The position numbers and the translations under genes are program-made. The notes beneath the pieces are model-generated. The model saw nothing but the letters and a program-made list of their open reading frames with translations. It was not told the DNA's origin and searched no databases. From Dirofilaria immitis (Eukaryota > Nematoda > Chromadorea > Rhabditida > Onchocercidae): a stretch of 64,000 nt of DNA. The stretch lies in the NCBI GenBank assembly GCA_024305405.1, contig JAKNDB010000092.1:2945501-3009500 (forward strand), read 5' to 3'. This document shows positions 1 through 64,000 of the stretch, piece by piece. Within the stretch, counting starts at the first letter, position 1. Each line of letters begins with the position of its first letter.

Positions 1-1278
1 AGCCAATTCATATCTTAGAGGGCCGCCTTCGGAAAACTGGATGCAAATATAAATGAAATTTTACGATAGAATAGTAAATGACAACATTGGGATGACATTG
101 ACATGATTGAATCATAACGGTTGGATGAAGGTGAAGATGGAAAAGTGGGATAATACATGTGCGTGATTGATTTGGGAAAAGATTTCATCAATTAGCTTAT
201 CGGTAGAAAAAATGAATTTCGTCAACGGAAATTCTTTCTTCTGGAAATAATAATTTGAAAAGACGCAGGAGTAAAAGTGAATAGTAGATATTTTCATTCA
301 AATAATTGATAATGATTATGCTGAGGTATATTTGATTATTACAGAAATCAAAAATGATTCTTTTAAAATGATTTAATAATCAAAAATTGTAAACGACTTT
401 TTCAACTATCTCGTCCAGCGCATTCTCTCTATCAAGAAATATGTACGATACTTATTTGGTTTGACCCTATATTTCTCATCTCTACAGCATGTTTTGTGAT
501 TTGTTTGCTTCAACTTATATATGAAATAATTTTGATTATATTCCAAATAATTTGGTTTAATTACATAGTTTCAATGATTTGAAATCTGTAAGATTATGTA
601 TCTAAATTTCTCTAATTTGCAGAGATAATGTGCGCAATAGTATTTCCCACCATATTACGGTAATATAATTGGAATGTGTTGAATTCTGAAGTGTGTAAAC
701 AAAAAGTTGTCATACGCACACATATATAAGATACAAATGGTACGGTATATATTAGTCATTATTAAGCAAACAGATTATTCATTTTGCATGAACAGAAAAA
801 TCTTCGTAAATATTTTGAAATCAATTTCATATGTATTACTTCTCCCTTTAAAATAAAAAAATGAGAATATAATTATCTTTAAGAGATGTGCTTTTATCAG
901 TGGATTCATTCCGTGAAAAGATCATTAAAGAAATCATGGCCCGAAAAATATTCAAAAGAGATAAAAAGAATCTTGTATCTGTCCGAAATTGTATTTATTA
1001 TAGAATTTTCTGACAATTTAGTTCAGAAAGTATTACTCAAAACTAAAATAAATTAAGGTTTTTAAATGTTGGTTAATTAAAATAAAGCAGAAGCTTAAAA
1101 TTTCTGTTAACTCTCAAATTTAAACGTAAAGCGAAGAGGTGAACAAAATTACACGAACATTTGATACATTTCATATTAAAAATTCCCTACAAATATTTTT
1201 GTACTATGGACAGTTTAAATTAAAAAAATTGGAATGAAAAAAATTTTTGAAAAATGCTTTATTTGACTGACTACTAAC
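1..1278. other. no coding exon supported; presumed intron of the NR5A gene
   Basis: AT-rich sequence downstream, in gene direction, of the last visible receptor exon. I searched both strands for the conserved FTZ-F1 box that should follow GMKVE (a run like RADRMRGGRNKFG) and did not find it, so it probably lies beyond the left edge and this stretch is intron. Confidence 0.5.
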
Positions 1279-2961
1279 CTTCAACTTTCATACCACGTTG
1301 TATACATTTTTGGAATCGACAGTGTGGACATCGTTTTCGACATGATTTATCTACCGCGCAATTCTGATCCGCCGAACACTGATATGACTGAATTTGAATT
1401 TTTTAAATTTGAAACATTTAAATGAACCAAATGGAATTAAAATAACAGTAATTAAATCTCATTCAAAAGAGAGTTTATTAATTTTGTACATAACAAGTGT
1501 TTTTAATCGAAAGCTAAACCACTTGATTTTATGAGATTATATTTTGTGTGATATTTGTTATTCTCTTGTTAAATAAATAAGCGATTTCTAATTTTCACTT
1601 TTAAAACTTTCACCCGAGAAACATAAAGCATGAAACAAAATTCCTTTATTTCAGATTTCCTTATCTTCAAGAAAAAGAAATTGAAAGTAATTTGTAATTA
1701 AAAAAATGTTAGCAGTTTTATCAATTTTTTACTAAAGAAAATTTTTTAAATTTTAATACTAAATTCTCAAAAAAAAATGAATGAAAACAAACCTTTTATT
1801 TTGTACTGTTCGTTTAAAGAAGCCCTGTAAATGGAACACCTTATTTTCAAAAGCGATATAATTTTAGAAATAAATTGCTTAAAATAAAAATATTTCCATC
1901 TTTCTGCAAAATTTTATTCTTATTTCCATTTTTCAGCAATGAAAAACAATGAGATGAATAATTCTTAGAATTGAAAATATTTTTAAATTGATTTGAATAA
2001 ATTAATAGATGGGTAGCATTTAAAAATCTATGTATTGGTTTTGTATATAAATGTCATTCACAGCATTTACAATTCGTAAAAACAGTTCAAGAACAGTCAA
2101 TAGCTCAGCTTTATGTAAAATGAAGAAGAAATGAATAATATGAAGAAATATCGTGAATTGTAAAATATCGTGAATTTGGAAACGTTTTAAAAGCAATTAT
2201 GTAATTATAGGAAAGACGGAAAATAATATCAGAGCAAATTTTGTTTCTATTTAAACGTATTATAAAGAGATGCTAGATACTTTGAGATATTTTAATTGTT
2301 TTATAGTTAGTAAAGTTTTATGGCGAAACTCTGCCATATTCCGAGGATAAGCATTTCAAACGAGCATAGAAACAGAGCTTGGTGATTGATTGGCTGAAAA
2401 CAAGCATTGTTGCTTCTGCACATACTGCTGTGCGATGGTTTTAAATGAAACTACGGTACTGATGAAAGAAATGAAGAGATTAAGAATCTTAGTGTAATAG
2501 GAGCATAACATATTCATATTTGTGAATCGAAAAATAAGCTAAGAATATCTTGTAATTAATTGATGTTAATTAAAAGTAAAAGAGTTTGTCACTATAAGAT
2601 ACTATGGTTTAAATTATCTATTTGTTTCATATATATAAGCTCTTATTATGCGTTTCAAACTAAACAGCAACCTAAATTTACGTAAAAAGATATTATGGCT
2701 TAAATTATTTGTTGTGAACATATGTGTGACTATGCTAATATATAACATAAAAACTGGTATTATAAGTTTCATGAAGTGGTTGTGTACCATAAGTTCATTT
2801 GAAGAAATTTGAAAATGTTGTGCGAACCTTGCATGATTCGCAGGTGAGCAATCCGTAATGGTACCCGGACACTGATCCCCACAAACTGGACAGTTTTCGT
2901 ACTCGATTTGCGGCTTACAGTTTAGATCGTCCAGCTTCAAGGCCGTTTCAATGCCAACCAT
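1279..2961 (-). CDS. nhr-25: NR5A (FTZ-F1/NHR-25) nuclear receptor, DNA-binding domain; partial at left edge
   Basis: Ligand-type transcription factor acting in the nucleus. In C. elegans the family member NHR-25 controls moulting and epidermal development. Three minus-strand exons encode the two-zinc-finger DNA-binding domain: 2828-2961 (finger 1, NCPVCGD then VSGYHYGLLTCESCK), 1793-1824 (GFFKRTVQNK) and 1279-1387 (finger 2, YQCSADQNC then CRKRCPHCRFQKC and GMKVE). The P-box CESCK and the GFFKRTVQN helix are those of NR5A. The proposed start is the ATG at 2961, giving about 22 residues before the first cysteine; the frame is open further upstream, so an earlier exon is possible. Two single-base deletions break the frame: at 2870-2874 inside finger 1, and in the A-run at 1794-1797 that should finish an NKK codon series. 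The FTZ-F1 box and ligand-binding domain are not in the window; the exon at 1279 ends in phase 1. Introns are about 1.0 and 0.4 kb. Family assignment is confident, orthology slightly less so. Confidence 0.85.
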
Positions 2962-3382
2962 GATGGCAATCGCTGCCCGTGACTTGTTCGGCGCTCCGGC
3001 CTTCGTTGTCACTCTTCTGATGCTGTGTTGACCTTGCTACCAAAGACAAATACACACACTGAAAGCCGCGCAGACAGATCGCTACCTGTACCTTTATGAC
3101 AGGTGAGCTGCTACTGCTGCAAGCAACCACATCGAATAGTAAAAGTAGTTAGAGCATGGAATAGCAAGTCGATAACCATTTCACGGAAATATCAGAATAA
3201 TCGGAGCTGAGTGAATGAAATCTGAGGTATCCAGAAGAATGGCGAATCACATATCGCGGGTAGCAACATATCGCATCACAAGCAGCGATTCATCATCCTG
3301 CAAAATGGGTGGTTCTTCATGCATGCCATAATATCAAGCAGTTAACGAAACGCATATATAGAGACAGACAGAAGTATTCAAC

Positions 3383-3434
3383 CTGCTGCTGCTACTGCTA
3401 CTACTACTACTTCTGCCGCTGCTGCTTCTGCTGT

Positions 3435-3469
<35 letters not shown>
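3383..3469. repeat. imperfect CTG/CTA/CTT triplet repeat, pure CTG at the right end
   Basis: An interrupted CTG-type microsatellite ending in about ten uninterrupted CTG units (3440-3469). It lies about 0.4 kb upstream of the proposed NR5A start, so it reads as CAG on the gene's strand. It may sit in the promoter or 5' UTR. No protein-coding use is evident. Confidence 0.9.
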
Positions 3470-3539
3470 AATGCACCTTTTCAGTTAAGCTGTTATATTG
3501 CTCATTCATGCATTCTTGCAATTAATAGATAGGGAGGGG

Positions 3540-3592
3540 AAAGATGGCATGGGATGCGATGGAATGGGATGGGATAGGATGGACAGTAAGGT
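3540..3592. repeat. degenerate GGGATGGGAT-like repeat
   Basis: Guanine-rich, GATGG-type degenerate tandem repeat between the two triplet tracts. Its G content is unusually high for this window. No gene is attached to it. Confidence 0.7.
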
Positions 3593-3664
3593 ACCTGGGA
3601 GACCACCATATTGGCGAATAGAAGTGTCATAGGATTGTGACAGTTGTGCTTGAAAAGAGAAAAA

Positions 3665-3718
3665 CTGCTGCTTCTGCTGCTGCTACTACTACTGTACTGC
3701 TACTGCTGCTACTGCTAT
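3665..3718. repeat. second interrupted CTG/CTA triplet tract
   Basis: A shorter copy of the same kind of triplet tract as at 3383-3469. The short leucine-rich plus-strand ORF at 3644-3835 is only a reading of this repeat and is not called as a gene. Confidence 0.85.
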
Positions 3719-4011
3719 TGGTTTAGTCGCCCTAAGATTGCAGGTGGTTTCACGGGCAACAGTATCAGTAGCACCCTTACCGTCAGCATGTCGAGAATTC
3801 TTTTCATCCATTGGAGATCAAATTGCAATAAATGAGAAATGCATAAACATAGGCTGATGCATATGAATGCTCGGTGCGTATCTATGTTTGGTACAGCGAT
3901 ACCACGATGTCACCCATTTCAACCAAAACTTTCAACACTTGTAACTTCAGCCATCGGCTTGATAGATAGATAGTTGAATGATTGTGTAGCTGAATAGATG
4001 GGTGAGTAGTG

Positions 4012-4053
4012 AAGGAAAAGGAAAAGGGAAAGGAAAAGGAAGAGGAAGTAGTA
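4012..4053. repeat. polypurine GGAAAA/GGAAGA tract
   Basis: A run of GGAAAAGG-type units, purine only on the plus strand. Low-complexity sequence in the presumed upstream region of the NR5A gene. Overlapping short ORFs on both strands simply translate it. Confidence 0.8.
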
Positions 4054-6246
4054 ATGATAGTAATAAACTCGTTGGAGAATTGCGTAGGGTGGGAGAAGAT
4101 GGAAAGAGTGATGGGTTGCTCTCGCTTGTGGTAGTGAACTGTCACTGTCACCGTGTCCCAAATATCGCGGGGTCAAGGCCTTCTTCGCTTCCTACCTGAA
4201 GATAGATAGTGCTTGATGATGCTGACGGCGACAACAATGACGACGAAATGCGAATGACAATCTTTCCGAGCGTTCCCAAACGAAACAAACTCATGACCTT
4301 CAATAACAACGACCAAAAATTTGTTATTGAATGAGAAAAGATTTTTGCAGTAAATACATAACAATACTTTGATTTAATATCATACAGATCGGGAAAAATT
4401 CTTGCAGATATGATGGAATTTAAAAGAAAAACTAAATGTCTTTCAAACAAAGTACAAGATTATTAGAAGAAAGTGGTGAGAATCTCTTATAGTGAAAAAG
4501 AATCTAAATATATTGAAGCTCTTTAAGAATGAAAACTTTTCGAACTTTAAATTATGTGATGAAATAAAAGTGTGGATGAAGTCTTTCTAAGTAATGAAAT
4601 CTTGATTGAGTCGTCAATTGATTGACCTTGTAAGCAGGTTCATTCATTTCATAAGGGGAAGAAAAGGTAAGCCGGGTTGGGATTGAAGTTAGAATAGGGA
4701 CAAACTTTCGACCTCGAAAAGATGAGGGATAGGTAGACAAAGCTCCACGCATCTATATATATCGAGGCCAAGGTTTCATTAACCTTCACGACTATCGTCC
4801 AACTTTCCTGTTCACAGCCTTCAGTTCAATCATTGTATGATTGGCAAATCGACGGTATCAACACAAACTCCATGACCACATTTCCTTTGGTTTAGCTTTC
4901 ATCATACGAAATCACTTATCATTTCAAGGATTTGTTTACTAACCATATATAAGATTCATTTCTACAAAAATGACTTTTATAAAAATGATTGGGACTGAAA
5001 ATTGAAATTACTTAATTAGGAAGTTACGAAACAGAAGTGTGAAAGAAGTTATATTGTTTGAAATATATATAGTAGCAAAGGAATTGTATTATTTTTGGAA
5101 ATATTTCCTATACTGTCAAGATCATTAATCTAACAGTTTAAACTCATTATATTTATACCAACTGGTATTAATTCACTGTCAGGTTCCAAAAGGTTTTATA
5201 TGTTTCATATCAGATTAATTTTGAATAACTCGAGAATTAAAATATTTTGATTTTGATAGCAAACTATTGATTTAACATGTTGACTTCAATGATAACAAGT
5301 TATAATTGTTCTTTACTATGAAGCTTCCGTCTATGTCGAATAGAATTGTTTTTATATAAGTATTTAGTTGAGTCAAAGATGATCCTTACTATTTCTATTT
5401 ATAGACTCGTACATGGTGAATAACTTAAAAACATTAATTATATTTATTCTGTATTCTACTTACAAAAAATATTTGCATCAAACTGTCGTCGTATCATCTA
5501 ATCAAAAAATTTAACTCATCATCAAAATTACATTCAGGAGCGATCAGTAACGAGTGTTCCGGCTTATTTCACATTTTCCTGCATCAGAAGTACTGATTTG
5601 GAATTCTATCTTCTCTCGAAAATGCTCGAAATATTCTTGATAATTGATTGGAATTACTCTAAAATTTAGCAATTACGCTGATAATGAAACAATGAAATAA
5701 TGGTTGTTGTCTGGATGACCAATAAATCGTCTCGCATTCTTATTTGATGAAAAGGGAAATATTTGCATTCTCTGATCTTTTCAAAATCGAGTTTTTTTAC
5801 TGCATTTCTCACTTCGATTATTTGAAATATCGTTTCCGAAGTTGAGGCTTTCGAATGTGGAAGAAATGCTGGTTTCGAAAATTCTTTGAGATCTATATAA
5901 CAAAATTTCAGCTAACTTTCAAAAATTTCAATTTATGAAATGATTTTGCAAGCGCTATCCTCTCTACTTTCTTCATTTATAAGTTCTTATTTTTGAACGC
6001 TGACACGAATAAAAATCGGAATAATTAAATTTAAACGAAATTTGATTTATAAATTTCGCAGTTATTGATCATAAATATCCAGCATAGCTTGGGAATTCAT
6101 ATATCGTTACAAAGAATCTAATATAAACAGCAAAAAAATGAGTAGGTGGATTAATAAATAGATGTAAGACAGTATACAAAAAATTTAAAAAAATGAAAAG
6201 CTACTCTGGACAAGATCATAATTGAGTTTTTAATTGCTCAGAAAGT
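4054..6246. other. no gene recognised
   Basis: Ordinary AT-rich sequence. A slightly GC-richer patch at 4600-4900 contains a TATATATAT run near 4753 and could be a promoter for something on the plus strand, but no exon with a start follows it convincingly. A plus-strand segment after a good 3' splice site near 5537 stays open for 43 codons, which is within chance expectation here. Confidence 0.4.
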
Positions 6247-6321
6247 TCATTCACTTTGCATCGCCTCAAATATATCCTCCTCTGTCATTTCCTGACCTTC
6301 CTCATCGGAAAAATTATCCAA
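6247..6321 (-). CDS. candidate acidic C-terminal exon, unrecognised
   Basis: After an AG at 6322-6323 the minus strand reads 24 codons rich in acidic residues (NFSDEEGQEMTEEDIFEAM) to a TGA at 6247. Directly upstream, in another frame, sits a second acidic helix-like run (DGITEEEMRTHNK), so the two may be one protein interrupted by an indel. The composition is far from random for this AT content. Nothing identifies a family and no further exon could be linked. Low confidence. Confidence 0.3.
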   Translation of the reverse strand: MDNFSDEEGQEMTEEDIFEAMQSE

Positions 6322-6836
6322 CTAAAGACTTATTATGGGTCCGCATTTCTTCTTCAGTTATCCCATCCAAAACTTCCGATATTAAAGACAAAAATATAAA
6401 AGAAGATATATTTTTTCTAAAAATATTTCAAACTTCCGAAGGTATTATTTTTATTTTAAGATTTCGGAAGAATATCGTAAATTTTAGGGAAAAATTCCTT
6501 TGCATGTTAAAAAATATTTAAAAAATCTTTTATGACTTTAAATCATCAAAAATTATTCCTTTTTCTCAATGGCGAAAGTTCTAAGCTTTGAATTTTGAAA
6601 AAATTCAATTTTTCAATACGATAAGAATCAAGAAAGAATAGCCGCAAAATTTTTATTGTATTGTTTTATTCCTTCATCTATTGGGACCATTGCTGGATTG
6701 CGCAAGTCTTGTGGAATGATATAGAAAAGGAAAAAAGGAAGGAGAAATGGAAAGATTGATGATGTTGATAAAGCCGTTTCTCTGAATCACTCTTAAATCA
6801 TTTCTTAGAAAAATTTTATTCATTAACAAAATCAGC

Positions 6837-6900
6837 CTATCGTAAGAGAGCGAGAATTTTTTCATACATTCTTTGCATTTCGTCATGTGTTTTTACAATT
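6837..6900 (-). CDS. candidate 3'-terminal exon, unrecognised
   Basis: A good 3' splice site (AAATTCAG) is followed by 20 codons with amphipathic-helix character (THDEMQRMYEKILALLR) and a TAG at 6837. The exon begins with one spare base, so a preceding exon would end in phase 2. It might belong with the candidate at 6247-6321 or be an alternative end. No family recognised. Confidence 0.3.
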
Positions 6901-7248
6901 CTGAATTTGGAAAACAAGGAAGAATGAAAATTATAAATCGGTGACTTTTTTTAATTTTTAGAGACAATCATTTGAATATGCTAGATAAAATGATTTGTTA
7001 GTTTCTTTTGTATATTTCTTAAGTTAAAACAATGAGTTAAAAGCTTATAATTAATCAAGTAAATACGACATAAGTTGATTTTAAAAGTTCATTTTTAAAA
7101 AATACCAAGTCGAATAAACAAGAAATGGGTAAATTCCTTTAAGTTGATTTCCTGATCACTATCAGTTGTTATAACTATATTTTTGATTAGTGTATGTGAA
7201 TATGAAGTAACAGTTCACTCCTTACTTTTTGCTTGATCATTTTCGCAG

Positions 7249-8321
7249 TAAATATTTGCTGGCTCTTATCGCCTCAAGATCAATGATGATCCATTTCTAC
7301 AGTTGCGTAATCGGTAAGATTTAGTTCCATCTATTACTTTCTGCTTAAATATTTCCATTATGCGGACTATTTTCAATTTTTCATATAATTTAAAACAACT
7401 TTTTATTTTGTTTGCATGAACTTATATTAAATAATTCTAAGCTTCTAATAATCCAAAGTTAAACTCGAACTATGCTCGAAACAAAAGATCAGTTGCAGAA
7501 TTACTTTAGATCAAGAATACGCATAGATATATTTATGCAAACTCTTGCTTACAAGCTCGATAACTACGAAATTTTAAACTTTGCTTTAAAAAGACGAAAC
7601 ATCAGATAATTTGATTAATTAAACAGATAATTCCTTTAGTAGGTAGAAGATTGAAATTTTTAAAAATATAATTTGATAAAGTGAAATTACGATTCCATCG
7701 GTTGAAGCATTCGATTTATGCAACAATTTTAATGATAAGGACGTCGCTCGAAAAATTTATTTCATAAGTCGGTCAACACAAATCTGGCCCATCATTCACA
7801 ACATGTTATCATCAGAGATACTGTGAAGTGATTTAATGCTAAAAGCTTGTCAAATTCATTATGTTCTATTCTCTACTTCCTATTGCTATAATTTCATCTG
7901 TAGCAATAGCGATGCCGGTGATTACATTTTCTATGCGAAGAATTCTATTATCGATCACGAATATTTGCTCGCAAATGTTGATACTGCTTATGTATTTGCA
8001 TGCAGGTAAGACAAAATTTTCCGGTAGTAGTAATAATGAAGGCAATTATTTGGACCGTGAAACTAACTTCACTAGATCAATCTTCTTCCTACATTTTAGA
8101 AGAGCTAGTTGGAGACTGTGAAGTATTTAGAAAATTCTTTTACTACATTCAAAAATGTTTTCTTAATATATGATTGCAATCTTTGTTATGATAGAAATAA
8201 TCATGCATAATAAAGTTGCTAATGTATATTTAAATAAGCTAGTCAAAATCAGCGACTTTCAGTCTATTACATTAAAGATCGCAGTTTCTGCATGATACCT
8301 GCTTTCCAAGCAAATCGTTGA
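7249..8321 (+). CDS. 3' end of an unrecognised multi-pass membrane protein
   Basis: Three exons with compatible phases: 7249-7313 after TTTTCGCAG, 7904-8005 after a long pyrimidine tract ending CTGTAG, and 8263-8321 after CTTTCAG, ending in TGA. Together they read KYLLALIASRSMMIHFYSCV, then IAMPVITFSMRRILLSI, then a hydrophobic SQMLILLMYLHA and a short tail SFCMIPAFQANR. At least two membrane-spanning stretches are likely. Both inner donors are strong (G|GTAAGA). A canonical AATAAA lies at 8398-8403, 77 bases past the stop. Exon 7249 needs a preceding exon ending in phase 2, which I could not find. I do not recognise the family; a NEMP-like or receptor-type protein was considered but not supported. 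Confidence 0.5.
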
Positions 8322-8397
8322 TGTCATTATTGGTCACTGAATTTGAATCAAAAACTATATACTTTAAGTTTTATTAAGCATAGATTTATAAAATATC

Positions 8398-8403
8398 AAT
8401 AAA
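8398..8403 (+). terminator. polyadenylation signal AATAAA
   Basis: Canonical hexamer 77 bases downstream of the TGA at 8319-8321. It supports that stop being the true end of the membrane-protein gene. Confidence 0.5.
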
Positions 8404-8489
8404 AGTTTTCAAAGAATTTTTATAAAAAATTTTTAATAAATTTTGAACTTATTGAAAGCTCTAAAACTAATCATTCACGCAGAATGTGT

Positions 8490-8528
<39 letters not shown>

Positions 8529-11500
8529 TAAGATTCAGCATATATCACAAATATTAGTAAAATCAAAATTATTTATAGGTCGCTTGTGCATAATACTTAG
8601 TTCATATATTTGGCATCGAAGACAATATGCTTTGCTTATATTTATGGATATGATAAGTCAAGCAAAATCTCAAACAATAGTCAAATTCGTTTAAAAACAC
8701 GGCGATTAATTATTCAATGAGATGAAATGATAATATTAATAATTACTATATCCGGCAAATAAAGCAGACGAGTATTGTTACTATATTCAATGTACCAAAA
8801 ATATGATATTCATTCCATGTCTCATTATCGATGTATAAATTTTTCTCTTGGTCTAAAAATTTTCAAGGCAATTAAAGACAAATACTAGAGTGAAATCAAT
8901 TTTAAAATATAACGACATATTTCCAAATTGAATTATTCTGTCTTCTTCTAATTTATCAGTGTTGTTGGAATAGTTAAAATTCTTTTCTCGAGCCGACGTT
9001 TAACTAAAAGAATCATTTTAAAAACATTTCTCAGTTTAAAAGAAAATTATAATTTGTAAATTTATTTATTAAAAAATCATTTCAAATTGTTATTCTCGTC
9101 GATTGTTGGCATTCTCATTGACATTAATCAACATTAAACAGCATATTTTATTTTATAAAAAGCATTCTAAATATTTTTAAAAAGCCGTAGTAGCATTATT
9201 TTTACAAATATGAAAAATAATGGTTGCTTAGATACTTTTTAACTTTTAGCAAAATTGTTGAATTTTGTTGTTGAAATGAAGATCAGAAATGTGTTGATAT
9301 TTATTGTTTAATGAAATAGCGGTGAATAGAACAAATAGACAAATTTTTCTATTCATCTTTAGTTCTGAAAAGAATAATAGTACAAACATTTCATTTCCAT
9401 CGTAATGGAAATTTAATCTGATAATATAACATAATGAAATGTTACATTTGGAATTGGTCGCACCAGAAATTTTGCAACAAAGTTGAACGGAATCTTAGCA
9501 AAAATCATTTACTACTTATATTTTCGATCTTTCTTTGGCACTGCCATTATTGATAAAGCCATATAAAAATTCATATGAATCAAAATCGAAATAAGTAAAA
9601 TTCTTTTTCAATATAGTTTCATGGAAATTAACAGCATAATTACTATTGTTCGAGCTGTCTGCAATAGATTTATTTCGCCAGCGGTTACTTTCAAGCTGAT
9701 AATATTAAATGAAATGCTTTAACAATTGATTCTATAGTAATAGAAAAAAAAAGGTTAGATATGAATAGCTGAAATCTTCCATTTAATATTTTGCCACGGT
9801 TCAAAAATCAAAAAGAGAAAACTGGTGATGTGAAAATTGCTGATTGAATTTTCCGGTGCTTCTTGCAATGAATAATTTTATTTATCAATCCTTTTATCAG
9901 GACATTCTCAGTAATTTATAATTTTTATGTTGCTTTATTTTACAATTACCAAAATAGCTATAAAGTACTGCTTATACGCAAACAATTAACGAACATTTTC
10001 ATTCATAAAAGAAGTATAAATGACCAAAAATCATAGAATTCTTCGATGTTATTGGAAACCAAAAAAACTTTCCACGCTTGTACTAGTTGTAAACAGTCGT
10101 GAATGCATTTCGAATGTTAAACGTAGACGTTAACGTTACTTTCATTATTTTTTTCTTATTATAGCAATACTTTACATTTATTAAGTACTATGAAATTAGA
10201 TGCTTCAAGGAAAACGGATATCATTGCTTCATCTGTCCTTTGACCTACGATCAAAATTTCCACTGATTTGCACTCAGTGAGGGACAGTATAAGCAAGTGA
10301 TAAAATGATTACAAAATGTAGATTTAAAGAAACATTTATTGAGAATTTCATAAATCAACCGCTGCATTTTAAAGTACGAATTTGTGAAGTCTACTCAAAT
10401 AAAAATTTCTGGAAAAATTAGAAACAATGAGTCATAGAGTTTATATGCAAAATCCAGTTGCTAAAAGCATAGTTTTAATCCGTTTATATATGTTTAGTGA
10501 TAAACGTGATAAAACTAAGCATAAAAGCTGCGTTGAAACCTTTATATAATCATGAAACAAATTCCTGTTGTTTTATCTCACTCATTTGCTTCAGAGCTTT
10601 AATTTTTATTAAAATATTAATGTTATCATCACAACTGTCTATTTACATCAATAGTAGGAGATCCTATTTTCAACTTAGCAAAAATAATGAAGACATTCAT
10701 ACAATGACTTATTTTGGTATAAAAATATTAATGAAATAACTCAGATGAATATCTTTTGATAAGATATTACCGCAATCTACAATGTTTACAAAATCTTATG
10801 TGCGTGCTTTAAAGTCAGTGATAATTCATGATAGAGAAAACAACATTTCAATTTTCTGCAAATAATACTTACTATAAAAATATGTTAAACATTTGGCCAA
10901 TAAAATATTGTAAAATACGAATCATTTTCTAAATATAGCACCTAGCTGTTTGATAAGAGCCATCTTATCAATTCATTTAAGTGTTTAAATTCCTTAAAAT
11001 AAATTTAGAAGATTGCTCTATTTATGTAAAATATTAATATTTATAAAACTATATGGAGTAAATATGTCTTGATAAGTAGGTTATTTATTGTTGGAATTCT
11101 TGAAATGCAAAAATTTTCATTTTAAAATCTAAATTCAACAATACTTGATTTCGATCTTAAAAAAGATGGTATGTTTTTGTCCCCTACAGAAATATACATA
11201 TATTTCCATTATGAAAATTATTTGATAGCAATTAATCACATCGAAGATATTAATATTGAATGTCAATTATCTTCGAATAAAATGAGTTTAAAAATGAATT
11301 TATTATTTCAGATTATATTCGCATAAAATTTCATTTTCTTTTATCAAAGACGAAATAAGACATGAATTCTCTTTTGTCGCTTCTTTTCCCATGTTCATAG
11401 TGATGTTCGAAATAGAAGAGACGATTTGATTCCTGATTCTTCCTTGACCTTTTACAATAACAGTGCTTGTTAATGCGAACGCTTCATGAATTTTAGTATT

Positions 11501-12154
11501 TCGGCGTTATCAGGAAACGTTCTGCTTTATGGGACAGAAAGCTTATCAATGAAAAGTGAAGCATTCTCAATCATAACATTGTGTTTTAGTTTGTGTTAAT
11601 ACTTATTTGTGCCTATCAAATCTTTTAAGCGATTGTCAGAAGAAATTTAAAAAATTAAAAAAAAAGGATAAAAAATTATTCTTGAAAACCATTAATTGAA
11701 TAGTTGATTTTAAGCATTCAAAAAAAAATAAGTTAACTGAAGAGAAAAGAAGATAAGGTAAAAGAACAAAATTGTTGATAAAATTAAACTCAGATTTATT
11801 TAAAAGTTGAATAAATATGAAAAAATAAAGTAATTATGAAGTGAAACGCGGAATAAATTAAAAACCTATTAATGGAACCACAATTCTTTTGTCGATATTG
11901 TTGCAGAAATATGACTAAGGTTAGTAAGATTGTCTAAAATTCATCCTCTTTTCCCCAAGGTTTTATTAATTTCAATGCCTCATTATCCGTCACAGTTTTG
12001 AAGTGAAATTTTGAGATGATCTGATTTTCTTGAGTTATCAACAGATTTTAAAATAGGAAGAATCATTTAATAAGTAGACATTAAAAATTTTAGACACTGT
12101 AGGATGTTTTCACGCAATATGATTCTTCAATATCTGATGCTTTGCTTTTTTAAT
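8404..12154. other. intergenic, no gene recognised; contains a (GT)n microsatellite
   Basis: AT-rich sequence with no exon chain I can support on either strand. A (GT)n tract lies at 8485-8526. The ORF around it (8443-8694) merely translates the repeat and adjacent sequence. The part nearest 12154 is probably the 3' UTR of the minus-strand gene that ends at 12155. Confidence 0.5.
8485..8526. repeat. (GT)n microsatellite
   Basis: About 20 GT units with one TAT interruption near the left end. Confidence 0.95.
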
Positions 12155-14365
12155 TCAAAAACAAAATAAAGAGGATGATTTAAGCGAACGACATTTAGTT
12201 TTTTTTCCTTTAGTAGTTTCGATTGCTTTTTCAACTGAGACAAAATTTTGATCTACGCGATCCTGCTCAAGTTTCTTGATTATTATAATAAATGTCAGAA
12301 GGCCAGAAAACAACAATGATATGAAACTCCATGATAACCAATATTTTGATGACCTTTCACAGCCCCGTGGGCACGTTAGCAAAGGCCGTGGCAATTGTTT
12401 TGCGATCTCGATGGTTTTCTGAAAAAACAGCTCAGTAAATTATGCAGTGGTCAGAATATCATGTTTTGTAATTCGGAATGTGCTTTAGCTCAAAATTAAA
12501 TGCAATTTGTGAACATAATAATATGTGATAAGATAAAAGCCTCAAGCAATCGATCAATCGTTACATACTGACATGACATGCTGAACATATCCCTCACTAT
12601 TGCATTATACAAAAATTTTACGTCTGTCAAGCCAGTTGTCAATTCTTCTCACCGTCATTTTGTCATTCGCGATTTTCCAACTATTTAAAAATCTAGTTAA
12701 GCAACTATTTTTTTTTCCTCATTTTTATGATTTCCTTTCTTTGTTTTTATAAAAAATATTGGGATAAGTAATGACATCAAGAAATTAATGCTGAATTCTT
12801 TATTACTATGCAAATTTTTACAATTTAATTGGGGGTTTACTGCTAATTCATCATATTCACTAATCTCCTGATCAAATTAATTGTGAGAAAATTTCCAGAC
12901 TTTTAGCCAATGTCCGTAATTTCAATTGCAATAGTAACATTAACAATATTCCAAATTTAACTCACCACTAAAATTGTTATTACTACGGTAAATCAAATAC
13001 TGCACTTACAAAGGAAGAAGAAACAAGAGCCATTATAGTTTTATTGATAATTTTTCTTGTCAGAACGCCAGCGTTTCTATCAAGATAATAATGCTCCATA
13101 TGTTTCACCATTCTATCGACACTTTGCTAAAAATTAAAGAAATGATGAAACGAATATTGGGAACGATTTCGAAAGGAAAGCAAAAGATAATGGAATGATA
13201 AGGTGAAGGCGAAATGTTAAGTGGAATGATATCATTACGCAGAAAGAAAACAAATTAAACATTCCGGTAAATTTTTGTTAGAAAAATTATATTTGAAGCT
13301 TACTTTTGCTATTTCGTCAGAAGTTGGTAACTTCCCGTAATATTGCTTTGTTGCTGTTAAAATATTTACCGGAAATGAAAGCTATTAAAACTTGGGAAAT
13401 ATGTATAAAAAAAAATACATGAAAACAATCAGTTAGAACATATCCTTCTTGTTCTTTTAAAATTTCATATTTTTCGAGTTTTAACGAACTTTTATAAATA
13501 GGTAATATTATTTTTCTATTCCACACATTTATTGAAGAAAGAACAAAATTTCAAGAAGATAAGGAAAACTTATAAGATTCATTGGCTGAAATTCAAATTT
13601 ATCAGAAAACTGAATTACCTTGCAGCATCACTGACTAAGTTATTACCTTCCTTCCATAGATTATTCAATGTAGATCACTAGACAATGACTATCTGTATAA
13701 TTTATTCCTTCACCAAGCCAATCAAACAAATAAACCTGTGTGGTGACGTATCGAAACAATATACTCAGAAGCGTTTTGTCAAAAAATTGAGCAGTTCTGT
13801 TCCAACACAATAAGTTCTATAAAAAGTTGCTTGAAATTCATTGAAATTATCCGGTATTATTTTACACAGTCACTTCATGATTGTATAGACAATCTTAAAT
13901 CTTTAAGAAATACTGAATTTCGAGAGTACACTTCTCAACTTTGATTCTTCTGTAGTTTATTTTTTAAATTAGTAAAGACAGATTGCCAAGTAGTACGCAA
14001 GAATTTATTACGAACATTGTAACTTAGCTCAACTCAGGGGATTATTTTGATAGTTGTTCCATGTATAGCTGCAGCCAAAAATTAAAATTATACTTGTAAC
14101 TGTAGAGAAAAAATTTAGCAAAAAGAAGTACGGTACCAAAAGAAAAAGTAGGAACAGAAACTGTAACGAATAGCAAAATGATATTCATTTATTACTTATA
14201 ATGATAAGCAATAAATGAATAACGAATAAAGATATATAAATAATAGTAAAGTAAAATTGCAACCTCGTCAAATTTGATCATACATTGCGAACTGCATCTC
14301 TCGAAGAATCGATCATGAGTTTCTCCATCATTAATGAATATTAGTGATAATAGAAATAATAACAT
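12155..14365 (-). CDS. unrecognised type I membrane protein, five exons, likely complete
   Basis: Exon chain: 14264-14365 (ATG at 14365, signal peptide MLLFLLSLIFINDG then ERCSSQC), 13647-13816 (NLLCWNRTAQFFDKTLL to WKE), 13304-13353 (TKQYYGKLPTSDEIAK), 13010-13126 (QSVDRMVKHMEHYYLDRN to VSSSF) and 12155-12418 (KTIEIAKQLPRP, CPRGCERSSKYWLSW, one membrane span SLLFSGLLTFIIIIKK, basic tail, TGA). All junction phases agree. Five cysteines precede the membrane span, and two potential N-glycosylation sites are visible (NRT, NYT). The protein would be about 220 residues: secreted ectodomain, one anchor, about 40-residue cytoplasmic tail. One single-base shift is needed near 13675-13680, where the frame ending in LVIY must move to STLNNLWKE. 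The donor after exon 1 (GTTGCA) is weak. No known family recognised; it could be nematode-specific. Confidence 0.6.
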
Positions 14366-17300
14366 AGTGTCATTCAGGAATCAGCATTTTACTGGGTCGC
14401 TACAAATGGTACATGGTACTATAAACAGGAAAACTTCGACAATTATTAGTTTCAACAGTTCCAACTGACAATAATGGAAATTACGAATCTGTTTAGAATA
14501 ACCGTTATAATAAAGATTCAGAGAATTTCGTGATTAGTAATAATACAACAATTTTAATGTCAAATAGTGATATTGATAATTATAATATAAGCAATGCTCA
14601 GGAAGTACACCATTTGATGATTTTTATTTCAAATTTATGGCGTCGGCTGTCTAAACAGTAATATACATCGACAATGCTTTCTTCCTAGGATTCATTTGAA
14701 TATCGTTAAAAATTTTCTTGATAAGCTATCCTAGTATTTTTAAAATTTTAAGAAATCTGGGCATGTAAAAAAGAATTACGAACAGAAATAATAAGTTTTG
14801 AGAAGAAAAATTGAATTTCAAAAATCAAATAATAATAACTTGATTTGAAGTACAAAACAGTTTTATTTTGCAATTCGTACGCAGCACACAATTCAAATCA
14901 TTAAAAAATTTTGTTTTTATATTCACAACATAAAGATCACAGGCCACACCATGAAAAAAAGTAAAACTGATAAAAGTAATTGGAATAAATCTATACGAAA
15001 GTATAAATAAGACTTGAAAAAGCATCAGTAAATTGACAGATTCAAGCAACAATATAATAAATTTCTTGGCTCTAACTTTGAAATTCTGATAAATCAGCAT
15101 AAGAAGTAGATTTGATTGTAACTTTAAAAATTGCCTCTTGAAGAATTTCGATGAATCTGACAAGTTATTCTCAATAAATTATAAAACAGGCAAGAATGAA
15201 CAGATTGATTTAAAGACAATAATTGTACCTCAAATTCACCTACTTTTGTAATTATGCTAATAAAAATTGGAAAGATAGCTTAATGCTTTTATCTTTACGT
15301 CCAAAAGCAGCCTTATTTTTTATGTTAAAAAATAAAAAAATTTGGGATTGCGGATAGTAACCTCCGCATATCTATTTTTTCTTGGCAGTGGAGCTTGAGA
15401 ATTTGATTTTGTTTTCCCCTCGATGAAAATGATAGGATTGAGACTGGAAATTTCTAATTTGGAATCATAAAATTGATTCGTTAAAATCTTCAATATTTGA
15501 ACTTTCTGGAAATATCCTGTTTCATCTATCATTTTATAAAAATTTAAATCGAAACCAAAAAGGTTTTCAAAATTTAAAATTAACCAAGGTGGAAAAGCGA
15601 AAAACTGTTCACTTCGAAGTATATAAAAACAGCAGCAAGTCAACATATCGATACAATACACGTACGACGTTCCAATTTATATTCTTTTGACGTTTACGGA
15701 AAATGTTTAAACTGAATCGCATTCTCTCACGTAGAGATAGAAGAAAGACACATCAAAACGTGTAAACAGAGAGCACTACCTGGCAAAGAATTCCTATACC
15801 TCCTTTCAGTCATTCACATACTGAATAAATTTCAACACCGCTTTATGTCTCTCACATCGTCATCCTATACACTTGCTTGCTTCTGTACATGTATCATACA
15901 GGTGATGCTATGTGTATGCATGTGAATTGTGCGGGTAACATTACATACAGACATCAGTTTTATTTCTGATTAAAAATCAATGTTAAGAATTATCAGCTGC
16001 AATCATTGTGATTGTCCAATTTGGGGATGTTACTTGATGTTTCGTTTGCATAGTATCTATCACAACATACAATTCAATACAACATGAATCTGCTGCTATC
16101 GTTTTTATGATGAAGAATGAATCACATTCTAATAATTAATGAATTTTAAAATCAATTAAAATATAGCACATGTTTTGTTTAATATAAATTCACTTATTAT
16201 TTATTTCTATCTTTACACTTTATTTATTGAACTGCATAAATTATAGGATCAATTTTGCTTATATTAGTCTTTAGTTTGTTTGAAACAATTTCTAGATACG
16301 CTTTTCTGTTTCAGTATTGTTTTAGCGATGCTAGCATTTCGTCTCGATTTTGCAGGAAAGAAACTGCTCAATTCGCTGCATTTATATTATCATCACTTTC
16401 CTGTTGATGTATCGTTTATATGATTTAATGACATTATTCAGTGTCATTCTGATTCGATGTACCGCGATACTTATTCTTAATAAACACCAGATATGAGCAC
16501 ATCTAATTGATCGTTTCATGATAAGTTGCTTAGATTGATTTTTCCTTTTTATCAACATATAATATCTTCGATCATTTGTTTGTTCGTTGCTATATGCTAT
16601 AAGCAATATTTCAACTTTCCACATTTCCGTAATAGTTGCAGAGAAATCATGAATAAATTGATTTACTTGTAATGTTGACGAAAACGCGATGCACTGACAT
16701 ATGACGCATATTGTCACTCTCGAAGATAGCATTTTGTACGAAACAGAGTGCACTCAGCTACCTTCAATATTTGAATATCTTGCTGAAGGCATTATGTTGA
16801 GCAACGAATGATGAAAATACATAATGTAATTGTCTAATAATTTGATGCCATACATATATATACTCATGTATTTATACATATTATATATATACGTATACGA
16901 CATACATACATACATACATACATACATCTAATATGTTTAATAATATATATATACATACACAGGCAACTTATATCATCTACTTGGATAGATTGACATCAGT
17001 TAATTAATATGCCGATAAGAGAAACGTAATATCATGGAGAATTATTTGTATGTAATCTTTTACGACCGTCTGATATTCACATCAAGAATTTTCTCACTGC
17101 TACTAATTTGATCATTTCTCACATGGGTAAAAATTATTCTGATGCTTGACTGGACACTGCTGAAACATCGATGTAATCCATCAGCAATTAAATCTTCTCA
17201 TCATTCTCTAAACAAAAATCATCTGAATATCAGAAATAAAAAGTTCTCCTTCTTATTTTTGAGTTTGTAGTTCAGCTAACTATTATTGGGATTCGAATTA

Positions 17301-17506
17301 TATTTTTGCTAATTAATTCAGTTCTTACAAGAGGATTCCCAAAAGGTCATGATGCTTCCATTACTTTTTGATTTTGGAATTTCAAAGAAAACTCCTTCTG
17401 ACATCTTCCGGTCCAAATAAAGTGCTGCTGCTGCTGCTGCTGCTGCTCGTGCTGCTGAAATGGAACATTTTCAGTCTAAAAATCCAATCATCTTAAACTT
17501 CCATAC
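14366..17506. other. no gene recognised; TATA/CATA simple repeats at 16851-16960
   Basis: AT-rich sequence. Open minus-strand frames at 14825-15163, 15320-15661 and 16382-16753 are the longest here, but their number and length match what chance gives at this base composition, so they are not called. Alternating TATA, CATA and TACA runs occupy 16851-16960. Confidence 0.5.
17422..17457. repeat. CTG triplet repeat
   Basis: About eleven CTG units with one CGT interruption. On the minus strand it follows the candidate exon at 17507-17605 and would lie in its intron or 3' UTR. Confidence 0.9.
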
Positions 17507-17605
17507 CAAATCATTGATTCTTTTATCGGAATCAAGGAGTAGCACATTGACATTTTCAACTTTCTCAGCATCCTTTTCGGGTAAATGCTCTTGCGATAAT
17601 GGCAT
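17507..17605 (-). CDS. candidate exon, unrecognised
   Basis: From an ATG at 17605 the frame reads MPLSQEHLPEKDAEKVENV and then a leucine/aspartate-rich stretch to a donor-like TTG|GTATGG. Without splicing it runs ten more codons to a TGA. The frame is also open for a few codons upstream. The composition is protein-like and the local GC content is raised, but no linked exon or family is recognised. Confidence 0.35.
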
Positions 17606-18079
17606 ACATAGCCAGTCGCTTCCTTAGTCAGTAGTCAGTCCATCCGTCAATCGAACGTCACTTTGTTGGGCGAGAATTAAAGGAAATGCTGCTCTTTCTA
17701 TCATGTTGCCGTACTTGCTATGCTTCACTATTTACCTCTGTCTATGAGAATTCCCGGGAATATAGCTAAGAGCAAGGCTGAAGATAAGCTAATAATGTGA
17801 AAATTCAAACATCTTCTTAAGCAGCGAATCATTTTCACTTCTAATAAAAATTTAGCAAATTTACAATTGATTTTTATAGTTTATAAATGTGCCTAATAGA
17901 ATCATTCATTTAACTTAGTTCGCTCTTTTCTGGCACCTAGATTTAAATTTTTGAAAAAAATGAATAATATATTTTACACCAATCTTTCCCAGTGATACTG
18001 ATAAATTTCTTCATCTTAATGTTCCTTATACATTTTAATCATTCAAATTCTTTGAAAAGAAAAACTAATATTTGGTTGT

Positions 18080-18271
18080 TTAATAATTCAAATTCCTGCT
18101 AGAGTTGAATGAAAAAAATTGCGGAAAAATATCGATGTAGGGCAGCAAGAACCAGAAGAAGTCCATTGCAGCAGAATCGATAAGGCGACTACTTTCAACT
18201 CCCAGCTGTGTATCTCTTTCTGCCTTGATTGTATCTTTCTTATTGAGCATTCGAATTTTATTAATTTGCAT
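18080..18271 (-). CDS. candidate small ORF or exon, unrecognised
   Basis: A 63-codon frame from an ATG at 18271. Its middle (DTQLGVESSRLIDSAAMDFF) is GC-richer than its surroundings and is followed by a hydrophobic stretch. It could be part of a gene shared with the candidate at 17507-17605. Length alone is within chance expectation. Confidence 0.25.
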   Translation of the reverse strand: MQINKIRMLNKKDTIKAERDTQLGVESSRLIDSAAMDFFWFLLPYIDIFPQFFSFNSSRNLNY

Positions 18272-19587
18272 TCAGTTTTCTAGTCATTCGAAAAATCTCC
18301 GAAATATTCTTTAAAATAATTGCACTTTTGAATTAGTTTCAAAGTTTGTTCTATTCATTGCGTTAAAGAGCTATTTTCGAAAAAAAAAAAGAAATATGAA
18401 TGGCACTACGGCGCTAAGCACGGCGAATATTTCTGTCTTTATAAATTCTGAGTGAAAATTTTTGAAAGGCAGCCAAGAGGAGTAAATCAATTCATGCTTT
18501 TACAGAATTCCTATCAAGCCTAAACTTTCTTGCGATTTTTTCAACTTCTGTTTGTTTGCTCTATCCTTATCTTTTGTATTATTTTGAAACTGATAAGCTA
18601 TCAGAAAAGCGTTAAATGATTTACTAATTTAATTTAATTTTAACGTTAATTGCATTTTCAATATTATTCCAAAAATGTCTTACAAATGAAATGTATTCCC
18701 GTTTAGAAAACCAAACATTGGTTTCATTTGTTTGTAAAAATTCAAGTTCATACATATCATCATCGCAGAATTTTTTTATGTTCATACTTTTTCCTAATAT
18801 CACAATATTGGACAAATCTTTAAAAATTTAATACGAGCTTTAAATTAAAACAAAAAGACATCGTCATTTAAAATTTACTATATAATTTCTCCTGTAATTT
18901 TATGAACGTTGTAAATTCCGTCATATCCTTGTCAAAGTCGTTTTTATGATACTTTGCTTTTGTTTACTAGTACCTAATCTACGAATCTGCATAGATATCA
19001 TTTCTTTTATCATCATATGACGTCAAAATTGTTTTGACAGATGATGTTTTCAACGAATCCTATAAACAGGAAGAGGCAGGATGACAATAAGCAGTGTTTT
19101 GATCTTTTGAATCTGCCCAAGGATTTTTGAAGCAAACGCTGGCATTCCAATTAACTGGCTTTTATTTGTAAATACTTGGAGAACTAATATTTATACTCGA
19201 TGCATTCTCGTTTCATTCATTTTTGCAAAAGCAATTGTTATTAGATTTTCAGAAAGTCCGGATATTTTTGAATTTTGATTTATGTTCTAATAAGCTTTTA
19301 AACTATTAATGCAAAATTTTTTCAGTTTAATCATTTCAAGCTCGATCTACTATTTCCAACAAATATTTTCTATCTGATCGCATAAATATTAATTAATTTC
19401 TTATCTGTTTTGATTCGAACAAATGAACTCTATTAATTATAAATTTCATGTATTTCCCAATTTTTTTTCAGCTAAATGATCCACGGAAGTTGCAAAAATA
19501 GTTTATATTATCAGACGATAAAAGAAATAACTGAAATATCATTAAATCATTTTTTTTAATATGTCTTGATAATTTGCGGAATAAATC

Positions 19588-19782
19588 TTAATTCTCAAAA
19601 TCGCTTTCAGGCAAATCGACAAGTGTCCTTACTGCATTAAAGCTGCCAATCAGAATAAGTGCCAAGCTGTCAATGCTTTCTTTAAGTTGATTCAGTTCAT
19701 CTGAATCCCATTTTCGCAATGTTATTAGTAGTGCGTAGCGGACCTTTGGTCGTACTGTCCAGTAAGGATAGTTATACACCAT
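19588..19782 (-). CDS. candidate small protein or 3'-terminal exon, unrecognised
   Basis: A 64-codon frame from ATG 19782 (MVYNYPYWTVRPKVRYALL) through an acidic helix (WDSDELNQLKESIDSLAL) to DLPESDFEN and TAA. The amino-acid composition is strikingly protein-like, with balanced charge, tryptophans and a leucine pattern, unlike chance frames in AT-rich DNA. No 3' splice site was seen just upstream, so a single small ORF is possible. No family recognised. Confidence 0.4.
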   Translation of the reverse strand: MVYNYPYWTVRPKVRYALLITLRKWDSDELNQLKESIDSLALILIGSFNAVRTLVDLPESDFEN

Positions 19783-20295
19783 ATGGAAAAAATCTCTTCA
19801 CTTTTATCAGCTATCATTGAATTATTTTCATGTCATTTTAATTATTATAGTTACTATTATACCACCGTAGCTATACTACTGTCATTGTGATTGATCCACC
19901 GCTACTGCTACTGCTTCTACTACTACCATTAAATAATATACTGCCATTCATGTCATTCTTAATGCTTACTGTCCATTCGTTCTTTTCAAATTATTCTCAG
20001 TGATCTGCCGATTTAATCATATTTATTGAATCAGCGATTAATTCAAAATAATTGTTGCTTATTTCTGGAGCAACTGAGACGATCTTGATCGATCAAAAGT
20101 CCTAACTGAGCCGATTAATTTAAATTAGTATTCCAGAAAATTTTTAATAATTCTAAATTTTTTGAAAATTAAAGAAATTCTGGAACTTATAAAGATTAGA
20201 GCCTCACTCTTGAAAAGAAAAGTGGAACGTGAAAGCAGGAAAAACTAAACGAACGAATTTTGGTGAAGGAATGATGAGCGGATGCTGAAGGCGCT

Positions 20296-21787
20296 ATGCA
20301 AGTTGAGATAGGATGCTGTGCAATATGGTTCTTCGGCTTCATTCAACATCTACTAAACGTTTGCAATGGTACTATCCGGAAAACACACCCGATTGAGCTT
20401 ACTATCGATTCCGGTTCTATAAGAGGAGAATATATGGTGAGGAAAACGACTGCATTCGCTAAAATCCATAAAGTAATAAACCAATATTACTACTCATCCA
20501 GCAAGAAATGCGCTCATATTCGGGAAATATATATTACTCAAAAAATAATCAATAATTATATTTAAGACTTGTTGAGAATTTATACGAGTCATTTTTATAT
20601 TAATGCTGATAAAAATTTTTTCTGCCGACTTAACGCTGTAATTTAAATTCCTTTATAATGTTATAGAGTGGAAGTTGTATCGTCAAACGTATGAACACAG
20701 TGTCAATACTGTACAAAACTTAATTGGGAATATATAAAACTTTATTATATAAAGATATATGTAGTTTCGTAAAAATGCTACATTTTTGTAGACAATTGGT
20801 GCAAACGATTTTGCAGTTTTTAAAGGAATTCCTTACGCCGCACCACCTGTTGGCTCACTTCGTTTTCAGGTAATTCTGATAATACTCTATATGTTTGGTA
20901 TCAAGGTTGTTTTATCAAATCTGCTTCCAAGCATAGCAATAAATGTATGATTGAAGTATTTAATACAAAACGTATTATCTTAAAATAGCTGCGATATCAT
21001 TTATCTACTCGCCAATAAATCGATGAAATGAAACTTTGTATAGCAATATTCAAGCTTTAATAATTACAAAATTTACTTATTCCCCTCGGTTATTTTTTCT
21101 ATCCAAAGAAATATACTGATCTACTGATCTATTTACTTAACTTCATTTTATTGAACCTTTGTCAAACCTGTTAGTAATCTAAAAAGAAAAGTTAAAATTT
21201 GAGTTTTTAAGATATCTTTATTAAGAGCGAATTTAAGCTAGTAATTTGATAATAACATAGCATATCGCTCATGCATGAAAATAACCATCTAGCATTTTCT
21301 GTTTTTAGATGCCAGAGCCACCAGCGAAATGGAGGGGTGTGATGAATGCAACTCAATATTCGGCTATGTGTGCACAGAAACCTCGAATTCGTCAAACCGA
21401 TCCTGTGAATATTTATCGAATTCATATTTCCGAAGATTGTCTTTACCTCAATGTTTTCGCTCCTCCCCAGGTATAATTTTCTATCATGAGAAATGGCAAT
21501 CAACTAATGGTCTATGTCAATTACAATCTTTGTGACCGTATCTGTAAAAAATTTTTGTTTACGGATGAAAACCCAGGATTATATGAGTTTAAAACATTTT
21601 TGAGGTTTAGTAGCCGTTCAATAAATGTAGGTTCAGAATATTTTACACCTATTTACTCAAATTTGGCTAGTCACTGCATTCAGATATTTATGTAGAAGGC
21701 TTTGATATATGATTAAGCTAGAATTAATCTATGATAAATAAAACTTAGAATCAATAAATTTCTGTATGAGAGACATTATTAAAAATC

Positions 21788-21825
<38 letters not shown>

Positions 21826-24800
21826 TTTAATAATCTGAAGATTTGAAAAAATTGGAGCGTATAAATAGAATAATTTATGAAAATCAATCGGCAGAAAGAA
21901 AAATTGAAGGATAAAATCAATAAGCTACTGATATAATGATGGATGATCACGTTTTTTTGTTAAAAGAAATGTTAGAAATTGTATTGCAAAATGAGAGGCT
22001 GAAAATACGTTATAACAGAACGATAGAGGGAAACGAAAGATTTTGAACGAAAGATGTTTTGGTTTCAGTTTTCTTTTTTGAAAAGTATACTTTTTATGAG
22101 CCTTATAAGCATTTTAGTTTATGAATTCATATCGTTTTTCTTTATAGTAAAAACTGCAGAAACTTAGATAATGATTTTTAAATTACTTATAAAGCATACA
22201 AAAGTATATTTTTTTCTTCCTTCTTTTTCACTTGAGTATATAAAAAAAAATCCTTTAAATTTTAAGCATTTTTAGAAAAATAATGTTGCTCCATTAAGTT
22301 TACCAATGATACATATCCGGTGATCGTTTATGTACATGGTGGAGAATTTCAATCAGGTTCCAGTTCTGATTTCTCACAAGAGGCTATTCTCACTAATTTT
22401 GTTTCACGTAAAATTGTTTTTGTAACGATAAATTATCGGCTTGGTCCGCTCGGTGAGCTTTTCACGTATCTCTATTTCTTGTGTGAATTTTAATCGCTTG
22501 TTATCAACTTTATTTATTTCTTTCATCCTTACAAATAATATCAGTGATTTTATCATTTTTTAACGCATCCTTTATGCTCTATTATAACAGCAATAAAACG
22601 AGGATTAATCCATTTTAACTTGGTGTTTTATCGTTATTCTACAAATCTAAATATTTTGTTTTTTTCTGAAGCATATTTTGACAAAGATATAGGTCCTCTT
22701 GTTTTAAATAAATAGAGCAAAAGTTTACTGCAAATAAGTGAGATATGAATTATTTTACTTCACTCTATACATTGTTCTATTTCGGGAATTATATTTCACA
22801 CGAAAATGTCATTATAGGTTTCATATCAACAGGTGATGGAGTAATACCTGGAAACAATGGCCTTTGGGACCAAATTTTGGCTCTTAAATGGGTCAAAGTA
22901 AGTTTAACCAAAATAAATTTTTGTTATGAATTGTTAGATTTCCGAAAGTTCGTGAGAATTTGTTGCTGCAAAATTAAGGAAAATAAGTAGTGTCTATTTT
23001 TTAGCGTCGAATATTTTGTGAGGTCGCATGAGCCTTGCTGATATAATTTATCTGCCGTCAAGTTTCTCCTTCAAGTATTATAACAAAACTCTTGTGATAA
23101 TGAGAAGAGAAATGAAAAATATAGAGAAAGTTTTAGATTGATTACACTGTCTATTTGAATAATTTATTGACGAAAAAAGAATATGAAATTTGAACGTTGC
23201 AGTTGAATGCTCGGACGTTTGGTGGTGATCCTGAAAATGTACTACTAATGGGACATGGTAGTGGTGCCGCTAGTGTTTCTCTTCTTGCATTATCGCCTCG
23301 TGCGGAAGGTAAATTTTAGATTCAGAATCAATGATATTCTCCTTAGGAAAAAGGATTTTATTTGTAGTATTGAAATTTACTAAAGTTTTGTTTTTGAATT
23401 TAATTTTAAAATTGAAGAATCGTTTGTAATTTGTAATAGAAAGTTGAATATTACAATATATATGTACATCACATTTCATGTCAAAAATAGAAAGTGAATG
23501 TTTTTTAGGTTTGTTTCAAAAAATTGCTCTACTTAGCGGGACAGCCTTATCACCAGGTGTTGTTCGTGATACTGCTATTAATGCTACGTGGATCTTAGAT
23601 CGAAAATTGCACTGCCGTTCATTCAATTCCAGCGAACTTTTGGAGTGTTTCAAAAACAACTTAAGGATGAAATCCTCGATATCTCTGCAAGTGATTACAC
23701 TTGTATATAATCGATTTTTGACAGAATATATTTCAAATATTTATGAGTTTTATATTTTGAAGCTAAATATTTTATTCAATGATATCTGATTCGTTTTGTT
23801 TTTCATGAAATCTCATAGATTTTTATTCTGCAAATATATTCTAAAGTTGTAGAGGATGCAGTATGATGATTATGAGGAATTTGTGCCAATAGTAGATGGT
23901 ATTGGTGGTGTATTGCCAGAATCACCAGAAATGCTTGCGACATATAGACGAAAAATGCCGATGATGATTGGCACCACAAGAGATGAAAGTTCACTAAAAA
24001 TCTGTTCGTTTTTTTCAGCTTTTGATTGTTTAGTTTATTAGGTATTAGAAACTCAAAAATATTTGAGTTACTAATTTCAATATTTCAATATTTCTTCTAT
24101 TTTCCAAACTTTTCTTATTTCATTCCGTTCTTCAACTTAAAATTCACTCTGCAGTGCTGATAGTTTGCTCCACTTTGAAAAATAAAATTTTTGATGAAAA
24201 TTATTGTAGTTTCAGTGATTCTGAATGAGAAAAATGTAAATATGAGTGCATTGACGCAAAATTCTGCGGAAGAGATGGTTGAAAATTTAACATTATCATA
24301 TTCCGCCTTTGTAAATCATCGTTTGATAATGGAAAGTTGTAAGCATGAATACATTTGGTCGAAGATTAATCCAGCTATGGATCGATCGATATTGAGCGAT
24401 GCTGTGCTGAATGTAAGTAAATCATCAGTTTTCTATAAAATAAGAAACTTGGAACACCATTAGAGACTGAAAGCCGATCAGTATTAGCTGACAATAAGAA
24501 TATCGTCATGTTTGCTAATCGAAAATTTTAATGATCAAAATCACAGCGATCTAACAGGCGGAAGCAATACATCGCTGACTACTTTAGAAGATTAATATCC
24601 ACAATGCAATGGCATCAATTGCTTTATCATCTTATTTAAATTTGCATATCTGAATTTCGAATGACTTACTTTTCTTATGATCAAAAAGTTTCTATGGTAG
24701 CAATTATGCATTATGATCGGAATATTACTGTATAATAACAATCATTTGCTCAATTTTCCAAGTCCTTCAAATAAAGAACAATTTAAAACTCACAGATTTA

Positions 24801-26600
24801 TTTGCAAATTTAAAATTTACAGATGTATTCGCATTTTTGGTATGATGCACCAGCGTCACGACTTGCGACACATTATGCGAAAGGCGGTGCACCCGTTTAT
24901 TTATACTCTTTTGATCATATCAGTGAAAATTTGGAATATAACAGTACGTTCCCACTCTTATCTCTTTTTCTAGCTGAATCAAGCATTTTTTTAAACTATT
25001 CAGAAAGGACTGTAATTACTGATTATACTATTCCATTGTTTAAGCATTGCATTAATTATGCTTCATTATTTATGTTAGATAAATGCTACTGCGGGAAAGA
25101 ATTTTTGCTGAGAGCATCTAACACCTTCATTTGTCAGATATCATTACTTACCGGACAATTTTTTTTTTCATTTCACAAAAACTCATAACATCCTCAAAAG
25201 TGCAAAGGGTCAACGACGGATTATTATACTTGATTCTTTCTTTTTGAACTTTGTAGGAGCGTTTCATGGTTGTGATGAAATATTTCTATTTGATGTAGAG
25301 CCGAAATTCCTTATCAAAAGGCGTGATCGAAATTGGCAGCTGGATCGGAGGCTAACGGAAATTTTTGCTGAGCTCATCATCAATTTCGCTAGAATCGGGT
25401 AAAATTCTAAACATTTTTTTTAGTTCGTAGAGATCATATGAAGACCTACGGAAACCATTTTTCTATTTTTGTCTGAAACTAACAAAAGGCATATGATTTG
25501 TAAAAATAAAATTAATTACGTTTCTTTATTAGATGCATTTGAAAGCATCTTTTCTTTGACTTTCCTCAGGTAATAAACAGATGATATTATCGATCTTGAA
25601 AGTACTTCAGCAAATTACAATCTCTTTCTGCCAGCACCCAGCAATTTCTGAATTGTTCGGATAATTCATCAGTTTCTTCTGTTTCAAACATACTCTTGAA
25701 TTTTCATTTAGTAAATATCATTTATGCCAAATTTTCTTCCTTTTATGTAAAGACACAAAAATAAGGAGAGAATTTTTCAAATTATTTCTATTTTCTTTGT
25801 TGCACTTAGAGAAATTTACTCTTCACTTTCTTAACACATCATAATTTTATAATACTTTCGAGAATTGTGCGTGTCTATTGTATTTTACTAAAAATCAAAA
25901 ATTACGATTTTCAAAAGCTTTACATTTATCTTTGCTAAAAAATTTTTATTCTGGAGTTTCCCAGAAACTTGATGTCCATGATCATATAAGGAAATTATAT
26001 TGTAAACAACTACAGAATTCCACACCCGAGTCGTCGGGATTCGCTTTCAACTGGACTAAAATGGAGGTGGATAAACTGAATTATCTATCGATAACGGATA
26101 GTCCTAAGATGAATGTTGGCTTTCGATGGCAAGGTCATGTCTTTTGGAATTGGTACGCTCGTCATCTGGACGCTGTTGATGTTGGTAATTTGCATCGAAT
26201 CGCTCAACTAGATAAACAACTCGGCGATTATCAAGTTTGTTTCGGAATTATTTTTAGCTCTGAGTAGATTCAATGAAGTTGCTGTATTATAAAGCAAAGT
26301 ATTAAGCCTCATTTAATTCTCGACTTCTTGATGATCATAATGAACAGTAGTAAATGCTCACAGAAAGAATGGAACTGTATGATAGCGATCAATAGATCTA
26401 AGAAAAAAAGAAGTATAGTGAGTAATGAAGACATCGAGAATTATTGTTTTCGAATTCGAAATAAATCGAATTTTTATTTCATTTTATATTTTCAGTTAGC
26501 AACTTGGATGCTTTTATTTTGCGCACTCTTTTTCTTCGCAATATTAGTTGGCTTGGCATGCTACTGCACTCGGAAAGAATCTGACGATGAAGATTTATAA
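20296..26600 (+). CDS. catalytically dead carboxylesterase-like adhesion receptor (neuroligin/gliotactin class)
   Basis: Fourteen exons: 20296-20436, 20792-20869, 21309-21470, 22299-22452 (or from 22276), 22818-22897, 23203-23308, 23509-23690, 23853-24003, 24216-24412, 24823-24943, 25257-25398, 25635-25710, 25965-26234 and 26496-26600. Phases all fit; the short exon 25635-25710 is the least certain. About 655 residues: signal peptide, esterase fold (FKGIPYAAPPVGSLRF, SEDCLYLNVFAP, HGGEF, NYRLGPLGF), one membrane span (LLFCALFFFAILVGLACY) and a 12-residue acidic tail ending ESDDEDL. At the nucleophile elbow GHGSGAAS replaces GESAG, so serine is lost, while the acid (TRDES) and histidine (AFHGCDE) regions remain. 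Cholinesterase-like adhesion molecules share this loss and act at cell junctions or synapses, so adhesion is inferred. A better 3' splice site at 22275 would need one extra T near 22299. Confidence 0.92.
21788..21823. repeat. (AC)n microsatellite in intron 3 of the esterase-like gene
   Basis: About 18 AC units between the third and fourth exons. Confidence 0.95.
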
Positions 26601-26647
26601 TTTTCCACTCTGTTCGGAATACCACTATTATAAATTTGTCGTTATTA

Positions 26648-26788
26648 TTTTTGGATTTTATTTTTTCGAAAAGCAAAGAATTAATTTTTACTTGAAATCT
26701 TTGTTGCTTTTTTTCCTATCTTTCTTTTGCTAATATTTTGGATTTTATTTTTTCGAAAAAGCAAAGAATTAATTTTTACTTGAAATCT
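26648..26788. repeat. tandem copy pair of about 52 bp in the 3' flank
   Basis: The segment 26648-26700 (from TTTTTGGATTTTATTTTTTC to CTTGAAATCT) recurs at 26735-26788, differing by one A in an A-run. It lies just past the stop of the esterase-like gene, probably in its 3' UTR. Confidence 0.85.
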
Positions 26789-27259
26789 ATTTGAATATCG
26801 AGTCAAAATCACCGAAAAATTTCCCCAACAACTAAATCCCGGCTTTGAAAATAATTGGATTTAAAATTTGGTAACATTTCCTATACGATAATCAATAATT
26901 TTACTTGCTATGATCTCAAATAATGGCTTAGAATCATGCTGTAAAATAGTTCATTAACTAATGCTGATTGAATAATGAGTGGTGAAAACTATAACAAAAT
27001 AATATAGACATGCCTGAATGCTATGAATAATCGAAATTAATAGAATTTGGCTTAATATTTTATTAGAAATGGTTGCCAATTGAATCACATTCATTATTCT
27101 TGATGAAGAAATACATATTTTAATTAGTATCTCTTTTATTTAGAGATTTAGTTCATAACATTTTGATTTTAGTGATCCACTACGCAACTATATTTACTGA
27201 TAGAGTAATCATTTTAAAATATTTGAATAACAAAAATTTCTTTTTGCAACATTAATCGA

Positions 27260-27466
27260 TCAAACAAAATAAAACACTTCATTCGCAACATTCTCCTTTT
27301 CCTTCATTAATTTACTAGTATTATTGATAATTCTGTTTAACGGACCGATATATCGCGGTATCACTGGATTATATATATGTCCATAAAAAGCGCTTATATT
27401 GTATTCAGTATTTTCCATTTTTGTTCTCAGTTCTTGTTTAAAAAATATTCCTTTAAATTTTTGCAA
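27260..27466 (-). CDS. candidate terminal coding segment, unrecognised
   Basis: A 68-codon frame containing NPVIPRYIGPLNRIINNT and a charged end KLMKEKENVANEVFYFV before TGA. A further frame behind a good TTTTCAG at about 27613 (MENLILQSKGLYRQKFN) lies just upstream on the same strand. No family or splice link is established. Confidence 0.25.
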   Translation of the reverse strand: MQKFKGIFFKQELRTKMENTEYNISAFYGHIYNPVIPRYIGPLNRIINNTSKLMKEKENVANEVFYFV

Positions 27467-30127
27467 AATAAATTTAAAAGCTATTTGATATTTTATGGGA
27501 TTTTCCGGAGTCTCCTGAACTTATCTCTTAGTTACTTCGCAATAGTCTTTTTGTTTACATTAAATTTCTGTCGATATAATCCTTTGCTTTGAAGTATTAG
27601 ATTTTCCATTTTCTGAAAAGACAACAAATACCGGAATTATTTGTGCTTAGGTGGTAAAAATTCTCTATTCTATTGCATCCTTTTGTCGAACTATTTAAAA
27701 AGTGGATGTCTCAACTTCTTCAAATTTCCCAAAATCTTTATTAGAATATTTATAACATTTTGATATTTTTCTGACTAATTTGGTGTTTTCAAATAAACCA
27801 CTTTGGTCTATTATTAATAATCTTCAATTTCAAGTAAGGGCGCTTTTGTTATTGCAAAATTTGTAAATTTTTCTCAGTAAATATTTCAATTTCAAATTCT
27901 CAATTATTCATGTAATTCCAAGTTTTTCGATGATCTGAATTTCCTTTAAGCATTTGCTCCTACATTGTTAATTAATTTTGACATTTTTCTTGCTCTTTAT
28001 CAAAATCATGCCCTCACTTAAATATATATGCATAATTTATCATTGTCAATTCGTAAATCATTTAAAAAAATCTTTAGAACTATCCTGAATAAGAAAGTAA
28101 TTCTTGCAATCATCGAGATGAAGAAAGAATACAGTATTTAATTCATTGATTAATGCTTAAAGTTTAAGTCCTTTCAGTCATACATATGGTTCATTAAATC
28201 AATGATAAATCAGTCTAGAAGTATACTAACAAAAGTATTAAATAGATTTAATGAATTCATCAAATGTATTGTATAGAGCAGAAAAATGACGATTATAAAT
28301 ACTGAAACTGCAATGTTCAATTCATTGTCACATATTTACAACTAAAGAATTGCAAATATGTATCTAATTAAAAATGACTATGTTTTATTGAAAAAATTCT
28401 AAAAGTACTTTGAAAGTATTGGAATCGGAATATTGACAGTCATCAAATGTCATAGAAATGTCGAGAACTATAGCAGAACAACAGCGATGGAATATGGTTG
28501 TTTCAAATTTTCAATGACATAAAGAATATCCTTTAAAAACTTTTAGATATCAGGCATTGGTATGCCAATGCAGTTAAATAAAGAATACGATGAAAAAGAT
28601 ACTGAAACATTTGAAATAGGAGATGGAAACATAAATATTTTCAACTGTTCAAATCATCTAGGATCTGAATAAACAGCATTAATCAAATTCATATCATTAT
28701 AAACAATATAACTCTATTCCGCTTTCAAATAATGACTTTACTATTTCGAAAATTTGAAATTCCACAAAATTTTAACTAATTCTGGAATTTTTCTTATTAA
28801 ACAACAAATCCAGTAACTCTTTGAGTTGCATTATTTTTAAATTTTATCTCTTAAATCAAGTTTTGGTTGTTATCAAATGTAATATTTTTGTAATTCAAAT
28901 TGACATTTAAAAAATTGTTGATTTATTACTCTTTTTAACTAATTCATGTCACTTTGATGATATAATATCTGCATCGATTCAATAATTCAAATAATTTGTT
29001 AATTCAAGACTACTCAAGCAGATAAAATTTGACAAATTTTCTAGTCAAAGTTCTACATTTTTCATTAACTTTTCTTGATGAAAGAAGGAATTGCATTCAT
29101 AATCATCAAGAGATTCTTTATTTGCTATTTCGAACATATCTATCGTTTGTCAATTTTTATTTGCATGGGTATCTAATTGTTACAGTAGTGCAGTGAATGA
29201 TGAACATTTTGCCACTATTGTGAACAAAGGACCATAAATCTGCTTTTATCTATGACTGGCATTATCACGAATTGATGTTTGATATTCTTAACAAAAACAT
29301 ATCATTTAAATTATCTCAGGCCCTAAGTCTATCAATTATGAAATTCTCAACTCTTATCTGATAATTCTTCCTCCAAGAGTTTTCAGCCGTATGTTTTTAG
29401 CTGTACGTGATGTCTGATTATTTCATATTAAAACTGGAATTATTTTAATTTAAATATTTCAGTTTTGCGTTTGTCCTGCGCTTATTTCCACAATTCATTG
29501 TTAAGCAAAATTTCCCAATTCCCAATTCGAGCAAGTTTTGAATTACAAATAACGAGTTTGTTAAAACACATTTCTTATCGCTGTTCGATGGATCATTCGC
29601 TGATGGATTATCCATTAACGATCACTTTACCGCTTTTGAAGAAAAAATTTTATCTAAAGAATTAAAAAATTTTATATTTTACAGCATAAATTAGTATTTT
29701 ACTTATTCAACCGACTATTTTCTACTTTCGCTTATAAAAATATAAGATTAAGATTGAGAATGAGATTGAGATTGGGATTAAGATTTCAATAAATTGCAGA
29801 TCAAATGTGAAATTGTTAAATAAATAACTAATTCAAAATGGAATTTTATAATTTGAATGAATTCCTACAATAATGCTTACATTGTATAACTAATTATTTC
29901 ATGTTGAAGGAAGCTTACTACTGATATATAGAATTACTAATAAAGAATGTAACATTGATTCAAAAGGATTATTTAACGAATGATTAAATTCAACACCAAA
30001 TGTTGACAACTGCAATGCATTTGGCATCGAAACTTCATTGTTGAATAATTTTCCATTAGGATATTTAATAAAGTACTGATGTTTGTATGATACAATGTTT
30101 TATCCGCAACTTTGCAATTTACTGCAG

Positions 30128-30244
30128 ATTGATGAAAGTCCTAGCATGATGCGTGCCAGGAGATTTTTATTGTGCCGAAAAAATCTGACAGAAGATTTTT
30201 TGCGCAAAGCTCAAAATACAACTAATTTTCAAAAGACGGTTTAA
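30128..30244 (+). CDS. candidate 3'-terminal exon, unrecognised
   Basis: After TTTACTGCAG the plus strand reads 38 codons with balanced charge (SPSMMRARRFLLCRKNLTED) to TAA. No upstream exon was linked. Chance could produce this. Confidence 0.2.
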   Translation: MDESPSMMRARRFLLCRKNLTEDFLRKAQNTTNFQKTV

Positions 30245-31745
30245 TTTCATGGTCAAGTAGATAGGGATATAATACATTGCTAATACTCTAGACACTAAAT
30301 GTATATTTATCATATGCATTTATCGTTTATCATGCTTGTTACGACTGTATGTATTATACATTATATTTATATGTTAGGCCGTAAAGTGGTAGAATTAGTG
30401 GAAAAATAATTTTCAATCTGAAGATAAATGATTTAGGATTACATCTTACTATTTGAGCTGACGTTGAAAAAAGATCTAGAATAAAAAGTAATTATTATTA
30501 ATATTATTCATCATTTTACTTCCTCTATCAATATTTGTTATTTATCACTTTTCGCCTATTACCAATCTATTTCGTCGAAAAGAAAAAGGATTTTTCTCGA
30601 TCTCTCAAATCCTTCATTTTATTCTTTCCGTCTTATATGTACTGAAATTTCATTGAAGAATGCCATGTAATGATTATATTGGAAATAGGCCCGAAGATGA
30701 GAGGAAAAAATAAAGGAGTTTGCAATATGAAAATAATGCATAATAATTGATGTTTTATCATAAGGATGAAATGATAAATGTAGCTGCGAAGTGATAGCAG
30801 CGGACAATATAACCGTAAATTTTACCGTGTATCCGAATAATTTTTCATGTTCGCTAATCAGACATTAAATCGAAAATAAGTATTAGCGTCGGTTGAACAA
30901 CAATAATGATAATATAATTTTTAATGATTGCTACTAAAGTCACGATCATTTTGCTTACGTTTGCAAAGTAAATCATCTTCAAGTTATAAATTGTATTGTT
31001 CATTCATTGATTTGCATTCAATTGTCATCCGAATAAGAAATTGTTGCTTTTGCAATTTTGTTCACTTTCTTGATGAATTCTTAGGTGGAAAAATACGATT
31101 CCATCAAAAATTATTTTCTGAAGATTTCGAAACAATTCATTTTCTAGATAATTAGAGAAAAAAAATTAATGCTTCGTTTACATTTCTGGAATAGCTTAGT
31201 GGAAACTTTAGTTTCTATAAGATGACTTGCTAAGATAATAAAGTCTAAACCCAATGATAAGTGTTCACTGTGCAGCGCTGTAAACCATTGCAAACTACAG
31301 GTGCACAACTGAACAAATGATTAACGAAGTTCATTCAACTTTTAGTGATTTTATTCTAAATTATCTCTTTTGATGAGCGAAAAAAATTTGAAAAAAAGAT
31401 AACATTTTCGGAAGCAAACATATTCTGAAAATTTTTCCAAAATTAAAATAATTACTTCATAAATGCAATTTAAGATGTTATCAGTATTTTGGATAATTTA
31501 TTGGTGATGGATGCAAGTAAGGTGAAAGAAGAAAAGAAATTAAAATTTGTCTTATTTGTAATGTTTATACCAACATACTCAATAAAATTAGTATCTAATA
31601 AATCTCAATATTTTCTCAATAGTTCCAACAGTTAATCAATAAACTGCGACCAATGCCCTGTACTATCATATTTCCGCACTGCCTATAGAGATAAAAAGTG
31701 TTGCTGTTTGTTGAAGTTAAATGCTTGATTCATTGTGTTTCTCAC

Positions 31746-31861
31746 TTCCGGTCGATGAATGTCGCTGTAATTTTTTATAAGAATTTCGCCGAGAAATAAA
31801 TGGTCGGTAAACCTATTCTTGTGCGCAAGGTGTAGAATGCTTCTGCATCTATAGTGATCCA
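31746..31861 (-). CDS. candidate exon, weakly ankyrin-like
   Basis: Behind a strong 3' splice site (CATTTTTCAG) the minus strand reads 38 codons (RCRSILHLAHKNRFTDHL, then GEILIKNYSDIHRPE) to a donor-like GAA|GTGAGA. The pattern loosely resembles the LHLA helix and the end of an ankyrin repeat. Read through, the frame continues to a TAG 24 codons later. It may belong with 32786-32868 on the same strand. The family hint is weak. Confidence 0.3.
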
Positions 31862-32785
31862 CTGAAAAATGGTTTTCCTTGAAAATGTATCTTTTTTTAA
31901 ATTATTGCTTCCATGTATTGATAAAAATCTTGATGACTAAAATTATGCAATCTTCAACATATTAATACCAAAAGCAGCTATACACTGATAAACAAATATA
32001 TTCTACGGAGTAGATTTGCAAATTTTACCTGCTTGATTAGGCTTTCGACTTATCTTGAGGTTACTTTTAATTTTCTTACTGCAATTAGCAAAGAGATAGA
32101 AAAAAATTCAAGAGGAATAACTAGTATACTTGAGGGACATGCATATTGATACAATCCTTTACTTACTACTATCCTTTATTTTAACTGCTTTATATATTAA
32201 TGATTGAGAAATCAAAATTTCTCCAAAGTGAGCAAATTTCTATGACATTATACCGTGTCACTAACATTACCCTCATAGTCTCTGACAACAATTGCCATAC
32301 TCTTTGTTCTTAGGTAGAAGATCATCGTTATTTTAAGTCGCCGTTTAAATTTTTATACATATTGATGATATATTCACATTCTCGTATTATACACACCCAC
32401 ATTCATACATGCATACACTCGTGAACGTACACACCACATCCATACCGACAACGATATAAGTGATGTGATATAACTTGTAGGAATACCTTCCGCTTCGTTC
32501 ATACTCCGAAATAAACGATCTTTCGAAATAGTGTGTATACACTTTGACACCGATATTCCTTCTATAGAAACTTTAATTTATCATGCTGAAAATTTCGACA
32601 AACAGTACAATCATTTTACAGAATAGTGATTTCATCAGATTGTCTTGGAATGTTTGATTTTCGATTTGAGAAAGTTAAAACTTTCATTGAAAGCTAACTT
32701 TTTTACATTTTTGATAACTATAAGTTGCAAATTCCATTACTAAACTTTAATTAGCTCAATATGAGATACTTTGCGAAGAAAGCCA

Positions 32786-32868
32786 CCTAATGTTCTTGGC
32801 CTTCTAGAGGCAGTCTCATCTCTTTGCATCAGTTTAGTCAAAACATTTGCGGACGAAACAACTAAAAC
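32786..32868 (-). CDS. candidate exon, unrecognised
   Basis: Between an acceptor-like TTGTTTTAG and a donor-like AAA|GTATCT the minus strand reads SSANVLTKLMQRDETASRRP and then RTLGGFLRK. The plus strand is also open here, so strand choice is a judgement. Possible upstream partner of 31746-31861, though the phases (0 into 1) would need another exon between them. Confidence 0.25.
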
Positions 32869-33210
32869 AACTAATTGTAATTATTTATTTATTTACCATC
32901 ATACATCTTTGCATCGAGAAAGAATTTCAGTATCAAAAAATATTGAAAAGCATATTTTGTAGAAAATAAAATATGGATTTTTTATCAGAATATCTGCGAT
33001 CCTTCTCTGCGATATATTTGCGATGCTTTTTAGATGTGCAAAGAACGATCAATAAAATTTTTAGCATTCATTCATTAATGAGACATCTCTTATCTGCATT
33101 TATCCTTATGAAAAGATCTTTCCTTGCATATAAAAGCTAGTGATCATTGTTACATCATATTACTCTTTTTCATAATTTTTTAATTTTCGAACTCTTGAAC
33201 TTGATTCTCC

Positions 33211-33310
33211 AGTTGTCCTTTTGTTCCTCTTCCTTCTCCTCTTCCTCCTCCTCCTCTTCTTCCTTCTCCTCTTCTTCCTTCTCCTCTTCTTCCTTCTCCT
33301 CCCCTTTCTA
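33211..33310. repeat. polypyrimidine TCC/TTC repeat with an 18-bp higher-order unit
   Basis: Repeated TTCCTTCTCCTCTTC-type units. Overlapping poly-serine and poly-leucine/phenylalanine frames merely translate it. Confidence 0.9.
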
Positions 33311-33688
33311 TTCCTCCTATCCTTCCTTTATTTTCCGTCTTCCATTCTCGTCTTTTCCAAATTTAAAATTATTCTCACTGATTTTTTAATTGCAGTCATC
33401 TTCATCATTATCATCGTCATTCCCATTCTATTCCTATTACTATCAATTGATTAAATGAACAGAGAAATACTGCTATTTATATCGTATTATAATCATTAAC
33501 TTCATCATTAAGAACAAAAGATAGTAATTACAACAGCGGCAGCAGTAACGGTAACGACGAGACACGACGAATAGCGACGCTTAAGGTCTAACGGTGAAAA
33601 GTACCACCTCCTACTCACCACTGTTTTTGTGCCTTCAAATACTAAAGCACAGCGTTTCACGCACAGTTCATTTCCATATCAGCCAGTC

Positions 33689-33782
<94 letters not shown>

Positions 33783-33783
33783 G
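33689..33783. repeat. CAA array with regularly spaced CAT interruptions
   Basis: Long CAA microsatellite in which CAT interrupts every fourth triplet in the middle part (33721-33762), giving a 12-bp higher-order unit. The asparagine-, threonine- and valine-rich frames across it (33594-33955) are translations of the repeat. Confidence 0.9.
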
Positions 33784-35812
33784 CACTAATAATAATAACA
33801 ACAAGAGCAGTAATATAGCGACTACTGCTTTTATTTATTATGCCTGCAGAAGAAACGGAAATAACTTTTCTACCTCTCCTCCACTTTTCCATTCTCATTT
33901 TTCATTGCCAGGTAGGTACCATGCAATGTTGATAAGTATGACGAGTAAAACTTGAAAAAAAAGAAAAAAAAGAAAATAGAATACTTTAAGCAGTTATTTA
34001 CTTTTATTTGCATCACTATGTTATCTTCATATTTATGAGATAAATTATTGAATAGAAATATTTATAATTTTAATACACATTTTCACTTACTGTTTTTAGA
34101 AAACGGATTATTTTAATAGCAAGCATATTTGTGTTTATCTCGTTCATTCTTTCTAAGTAATGATATATTTTTGTTTATATCACTGCATTATTTTATTGAT
34201 TAAATGAATCTCTTTTGAATGCTTCAAAATTATCCTTTTCAATAAATTTTTATATTTGAAGCGAATTTTGTCGTAATTTTTAAAATTTAATACACAAATT
34301 AATTTCTTTCTATCAATTGAAAAATGCGAAGAAATTCGGTTCATTAACATGGTTAGAACGTAATAAAAATTTCAAGTAAAATTTAATTCACACTATTTTA
34401 TATATAACAAAAATTATAAAAATATTTATTGTTTGCAAATCATAAAACCTATCAGAAATTCGCTTTTTGACTTTACTCATAAAGCTATCGCTAATATTCT
34501 TTATATTTTAATATATAAAAATATTTTTTTCATACAGAAAGAAAACGGATATATTTTCTGTTTTTTTTGATAAAAGTTTTGAGGAAAAATTACATAATCT
34601 TGGCCACGAAAACATTCTTTTTAATGATTTTTGAATCAAATGCCGAAAACATATTCTTAAGCTTAATTTTTATGCTTTTTTAATTTAGTTTAATTTTAAA
34701 GGCTCGAAAATCATCAGTAATATTAGTATGCTAAGCACATAATGCTCTCTAAAAATATCCTAAACATACATTGAAGCGCACCTTTGTAAATAGTACAGAT
34801 ATATAATGATATGAAGAATATTACGTCATATTTCTGGTAAGAGATTGCTAAATGTCAAAGCAATTTAAACTAAGCAAGCTTTACTTCAATTGGTAGTATA
34901 TTTATGTCGTTAATGTAATAGTATTGCTAACAATTGGATTGCTTTGATAATGCATCAGTATTTGAGCTTTAGCAGATTAACAATTAGTAATGATTTGCAG
35001 AATATTTTACGTACAGAGTGTTTTTTCTGATCGGTATTGGTGCCAAAAAAATTGAAAAATACTGATGCTAAAAATAACTATTATTTCTTTTTGCTGAAAA
35101 AAATTGTTATTCAAAAGCTTTCTATAATTTTTATTTTTAAATTTATTTTATTCAGAAGTTCGGAGTGGCTTTTTCCCAACTCCCTTCAATTTTCATTATT
35201 TTATAATAATTTGTTTGCATTATTTCAAATATCATCACTTATTTAATTCGATTTTTTAATTGATTATCTTTGCAGTTTTCTCGGTATATTTTTTCACCTC
35301 AATTATTATTGTATATTATACTATAATACTTGAACAAATATCACAAGAGCTATGATGAACTATGATGAAATAAGATGATCTCTAATCTCAAAGTGATTTC
35401 AGTACTTGAAAAGCATGATAATAACTTAAAATATATCCTTTGACCATAATATGCTTTAGCCTTTTTCTATCTTCAGTTTATCTCTAATTATATTTCCATC
35501 CCAGATTTTCTTTCAATTTATTGATTCGGAATTATTTGTGATTGTCAGAAAAATATGACATTAATGTCATAAATTTATTTTATTCATTATTTATAATATA
35601 ATAATTATTATTGCGATCAAATTATATGAGTGGCTAACTACGAACTGAATTAAGAGCCCTTCAATTGACATGCAAATTGTTATATTATTGAATGACCTGA
35701 AATTATTTATGATCATTAGCTAACTATAATGCGTACAAATTAAGAGAACAATATGTAAATAAGGATCACTTTTCTCTTTTTTTTTTGATTCTAAATAGTG
35801 CTCTCAGTAGAG

Positions 35813-38800
35813 ATGTTTGGCTGAGCGAATAATACTATTAACATTTATTGTCGCTTTTTTATGGCGAATTTAGCAAAGAACTATATAGTAAGCTTCTCAA
35901 TTCGATGTTAAAAATAATTAAATATGCGGCGGAATAAACAATAGACAATAAATGAAAATAAATAAGTCAAAAACATTATTCTGGTCAAAATGAATTTTTA
36001 TTATTAATTACAGTTAATAGAATCGACAACAGCGCCATTTCTCTCAGCGGAAGAATTGCGATATACATTCGGTGTGAACACCTTCTCTGATGGTATGTTA
36101 ACCTTGTTAGTAGTTATTGTTTATTCGAGTCCAATGCTGACATAATATCGTGCAACAGAAATTTCAGTGCAAGAGTTGTCAACAAAAACCAATTTATAAT
36201 TTTGGAATTTAGCATTTCGCTTTTTCATGAAGAAGTAAGTGACGATGCAGCAGCAGCAGCTAGTATTACAAAATGTGTTCATTTCTTCTTAATATAAGAT
36301 ATTAGAAATGTCTAATAATTTTTGATGATATTTAAATTACGATTGAAGATTAACGAATAATTCACCATCTTTTCTTTTAGTTAAAAATAATAGAGTGGTT
36401 TCCTTGTTAACTGAGAGTAGACATTAAGTAAAGAAGGAATAATCTGTTAATTAATTATATCGATCAAACGAATTCGATTCTCATTTTCAGTCTTGCCTTG
36501 GAAAAAATACTCATTGAGAAAATATTCATTTTTTCTCTTCTTTTATTAAAACTTTAGCAACTATTTTTTCAGAAATTTGGGCTTATTAAAAATATAATAC
36601 TGGCAAGAAACAAATGAGATATTGTTATCATATGAAATAATAATAATAATAATAATATTTCATTTATTTTCTGCTGAAAGAAAAGATCCAATGCATTTCT
36701 CGCCCAGCTTATTTTTGTTGCAGTTATAATGCTTTAAAAATATTTCCAAAAACTTTTGAAAAATGTGACATTTAATGTCAAAGTAGTGCAATAGTAATGG
36801 AATAATATTGTGCCATTTCATTTTTATTATAGCTATGAAAGATGAAGTAAATCGAAAATTAGGCCATAACTTTAATTTCGTATCTTCTTACTTTTTATTG
36901 GATGATGTCGAATTTCTACAAAGTGATTATAGTTGTTTTTATCCAACATATATTTTTACAGTGCCTCAACATGAAGAATTGTATCCTGAAACAGAGTATT
37001 CAAAAGATGGTCAATTAAAGCAGATTCAGATCACCATTCACAAAAGGCAAATAAACTTGACGTTACAGCCAAGCATTCAATCGCTTATATCACCGAATTT
37101 GAGGACCATTTTCCGAAATGCGCATGGTGGTGGAAAATTGGATATTGGAGTGGTACCAGCCAACTGTCATTATCAACACAAATCAGAGGAAGTGTACGCA
37201 GCTATCAGCAATTGTGATGGAAATCTCGTCAGTGCTTACTGTAGCTCATATTCGTTTTCTTCGTTAAATCCATTTTCGATGTGAATCGTTTAAAATATTC
37301 GTTTAAAGAATGTAATCGCATTTAATGAACATAGTTTACAGACAAAGGGACAAATGAAAGTGAAACAAGCATATTTTTGAATAAAAAACATATTTAATGC
37401 CGTTGGAAACGAAACATGCAAATAAAACGTAAAAGTTTTCGTAACTGTTAATTGATAAAGTTTTCGTAATTGCTATATTCTTTAAAATTTTAAATGTCTC
37501 AAAACTTCACGATAAACATTCGGATGCTGCAATAATTTAAACATTTTGACTTAAAATAATAAATTGTTATTTTTCAGAAAGGTGTAATTATGATGCCAGA
37601 TGAAGTTTATGTGTTACATCCATTACCCGATCGTCATGTTCATCGATTTGACCAGAACAGTCGAAATGGTACTGCCTATAGATTTTCAATGATTGTTCCA
37701 TTAAACTGTCAAGTTATTATTGATTTTATCTAGTTGGAAAGAAATTTAATAAATATGAGTGGAATGAAAAGACGGAACATTAGCTCGACATGTCGTATTA
37801 ACAAGGAAAAACACACAAAGCCTGAATAATTGAGTATGAATTCATATTTTTCTTGTTTGCTTTTTCAGGTATAATTACAACATTGAATGATATCATAAAA
37901 ATTTAGACTCAGATTCTGGATTGCATGTAATATACAAACGTGAAGTGGCGCAAAAAGAATTTTGCGGTCTCGAGTCGATAATAACATCGGCCGAACTCAC
38001 AGAGGACGAAAACGAAGTAAGCGAAGATATATTTGCAGTTGGACAACGCCTCAACGAAAAAAGTGAACTTATTGTTAGTTAATTTCATTTACTCTAAAGA
38101 GAAAATACTGCAATACTTGACATTACGATGGTATAATTCAAGTTTGACTTATTATAACACTAAATTTCATAAATTTCTATATAAAGTGATTGGCACGGAA
38201 ATGAAAAATATAGCTAACATAGTCATATTTCATTTTTAGATTTTTCCCAAATTCCGCCTTCTGATATCTTTTTTGCATAGCTAGTATTTGCACAAAAATC
38301 CTTCTTCTTCCTCTGGTTAAAAACGCAAGATGAATTTGAACGGATAGATTTTCCAAAACGTTCCATCAAATTCGATACTTTTTAAAATAGGAGTAAAATA
38401 GGAGTGGAATTTAACAATCCACATAATTATTTCCAATTTTCAACTTCTTGATTAGTGAAAAGAAATGAATTAACAAAGAGAGAAAGAAGATTAAAATATT
38501 TTTGGAATAAACTTCTTCGAACAGAAAGATAACATCAAGTAAATTATTGTTGTTACCGTTACTACCTACCATTATTTGCTTTCAAAGAAGAAAAACACCA
38601 TTACTGTAACACTGATAGCCGACGATGATTTTTATAGTATCTTGCTTCATTTTTGCAAGAAAATGTATCATAAAATTCTTTTTCTTTTTTAAACAATCCT
38701 TCGAAGATAAAGCTTCCAAAGTTCTACTGTATTTTCCGAATGAAATCTTTGATGATTATTAAATGAAGCATATAATTCGTTTATAATATTTTTAACCCTA

Positions 38801-41800
38801 AATTTTTCATTTTGCGCAACTTTCCCATGACAATCATATCGTTATTTAATTACAGATATCTTTTTCTTTAGCTTCACTTATCATGTTGATTATCGGAATA
38901 TTAAGGCTGGCCAAAATTCATAATGTCGTTAAAAAGTAGCATGAAAATGTGGTAGAGATTTGAAGAAATTAGGATGTAAATAAGTTCGATGTAGTATATG
39001 TATTTATAAGTTGCATAATTTAATGGTATTAAATTGGCACTTTTTCTTTGCAAAATATAAGATTTAAAAGATAAAAATATCACAAGCTTTATTAATAAAC
39101 GATTATGGATTTCAGTCAAAAATGAAGCAGACTTTTGAAAATACATCCTTTCAAAGACTGTTTAAAAAAGAGAAAAAGATTATTTCAATAATATCAACAT
39201 GAAATTCGTAATGGTCATTTCTGAGTAAGGAAAGTGAAAAAAATTCTCAGTAAATGGCAACGAAATTTTTGTTTTGTAACTTCAACAGAATCACATCTTG
39301 GCGAAATAAAATGCTGCAAGACTGGCCACTAAGTTTTTAGAAGTTTCTGATGTCTACGAATTAATAATTATTTAAGCCTTATTTTTCATCGTAATCTCAA
39401 GGCAATCGAAGAGTAGTTAATCCAAAGTCTAATTTTCAGGTGGAATTAGCAATATTTGTGGATGAAATGTTATGGAAGCTCTTTAGTAGTAAATATGGCA
39501 TAGATGCAAATAGTAAACTACAAGATTATGCGTTAACAATGCTTAATAACATACAAATTATGTATCACCAACCGAGTGCTATTCCTCAATTATCATTTCA
39601 TGTAGTGAGATTCGAGATGCTCACCACTCAGCCGGTATCACTTTTCCTTCAGTTTATTCCGATTTTTCAGGTTATCTTGTAATTTATATAAAATTTTCTG
39701 TACAATGCTCAGATTCTATGATCAACCTTATCGATTAATTGCCAAGGTAAACTAACCGATAATTTTGTAAAAATGTGTGAAAGATTAAGTGAAGTAAGCT
39801 ATTTTTAGAAAATAGAATTGAAAATATTAATCACATTTTAATTCCATTGTGAAACGCTTGAAATCTCAAAAAGAAAAAATATGCAAGGAAATTTCTGCTA
39901 CTTTAGTTGGTGCGAGAAGGATTGATATGTGGAGGATGATGACAGCCAATATATGAAAATACAAGAAGATTTAGAGTATTGATAAATGATGATACATAAA
40001 GATAAAAGTATTGAATGCTCCAGAATAATTTTGTCCAGATAGTTTGTTGAGTGTAAATATATAAGGAGAGAGATAGCAGGAATCAAATGAGGTAGGTACA
40101 TGACTATACTTATTTTACATCAGAAGTTTGATCGAGACTATCAAATAATTAATTCTCGAATCGTAAATGTTACAAAACAGCAAACCACGAAAATTTGGCA
40201 AAATCGTAAAAATAGTCAGGTTACGTGTCAAATATGAATTTCAGAGCACTATGGCAGCACATTTGCACAATAATGGACATGCTCAAAAATATCTGGATCG
40301 ATTCTGTCATTATCAACGAAATTTGGGTTCACGCGATTGGGATCACGCATTGATGCTTACAGGGTTCATTTTCATCATGTGTTTGACTATTCAAAACATT
40401 AAATTCAAGTAGAAACATCAGATGAAATTTACTGAATGCTGACAAAGAAAAATAAATGTTTGCGAACTGAATCACATCGAATTAAATCCTTTCATTCGCT
40501 CTTCCCGAATGGAATCGGTTAGCAGTTAGATTATATAGAAAATTGAAAAAGTCATATTAAATTAACTTTAGATACGACATCCATCGTGGTACTGGATCAC
40601 GATCCATAAGCGGTATCGCTCGATTGGATGGTATGTGTGATCCGTGGAATACTTGCACTTTGGCTGAAGGACTCGATTTTACATCAGCTTTTATTGGAAC
40701 CCATGAACTTGGTCACAGGTAGGTTCATTTACAAACTGATTAATTATCCGTCTAATTATATTTTTAACATTGAAATATTTTCTAACTAAATATTGCAGTG
40801 TTGGAATGCGTCATGATGAACCATACTGCCCATCAAAGCACATTATGAGTTCATCATTAGGTCCAGGAAAAGTTACTTGGTCAATGTGCAGCTTACGCGA
40901 CTACCATGCATTCTTGCAACGTCTCGAGTAGGTATCACTGCAAATTTACTTCTTTTAATATAGGATTTTATGTATTGGTGATTATTTGTAATTAAATTCG
41001 CTTAAGATTTTTTTGTTTTGCATCATTATTAAGATTTGATGACTTTCAGTAATCGTGGTAAAAATTGTTTACGAGTATCCAATCTACCACAAAAACTAAC
41101 AGTGAGAACGGATATCAAGCCAGGACAGGTTTACAATGCAGATATGCAATGTTATATAATGCATGGTCGGGGATATCGACAGGTTGATTCAATATTATTA
41201 GTATAATTTTCTTGCAACTTTTAATAAGATCAGTAATGTAACTATGATATAATTATGATTCTACGAATTATCGATAGATAGTTAGCTGATATTAAACCAA
41301 ATATTTTATATCAATAACTGTTAGATATTTTTGTATTGTCATTAGTTAAATTATACATAAATTTAAGAAATATCTGAAATGTGGGTATTAGTTTTATTTA
41401 TTATACTTTTTCGGTCTAGCAATGATTTTATGCACTAACACTAAGTACTGCATCTCTACAACGTCTGGATTTCATTGTATTCCATTTTTGATTTTTAAAT
41501 TTATCTGATAGTTTAATCTAGCTACTTGACTATTGCTTTCTCGCTGGTGTGAGAAATAATCTTATTTCACTATAAGCTTCAAGTTTTTTAATTAGCAAAC
41601 TGCCTGCAAAATGTTAAAAGTTATATACAACTTTTTAAAGTGCTAATAATGCTATTCTTAATGAGATTTGCTATTAAGAATTTTCAGGTAGAATTAGCAA
41701 TATTTGTGGATGAAATGTTATGGAAGAGATTTGCTTCCATAACATTTCATCCACAAATATTGCTAATTCTACCTGAAAATTAGACTTTGGATTAACTACT

Positions 41801-44800
41801 CTTCGATTGCCTTGAGATTACGATGAAAAATAAGGCTTAAATAATTATTAATTCGTAGACATGAGAAACTTCTAAAAACTTAGTGGCCAGTCTTGCAGCA
41901 TTTTATTTCACCAAGATGTGATTCTGTTGAAGTTACAAAACAAAAATTTCGTTGCCATTTACTGAGAATTTTTTTTCACTTTCCTTACTCAGAAATGACC
42001 ATTACGAATTTCATGTTGATATTATTGAAATAATCTTTTTCCTTTTTTAAACAGTCTTTGAAAGGATGTATTTTCAAAAGTCTGCTTCATTTTTTGACTG
42101 AAATCCATAATCGTTTATTAATAAAGCTTGTGATATTTTTATCTTTTAAATCTTATATTTTGCAAAGAAAAAACTGTTTTAATTAAGAATGATTCTCTAA
42201 AATTTTGGGAGAAATTTCTTTCTAATTTAGCTTGAAATATGCCTCTGAAAGTTCTGATCATAATTTTTAACTTTAAATTTGTACTAAAATAAAAAAATTA
42301 ACTTTAAATTTGTACTAAAATAAAAAGAACGAGTTCCATTTTAAAGAAATGTCATTTTTAAACGGATTTCCATTTTCTACTTTTATATTTGCTGTTTTCG
42401 TGCGATTCGTAAAAAGCAAAATAGGATCGATATTGTGTGGAATATATGAGTTTAGTCATCAGATAGGATCAGAAATATCTTTCCTCTTTTGGATCATTGA
42501 TAGTGGATATTTTCGTGAACAATTACACTTCTAATTGAAGGAGAGAAGATGGAAGAGAAATTTTGCAACGCTGTTCCGGATGTTTATCGGTGACTCGTTG
42601 TATATTTTGTTTTACTTTACCTTTTAAATTTCCTGATCATCATAATGTTTTTTCTAATCGATTCTTCTCCTCCATATCATGAAAATGTAGTGAAAAATTA
42701 TTTCAACATAGTGGTAACAGCAGTTTTCGAAATTGAGCCTTATTTAATATGACAACTACATTTAACAACATTTGAGCATTATTTGTTAAGACATATGAAA
42801 AAAATCAGTAGCATTGAATCTTCAATTGTGATCTTTAATGATAGCTATTACTAACTCTCAAAAATTTTTTAGATTACTGGCGAATGATATAAAACTTCTC
42901 TAGGCTATTAACTAAAGGATGATAATTAAAAAAATTAATAAATCAAAGAAAGATTTATTTTCATAACTAAGGATAAAAATAGGTAAGAAAATTCTATAGA
43001 TCAAAGGAGAAATTTTGAATAGATAAATTTCATCTAAAAATAGTAAATTAAACATTTTATCAGAGGGATTTTACGAAACAGTTTTAGATGCTTACTTTGA
43101 TTAAAATTATAATTGATTAAAATTCAATTTTTGTAATATTATATAAAAGAAAACTTAATATTGTATCTTTGATCTTTTTGTTATGAAACTTATATTAAAA
43201 ATTAATTTTCCTGAAAAATACAACCGATATGAAGCAAACCTTTCATGTTCATATTCTTCAGATTAGCCCGCGTCAGGACCATTACGATGGCATATGCTAT
43301 ATGATGTGGTGTGGACAGTCAACATTTGGTCGAATTATTACTTCTCATCCGGCTCTTGAGGGAACTTTCTGTGGTCCATCAAAATGGTGTGAACTTGGTC
43401 GATGTGTGCCGTGGCCGGGGATTAGTTCTTCTGCAATACCTAAGGTTGCTCTGATTTTTTCAGAAGAAGCAGGACTGAAAAGATAATGAATCGTTTAATG
43501 CATGAATCTTTCTATTATTCCACAAAATTATTTACTTAGTATAATAGATTTGAGAGATAGATACAGTCTTGCTCATTGTCTAAGTTTTAAACATAATAAG
43601 GAAGTAAGTGCTTTCTTGTTCATAATTTCCATTATTCTAATATTTGAATAAATTCTACATTCTCATTATCAGTCGAAAATATTCGTACTGAATTTAATAT
43701 CCCTTAAGATCTAAAATCTCGTCCTTATCAACTTGAACATTTTGCCATTGCAGCGTACTGATGGTCAATGGTCCAATTGGTCTAAAGTTTCTTGTCAATC
43801 GTGTAATTGCGCTGAAATAGCTGGTAGTATAAGTATTGCTAAAAGCACTCGAAGCTGCAACAATCCACCACCTTCGAATGGAGGCGCAGAATGTGTTGGT
43901 GCAACACTACGTGCAGTTGTATGCAATCGCCATTGCACTTCGTCTAACAAATCGGTTAATAAGGTAAATTTATAAGGCAAAGTTGTGAAGAACAAATAAG
44001 GTGAAGTGAAGGATTTATTTTACGAAAAAGGCGCAGAAAGAGAACTAATCTTTTTCGATACAATTACAATTTTTCTTTAAGATAAATTTAATGCTGATTT
44101 TCCTCATTTGATGTTTGCTCAATCGGTTTTTGTAGCATATTAAACAGCAATGTATGCAGCAGAAAAAGCTAAAAATGATTCAGATTTAAGTGGAAGTGGT
44201 ACTCAACTTACTCGTTACCCTCAACGTGCATGCAAGGTTTTCATTTTAATTAGGCAATTAATTAAGCAATTTTTTTTAAGTTTAATACATCCGATTTTGC
44301 TTCAGAAGGATCGCAACAAGTTTCCTTCAATAACACAACTTAAAAAAATAGCGTATAACATTGATGGTACAATTTTAAGCAGTTTTTGTTAGCAATTGAG
44401 ATTTACATATGATTCGGAAGTTTTAGATTTGAGAATTTAATTAATGTGTTTAAAAGAGATCTCTAGACAGAAAATGAGAATAATACAAGAAAGATTAAGC
44501 TAATATTTTAGTCAATAGTCTCCAATTGCACGGTAGTGAAAGTTATTCATCTATTTCGCTGAGAATTATATCAAACAGAATTTTAATCAGTTTTAAATGT
44601 TGTAATTTGTTGCAAATTTAGGTCTTTTGCGATGTCAAAAGTCGATATGGATCCCAGCGAAACTATCGCTTTTTGGTAATATTCTTCCAGACGGTGCTCC
44701 ATGTGGGAATAAAAATATTGTTTAGATGGCGAATGTCTCGTTAGTTTTCAAATTATTCAACACTGATTGCAGGAAAGACGATGTAATGTAATGTCTTGGA

Positions 44801-47800
44801 GGTTGCTTCAGAACGAATGATTAGTTGAAATTTATAATGAAATATAGGAAACTGTTGATCGTTTCGAATTGTTTTATTTGTAGTCATTATCTTGTGATAG
44901 TAATGCGCTAATCACGCGCGACGTATCATGCCCTAGCGTGAGTGAACGATGCCCTCAGGGAACCGTAATAACTAGCACAGTATCAACTATTGGTGGAGCT
45001 CAATGGTTATCTTGGTCATCCTGGTCATTCTGCTCGCAAACATGTGGTGCAGGCTATAGGCAACGGTAATTTTACAAAAATATTTTTGGATTCAGCACTA
45101 AATATAAATCTCACTCATCAAAGTCTAACTAAAACTTGCATGTAAATTAAATAAATCATGATTTAATTTATTGCGGAGTTTTCAATTATATTAAACAATA
45201 AGTACTGAAATGTTTATGATCAAGTTCTAAATCATATATAATAATGGATGGAAAATACTAACTGTATTATTAGTAATTTTTATGGTTACATTCGAAAGAA
45301 TAATTAGTAGTCTTTGAGAAAGAAAAAGCTAGCTATCCAAATAAAACATTTCATAAATTGTCATTATGACTTTGTTCGAATTGTCCTTATGATTGATGTC
45401 CTTGTGATTACTTTCATATTTCTTCTTATCTATACATTCAAAAAATAAGTTTTTGCAGTGATAATAATAGAATTTTCTAAATCTCTTCGAACAATTCCTG
45501 ACGATTTTTATAATACAAGGCGAAGATAGATTAGTTCTTAAATCTTCATATTACTTAAGCAAGGAAAACTTCAAAGAATACGGTATGAATTTTTCAGCAA
45601 TTTGATTATTTTGATGCAACTTGATTATTTCATATTAAAGATTATAGGATCCGATTATGCAGTGATGGGAAAAATCAATGCTTAGGTGCATCGTCTGAGA
45701 AAAGTCAGTGCAATTTATTAGCATGCGATGGCGATAGAATATCGGATCAGGAAGGTAATTGGAGTGAATGGACTGTTTGGAATCAGTGCTCCGTTTCATG
45801 CGGCACTGGATGGCAAGCGCGGTATCGACGATGCTCCATTCCATTACACAATTCAATATCCTTCTCATGCACAGGTATGAAGTTTTGCTTTTGTGAAATC
45901 ACCATGATAACATTAGAATATTGCTTTTCTATTATTAAGACTTAAAATGTTCATTGAAGAGTGAACACATGTTAATACATCGTGGAAGATTAGTCATTGT
46001 CATATAAAAACCAAAATTACCTGATTATTCAGAGAATTCGATGGAAACACGGCAGTGTAATATGGAGCCATGCAATACGGGTATAATTGGTTTATGGGGT
46101 AGTTGGACCGAGTGGTCACAATGCTCGGTTAGCTGTGGACCCGGAATACGGAGTCGAAATCGTTACTGCACCAAAGTACGTCTATTTAACATCAAAATTA
46201 GTGGGAAAGAGATGAACACCGAATATTCATTAAGAGCTAGTTGATAGTTAGTAGCAAAAATAACTTAAAAGTTGAACAATAATGATTGCAGTATCTTCCC
46301 ATCTGTAAAAACCTTGTTATTAGTATCTTATATTGAACTAAATCATATACCGAAAAATATTTTTCTCAACAACAGGAACCATGCGATGGTTCGGGACAAT
46401 CGAGGATGTCATGTAATTTAGGTCCTTGTGAAATCAGTGCCAAATGGTTGCAATGGCAAGCATGGTCTCAATGTTCATTGACTTGTGGAAAAGGTATACG
46501 TACTAGGAAAAGGTAACAAGAAATTATAGATTGATTATAGCATATATATTATTACAAACGTTTTATTTTAATTATAAATGAAATTTAATTACTAGATAAT
46601 AGATAAAAGAAATTGATTTATAAAGTCAATTTCGTAATTTTTTTATTAATTAATTTATAATTTGGACTTAAGTCGTCAAATGATGATTGTAATTAGTTTT
46701 AGAAAATGTTCAGCTACAAACGGTTGTTTTGGAAATAGCATGGAACGGCAGAAATGCAACGAAGAACCGTGTATGGCAACTGCAATTCGAGCAATTAGTC
46801 AATGGTCTGGATGGTCCGATTGGAGTGCATGCAGTACGACTTGCGGTGGAGGTTTTAAAAGACGTATCCGAATTTGTCAGTATGGGACGTGTAATGGTCC
46901 ATTCAAAGAATCATTGCCATGTATGATCAAACACTGCAAATCATTTTCCGCAGTAAATTCTGCATCTTGGGGAGGTAAGTGGTCTGTTGATTAATATTAC
47001 CTGGCTAGCAGCTCACTTTGGATTACTCCAACTACCATTCAGATATCTGTTTTAATTACTAACATTATATCTTCTATTCACGTAATCTCGAATTTTATTA
47101 CTCGTACGAATATAAGCATTTCGAAATGAAATCTTTGCTGATTTTTGTGGCTTTTCAACTTCTAGTCGAGAACTACTAAATGCGGTCTAGTCGAGAACTG
47201 CTGAATGAGGTCCTGTATTGTTGCGAATTCTCGATATTCCCAAGTCAATAAGTTCTATAGATCTTCAAATTTTTTCCTCCTTTTTAAAAGCATACTGAAA
47301 GTGTGTCTCAGAAAGGAGCTTTTTAGAAATTTTCAATTTCAATCTTTTTTGAGTTTATCTGCTAATTTCTTGCTTAGACAAAATTTTATAGTCTGTATTA
47401 AAAGAAATCATTGGGTCTTTCGTTTGTTTTCAATCTCATACGTTTAAAAATGATGAAAAAGTTTAATCATTTCTACCACTGTTTAGTGATAACAGTACGA
47501 GTTAATGGAGTTGAGGAGTGATAGATTCCAGTAATAGTTTATCATATCCAAAACTTGCATTTCACTTTGTGATTGAAATAAAATAAGAATCGATTTTGAA
47601 AGTTAGCTGTCATTTTCTATAAATACAGTTATCATTGAACAGATGGTATTATAATATCACACTAAAATTACGTTAATCAGAAGAATTTTATTATTGTTAT
47701 TTTTTTATACCGTTTCTAACAATGTCTTGAAGGAATAAATAAATTCAATCAGATGACGATTATTCAACTTTAATATTTATGAGAGATTATCGATAATTAT

Positions 47801-48147
47801 GTAAAAGAAAGTATATCATTTGAATAAACCTAAATTTTTAAAGTTTTAAATTGTTGCTATTTGGCATTTACTTACTATCACTGGTAGTACTGAAAACAGG
47901 TGAGCAAATTCAATTTTAATGCTAGCAATTTTATATAATAAAAGGTTAAGGATTCTAAGATATCGAAATCTTGAGCGAGCATTCAATTAGCATCAAATGA
48001 GAATTTTTAGGCTGGGGTTATTGGTCTCCGTGTTCTGAAACGTGCGGTAAAGGTGTCCGAAAACGGGTGCGTAAATGCTATGGTGTAGGTGGAAAGTGTT
48101 TTGGAAATGAATATGAACGAGAAATATGTAATGTACGGCGATGCTGA
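35813..48147 (+). CDS. ADAMTS secreted metalloprotease with seven thrombospondin repeats
   Basis: Zinc endopeptidase of the extracellular matrix. Exons: 35813-35887 (tentative), 36014-36092, 36833-37227, 37578-37668, 37869-38016, 39440-39634, 40245-40363, 40572-40718, 40799-40927, 41050-41182, 43262-43444, 43754-43963, 44148-44236, 44622-44739, 44884-45065, 45648-45874, 46033-46175, 46376-46512, 46703-46974 and 48011-48147 (TGA). About 1070 residues in order: signal peptide, propeptide, metalloprotease with HELGHSVGMRHD and the met-turn IMSS, disintegrin-like module, central thrombospondin repeat, cysteine-rich domain ([17 protein letters not shown]), and six C-terminal thrombospondin repeats. 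No RX(K/R)R furin site is visible before the catalytic domain. Exon 1 is tentative: two indels would join [13 protein letters not shown] to MANLAKNYI. Single bases also appear to be missing at about 37899, 44151, 44670-44674 and 44711-44715. Closest in build to nematode ADT proteins; the exact orthologue is not decided. Confidence 0.95.
36014..38016 (+). other. ADAMTS propeptide exons
   Basis: Exons 2-5. They carry the typical propeptide end of M12B proteases: [19 protein letters not shown], then [19 protein letters not shown]. The cysteine in CHYQ may serve as the switch cysteine. Exon 5 has a strong TTTTTCAG at 37868, but that frame hits a stop unless one A is added to the A-run near 37899, which yields a continuous [20 protein letters not shown] weaker splice site at 37906 avoids the shift. 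Confidence 0.85.
39041..39478. repeat. inverted repeat, proximal arm (ADAMTS intron 5 into exon 6)
   Basis: About 438 bp ending 39 bases inside exon 6 and including that exon's 3' splice site. It is the reverse complement of 41734-42173. By eye the arms are about 98% identical. The visible differences are a few substitutions (for example GTGGAA here against GTAGAA in the copy) and homopolymer length differences. Confidence 0.93.
39440..41182 (+). other. ADAMTS metalloprotease domain exons 6-10
   Basis: Begins [15 protein letters not shown]. Exon 8 ends in HELGHS and exon 9 continues [19 protein letters not shown], so the zinc-binding motif HExxHxxGxxHD is complete but split by an intron. Exon 10 ends in a region with [11 protein letters not shown] that leads into the disintegrin-like module. 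All zinc ligands and the catalytic glutamate are present, so activity is expected. The whole block lies between the two arms of a 440-bp inverted repeat. Confidence 0.92.
41679..41781. repeat. perfect 48-bp hairpin with 7-nt loop, carrying a decoy 3' splice site
   Basis: Sense-orientation copy of the exon 6 boundary (41679-41726: AATTTTCAGGTAGAATTAGC onward), a loop AGATTTG, then its exact reverse complement (41734-41781). The sense arm contains TTTTCAG followed by the first codons of exon 6 ([13 protein letters not shown]), so it could act as a decoy acceptor leading to a premature stop. Confidence 0.93.
41734..42173. repeat. inverted repeat, distal arm (ADAMTS intron 10)
   Basis: Reverse complement of 39041-39478, within the 2.1-kb intron between exons 10 and 11. 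Its left end forms one side of the perfect hairpin at 41679-41781. Confidence 0.93.
42269..42325. repeat. tandem pair of about 28 bp in ADAMTS intron 10
   Basis: AACTTTAAATTTGTACTAAA plus an A/T tail occurs twice in succession. Confidence 0.85.
44884..48147 (+). other. six C-terminal thrombospondin type 1 repeats
   Basis: Each repeat has the WxxW(xxW) start and a CSxxCG motif: CSQTCG (exon 15), CSVSCG (16), CSVSCG (17), CSLTCG (18), CSTTCG (19) and CSETCG (19/20). These are predicted sites of tryptophan C-mannosylation and serine/threonine O-fucosylation. The protein ends in EICNVRRC and a stop. Confidence 0.93.
47164..47212. repeat. tandem pair of about 26 bp in ADAMTS intron 19
   Basis: TCTAGTCGAGAACTACTAAA and TCTAGTCGAGAACTGCTGAA follow each other, each ending in GGTC. 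Confidence 0.8.
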
Positions 48148-50197
48148 GGATAAATTAATTAATGCATGTCTTAGTTGTAATTGGTATCTTGCAGGTCTGC
48201 TTTTGCATCTCTGCATGCACATTTGTTCGTTTTCTCTTAAATAATTGTTTCATAGAATCAGAACTGTTGCGACAACACCGGATTTTAGACATTTTAATAA
48301 TTAAAAAGTCAATATTCAAATTTATTGAATATTGGCTAAAATTTTCGTTTCTAGTTTCAGAAGTAATCTTCTAAAATGTTTTTAATTTCTTCTTAATTTC
48401 GAAAAAAAAGACAAAAGAAATGGATCTGCTGATGTTGTTATTTGCCGAACAAAATTCTTTCTGAGTGATATTTTATTTTTTCATTTCGGAAAACATTAAG
48501 ATACTGTTTATTCTTTGCTATTTATTAGTCACTTTTCTTTCTACTAAAAGAGTTATTTCTGAGGTTGCGAGTTATATGTTCGCTATATTTTTATCAGGAC
48601 ATTTTACATTTGTTTTCCGATATTATCATGTTTTTAAAATTTTTTGGTTATTTACCATGTATATTTAAATCGAATTCTCATATTTCTTTTGATTTTGTAA
48701 TACTTAATAATATTTTTTTCAGATCTTTCTTCTAAATAGTATTTTAGATGACACAAAATTCATATTCTTACAAATGTTGATATTTTTTCTATTAATAGCA
48801 CTTCATGCATTAACCTCATTCAATCTTGCTAGTAGGGATGTTAACCTTAGCAATATCATACTACAAATTATTAATTATACGGTATTGATGATAATAAAAA
48901 TAGTGATAATAATGAGGGCTGTAGCAATGATAATAGTAATAAAAGCGCAATAAGTAATAGAGTTGTCAAATACTTCATATTTCAATTTATATTTTCATTG
49001 GTAACAAAAAATATATTATAATCACTTTATTAGACCTATAAAATGCTTGAAAATGATGGCAACTGGCTTAATTTTTTGATATGAGCATTTTGTACCATTC
49101 ATTCATCAAATGACCATGGCAAGATAGAAGTTTGTAATTTGTTGTTTCATGTTCAAAATGTTAATTGTCATTGTTTGCTAAATTTTCTGTTCTTAATTGT
49201 TTCCTTAATTATTTATCTTTTTAAAGGTTACCTCAGCATTTTTTTGCATACTTTTTCCCCAGTATATTACGTTCTTTGCTTTTAATTCATCATAGCAATA
49301 AAGATGTCAGCTAACAAGATGAGATAATTAAATGAAACAAAATTATTATCTTTCATTTTTTTCAAAATAAAACTAATGGATTTTAGTATAAGAAGGAATT
49401 TTTATTTTGCATTTTATATATATTCTTAAACAGAAGCAGTTTTAGTAGTACTCATTTTTTAATAATAATCTTTTGATCTATCTAATCTTTGCATTGATCT
49501 CGTCTAGTGAGCAACTGCAACCTTGTAGATTAAAGAATAAAAAGCACATTGATTGTTCGACTCTCATTGCGCAAAATTTTTTAATTATTATAAGGATAAT
49601 GCCATAATTTATGATTTTCGCTTAATTTTAAACATTAAGTCAGAATAAAGTAAGTATATTTAGAATTCTCAATTCATAATAAATTAAATCATCGGTGGCA
49701 TAAAGCCTTTACATCTCGATATTTTTTTTTGCAATCTTAGTACACTGCCAGTCCGTACATTTCTTTATCATCACCTATCACTGTCATTAATTGTAATTAT
49801 CCATTTGTATATTGCATTAATAGTGATGATTACTTATAATGCGTATTTTTCTTTTTCTTCATACATCAATCACTTCATCGCTCTATTTCTTCATCTTCAT
49901 CAATATCTTTCTTCCCGTTTTGTTAATTACGACGATTGTTATATATATTATGCACTCTTTATGATTACAAGTAAAAACTGTAGGAGTGAACTTTTAATTG
50001 TTGAAATATTCAGTGCGGTACTCCTCCCAATGAATGAGTAACATATTTATGGTATTATTAATACTTTGTTAAAAGATTTGTAATCATTTGTTTTATCCAA
50101 CTTTTTTGTGACCAGTCGTATAAATTTGTAATATATTGCAATTGGAAATAAAAGCATATTTAAGCATTGCAATGATTAGTAATAAACAATTGGCAAC
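48148..50197. other. intergenic, no gene recognised
   Basis: Downstream flank of the ADAMTS gene. AT-rich. Short frames at 48162-48668 and 49805-50041 are hydrophobic AT-rich readings without splice or start context. Confidence 0.5.
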
Positions 50198-50359
50198 ATG
50201 AAATCGGAATCGAAAATCGGGAGAATTCAAAAGCTCAAAATTATGTTAGAACAATCAAGAAATTTGCCAAATATGACGAGGACATGTTACCACAATAGAA
50301 AACCTAAGGCGACGGAAATTTGCCAAAGCAGATTTTCGGAACTTTGTAAAACAGACTAA
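50198..50359 (+). CDS. candidate 53-residue small protein, unrecognised
   Basis: From ATG 50198 the frame reads MKSESKIGRIQKLKIMLEQ and then a basic, cysteine-containing stretch (TRTCYHNRKPKATEICQ) to a TAA. An AATAAA lies about 30 bases past the stop, and an AG that could serve as a trans- or cis-splice acceptor lies about 20 bases before the ATG. The local composition is less AT-rich than the flanks. No family recognised. Confidence 0.3.
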   Translation: MKSESKIGRIQKLKIMLEQSRNLPNMTRTCYHNRKPKATEICQSRFSELCKTD

Positions 50360-50995
50360 AAGAATAGCAGCCAAGCTGTAAACTTGTAAAGAATAAATGT
50401 GATTTATTTGAATGATTGGTTCTTTGTAACGTTCACTACATGCTATTGAAGTTGGTATTTCTTTAAAATGCTTAATACAGATAACCTATCTTACTTCAGA
50501 GTTTTCAATCATTTTGACTTTAATCATTTAAAATTCAGCTCAAACCCAATTAATGAATGACATGCATTTCATTCGTCAAAATTCAACTTAACATTAGTGC
50601 TATGCGGAATTTAATTGATAATGCAAACAACAAACAGCTAGTATTAAAATGAATTTATTCGCGAAAAACGATCTTCGAGAATAACAAAGGAAAAATTATT
50701 TTTCTAAACTAAACTTTTATTGAATTATTGACTTATTATTCCACCATTCCTGAAACACAATCCTTCAGAAATTCGAATACAAAGTACGGCATACTGCAAT
50801 TTTGCAAATAAATAACGAATGTGAGATCGCAAAGAATTAACACCTCTCTCCTCAATCTTTATTAAACAATTGCCGATGATACAAATGAATTTCATTTATT
50901 CTACATCATATCCGGCTAGTTCTATGATAATATTATCATGCATCTATATTCTTTTGAGAAGAACAATGACGGCTAGGCAGTGTAACTTTCTAATA

Positions 50996-51066
50996 AATTT
51001 ACTTAGTAAGTTCATTAATTAAATTCTAATAAATTTACCTAGTAAGTTCATTAATTAAATTAATTT
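50996..51066. repeat. 36-bp tandem duplication
   Basis: The unit TAATAAATTTACTTAGTAAG plus TTCATTAATTAAATTC occurs twice in succession, with one C/T difference. Confidence 0.9.
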
Positions 51067-51163
51067 AAGTACCAGGAAATCTATGACTATCATAAAAAAT
51101 TTATTCATTAAGGGAAAATTATATTGATGCATTCAATAAATCGGTAATTAATTAGGATAGTAA

Positions 51164-52029
51164 GAAAATATAATAAGTGATAGAGTAATAATAATATTCG
51201 TGTGAGTAAAATAAAAGTATCGCAAGGAAATTGGATTGAAAAGTCGTATTGGTCCAGAGGATACTTTTGGTCAATGATATCGATGATATCTCTTTATAAT
51301 GAAAATCAGTCTGAAGTCGTTTCATCAATGACTTCAATCGGCCGAAACAAAAATTATAATTGTCGTTTACTTGGTCATTGATTCTTCCTACAGCTAACAA
51401 ACCATCAGATTTATTGATATGTCATATCTTCCCTTTCTTAATGATAGTTTATTTGAATAGTTACCACAAGCATTAAATTGCTGTTGAAGGCCTATTAATT
51501 TTAATTTCCAAAAGTGATCTATGCTTGGAACGCTAATGGCATTAGCAATACATGTGAATTTTACTGTTATTGCGTTACTGTTATAGACTTCATTTGCATA
51601 TCTGTTATCAAAGTCTTCTCTTTTCTTATGAAGGAGTGATAATCTCGAATGATATTCATCAATATAGTTTTTATCGGCTCTAATAATATAGACAATAAAG
51701 ACATATCGTTAATATAACTAAAGCAAAGCTAAAAATTAAAATATTTTTGAAGGAACTGATTACGAAGAACCAAGGTAGCGAAAATGCTTCTTCAACCAGC
51801 AAAGATCCTTTTTATAATGGAGATTTTTTAAAAAACATTCTCATAAAAATATCCTTACGATAATTATTACATCAATTTAATGCAAATAGGCTTTATTATA
51901 ACATCGGAAATATTTACATATGAATCAGTTTACGGTATCTTACTACTGAAGATAAGTTTGGTGGTGATGAACAAAGTTGAGAATTAGTTAAATGATTCAT
52001 TATATTAGACATCATAACATTCGTTTATG
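51164..52029. repeat. diverged direct repeat, copy A
   Basis: Two blocks, 51164-51300 and 51991-52029, recur in the same order and orientation at 54234-54370 and 54971-55009. Examples are TTGGATTGAAAAGTCGTATT against CTGAGTTGAAAAGTTGTATT, and the near-identical ATTAGACATCATAACATTCG against ATTAGACATCGTAACATTCG. The middle is too diverged to align by eye. The pair could be old long terminal repeats or a segmental duplication. Confidence 0.55.
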
Positions 52030-52539
52030 TTAGATAATGAGACATGGAAAAATTAAATATTTCAATTATTCTGACAACTTCCAGCTCATAGGTCTGATCT
52101 TTGCAAGGAAGAGAATCAAGATCTCAAATTTCCCGTTTTTTTCTATTTTGGATAAATTTAAAGAAGTAATTCGCTTCGATAAGTATGTCAGATTATCTTT
52201 ATTGAATCTTAAGACAATCAATTGATTTTGTTACGCTATGTAGGAAAATTCTTTTTTTTAGTTGACTAATTGTAATTTATTTGTTAAATACTACCGTAAC
52301 TGCCTCTAATGATATTGTTTTCTTTTTCCAATTTTTATCCGATTTCAGCTTTAGTAGTAAGACATGTTTTTGACGCTCACTAATTTCTTAGACATGAAAA
52401 ATAATTGCAAACCAATATCGAACAGTACCAAAGCCTTTCGTTGAATTTCCGAATGGTTTGGATTGACTACTTCGACTTCTTTGCATGAGAATAAGATTCG
52501 CTTATTTCTTCGCATTCCTTTTTTAAACTGTAATTGAAT

Positions 52540-53100
52540 TTGTTAATATAGATGAATCCAGCGCTTCTTTGTTTGGGTTCGCGGTTTGTGTGATATCTTT
52601 GTATTTGATGTGATACAACGCTTTATTTTGAGGCATTTATAGAAGAAACAAAAAGCATGCAGCAGTTTTCTTTAAACACTCTATTCGACATTTGAATGTG
52701 GGATAAATATGGCATTCATTATCCCAATAGTCCTTATTGCAAAGCTCACAGTCTTCTTGTTTTCTTTTTTTTTCTAGAGTTTTCTTTGATTCTGTGTTCA
52801 ACTTATGATCAGTTGGTATGAGTTGTTTAACTCTGACTAAGACTGAAGTTTCCCTCTTCCAAATGAGTAAAATATGGTTTGTATTCCGTCGATTTTTTCT
52901 CTCTGCTAGTGATTTGGCTTCTAGTTATTTCATCTTTTCTTAGAACTAGTTCTGTCATATATTCTTGGAGCTTATTAACTCCTCCTTTTTGTTAAAATAT
53001 CCAAAATCCAAGCCAAGAATGTGGTTTCGATAGCATTTTCGATGCCAGAATGCTGTAGAATCTCACCTATTACTTTTACTGTCGGAGTATTCTTTTAGTC
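52540..53100 (-). mobile_element. decayed BEL/Pao-like retrotransposon gag fragment
   Basis: Minus-strand frames contain a degenerate gag region. First comes a helix with ILQHSGIENAIETTFLAW (about 53070-53000), then a charged helix with YMTELVLRKDEITRSQ (about 52960-52830), then CELCNKDYWDNEC followed by YPTFKCR (about 52750-52690). The last has exactly the C-X2-C-X3-H-X4-C spacing and downstream Y-P-T/R residues of the first zinc knuckle of BEL/Pao Gag, with tyrosine replacing histidine. Stops and frame changes separate the pieces, so it is not functional. No reverse transcriptase or integrase was recognised nearby. Confidence 0.5.
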
Positions 53101-53132
53101 GCTTATCGGCACTACAAAATACAGGTACGATG

Positions 53133-53480
53133 TCAACGGAAAACTGATCTTGTAAAATAGCACAATAAATGTATATAGTGGGAAAAAGAATAAGAATTAC
53201 AACTTGAACAGCAGAATGTCAGCGGATCGGTCATGGAGATCACTGTGAAGTTATTAGATATCTCCTGTGGGCGTGAACGCTTATATATGCGGAATAAAGA
53301 CGGAGTTGCAATATGAGAATGATATGTACTGCATATTATACACGTAACCAATATATACATCAAAAAACAAATGACAGTCAGAATATTGATCGAAGCTTGC
53401 TTAAGGATATTGACTGAAATTGCTTGCAGTAGAAACGAAATCTCCTCACAGAAGAAGCGACTCAAAAAAACGTTTAACAA
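53133..53480 (-). pseudogene. open frame inside the putative retroelement, unrecognised
   Basis: A 115-codon frame without an ATG start (it opens with TTG), containing a hydrophobic helix (ILTVICFLMYILVTCII) and a polar part (ISNNFTVISMTDPLTFCC). It lies between the gag-like fragment and the direct-repeat copy B, on the same strand. It could be an element remnant or chance. Confidence 0.25.
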
Positions 53481-53918
53481 TCTATTCCTAAATGGTAGAA
53501 CAATTTCTTCCTGTTGTCATTATTAGCAACTTCCTACCTAATAAACATTTCCAAATATAATTCTCTTTGAAACATCAATTCGCTCTCTTACAACAAAGAA
53601 CAAGAATTTTTTTTTTTGTTTTTCACGACATGGGCTTGCTAGATAAAATTATCTTATAAAATTATCTCGGTTTTTTCCCGAAATTCCATTTAATTTTTTG
53701 ATATATTTATATATAATTATATTCTATTCCACTCCCACAGGGAACGACTCCTTCTTTCAGAATATTTCTTGGCTATCTCATACGTTGTAAAATTAACTCG
53801 TGGTCACGAAGATAAATGTTCAAAGTAATAACTTCTTTTGTGTTAGCTATTAAATTCAAAATACCTTTGGATCGTTGTCCCTTCAGCGCATTTCTTTTTT
53901 TTTTTTTTTAAATAAACT

Positions 53919-54227
53919 CTAAGCAAGCTCTGTTGATGATTTCAAGCATGTCAACATGAGGTTCAAGAGAAGTGATTTTTTGTTGAATAATTCAAAATTC
54001 AATTTTTTTCTATTATCGTGTGGTATCCCTTTTACAAGTATTCGATCCAGTAAGCCAAGCTCCTTTACTTCATTTAGAAGTTTTAGTAGTTTCCGGTTCA
54101 GTACTTCAGATCCTTTAGCAATGTTGTCGAACATAATGATTTTACTAAAAATTATTATAAAAGAATTCATTTGATATGGAAAAGTTTTTATTGTTGCATT
54201 GGATATGGACAATACACCGGTAATCAA
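53919..54227 (-). CDS. candidate coding exon, unrecognised; secreted-protein-like N-terminus
   Basis: The frame reads a hydrophobic leader (LLITGVLSISNATIKTF) and then a charged, leucine-patterned domain (LNRKLLKLLNEVKELGLLD, RILVKGIPHDNRKKLNFEL) to TAG. No ATG opens the leader part; an ATTTTTAG just before IIMFDNIAKG could instead be a 3' splice site. The charged part has clear coding character. It adjoins direct-repeat copy B, whose degraded counterpart near 51150 lacks this domain. It may belong to the retroelement or to a separate small gene. Confidence 0.4.
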   Translation of the reverse strand: MITGVLSISNATIKTFPYQMNSFIIIFSKIIMFDNIAKGSEVLNRKLLKLLNEVKELGLLDRILVKGIPHDNRKKLNFELFNKKSLLLNLMLTCLKSSTELA

Positions 54228-54233
54228 TAATAT

Positions 54234-55009
54234 AGAGAAATATACTAGTATTGCAATAGAATATTAATAATATTAGAATAAAATGAAAAGTAGTAGGATA
54301 ATCTGAGTTGAAAAGTTGTATTCGTCCACAGGATCCTTTTTAGGCGATAATATATCTTTTATGTGAAGATGTCAGACGTATAAAAAGAGTGAGAGATGGA
54401 CAATATTCAAGCATATACAAAATTTCGATTGCTGCAACATTCCAAACAATTAGCAAAGATTACAACATTTTAAAAATTGTGTATAATTCGTGCTATAGGT
54501 AATTTTATTTATGTCAAGTTGGTTCTCTAAAAGATTAAATTGTTCTTGGACCCCCCTATGCCTTACTATTTTTTAGTAGATGAACCAACCGCGTAAGGAT
54601 AGATGAAATATCTTTATAATTGTCTCCTTTTTCCCAGACTCTTTGACTGCGTAACTTCTGAAACACTTTTTTCTTTTAAAAAAGCTTTTATTTAAACTTG
54701 ATCTATTTTCTAACTTACTAAACTTTATTTTTATTACTAATCTCTACCTTTATTTTTTTATTATTTTCCACTACTTTTAGTAGTGAAATATTTTAACACC
54801 ACTTTGTGTAAGACACCTGTATAATTTCTTTTTCTATGATAATGCCTGAACTTTATATTCATTTGCTATCGCCTTTGTTAGTATATAATAGAACCACTTT
54901 AGTGTTTTCCCTTAATTGAGAGAGGATGTCACTTGTCGTCATACCATCCCACCAACAGGAGACTTAAATAAGTGATTCGTTACATTAGACATCGTAACAT
55001 TCGTTTATG
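54234..55009. repeat. diverged direct repeat, copy B
   Basis: Partner of copy A, about 3 kb away in the same orientation, with the gag-like fragment between them. In minus-strand orientation this copy would be the 5' repeat of the element. Confidence 0.55.
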
Positions 55010-56085
55010 ACTTTTCATTATACAAAAAATAATTTGATTATTGGATATATCCATATTGTAGATTTGATCTAAGATGTACACACTGCAGAATATATCTTAT
55101 TCTCATCCATTTACATTTTAATTTAATTTGAGTTAAATTGGGAATTCTTGAAAAACCGAAAAAAGTTTTCGAATGTAAAATTTTCAACTTGCTTTCTGTC
55201 TTTTTATCTACTCTGACTGCAGTTAAATTAAGATTGCAAATTTATTGCCAGTTCAAATCACACAAGAATAATGATGAATTATTACATTATGATGCCAGCC
55301 TGTTTTGTTCAGCATAAAATTTGCTTTTCTTTTAATGCATCTGAGAATGCAGATCTGAACTTAAGATCACATTAGCTTTATTTATTGCTCTCAGTAGATG
55401 ATTGGATTTGAGATATATTTTTAATTTCATAGAAAGCAAGGCTTAAATAGATTTTAAGTATTTGTTATATATTTCTAGTTCTTAGATGCTAAACAATTAT
55501 AAGAATGTGATTATAACGAGTGTCTGCTGAAAGCGCAGTCACTAGCCAGGTTTATTTAAGCCTAGAAGATTCCATCTTATATTTTCCTTTTATTCATATT
55601 GATTAAACATTACAGGTTTGAAGCCCGAATCTTTATATCCATTGCTTAGAGTGCTTATGTCCATTCATCTCTAAAAAAATCCATTCTGAACCGCCTGCAC
55701 TCTTCTTTTTCTTTTCTATGTTTGGAAAGTTAATAAGCCCTAGAAGCCTTCTACTCTTTCCATATCTCACTTTTTAATCGATTGTTTACAAAAAATTTTA
55801 ATTTTCAATTAGTATTTTTGTCTAAAATTTCAAGAAGTTTGTATTATAAAAATTGCAGTCGTAAATTTTAAGATAACATGCGTTTATCCTATCATTAAAA
55901 GACTGAAGAGAAATTTTGAAGATACTTGGCATGAATAGTTGAATATTTTGTTTCTGAGCATCATACATATATTTTATTGGAAGTTTATAAAATCTAGCTA
56001 AATTATTTTTACATTGCTTTTTACAAACTGTGCTTCTGAAATTCCATTAGTATTTGCTTACAGTTATATAATTTATTATTTATAG
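55010..56085. other. intergenic, no gene recognised
   Basis: AT-rich region upstream of the BIRC6-type gene. No promoter element stands out. The gene's first visible exon follows a splice acceptor, so a further exon or a trans-spliced leader is expected. Confidence 0.5.
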
Positions 56086-59000
56086 ACGTGTGATGATGGG
56101 TACAATGGTATCATCATCGTCGAGTCCTGAGTCTGAAGATGCTTCAACAACTTCAGACCGCCTCCTGCTTACGCTTGCGCAGAAACCACTACGAATGACC
56201 AATATGTTACGCATGATCAGGTATTAGCACTTCTTATAAGCAGGCAGATATAATTAATCATTAGTAATTTATCGCTTGTTCAGTGCATGAGTAATATAGT
56301 TCTTGTTTGTAATTAGTTCATGGATAATTAGTTTTTTCAATAATATTTTGATATTCTTCAAAATTTCATTACTCAAATATTTTTTTGGTTTGATTGTTGA
56401 AAATCCAATAATGCTAATTTTTGATCTAAAGGGTCAAAATATTCATATGAATTTTTCAGAATTATTAGTGATTGTAGTTCAGAAGAAAAATTACAACTGT
56501 TTCATGCTGGCGTTCTCAGACGAATATGTGAAACGATAGCGGAACATGGTAGCATTAATAAACTAAATAGGTTGCATCTGTTTTGAAATTATTTATAAAG
56601 CATTCTAAATAATTAATGGAAAATCATAATTGACCATTCATGAAAAAGAATAATATTGCTAGTAAAATGTTGGTGATAAAAATAAATGAAAATGATTATT
56701 TTGCTGGTTTTCGAATATCAATCATTTATCGATATTAAAGACATTAGAAATTTAATGATTTTTATAAAAAGCATTAAAACGTGGATCTCTTCCGAGTATG
56801 GAAATAACTGGAAATTTTGCCATTCGCAGATAGTGATAGTAAATTTAGATATTAAATGAATAAAAGCATATTTCCGAAAATCATTTCAATTAAAAATAAG
56901 GTCAATTTAGACAAATATCATTCAATAATTTTATTTTTTATAGGCTTGGCATCGGGAAATCAGAAAAAATGCTCATAATAACCGTTTTAATGTCGTTGTT
57001 TTAAATTGGCTGATTAAAATTAAATTTTAATAAAGTTTCGTTTTGAATTATAATATTTCTGGAAACCTTTTCAGGTCAGAATTTGTGCACAATAAAATAA
57101 AGGGACAAAAATTTGCAAAAGAAATAGTTTCACAGGACATATCCAAAAAGGCGTTGGCTATGGACATGGCTCGACTCGGAGCAGGTGGAATATCGAGCGA
57201 ACGGTTAGGTTACTTTGAGAATTGAAGAGAAATTTGAATTTCAATTTAAAATCCCTTTCCTTGCTTTAGTAGATTTCTGATTGCTTAATTTTTAGTCAAT
57301 CTTTAATTTATTCATTGTTCATTTTGTAGTTAATATCTAATTTATTTCCTTTGTAGCAATTTTAAAATTCACAAAAAGTACTTATGAAAAGCAGAAAATA
57401 GACGACAGCAAGTAACATCTAGTAACCAATAAGTTGAATAAATGTGATAATAATCTTGTCTGAATACAGGTGGAAGAGCGTCTAATACGGGAAGAGCATT
57501 TAATTTGGCTATTAAATGCTGTAACAGCATATATTTATTGCGCCTCACCGGATTTTTCCACTGATGAGTATTTGCATTTCATCGATCGTTATCCAGTCCA
57601 TGTCAGCAAACCAGTCGTTCGGGAACTCGGCGAGTCAGCCATCATACCGTTGCTTGAATATCATCTTAATAATGACAGTGTTTTTGATGTCAGTGAACAT
57701 ATGGAACTATATCAGGTGTCACGTCCATTTTTTATCTCAAGATTTCCTAGGAATATGGAGCGACTTTATGTTTTCAATAATAAATACTTCCTGTTGCCTG
57801 CTTTTCTCTTTACAAATTCACTTGAAGACAAATAATTATTTCTAAAGACTAATAGAATAAGAGAAGGAAAAAACCATTTGATTTGGCTCAAAATTTTCAC
57901 AGTAGTTCACTTATACTCCGTTATCTCATTCGAACAATTATGATCTAAAAAAAAAAAAAAAAAAAAAAACAGAGCAATATTTGATTAATAAAATAAATTG
58001 TCAATTTATATTCAATTTTTCAATCCATTTACAGTAACGTCGTCAATTGGTAAATCAATCATATATAAAGAGATAATCATGACAATTTCAGTTTTCTATT
58101 TAAAAAATTTTGAGAATTTTCTAAACATTTCAAACAATGAACAATATTGTTTAACAGGCGCTTCTGGAGACAGCGGCGGCAATGTCAGTAGTGCCAGCTC
58201 TGGTACCGTATTTGGTACATCCTATTAACTGTTCTCGTTCTATTGCTAAAGATTTGATATTGCGTTTCTCGAACATAATGGCTTCATATCCTAATTCTTT
58301 CAAGGCCCAAAAAGGTTCACTGGATCTTAGATTTATCGATTTTATCGCCAAAGCACAACAGTACTCACAGGTATGTATCGGAAATGTCATGAAATCGAAG
58401 ACAGAATGAATGATACAGTTTCCTCAGATATTGAGTTGCAAATGGAGAAAAATAAATTTATGAAGAGAAAACATTGATATAAATCAGATCTGTTTTCAGA
58501 TTATGATAGCTTCTACTTATCGATATGAGCAAGGTATTCCAGTTGAACAGCGAGTACGGACTGCAGCAATAAGGATTGAGGACAGTGAAGCAGTATTGAT
58601 GGGACACTGCAATGAAGAGATGTCTACTGAAAAAGAAAATCTTTCAGTTATTTACCATAAAACTTTGAAAAATATTCAAGTACAAACATTTAGGTTCGTT
58701 TGAAATTTCGCCGAAAATTTCAAAATACTTCCTTTTTGGAAAAAGAAGTCTGAAATGGGCATCATCTATGAAATGAATGAGACTTCTGAAAAAGAAACTA
58801 TAAATAACTGGACTCAAGTGAGAGTTATGATGTTGCTTCAAGGCTGAGTAAAGGTCAGAGCGAACCAGAAGATATTCTCTTTTCTAGAAGTTTCATCTAC
58901 TTCAGATTTATCGGTGATTATGGCAAACTCAGTGTACCGTTTACATTCAAGAAGGAAATACGTAACGTGAATCCGTTTTCATCATCTCTAAAAGAAAGGA

Positions 59001-61086
59001 CGAAAAGAATTGGTTAACATATTTTCTGCTAGACTTTCAAATTATTACAGTTTAAATTTCATAAACTATATGAATTTGAAGAGCATTAACTGAAATTTTA
59101 TTTCGAATTTTGTCATTTTTATTCTAAAAGTTTAGATTAATTTATGATAAAATTCCTTAAACAAAACAGTATGAAAATTATAGCTAAGGAACTTGCATCA
59201 ATGCCAAACAGCTTACCTTTGAATGCTAGTAACAGCATATTTGTTTGTGTGGATGAAGAACGATGTGACATTGTCAAAGTGCTTATCTCGGGGCCGGATG
59301 ACACACCTTATCAAAATGGCCTCTTTGAATTTGATGTTTTTTTCCCAACAAGGTATTTTCATTAATTAAAATACAAATTATAACTTTGCTTTTTACATTT
59401 ACCAAAGTGATATTCTAATGATAAGATTTTGGTGGTTGTTTTTTATGGCAGTTGTTTTTTTATGGCAGCTATGTTTATTAAATTAGATGAATCATAACGC
59501 GATGAAAATGGAATAGCGGAACTGTCCAACTGAAATAATAATATTTATGCAAACGCGATTTTATCCTTACTTTTTTCCTATCAAGAATCACGAAATGAAA
59601 GTGTTCTCGGTCGAATTATTTATCTTAGAATGTTAGTTATAGATTATGCAATTCATTCGATGCTAAGACAAAAACTGATCATAATATCATTCGCTGAATA
59701 AGTGAATCTTTTAAGATCAATAGCATATCAAATATAACAAAAAATCCATGAACATTTCTTGAAATGGCTGATCAGATTCATTTTCTAAATTGCAGCTATC
59801 CATTCTCGCCACCAAAATGTGCTTTTTTAACAACTGGCGACGGAAATGTGCGTTTCAATCCTAACCTCTATAATGATGGTAAAATTTGTTTATCGATACT
59901 AGGCACATGGGAAGGTCGGCCAGAAGAGAAATGGAGCGCGCACTGTTCTTTATTACAAGTACTTATTAGCATTCAGGTAAGTAAAGGTCAAAATTTCAAT
60001 GAGATTCTTTCCAAAATCTTATCTAGTAAAAAGGAACATGAATTTTAAAGAATTTAAATAAGATATTAAAAGTATATTTTTCAGTAATTTACATAACAGG
60101 TATTCAAAACAAAACATACCTCAGTCCAATATCATTAAAAACTTGCACATCACTTTGACTTATTCGCGAAGTGTTTAAAGAAAAACTTTTTATAATATTT
60201 ATTTTGCCTGCAGGGTCTGATATTTGTGAAGGAACCATATTTCAATGAACCTGGCTTCGAGAAATATCAAGGAACTGAGAAAGGTGACGGATACTCGAAA
60301 CGTTATAATCTGCAGATCGAATATGCAACGCTAACTTACGCAATTAGAGAACAAGTTAAAAATAGTCCACCGTATTTCAAAGTAAGTTGATTGATTCTTT
60401 TCTATTTTTCCATGTAGTTTCAAATGTTTTTACACTGATAAATACTTCCGAGATGGTTCATTGCTTTTGAACTTTGAATTGCAAAGCATCAATGTTGAAG
60501 ATGGTTTTTAAAGCTTGATTGTTAAATGTGCGAAGTAACCTTTTGTGAGAACGCTACTACACATAAGATGATGAATTAAGAGATACGCATTCTGAAAAAT
60601 ATAGGCGTGCTTATACCTTGCACCAAAAAATGATAATTTTTCAGGACGTTATCAAGCGTCATTTCTGGCTCAAACGTCATAGTGTCATTGAACAAGCGCA
60701 AAACTGGCTTAGAGAAATGAGCAAATATACAACTGAAACTGAAAAACATCCACGAAAGAATGCCTTATTGCCGTTTGATACAACGATTAACTTCCTTGCA
60801 CAAGTACCTCAAATTTCCCATTTCAATTACTTCACAATTTAGAATTCCGTCCCTTCAAAAATTATAGTTTTATAGCACTATTCTCAACTTTCATGATTAT
60901 TTAAGGTTTGAAAACTGAACACAGGAAATCATAAAAACTTTGGACATTACAATCAAATTTCTTCACACGACACTTAATTGAAAAATCCAATTCCTATAAT
61001 GTAATCATATTTAATTTGAATTATAGGAGCGGACGATTTATCAAGTAATCGAAAATTTCCGAAAAATGAGCCATAACGGTAAATAA
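56086..61086 (+). CDS. ubc-17: BIRC6/BRUCE-type ubiquitin-conjugating enzyme (UBC-17-like)
   Basis: E2 enzyme that carries ubiquitin on a cysteine. Exons: 56086-56220, 57075-57203, 57470-57715, 58158-58370, 58500-58693, 58906-59012, 59184-59352, 59796-59976, 60214-60381, 60645-60803 and 61027-61086 (TAA). The UBC domain spans exons 7-10: [56 protein letters not shown] with the catalytic cysteine, GRPEEKW, and the BIRC6-specific [15 protein letters not shown] and a C-terminal [11 protein letters not shown]. Exon 4 ([19 protein letters not shown]) matches the helical region preceding the UBC domain in BIRC6. From ATG 56093 the product is about 584 residues, far shorter than the giant BIRC6 of animals and without a BIR domain, as in C. 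elegans UBC-17. The 56085 AG could be a trans-splice site. The exon 2/3 phase conflicts unless one G is missing at 57203. Confidence 0.93.
57948..57969. repeat. poly(A) tract in intron 3 of the BIRC6-type gene
   Basis: Uninterrupted run of A. Confidence 0.9.
59440..59470. repeat. short tandem pair in intron 7 of the BIRC6-type gene
   Basis: TTGTTTTTTATGGCAG is followed by a near copy with one more T. Confidence 0.7.
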
Positions 61087-61248
61087 TGTAAGTTTATTCT
61101 ATTTTTATCAATATCTGCATAGAAAAAGAAAAATGAGATCGGTTTAGCATACATTACTTTAATTATTTGTTATAAAAACATTAATATGGAAAATTCAAAA
61201 ACTGGAAACACAGATCATCAACTTTATTCATTTACTGTTCTTTTGTCT

Positions 61249-61254
61249 AAATAA
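61249..61254 (+). terminator. polyadenylation signal AATAAA
   Basis: Hexamer about 160 bases after the stop of the BIRC6-type gene and before the convergent MAGE-type gene. Confidence 0.45.
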
Positions 61255-61414
61255 AATAACAGATGAGCATTACATAAGAAAAAAGTGATTAAGAAATCCT
61301 TAAATCATCCAGTGTTACATAAAACTTTTTCCCGATCATCTAAACATCAAAATAAGCAAATATCGAGAAAACACAATGTTACATTTGTGTTCCAAGTAAA
61401 TTTTCTTTCACTAA

Positions 61415-61420
61415 TTTATT
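61415..61420 (-). terminator. possible polyadenylation signal (AATAAA on minus strand)
   Basis: TTTATT on the plus strand, about 145 bases past the MAGE-type stop. A second candidate lies near 61224. Confidence 0.3.
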
Positions 61421-61564
61421 GAATACTCTTTTAATCAAAGAGACATATAATGCTAACGCTTCCCGTAAAAGGCCCTCTTCCATTACATTTTATAAAAATA
61501 TCAATCATCGAAAAATGGATACAATATTATAGAAGTTCAAATTTCTATTAACTATTAAGGGCAA

Positions 61565-63693
61565 TCAGCCATTTCGAGCAGCAGCAATCTGTGCTTCTTG
61601 ATAAGACAATTCCCAATGATGTGGAATACTATCATCCATGGTGGAATATGTCCGAAGAATTGCCTAAAAATTTTCAATTTTTTTCACTTTATAAATCAAT
61701 TTTATTAAATCTGTCAACCAACAAAATGCTGTTCGAGTAACATTCAAATTCCTCTAAAATGAATACAAAACTCGTTTTATTTTTTTTCAAAAAGAGTTTA
61801 TCTTTAAACTCCACAGGTTTAGGTTTAGTCTATTCCTCTCAAGTTCTGACTTAGAAGCACATCAATTCCTAAAATGATCTGGATATTATTTCTGCTGTGT
61901 TATGTTGAGAACAATTACGGATGAAAAGACTTAACGAAAAACATGCCATAGAGCAAAAAGAATTTTATTAAATCTATTTGAAGCAATACTTTGTTCGCAT
62001 ATTTTTCTATCCCATTTTTTAATTCATTTGTTCGTGATATCAACTTCTGTAGTATTCTTTGTCTATACTCTTTTCTTTACCATAAAAATCCAGTTTCTCA
62101 TACTGATACTGAGGAAAATAACAAAAATCATTTGTTTATTTGATTGTTTGGATTACAATTTCTTTTACGAAACAAGCTAAAGTTTCTGCAGTAACAAGAA
62201 ACTTATGAACCATTGGACTGATGAAGGATTTCGCCCGAGGTCCCCATTCATATGTTGTAACATCGTGGCCATTTCCATCCATTCCATTTGTGAAAGCTAG
62301 CCAACCTTAGATGAGAATATATATCAGCATCATTACAACCGTGATGAACAAAACCAAGTAAAATACAAAATCACTATACTTGGCTAAAAAATTTGTACAT
62401 AATTTCAAAAAAAAAGCAACTAAATAGAGTAACTTCAAAAAAAAATCAACTAAATAGAGTAACTGACTTTACGTAAACAGGAAAAAACTGACTTCGAAAA
62501 GAGGTCTCACCTTGTGAAATGAATTCGGCAGTAGGTGTGGCTCCGAGTAATTTGTTTAGATCCGCTTGTTTCCCAAAACAACTATTTTCAGTAATACCCA
62601 TTTCTTTCTTAAGCAAAAATATCACAAATACTTGAAGACAAACTAAAGTTTCTGCAGTAAATGTAAATCAGTTCTGTTTAAAATTTTAAACGATTTCCGA
62701 TAACAAAACCGGAAGTTTTTAGACTCCTTATTAAAAAAGTAAAAAATTAACCAGGAAATTTTTTAATAAGTTCTCGGAAACGACATAACTAAGAGAATTA
62801 GGATGATTCACCACATAAATGAACATCAGAATCGCAACCAATAGTCCATACTTTGCTTTATCCTATGACAAAGCATATGATATACAGTAATTTGATGAAA
62901 TTTATGGAAAAATTTGAAAAATAAGTTTTGATAATTATAAACGTTCGTTGACAGTAGTAGCAAAACGGATACTTCATCTGAATAACAACTGTTTTCATCA
63001 GAAATCTCGTGTTGAATTTTTAAAGCATTTTTTGCATACAACCGGTATCCCTGAGAAGTTTTTGTTTTACATATCTGAAATGAATGAATTTTTGAAATTC
63101 AAACTGCGGAATGGAGTTTTATTAAAACAACAATAAATTTAGGTAATTTAGAATAGAAATGCGAAACATCCTTAGCCAAATAGTTCGAGCTCATTAACTT
63201 TTAGTTTTCCTGAAAAACATAAAACATACTTTCACGCCAATAATTTCGTCCAGAATATCAATCGTTTTGTCAATACACTGTTCCCACATCCTAATGTTTG
63301 AAACTTTGGTGCACTTTTTTTTCTGTTCTGAAAAGATGTAAACCATGAAAACCGTAATTAATTCAAATTTATACTATTTGATTGTTGATGCACTTCTTCA
63401 GTTTTCGTTATGAAAAAACAGCATGTGATTGTTGACACTCATTTCGTTTAGAAATAAATGATGCTATAAAATGCTTTGGAATTGAGGAAACTCGCAACAG
63501 TCTTATGGCACTTTAAGATTTATGAACAAGTGCAATTTTTGAAACTTTACATAACAGTACCTGCAAATAGAGTATTAACTGAGCCAGTTCAGCAGTTCGG
63601 TCTTCCAACATCTCTTTTTCATTTTCATTATGAATTACTGTCTCGCAAAAACGCATATTCCGTAGAACTTTAAAAAATTCGGACCGAAGATTT
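61565..63693 (-). CDS. MAGE/Nse3-like protein (SMC5/6 complex subunit type)
   Basis: Exons in gene order: 63561-63693 (tentative start), 63230-63290, 62943-63074, 62511-62630, 62169-62305 and 61565-61663 (TGA). They read the MAGE homology domain: ELAQLILYLQ; CIDKTIDILDEIIGVK then GYRLYAKNAL; DEVSVLLLLSTN; LKKEMGITENSCFGKQ then LNKLLG; FISQGWLAFTN; and YEWGPRAKSFISPMVHKFL, the hallmark Y-E-x-W-G-P-R-A. Single MAGE genes of invertebrates encode Nse3, a winged-helix subunit of the SMC5/6 DNA-repair complex that pairs with the Nse1 RING protein in the nucleus. The gene tail-to-tails with the BIRC6-type gene, about 480 bases apart. Two junctions (63561/63290 and 62943/62630) have imperfect phase, probably from a missing base or a misplaced splice site. 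The 5' end may extend beyond 63693. Confidence 0.75.
62406..62463. repeat. tandem pair of about 29 bp in a MAGE-type intron
   Basis: The unit with CAACTAAATAGAGTAACT behind an A-run occurs twice. Confidence 0.8.
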
Positions 63694-64000
63694 CTAGGCA
63701 CAAACTTTCCTTAAACACCTTTAAAAACAATATGGAAGAAGAAATGACTTAACTTTCTTTACTGTTCAGTTTTACGAATACTTAATAGCAAAATATTAGT
63801 CTATATAAATAATGGAATATTAAAGTAATGTATTACATAATGAACACACATACAGTGATGAAAATTAAGCATTCTGAAAGAAGTTCGCGATAATCGCTAA
63901 AAAAAGAAACCAATGTTCATTTGATAAATCAATGCATTTTTTATTCAGTTCATAAAAATCATCATTAATTGATGGAAGCCATGCTCATTAAATAGCGAAA
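63694..64000. other. no feature recognised
   Basis: AT-rich sequence upstream of the first MAGE-type exon. It may contain the 5' exon or promoter, but no start codon with a good donor is evident. Confidence 0.4.

What the first reader, a model, noticed from the sequence alone, without database searches (positions are those of the whole stretch)
39041..42173. Large inverted repeat brackets the catalytic exons of an ADAMTS gene
A 440-bp segment covering the 3' splice site and first 39 bases of exon 6 is present again, inverted and nearly identical, in intron 10. The arms enclose exons 6-10, which encode the zinc-binding domain. Inverted complementary sequences around exons are an established driver of exon circularisation and skipping, and of A-to-I editing by ADAR. 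Here the stem itself contains the acceptor of exon 6. Genomic recombination between the arms would invert the catalytic exons.
Basis: partly seen in the sequence, partly recalled or inferred. Interest (0 to 1): 0.75.

Follow-up and report, generated by a model that had tools for sequence, protein, structure and literature searches.

The report
Young inverted insert in adt-2 intron
In a heartworm gene called adt-2, a 440-letter piece around the start of one exon appears again, backwards, in a later intron together with a perfect hairpin, probably from a fairly recent DNA copying slip; it could make the RNA fold back and mis-splice, but no effect has been shown.

Summary
The inverted repeat is real: 39041-39479 (arm A: end of intron 5, first 40 nt of exon 6) recurs inverted at 41733-42172 (arm B, intron 10), 98.6% identical. 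Exons 1-12 encode 603 of 603 residues of a Dirofilaria immitis ADT-2 model. Short repeats at the joints favour a young, complex template-switch insertion.

RNA effects are inferred only. Exons 6-10 (723 nt, phase 0-0) hold the protease domain, so circularisation or 5-to-11 skipping stays in frame. D competes with exon 6 for B: full A:B pairing wins by 15 kcal/mol at equilibrium, though the hairpin may form first. D is a decoy acceptor leading to an early stop; B carries 37 nt antisense to the mRNA. Intronic inverted repeats are common in C. elegans (PMC4282642), and a larger one appeared in a 324-kb sample here: unusual in detail, not in kind. No reads, RNA or relatives' DNA were available.

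The parts
39041..39479 (+). Arm A: source copy, last 399 nt of intron 5 with the exon-6 acceptor plus first 40 nt of exon 6
41733..42172 (-). Arm B: inverted copy of arm A inside intron 10
   Evidence: 98.6% over 441 columns
41679..41726 (+). D: direct 48-nt copy of the exon-6 acceptor region (source 39431-39478, one difference); with 41734-41781 forms a perfect 48-bp palindrome
41727..41733 (+). 7-nt loop AGATTTG of the palindrome, inside the 10-mer GAGATTTGCT (41726-41735), which in the window occurs only here and at 41663-41672
   Evidence: 5000 shuffles, P 0.001; test chosen after seeing the match
41673..41681 (+). ATTAAGAAT, left copy of a 9-nt direct repeat around the insert; overlaps the first 3 nt of D
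   Evidence: P 0.025, weak; the 9-mer also occurs once more in the same and three times in the reverse sense in the window
42182..42190 (+). ATTAAGAAT, right copy of the flanking direct repeat
40245..40363 (+). adt-2 exon 7
40572..40718 (+). adt-2 exon 8 (HELGH half of the zinc motif)
40799..40927 (+). adt-2 exon 9 (rest of the zinc motif and the IMSSSLG segment)
41050..41182 (+). adt-2 exon 10
43262..43444 (+). adt-2 exon 11, first exon after the inverted arm

Best explanation
A young structural mutation, found at one place in this assembly, in adt-2 of the heartworm Dirofilaria immitis. During replication or break repair the polymerase working in intron 10 switched template at short homologies: it copied 48 nt of the exon-6 start forwards, returned to the local sequence GAGATTTGCT, then copied about 440 nt of the same place in reverse before resuming intron 10. 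(The pieces and joints are shown; the mechanism and the order of steps are inferred.) Transcribed, the insert would give a perfect 48-bp hairpin in intron 10 and a long-range duplex of 387-435 predicted pairs between introns 5 and 10. The most likely effect is an ADAR-accessible intronic dsRNA with low-level circularisation or in-frame skipping of exons 6-10 and otherwise normal splicing, i.e. close to neutral (inferred).
For: Arms 98.6% identical. One further genomic match, 77 nt; three neighbouring stretches of 496, 1028 and 941 nt matched only themselves at E <= 0.001. D is the exact reverse complement of 41734-41781 and shares B's base at the one site where it differs from A. The loop 10-mer recurs 63 nt upstream (5000 shuffles, P 0.001). 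The gene is coding-intact through exon 12: 603 of 603 residues equal D. immitis model P0032. Exons 6-10 are 723 nt, phase 0-0, with no stop in the circle or in the 5-11 join. Predicted A:B duplex -701.7 and hairpin -74.4 kcal/mol. Two stretches of ADAR deaminase domain above cut-off on one contig. Template switching is a described maker of perfect hairpins (PMC8794818, abstract and opening).
Against: No ortholog DNA, so the ancestral intron and the number of events are not seen. The 9-nt flanking repeat is weak (P 0.025) and nine bases next to B (42173-42181) have no assigned template; both shuffle tests were chosen after seeing the matches. No RNA data. Another near-identical inverted repeat (arms about 1.48 kb, 99%, 311-nt spacer) turned up in the 324 kb sampled, so such repeats may be common here or partly due to assembly.
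Confidence: 0.7

Rival explanations
1. Functional RNA switch: the A:B duplex drives regulated circularisation or skipping of exons 6-10, giving a protease-less ADAMTS-like protein, with D tuning whether the exon-6 acceptor is masked.
For: In-frame 723-nt cassette covering the protease domain; C. elegans deletions show such matches promote both products, and in glr-2 a match even extends to a 3' splice site (PMC8330042 sections 7-8); two alternative folds differ by 15 kcal/mol out of about 1250.
Against: Near-identical arms point to a recent event with no conservation seen; the D. immitis model P0032 is the ordinary linear form, though a gene model is not RNA evidence; the matching phase may be coincidence; the skip would also cut off the first 21 residues of the ADAMTS_CR_2 match.
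Confidence: 0.15
2. Assembly or library artefact: fold-back reads or merged haplotypes created the inverted copy.
For: The assembly may be an imperfect long-read one: three frame breaks downstream (near 44172, 44672, 44713) where model P0032 reads on, and two of the three arm indels lie in A-runs. A larger inverted repeat was found in the sample.
Against: The sequence returns to the forward strand and to exon 11 after B, which a simple fold-back read would not (reasoning, not tested). Three substitutions separate the arms. Flanking stretches matched only themselves.
Confidence: 0.1
3. Insertion of a mobile element (foldback or MITE-like).
For: 9-nt direct repeat around the insert; a 77-nt patch on another contig.
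Against: The insert is this gene's own acceptor and exon start; no inverted pair of 20 nt or more joins the two ends of the insert; no further full copy among the matches.
Confidence: 0.04

Closest known systems
Replication template-switch mutations that make perfect hairpins (Monttinen and Loytynoja 2022, PMC8794818; abstract and opening seen)
   Same: Reverse-complement copy of nearby sequence giving a perfect stem
   Different: Here two pieces, 48 nt and 440 nt; the source lies 2.2 kb away and includes a splice acceptor; no ancestral sequence to prove it
Microhomology-mediated break-induced replication and templated insertions (PMC8421209; search listing only)
   Same: Templated copies joined at short homology
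   Different: Described there in cancer genomes; order of events here is inferred
Reverse complementary matches flanking circularised exons in C. elegans (PMC8330042; abstract and sections 7-8 read)
   Same: Complementary sequence in the two introns around an exon set; one case there also reaches a 3' splice site (glr-2)
   Different: Long and nearly perfect here, one arm runs into the exon and a competing copy exists; no circle shown
Intronic inverted repeats forming edited dsRNA in C. elegans (PMC4282642; passages)
   Same: Inverted repeats in long introns; about 25% of expressed genes there
   Different: Here the arms sit in two different introns and one includes coding sequence; no editing data
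Hairpin-RNA loci silencing genes in Drosophila simulans (PMC10317233, PMC10292708; search listings only)
   Same: Hairpin complementary to a gene's mRNA
   Different: Here inside the intron of the very gene it matches; no small RNAs shown

Membership tests
Replication template-switch mutation | Nearby reverse-complement copy at high identity | tested here: met
Replication template-switch mutation | Switch points with short homology | tested here: inconclusive
   10-mer P 0.001; 9-mer P 0.025; nine bases unassigned; tests post hoc
Replication template-switch mutation | Ancestral sequence without the insert | not testable with these tools
   DNA of filarial relatives is not in the collections I had
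circRNA flanked by reverse complementary matches | Complementary stretches in both flanking introns | tested here: met
   introns of 1366 and 2079 nt
circRNA flanked by reverse complementary matches | Back-spliced junction reads | not testable with these tools
   no RNA data
Transposable element (foldback or MITE) | Several dispersed full copies | tested here: not met
   (best candidates only)
Transposable element (foldback or MITE) | Terminal inverted repeats at the insert's ends | tested here: not met
   no inverted pair of 20 nt or more joins the two ends; shorter ones not tested
Hairpin RNA (hpRNA) locus | Long perfect stem antisense to an mRNA | tested here: met
   48-bp stem; 37-nt exact antisense run in exon 6
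Hairpin RNA (hpRNA) locus | 21-23-nt small RNAs from the stem | not testable with these tools
   no small-RNA data
ADAMTS (adt-2) | Reprolysin domain with HExxHxxGxxHD and ADAMTS Cys-rich domain; identity to a named adt-2 | tested here: met

The most novel reading that the evidence does not exclude
A newborn self-targeting hairpin: the intron-10 stem is diced into small RNAs with up to 37 nt of perfect antisense to exon 6 of its own mRNA, while D and exon 6 compete for B as a two-state RNA switch over the exon-6 acceptor, so that one copying slip gave adt-2 a built-in negative feedback and a protease-less isoform.
Probability: 0.06. Interest if true: 0.75.

Novelty: new member of a known kind. 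Interest (0 to 1): 0.4.

Why it matters
If real and transcribed, it is a natural test of what a sudden long intronic duplex does to splicing: an arm carrying an acceptor, a competing local copy of that acceptor in a perfect hairpin, and an in-frame cassette that removes the protease from an extracellular-matrix enzyme. The C. elegans namesake ADT-2 regulates body size through TGF-beta signalling and cuticle collagen (stated in PMC4856095, passage seen, citing Fernando et al. 2011, not read). It also shows a likely first step by which a gene acquires a hairpin complementary to itself.

Tried and rejected
Rejected: chance; old conserved element (arms 98.6%); dispersed repeat or transposon; pseudogene (603 of 603 residues match P0032 and runs of the rest to residue 1041 of 1042 are found in order; the three frame breaks are more simply sequence errors); known structured RNA (Rfam at gathering thresholds, 0 matches over 38000-43300). 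The idea that D fully protects the exon-6 acceptor was weakened by the fold: the free minimum keeps A:B fully paired, and forcing the hairpin costs 15.0 kcal/mol. The idea that the repeat is unique in this genome was weakened by the C65 repeat; with 264 kb of C21 alone it had seemed unique. One search had 21 same-block pairs at E 1e-6, of which I looked only at the 7 of 50 nt or more and 85% or more; the same cut gave 8, and simple sequence was masked in both. The Dicer domain search gave nothing in this genome nor in any control genome, so it is uninformative. Paper one search (10 of 11 titles listed) showed nothing on template-switch origin of hairpins; one search did. I found no paper on this repeat, but only two of ten searches concerned Dirofilaria genomes (10 of 36 listed, 3 of 3). 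One pseudo-exon translation started at the wrong base and was redone. A homopolymer count was looked at for signs of undercalling and gave no clear answer.

Full report
WHAT IS THERE. Arm A (39041-39479) and arm B (41733-42172, inverted) align over 441 columns with 3 substitutions and 3 single-base indels, 98.6%. Arm A is the last 399 nt of intron 5 and the first 40 nt of exon 6; arm B lies in intron 10. In the window's own assembly (86.7 Mb, 65 contigs) arm A gave four matches: itself, B, D and a 77-nt patch on contig C65 at 95% (a 121-nt core searched at E up to 10 found the same three places that cover it). Three neighbouring stretches (496, 1028 and 941 nt) matched only themselves at E <= 0.001. 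The tool scores only its best candidates and skips simple repeats, so these counts are lower bounds.

THE GENE. Joined exons 1-12, with an 18-nt microexon at 37342-37359, translate to 603 residues identical to the first 603 of P0032, which its source names Dirofilaria immitis adt-2. So the window is from D. immitis or something indistinguishable at this protein. Of the other three proteins aligned, Onchocerca volvulus has 513 of 573 identical, O. flexuosa 414 of 453 and Brugia malayi 476 of 571. Pfam finds Reprolysin (226-405) and ADAMTS_CR_2 (422-491) in the 573-residue join; the best solved relatives are ADAMTS-13, -5, -1 and -4. After exon 12, runs of P0032 are found in order to its residue 1041 of 1042, but the frame breaks at three places near 44172, 44672 and 44713. 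P0032 is a gene model, not a cDNA. I take the breaks as sequence errors. A nanopore D. immitis assembly of 87.9 Mb and 110 contigs is in print (PMC9179477, abstract and sections 4 and 8 read); whether this is that assembly is not shown, and size and contig number differ.

HOW RARE. In a sample of 324 kb (this window, 200 kb more of C21, 60 kb of C65) two inverted pairs reach 400 nt and 95%: this one and a pair on C65 with arms of about 1.48 kb, 99%, 311-nt spacer. A perfect palindrome with arms of 20 or more and a loop up to 60 occurs once in the 324 kb, here. The sample is under 0.4% of the genome, and 264 of the 324 kb are one neighbourhood. In C. elegans about 25% of expressed genes have an inverted repeat in an intron over 1 kb (PMC4282642, passage), so an intronic inverted repeat as such is ordinary; size, identity and the exon overlap are less so.

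ORIGIN. Arm A is the source, because it holds a conserved coding exon start. The loop lies in GAGATTTGCT, which in the window occurs only there and just upstream of D at 41663; a shared run of 10 was reached in 0.1% of 5000 shuffles of the 100-nt flank. The end of that 10-mer overlaps B by three bases. ATTAAGAAT stands on both sides of the insert (41673, 42182), which shuffles reach in 2.5%; the 9-mer also occurs once more in the same sense and three times reversed in the window, one of them at 41654. Both tests were chosen after the matches were seen. D shares B's base at the site where it differs from A, a silent valine-codon position in exon 6. The simplest reading is one serial template-switch event, with A changing later; two events cannot be excluded. 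Nine bases (42173-42181) have no assigned source. Three substitutions in 438 aligned sites argue for a recent origin; I give no date because no rate was measured.

WHAT IT COULD DO (INFERRED). Exons 6-10 are 723 nt and phase 0-0; the circle has no stop in frame, and joining exon 5 to 11 stays open while removing 241 residues that include the Reprolysin match and the first 21 residues of the Cys-rich match. In C. elegans, deleting one intronic match made circles undetectable or very low in six genes and lowered skipped transcripts in the three genes tested; in glr-2 a match extends to a 3' splice site (PMC8330042 sections 7-8). Circles are reported in the parasitic nematodes Haemonchus and Ascaris (PMC8645938, PMC9194832; listings only). 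Edited regions in C. elegans nearly all hold inverted repeats or transposons, with no reproducible exonic editing in that study (PMC4282642). This genome has two stretches of the ADAR deaminase domain on one contig and 19 stretches of the RdRP domain on three contigs, some with stops inside; the Dicer search is uninformative.

THE COMPETITION. D and exon 6 compete for the same 48 nt of B. Free folding of 38800-42400 gives -1252.8 kcal/mol with A:B fully paired (435 of A's bases), the exon-6 acceptor inside. Forcing the D:B hairpin gives -1237.8, frees that acceptor from B and keeps 387 A:B pairs. With pairing limited to 600 nt, as a stand-in for early co-transcriptional folding, the hairpin forms (45 of 48 pairs). 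D's acceptor scores 9.1, equal to exon 6's own, against 4.7-11.5 for the 12 used acceptors (a small matrix built from those same 12). From exon 10 it would run in frame for 31 codons to a stop.

SELF-ANTISENSE. B holds 37 nt of exact antisense to exon 6 (39443-39479), enough for 22-mers against the gene's own mRNA. This is the boldest reading and rests on complementarity alone.

VERDICT. The acceptor-bearing arm with its own decoy copy in a perfect hairpin is the unusual part.

Noticed in passing
G000 contig C65:2517135-2520414 (held part in L033:7548-10000): Near-identical inverted repeat, arms about 1.48 kb, 99%, 311-nt spacer; no ORF of 60 aa or more over L033:6500-10000; beyond itself only a 99-nt (90%) and a 55-nt (84%) partial match were listed.
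   Followed up: partly
L003:1501-1577 (C65:3561723-3561799): A 77-nt patch nearly identical to the middle of arm A (one 3-nt gap and one mismatch against A) on another contig, unexplained.
   Followed up: partly
window 37342-37359: An 18-nt microexon (TKGQMK) in the region before the protease domain, present in the D. immitis model P0032.
   Followed up: yes
window 44172, 44672, 44713: Three frame breaks in later exons where model P0032 reads on; probably sequence errors.
   Followed up: partly
window 42267-42326: Two perfect tandem copies of a unit of about 31 nt shortly after arm B.
   Followed up: no
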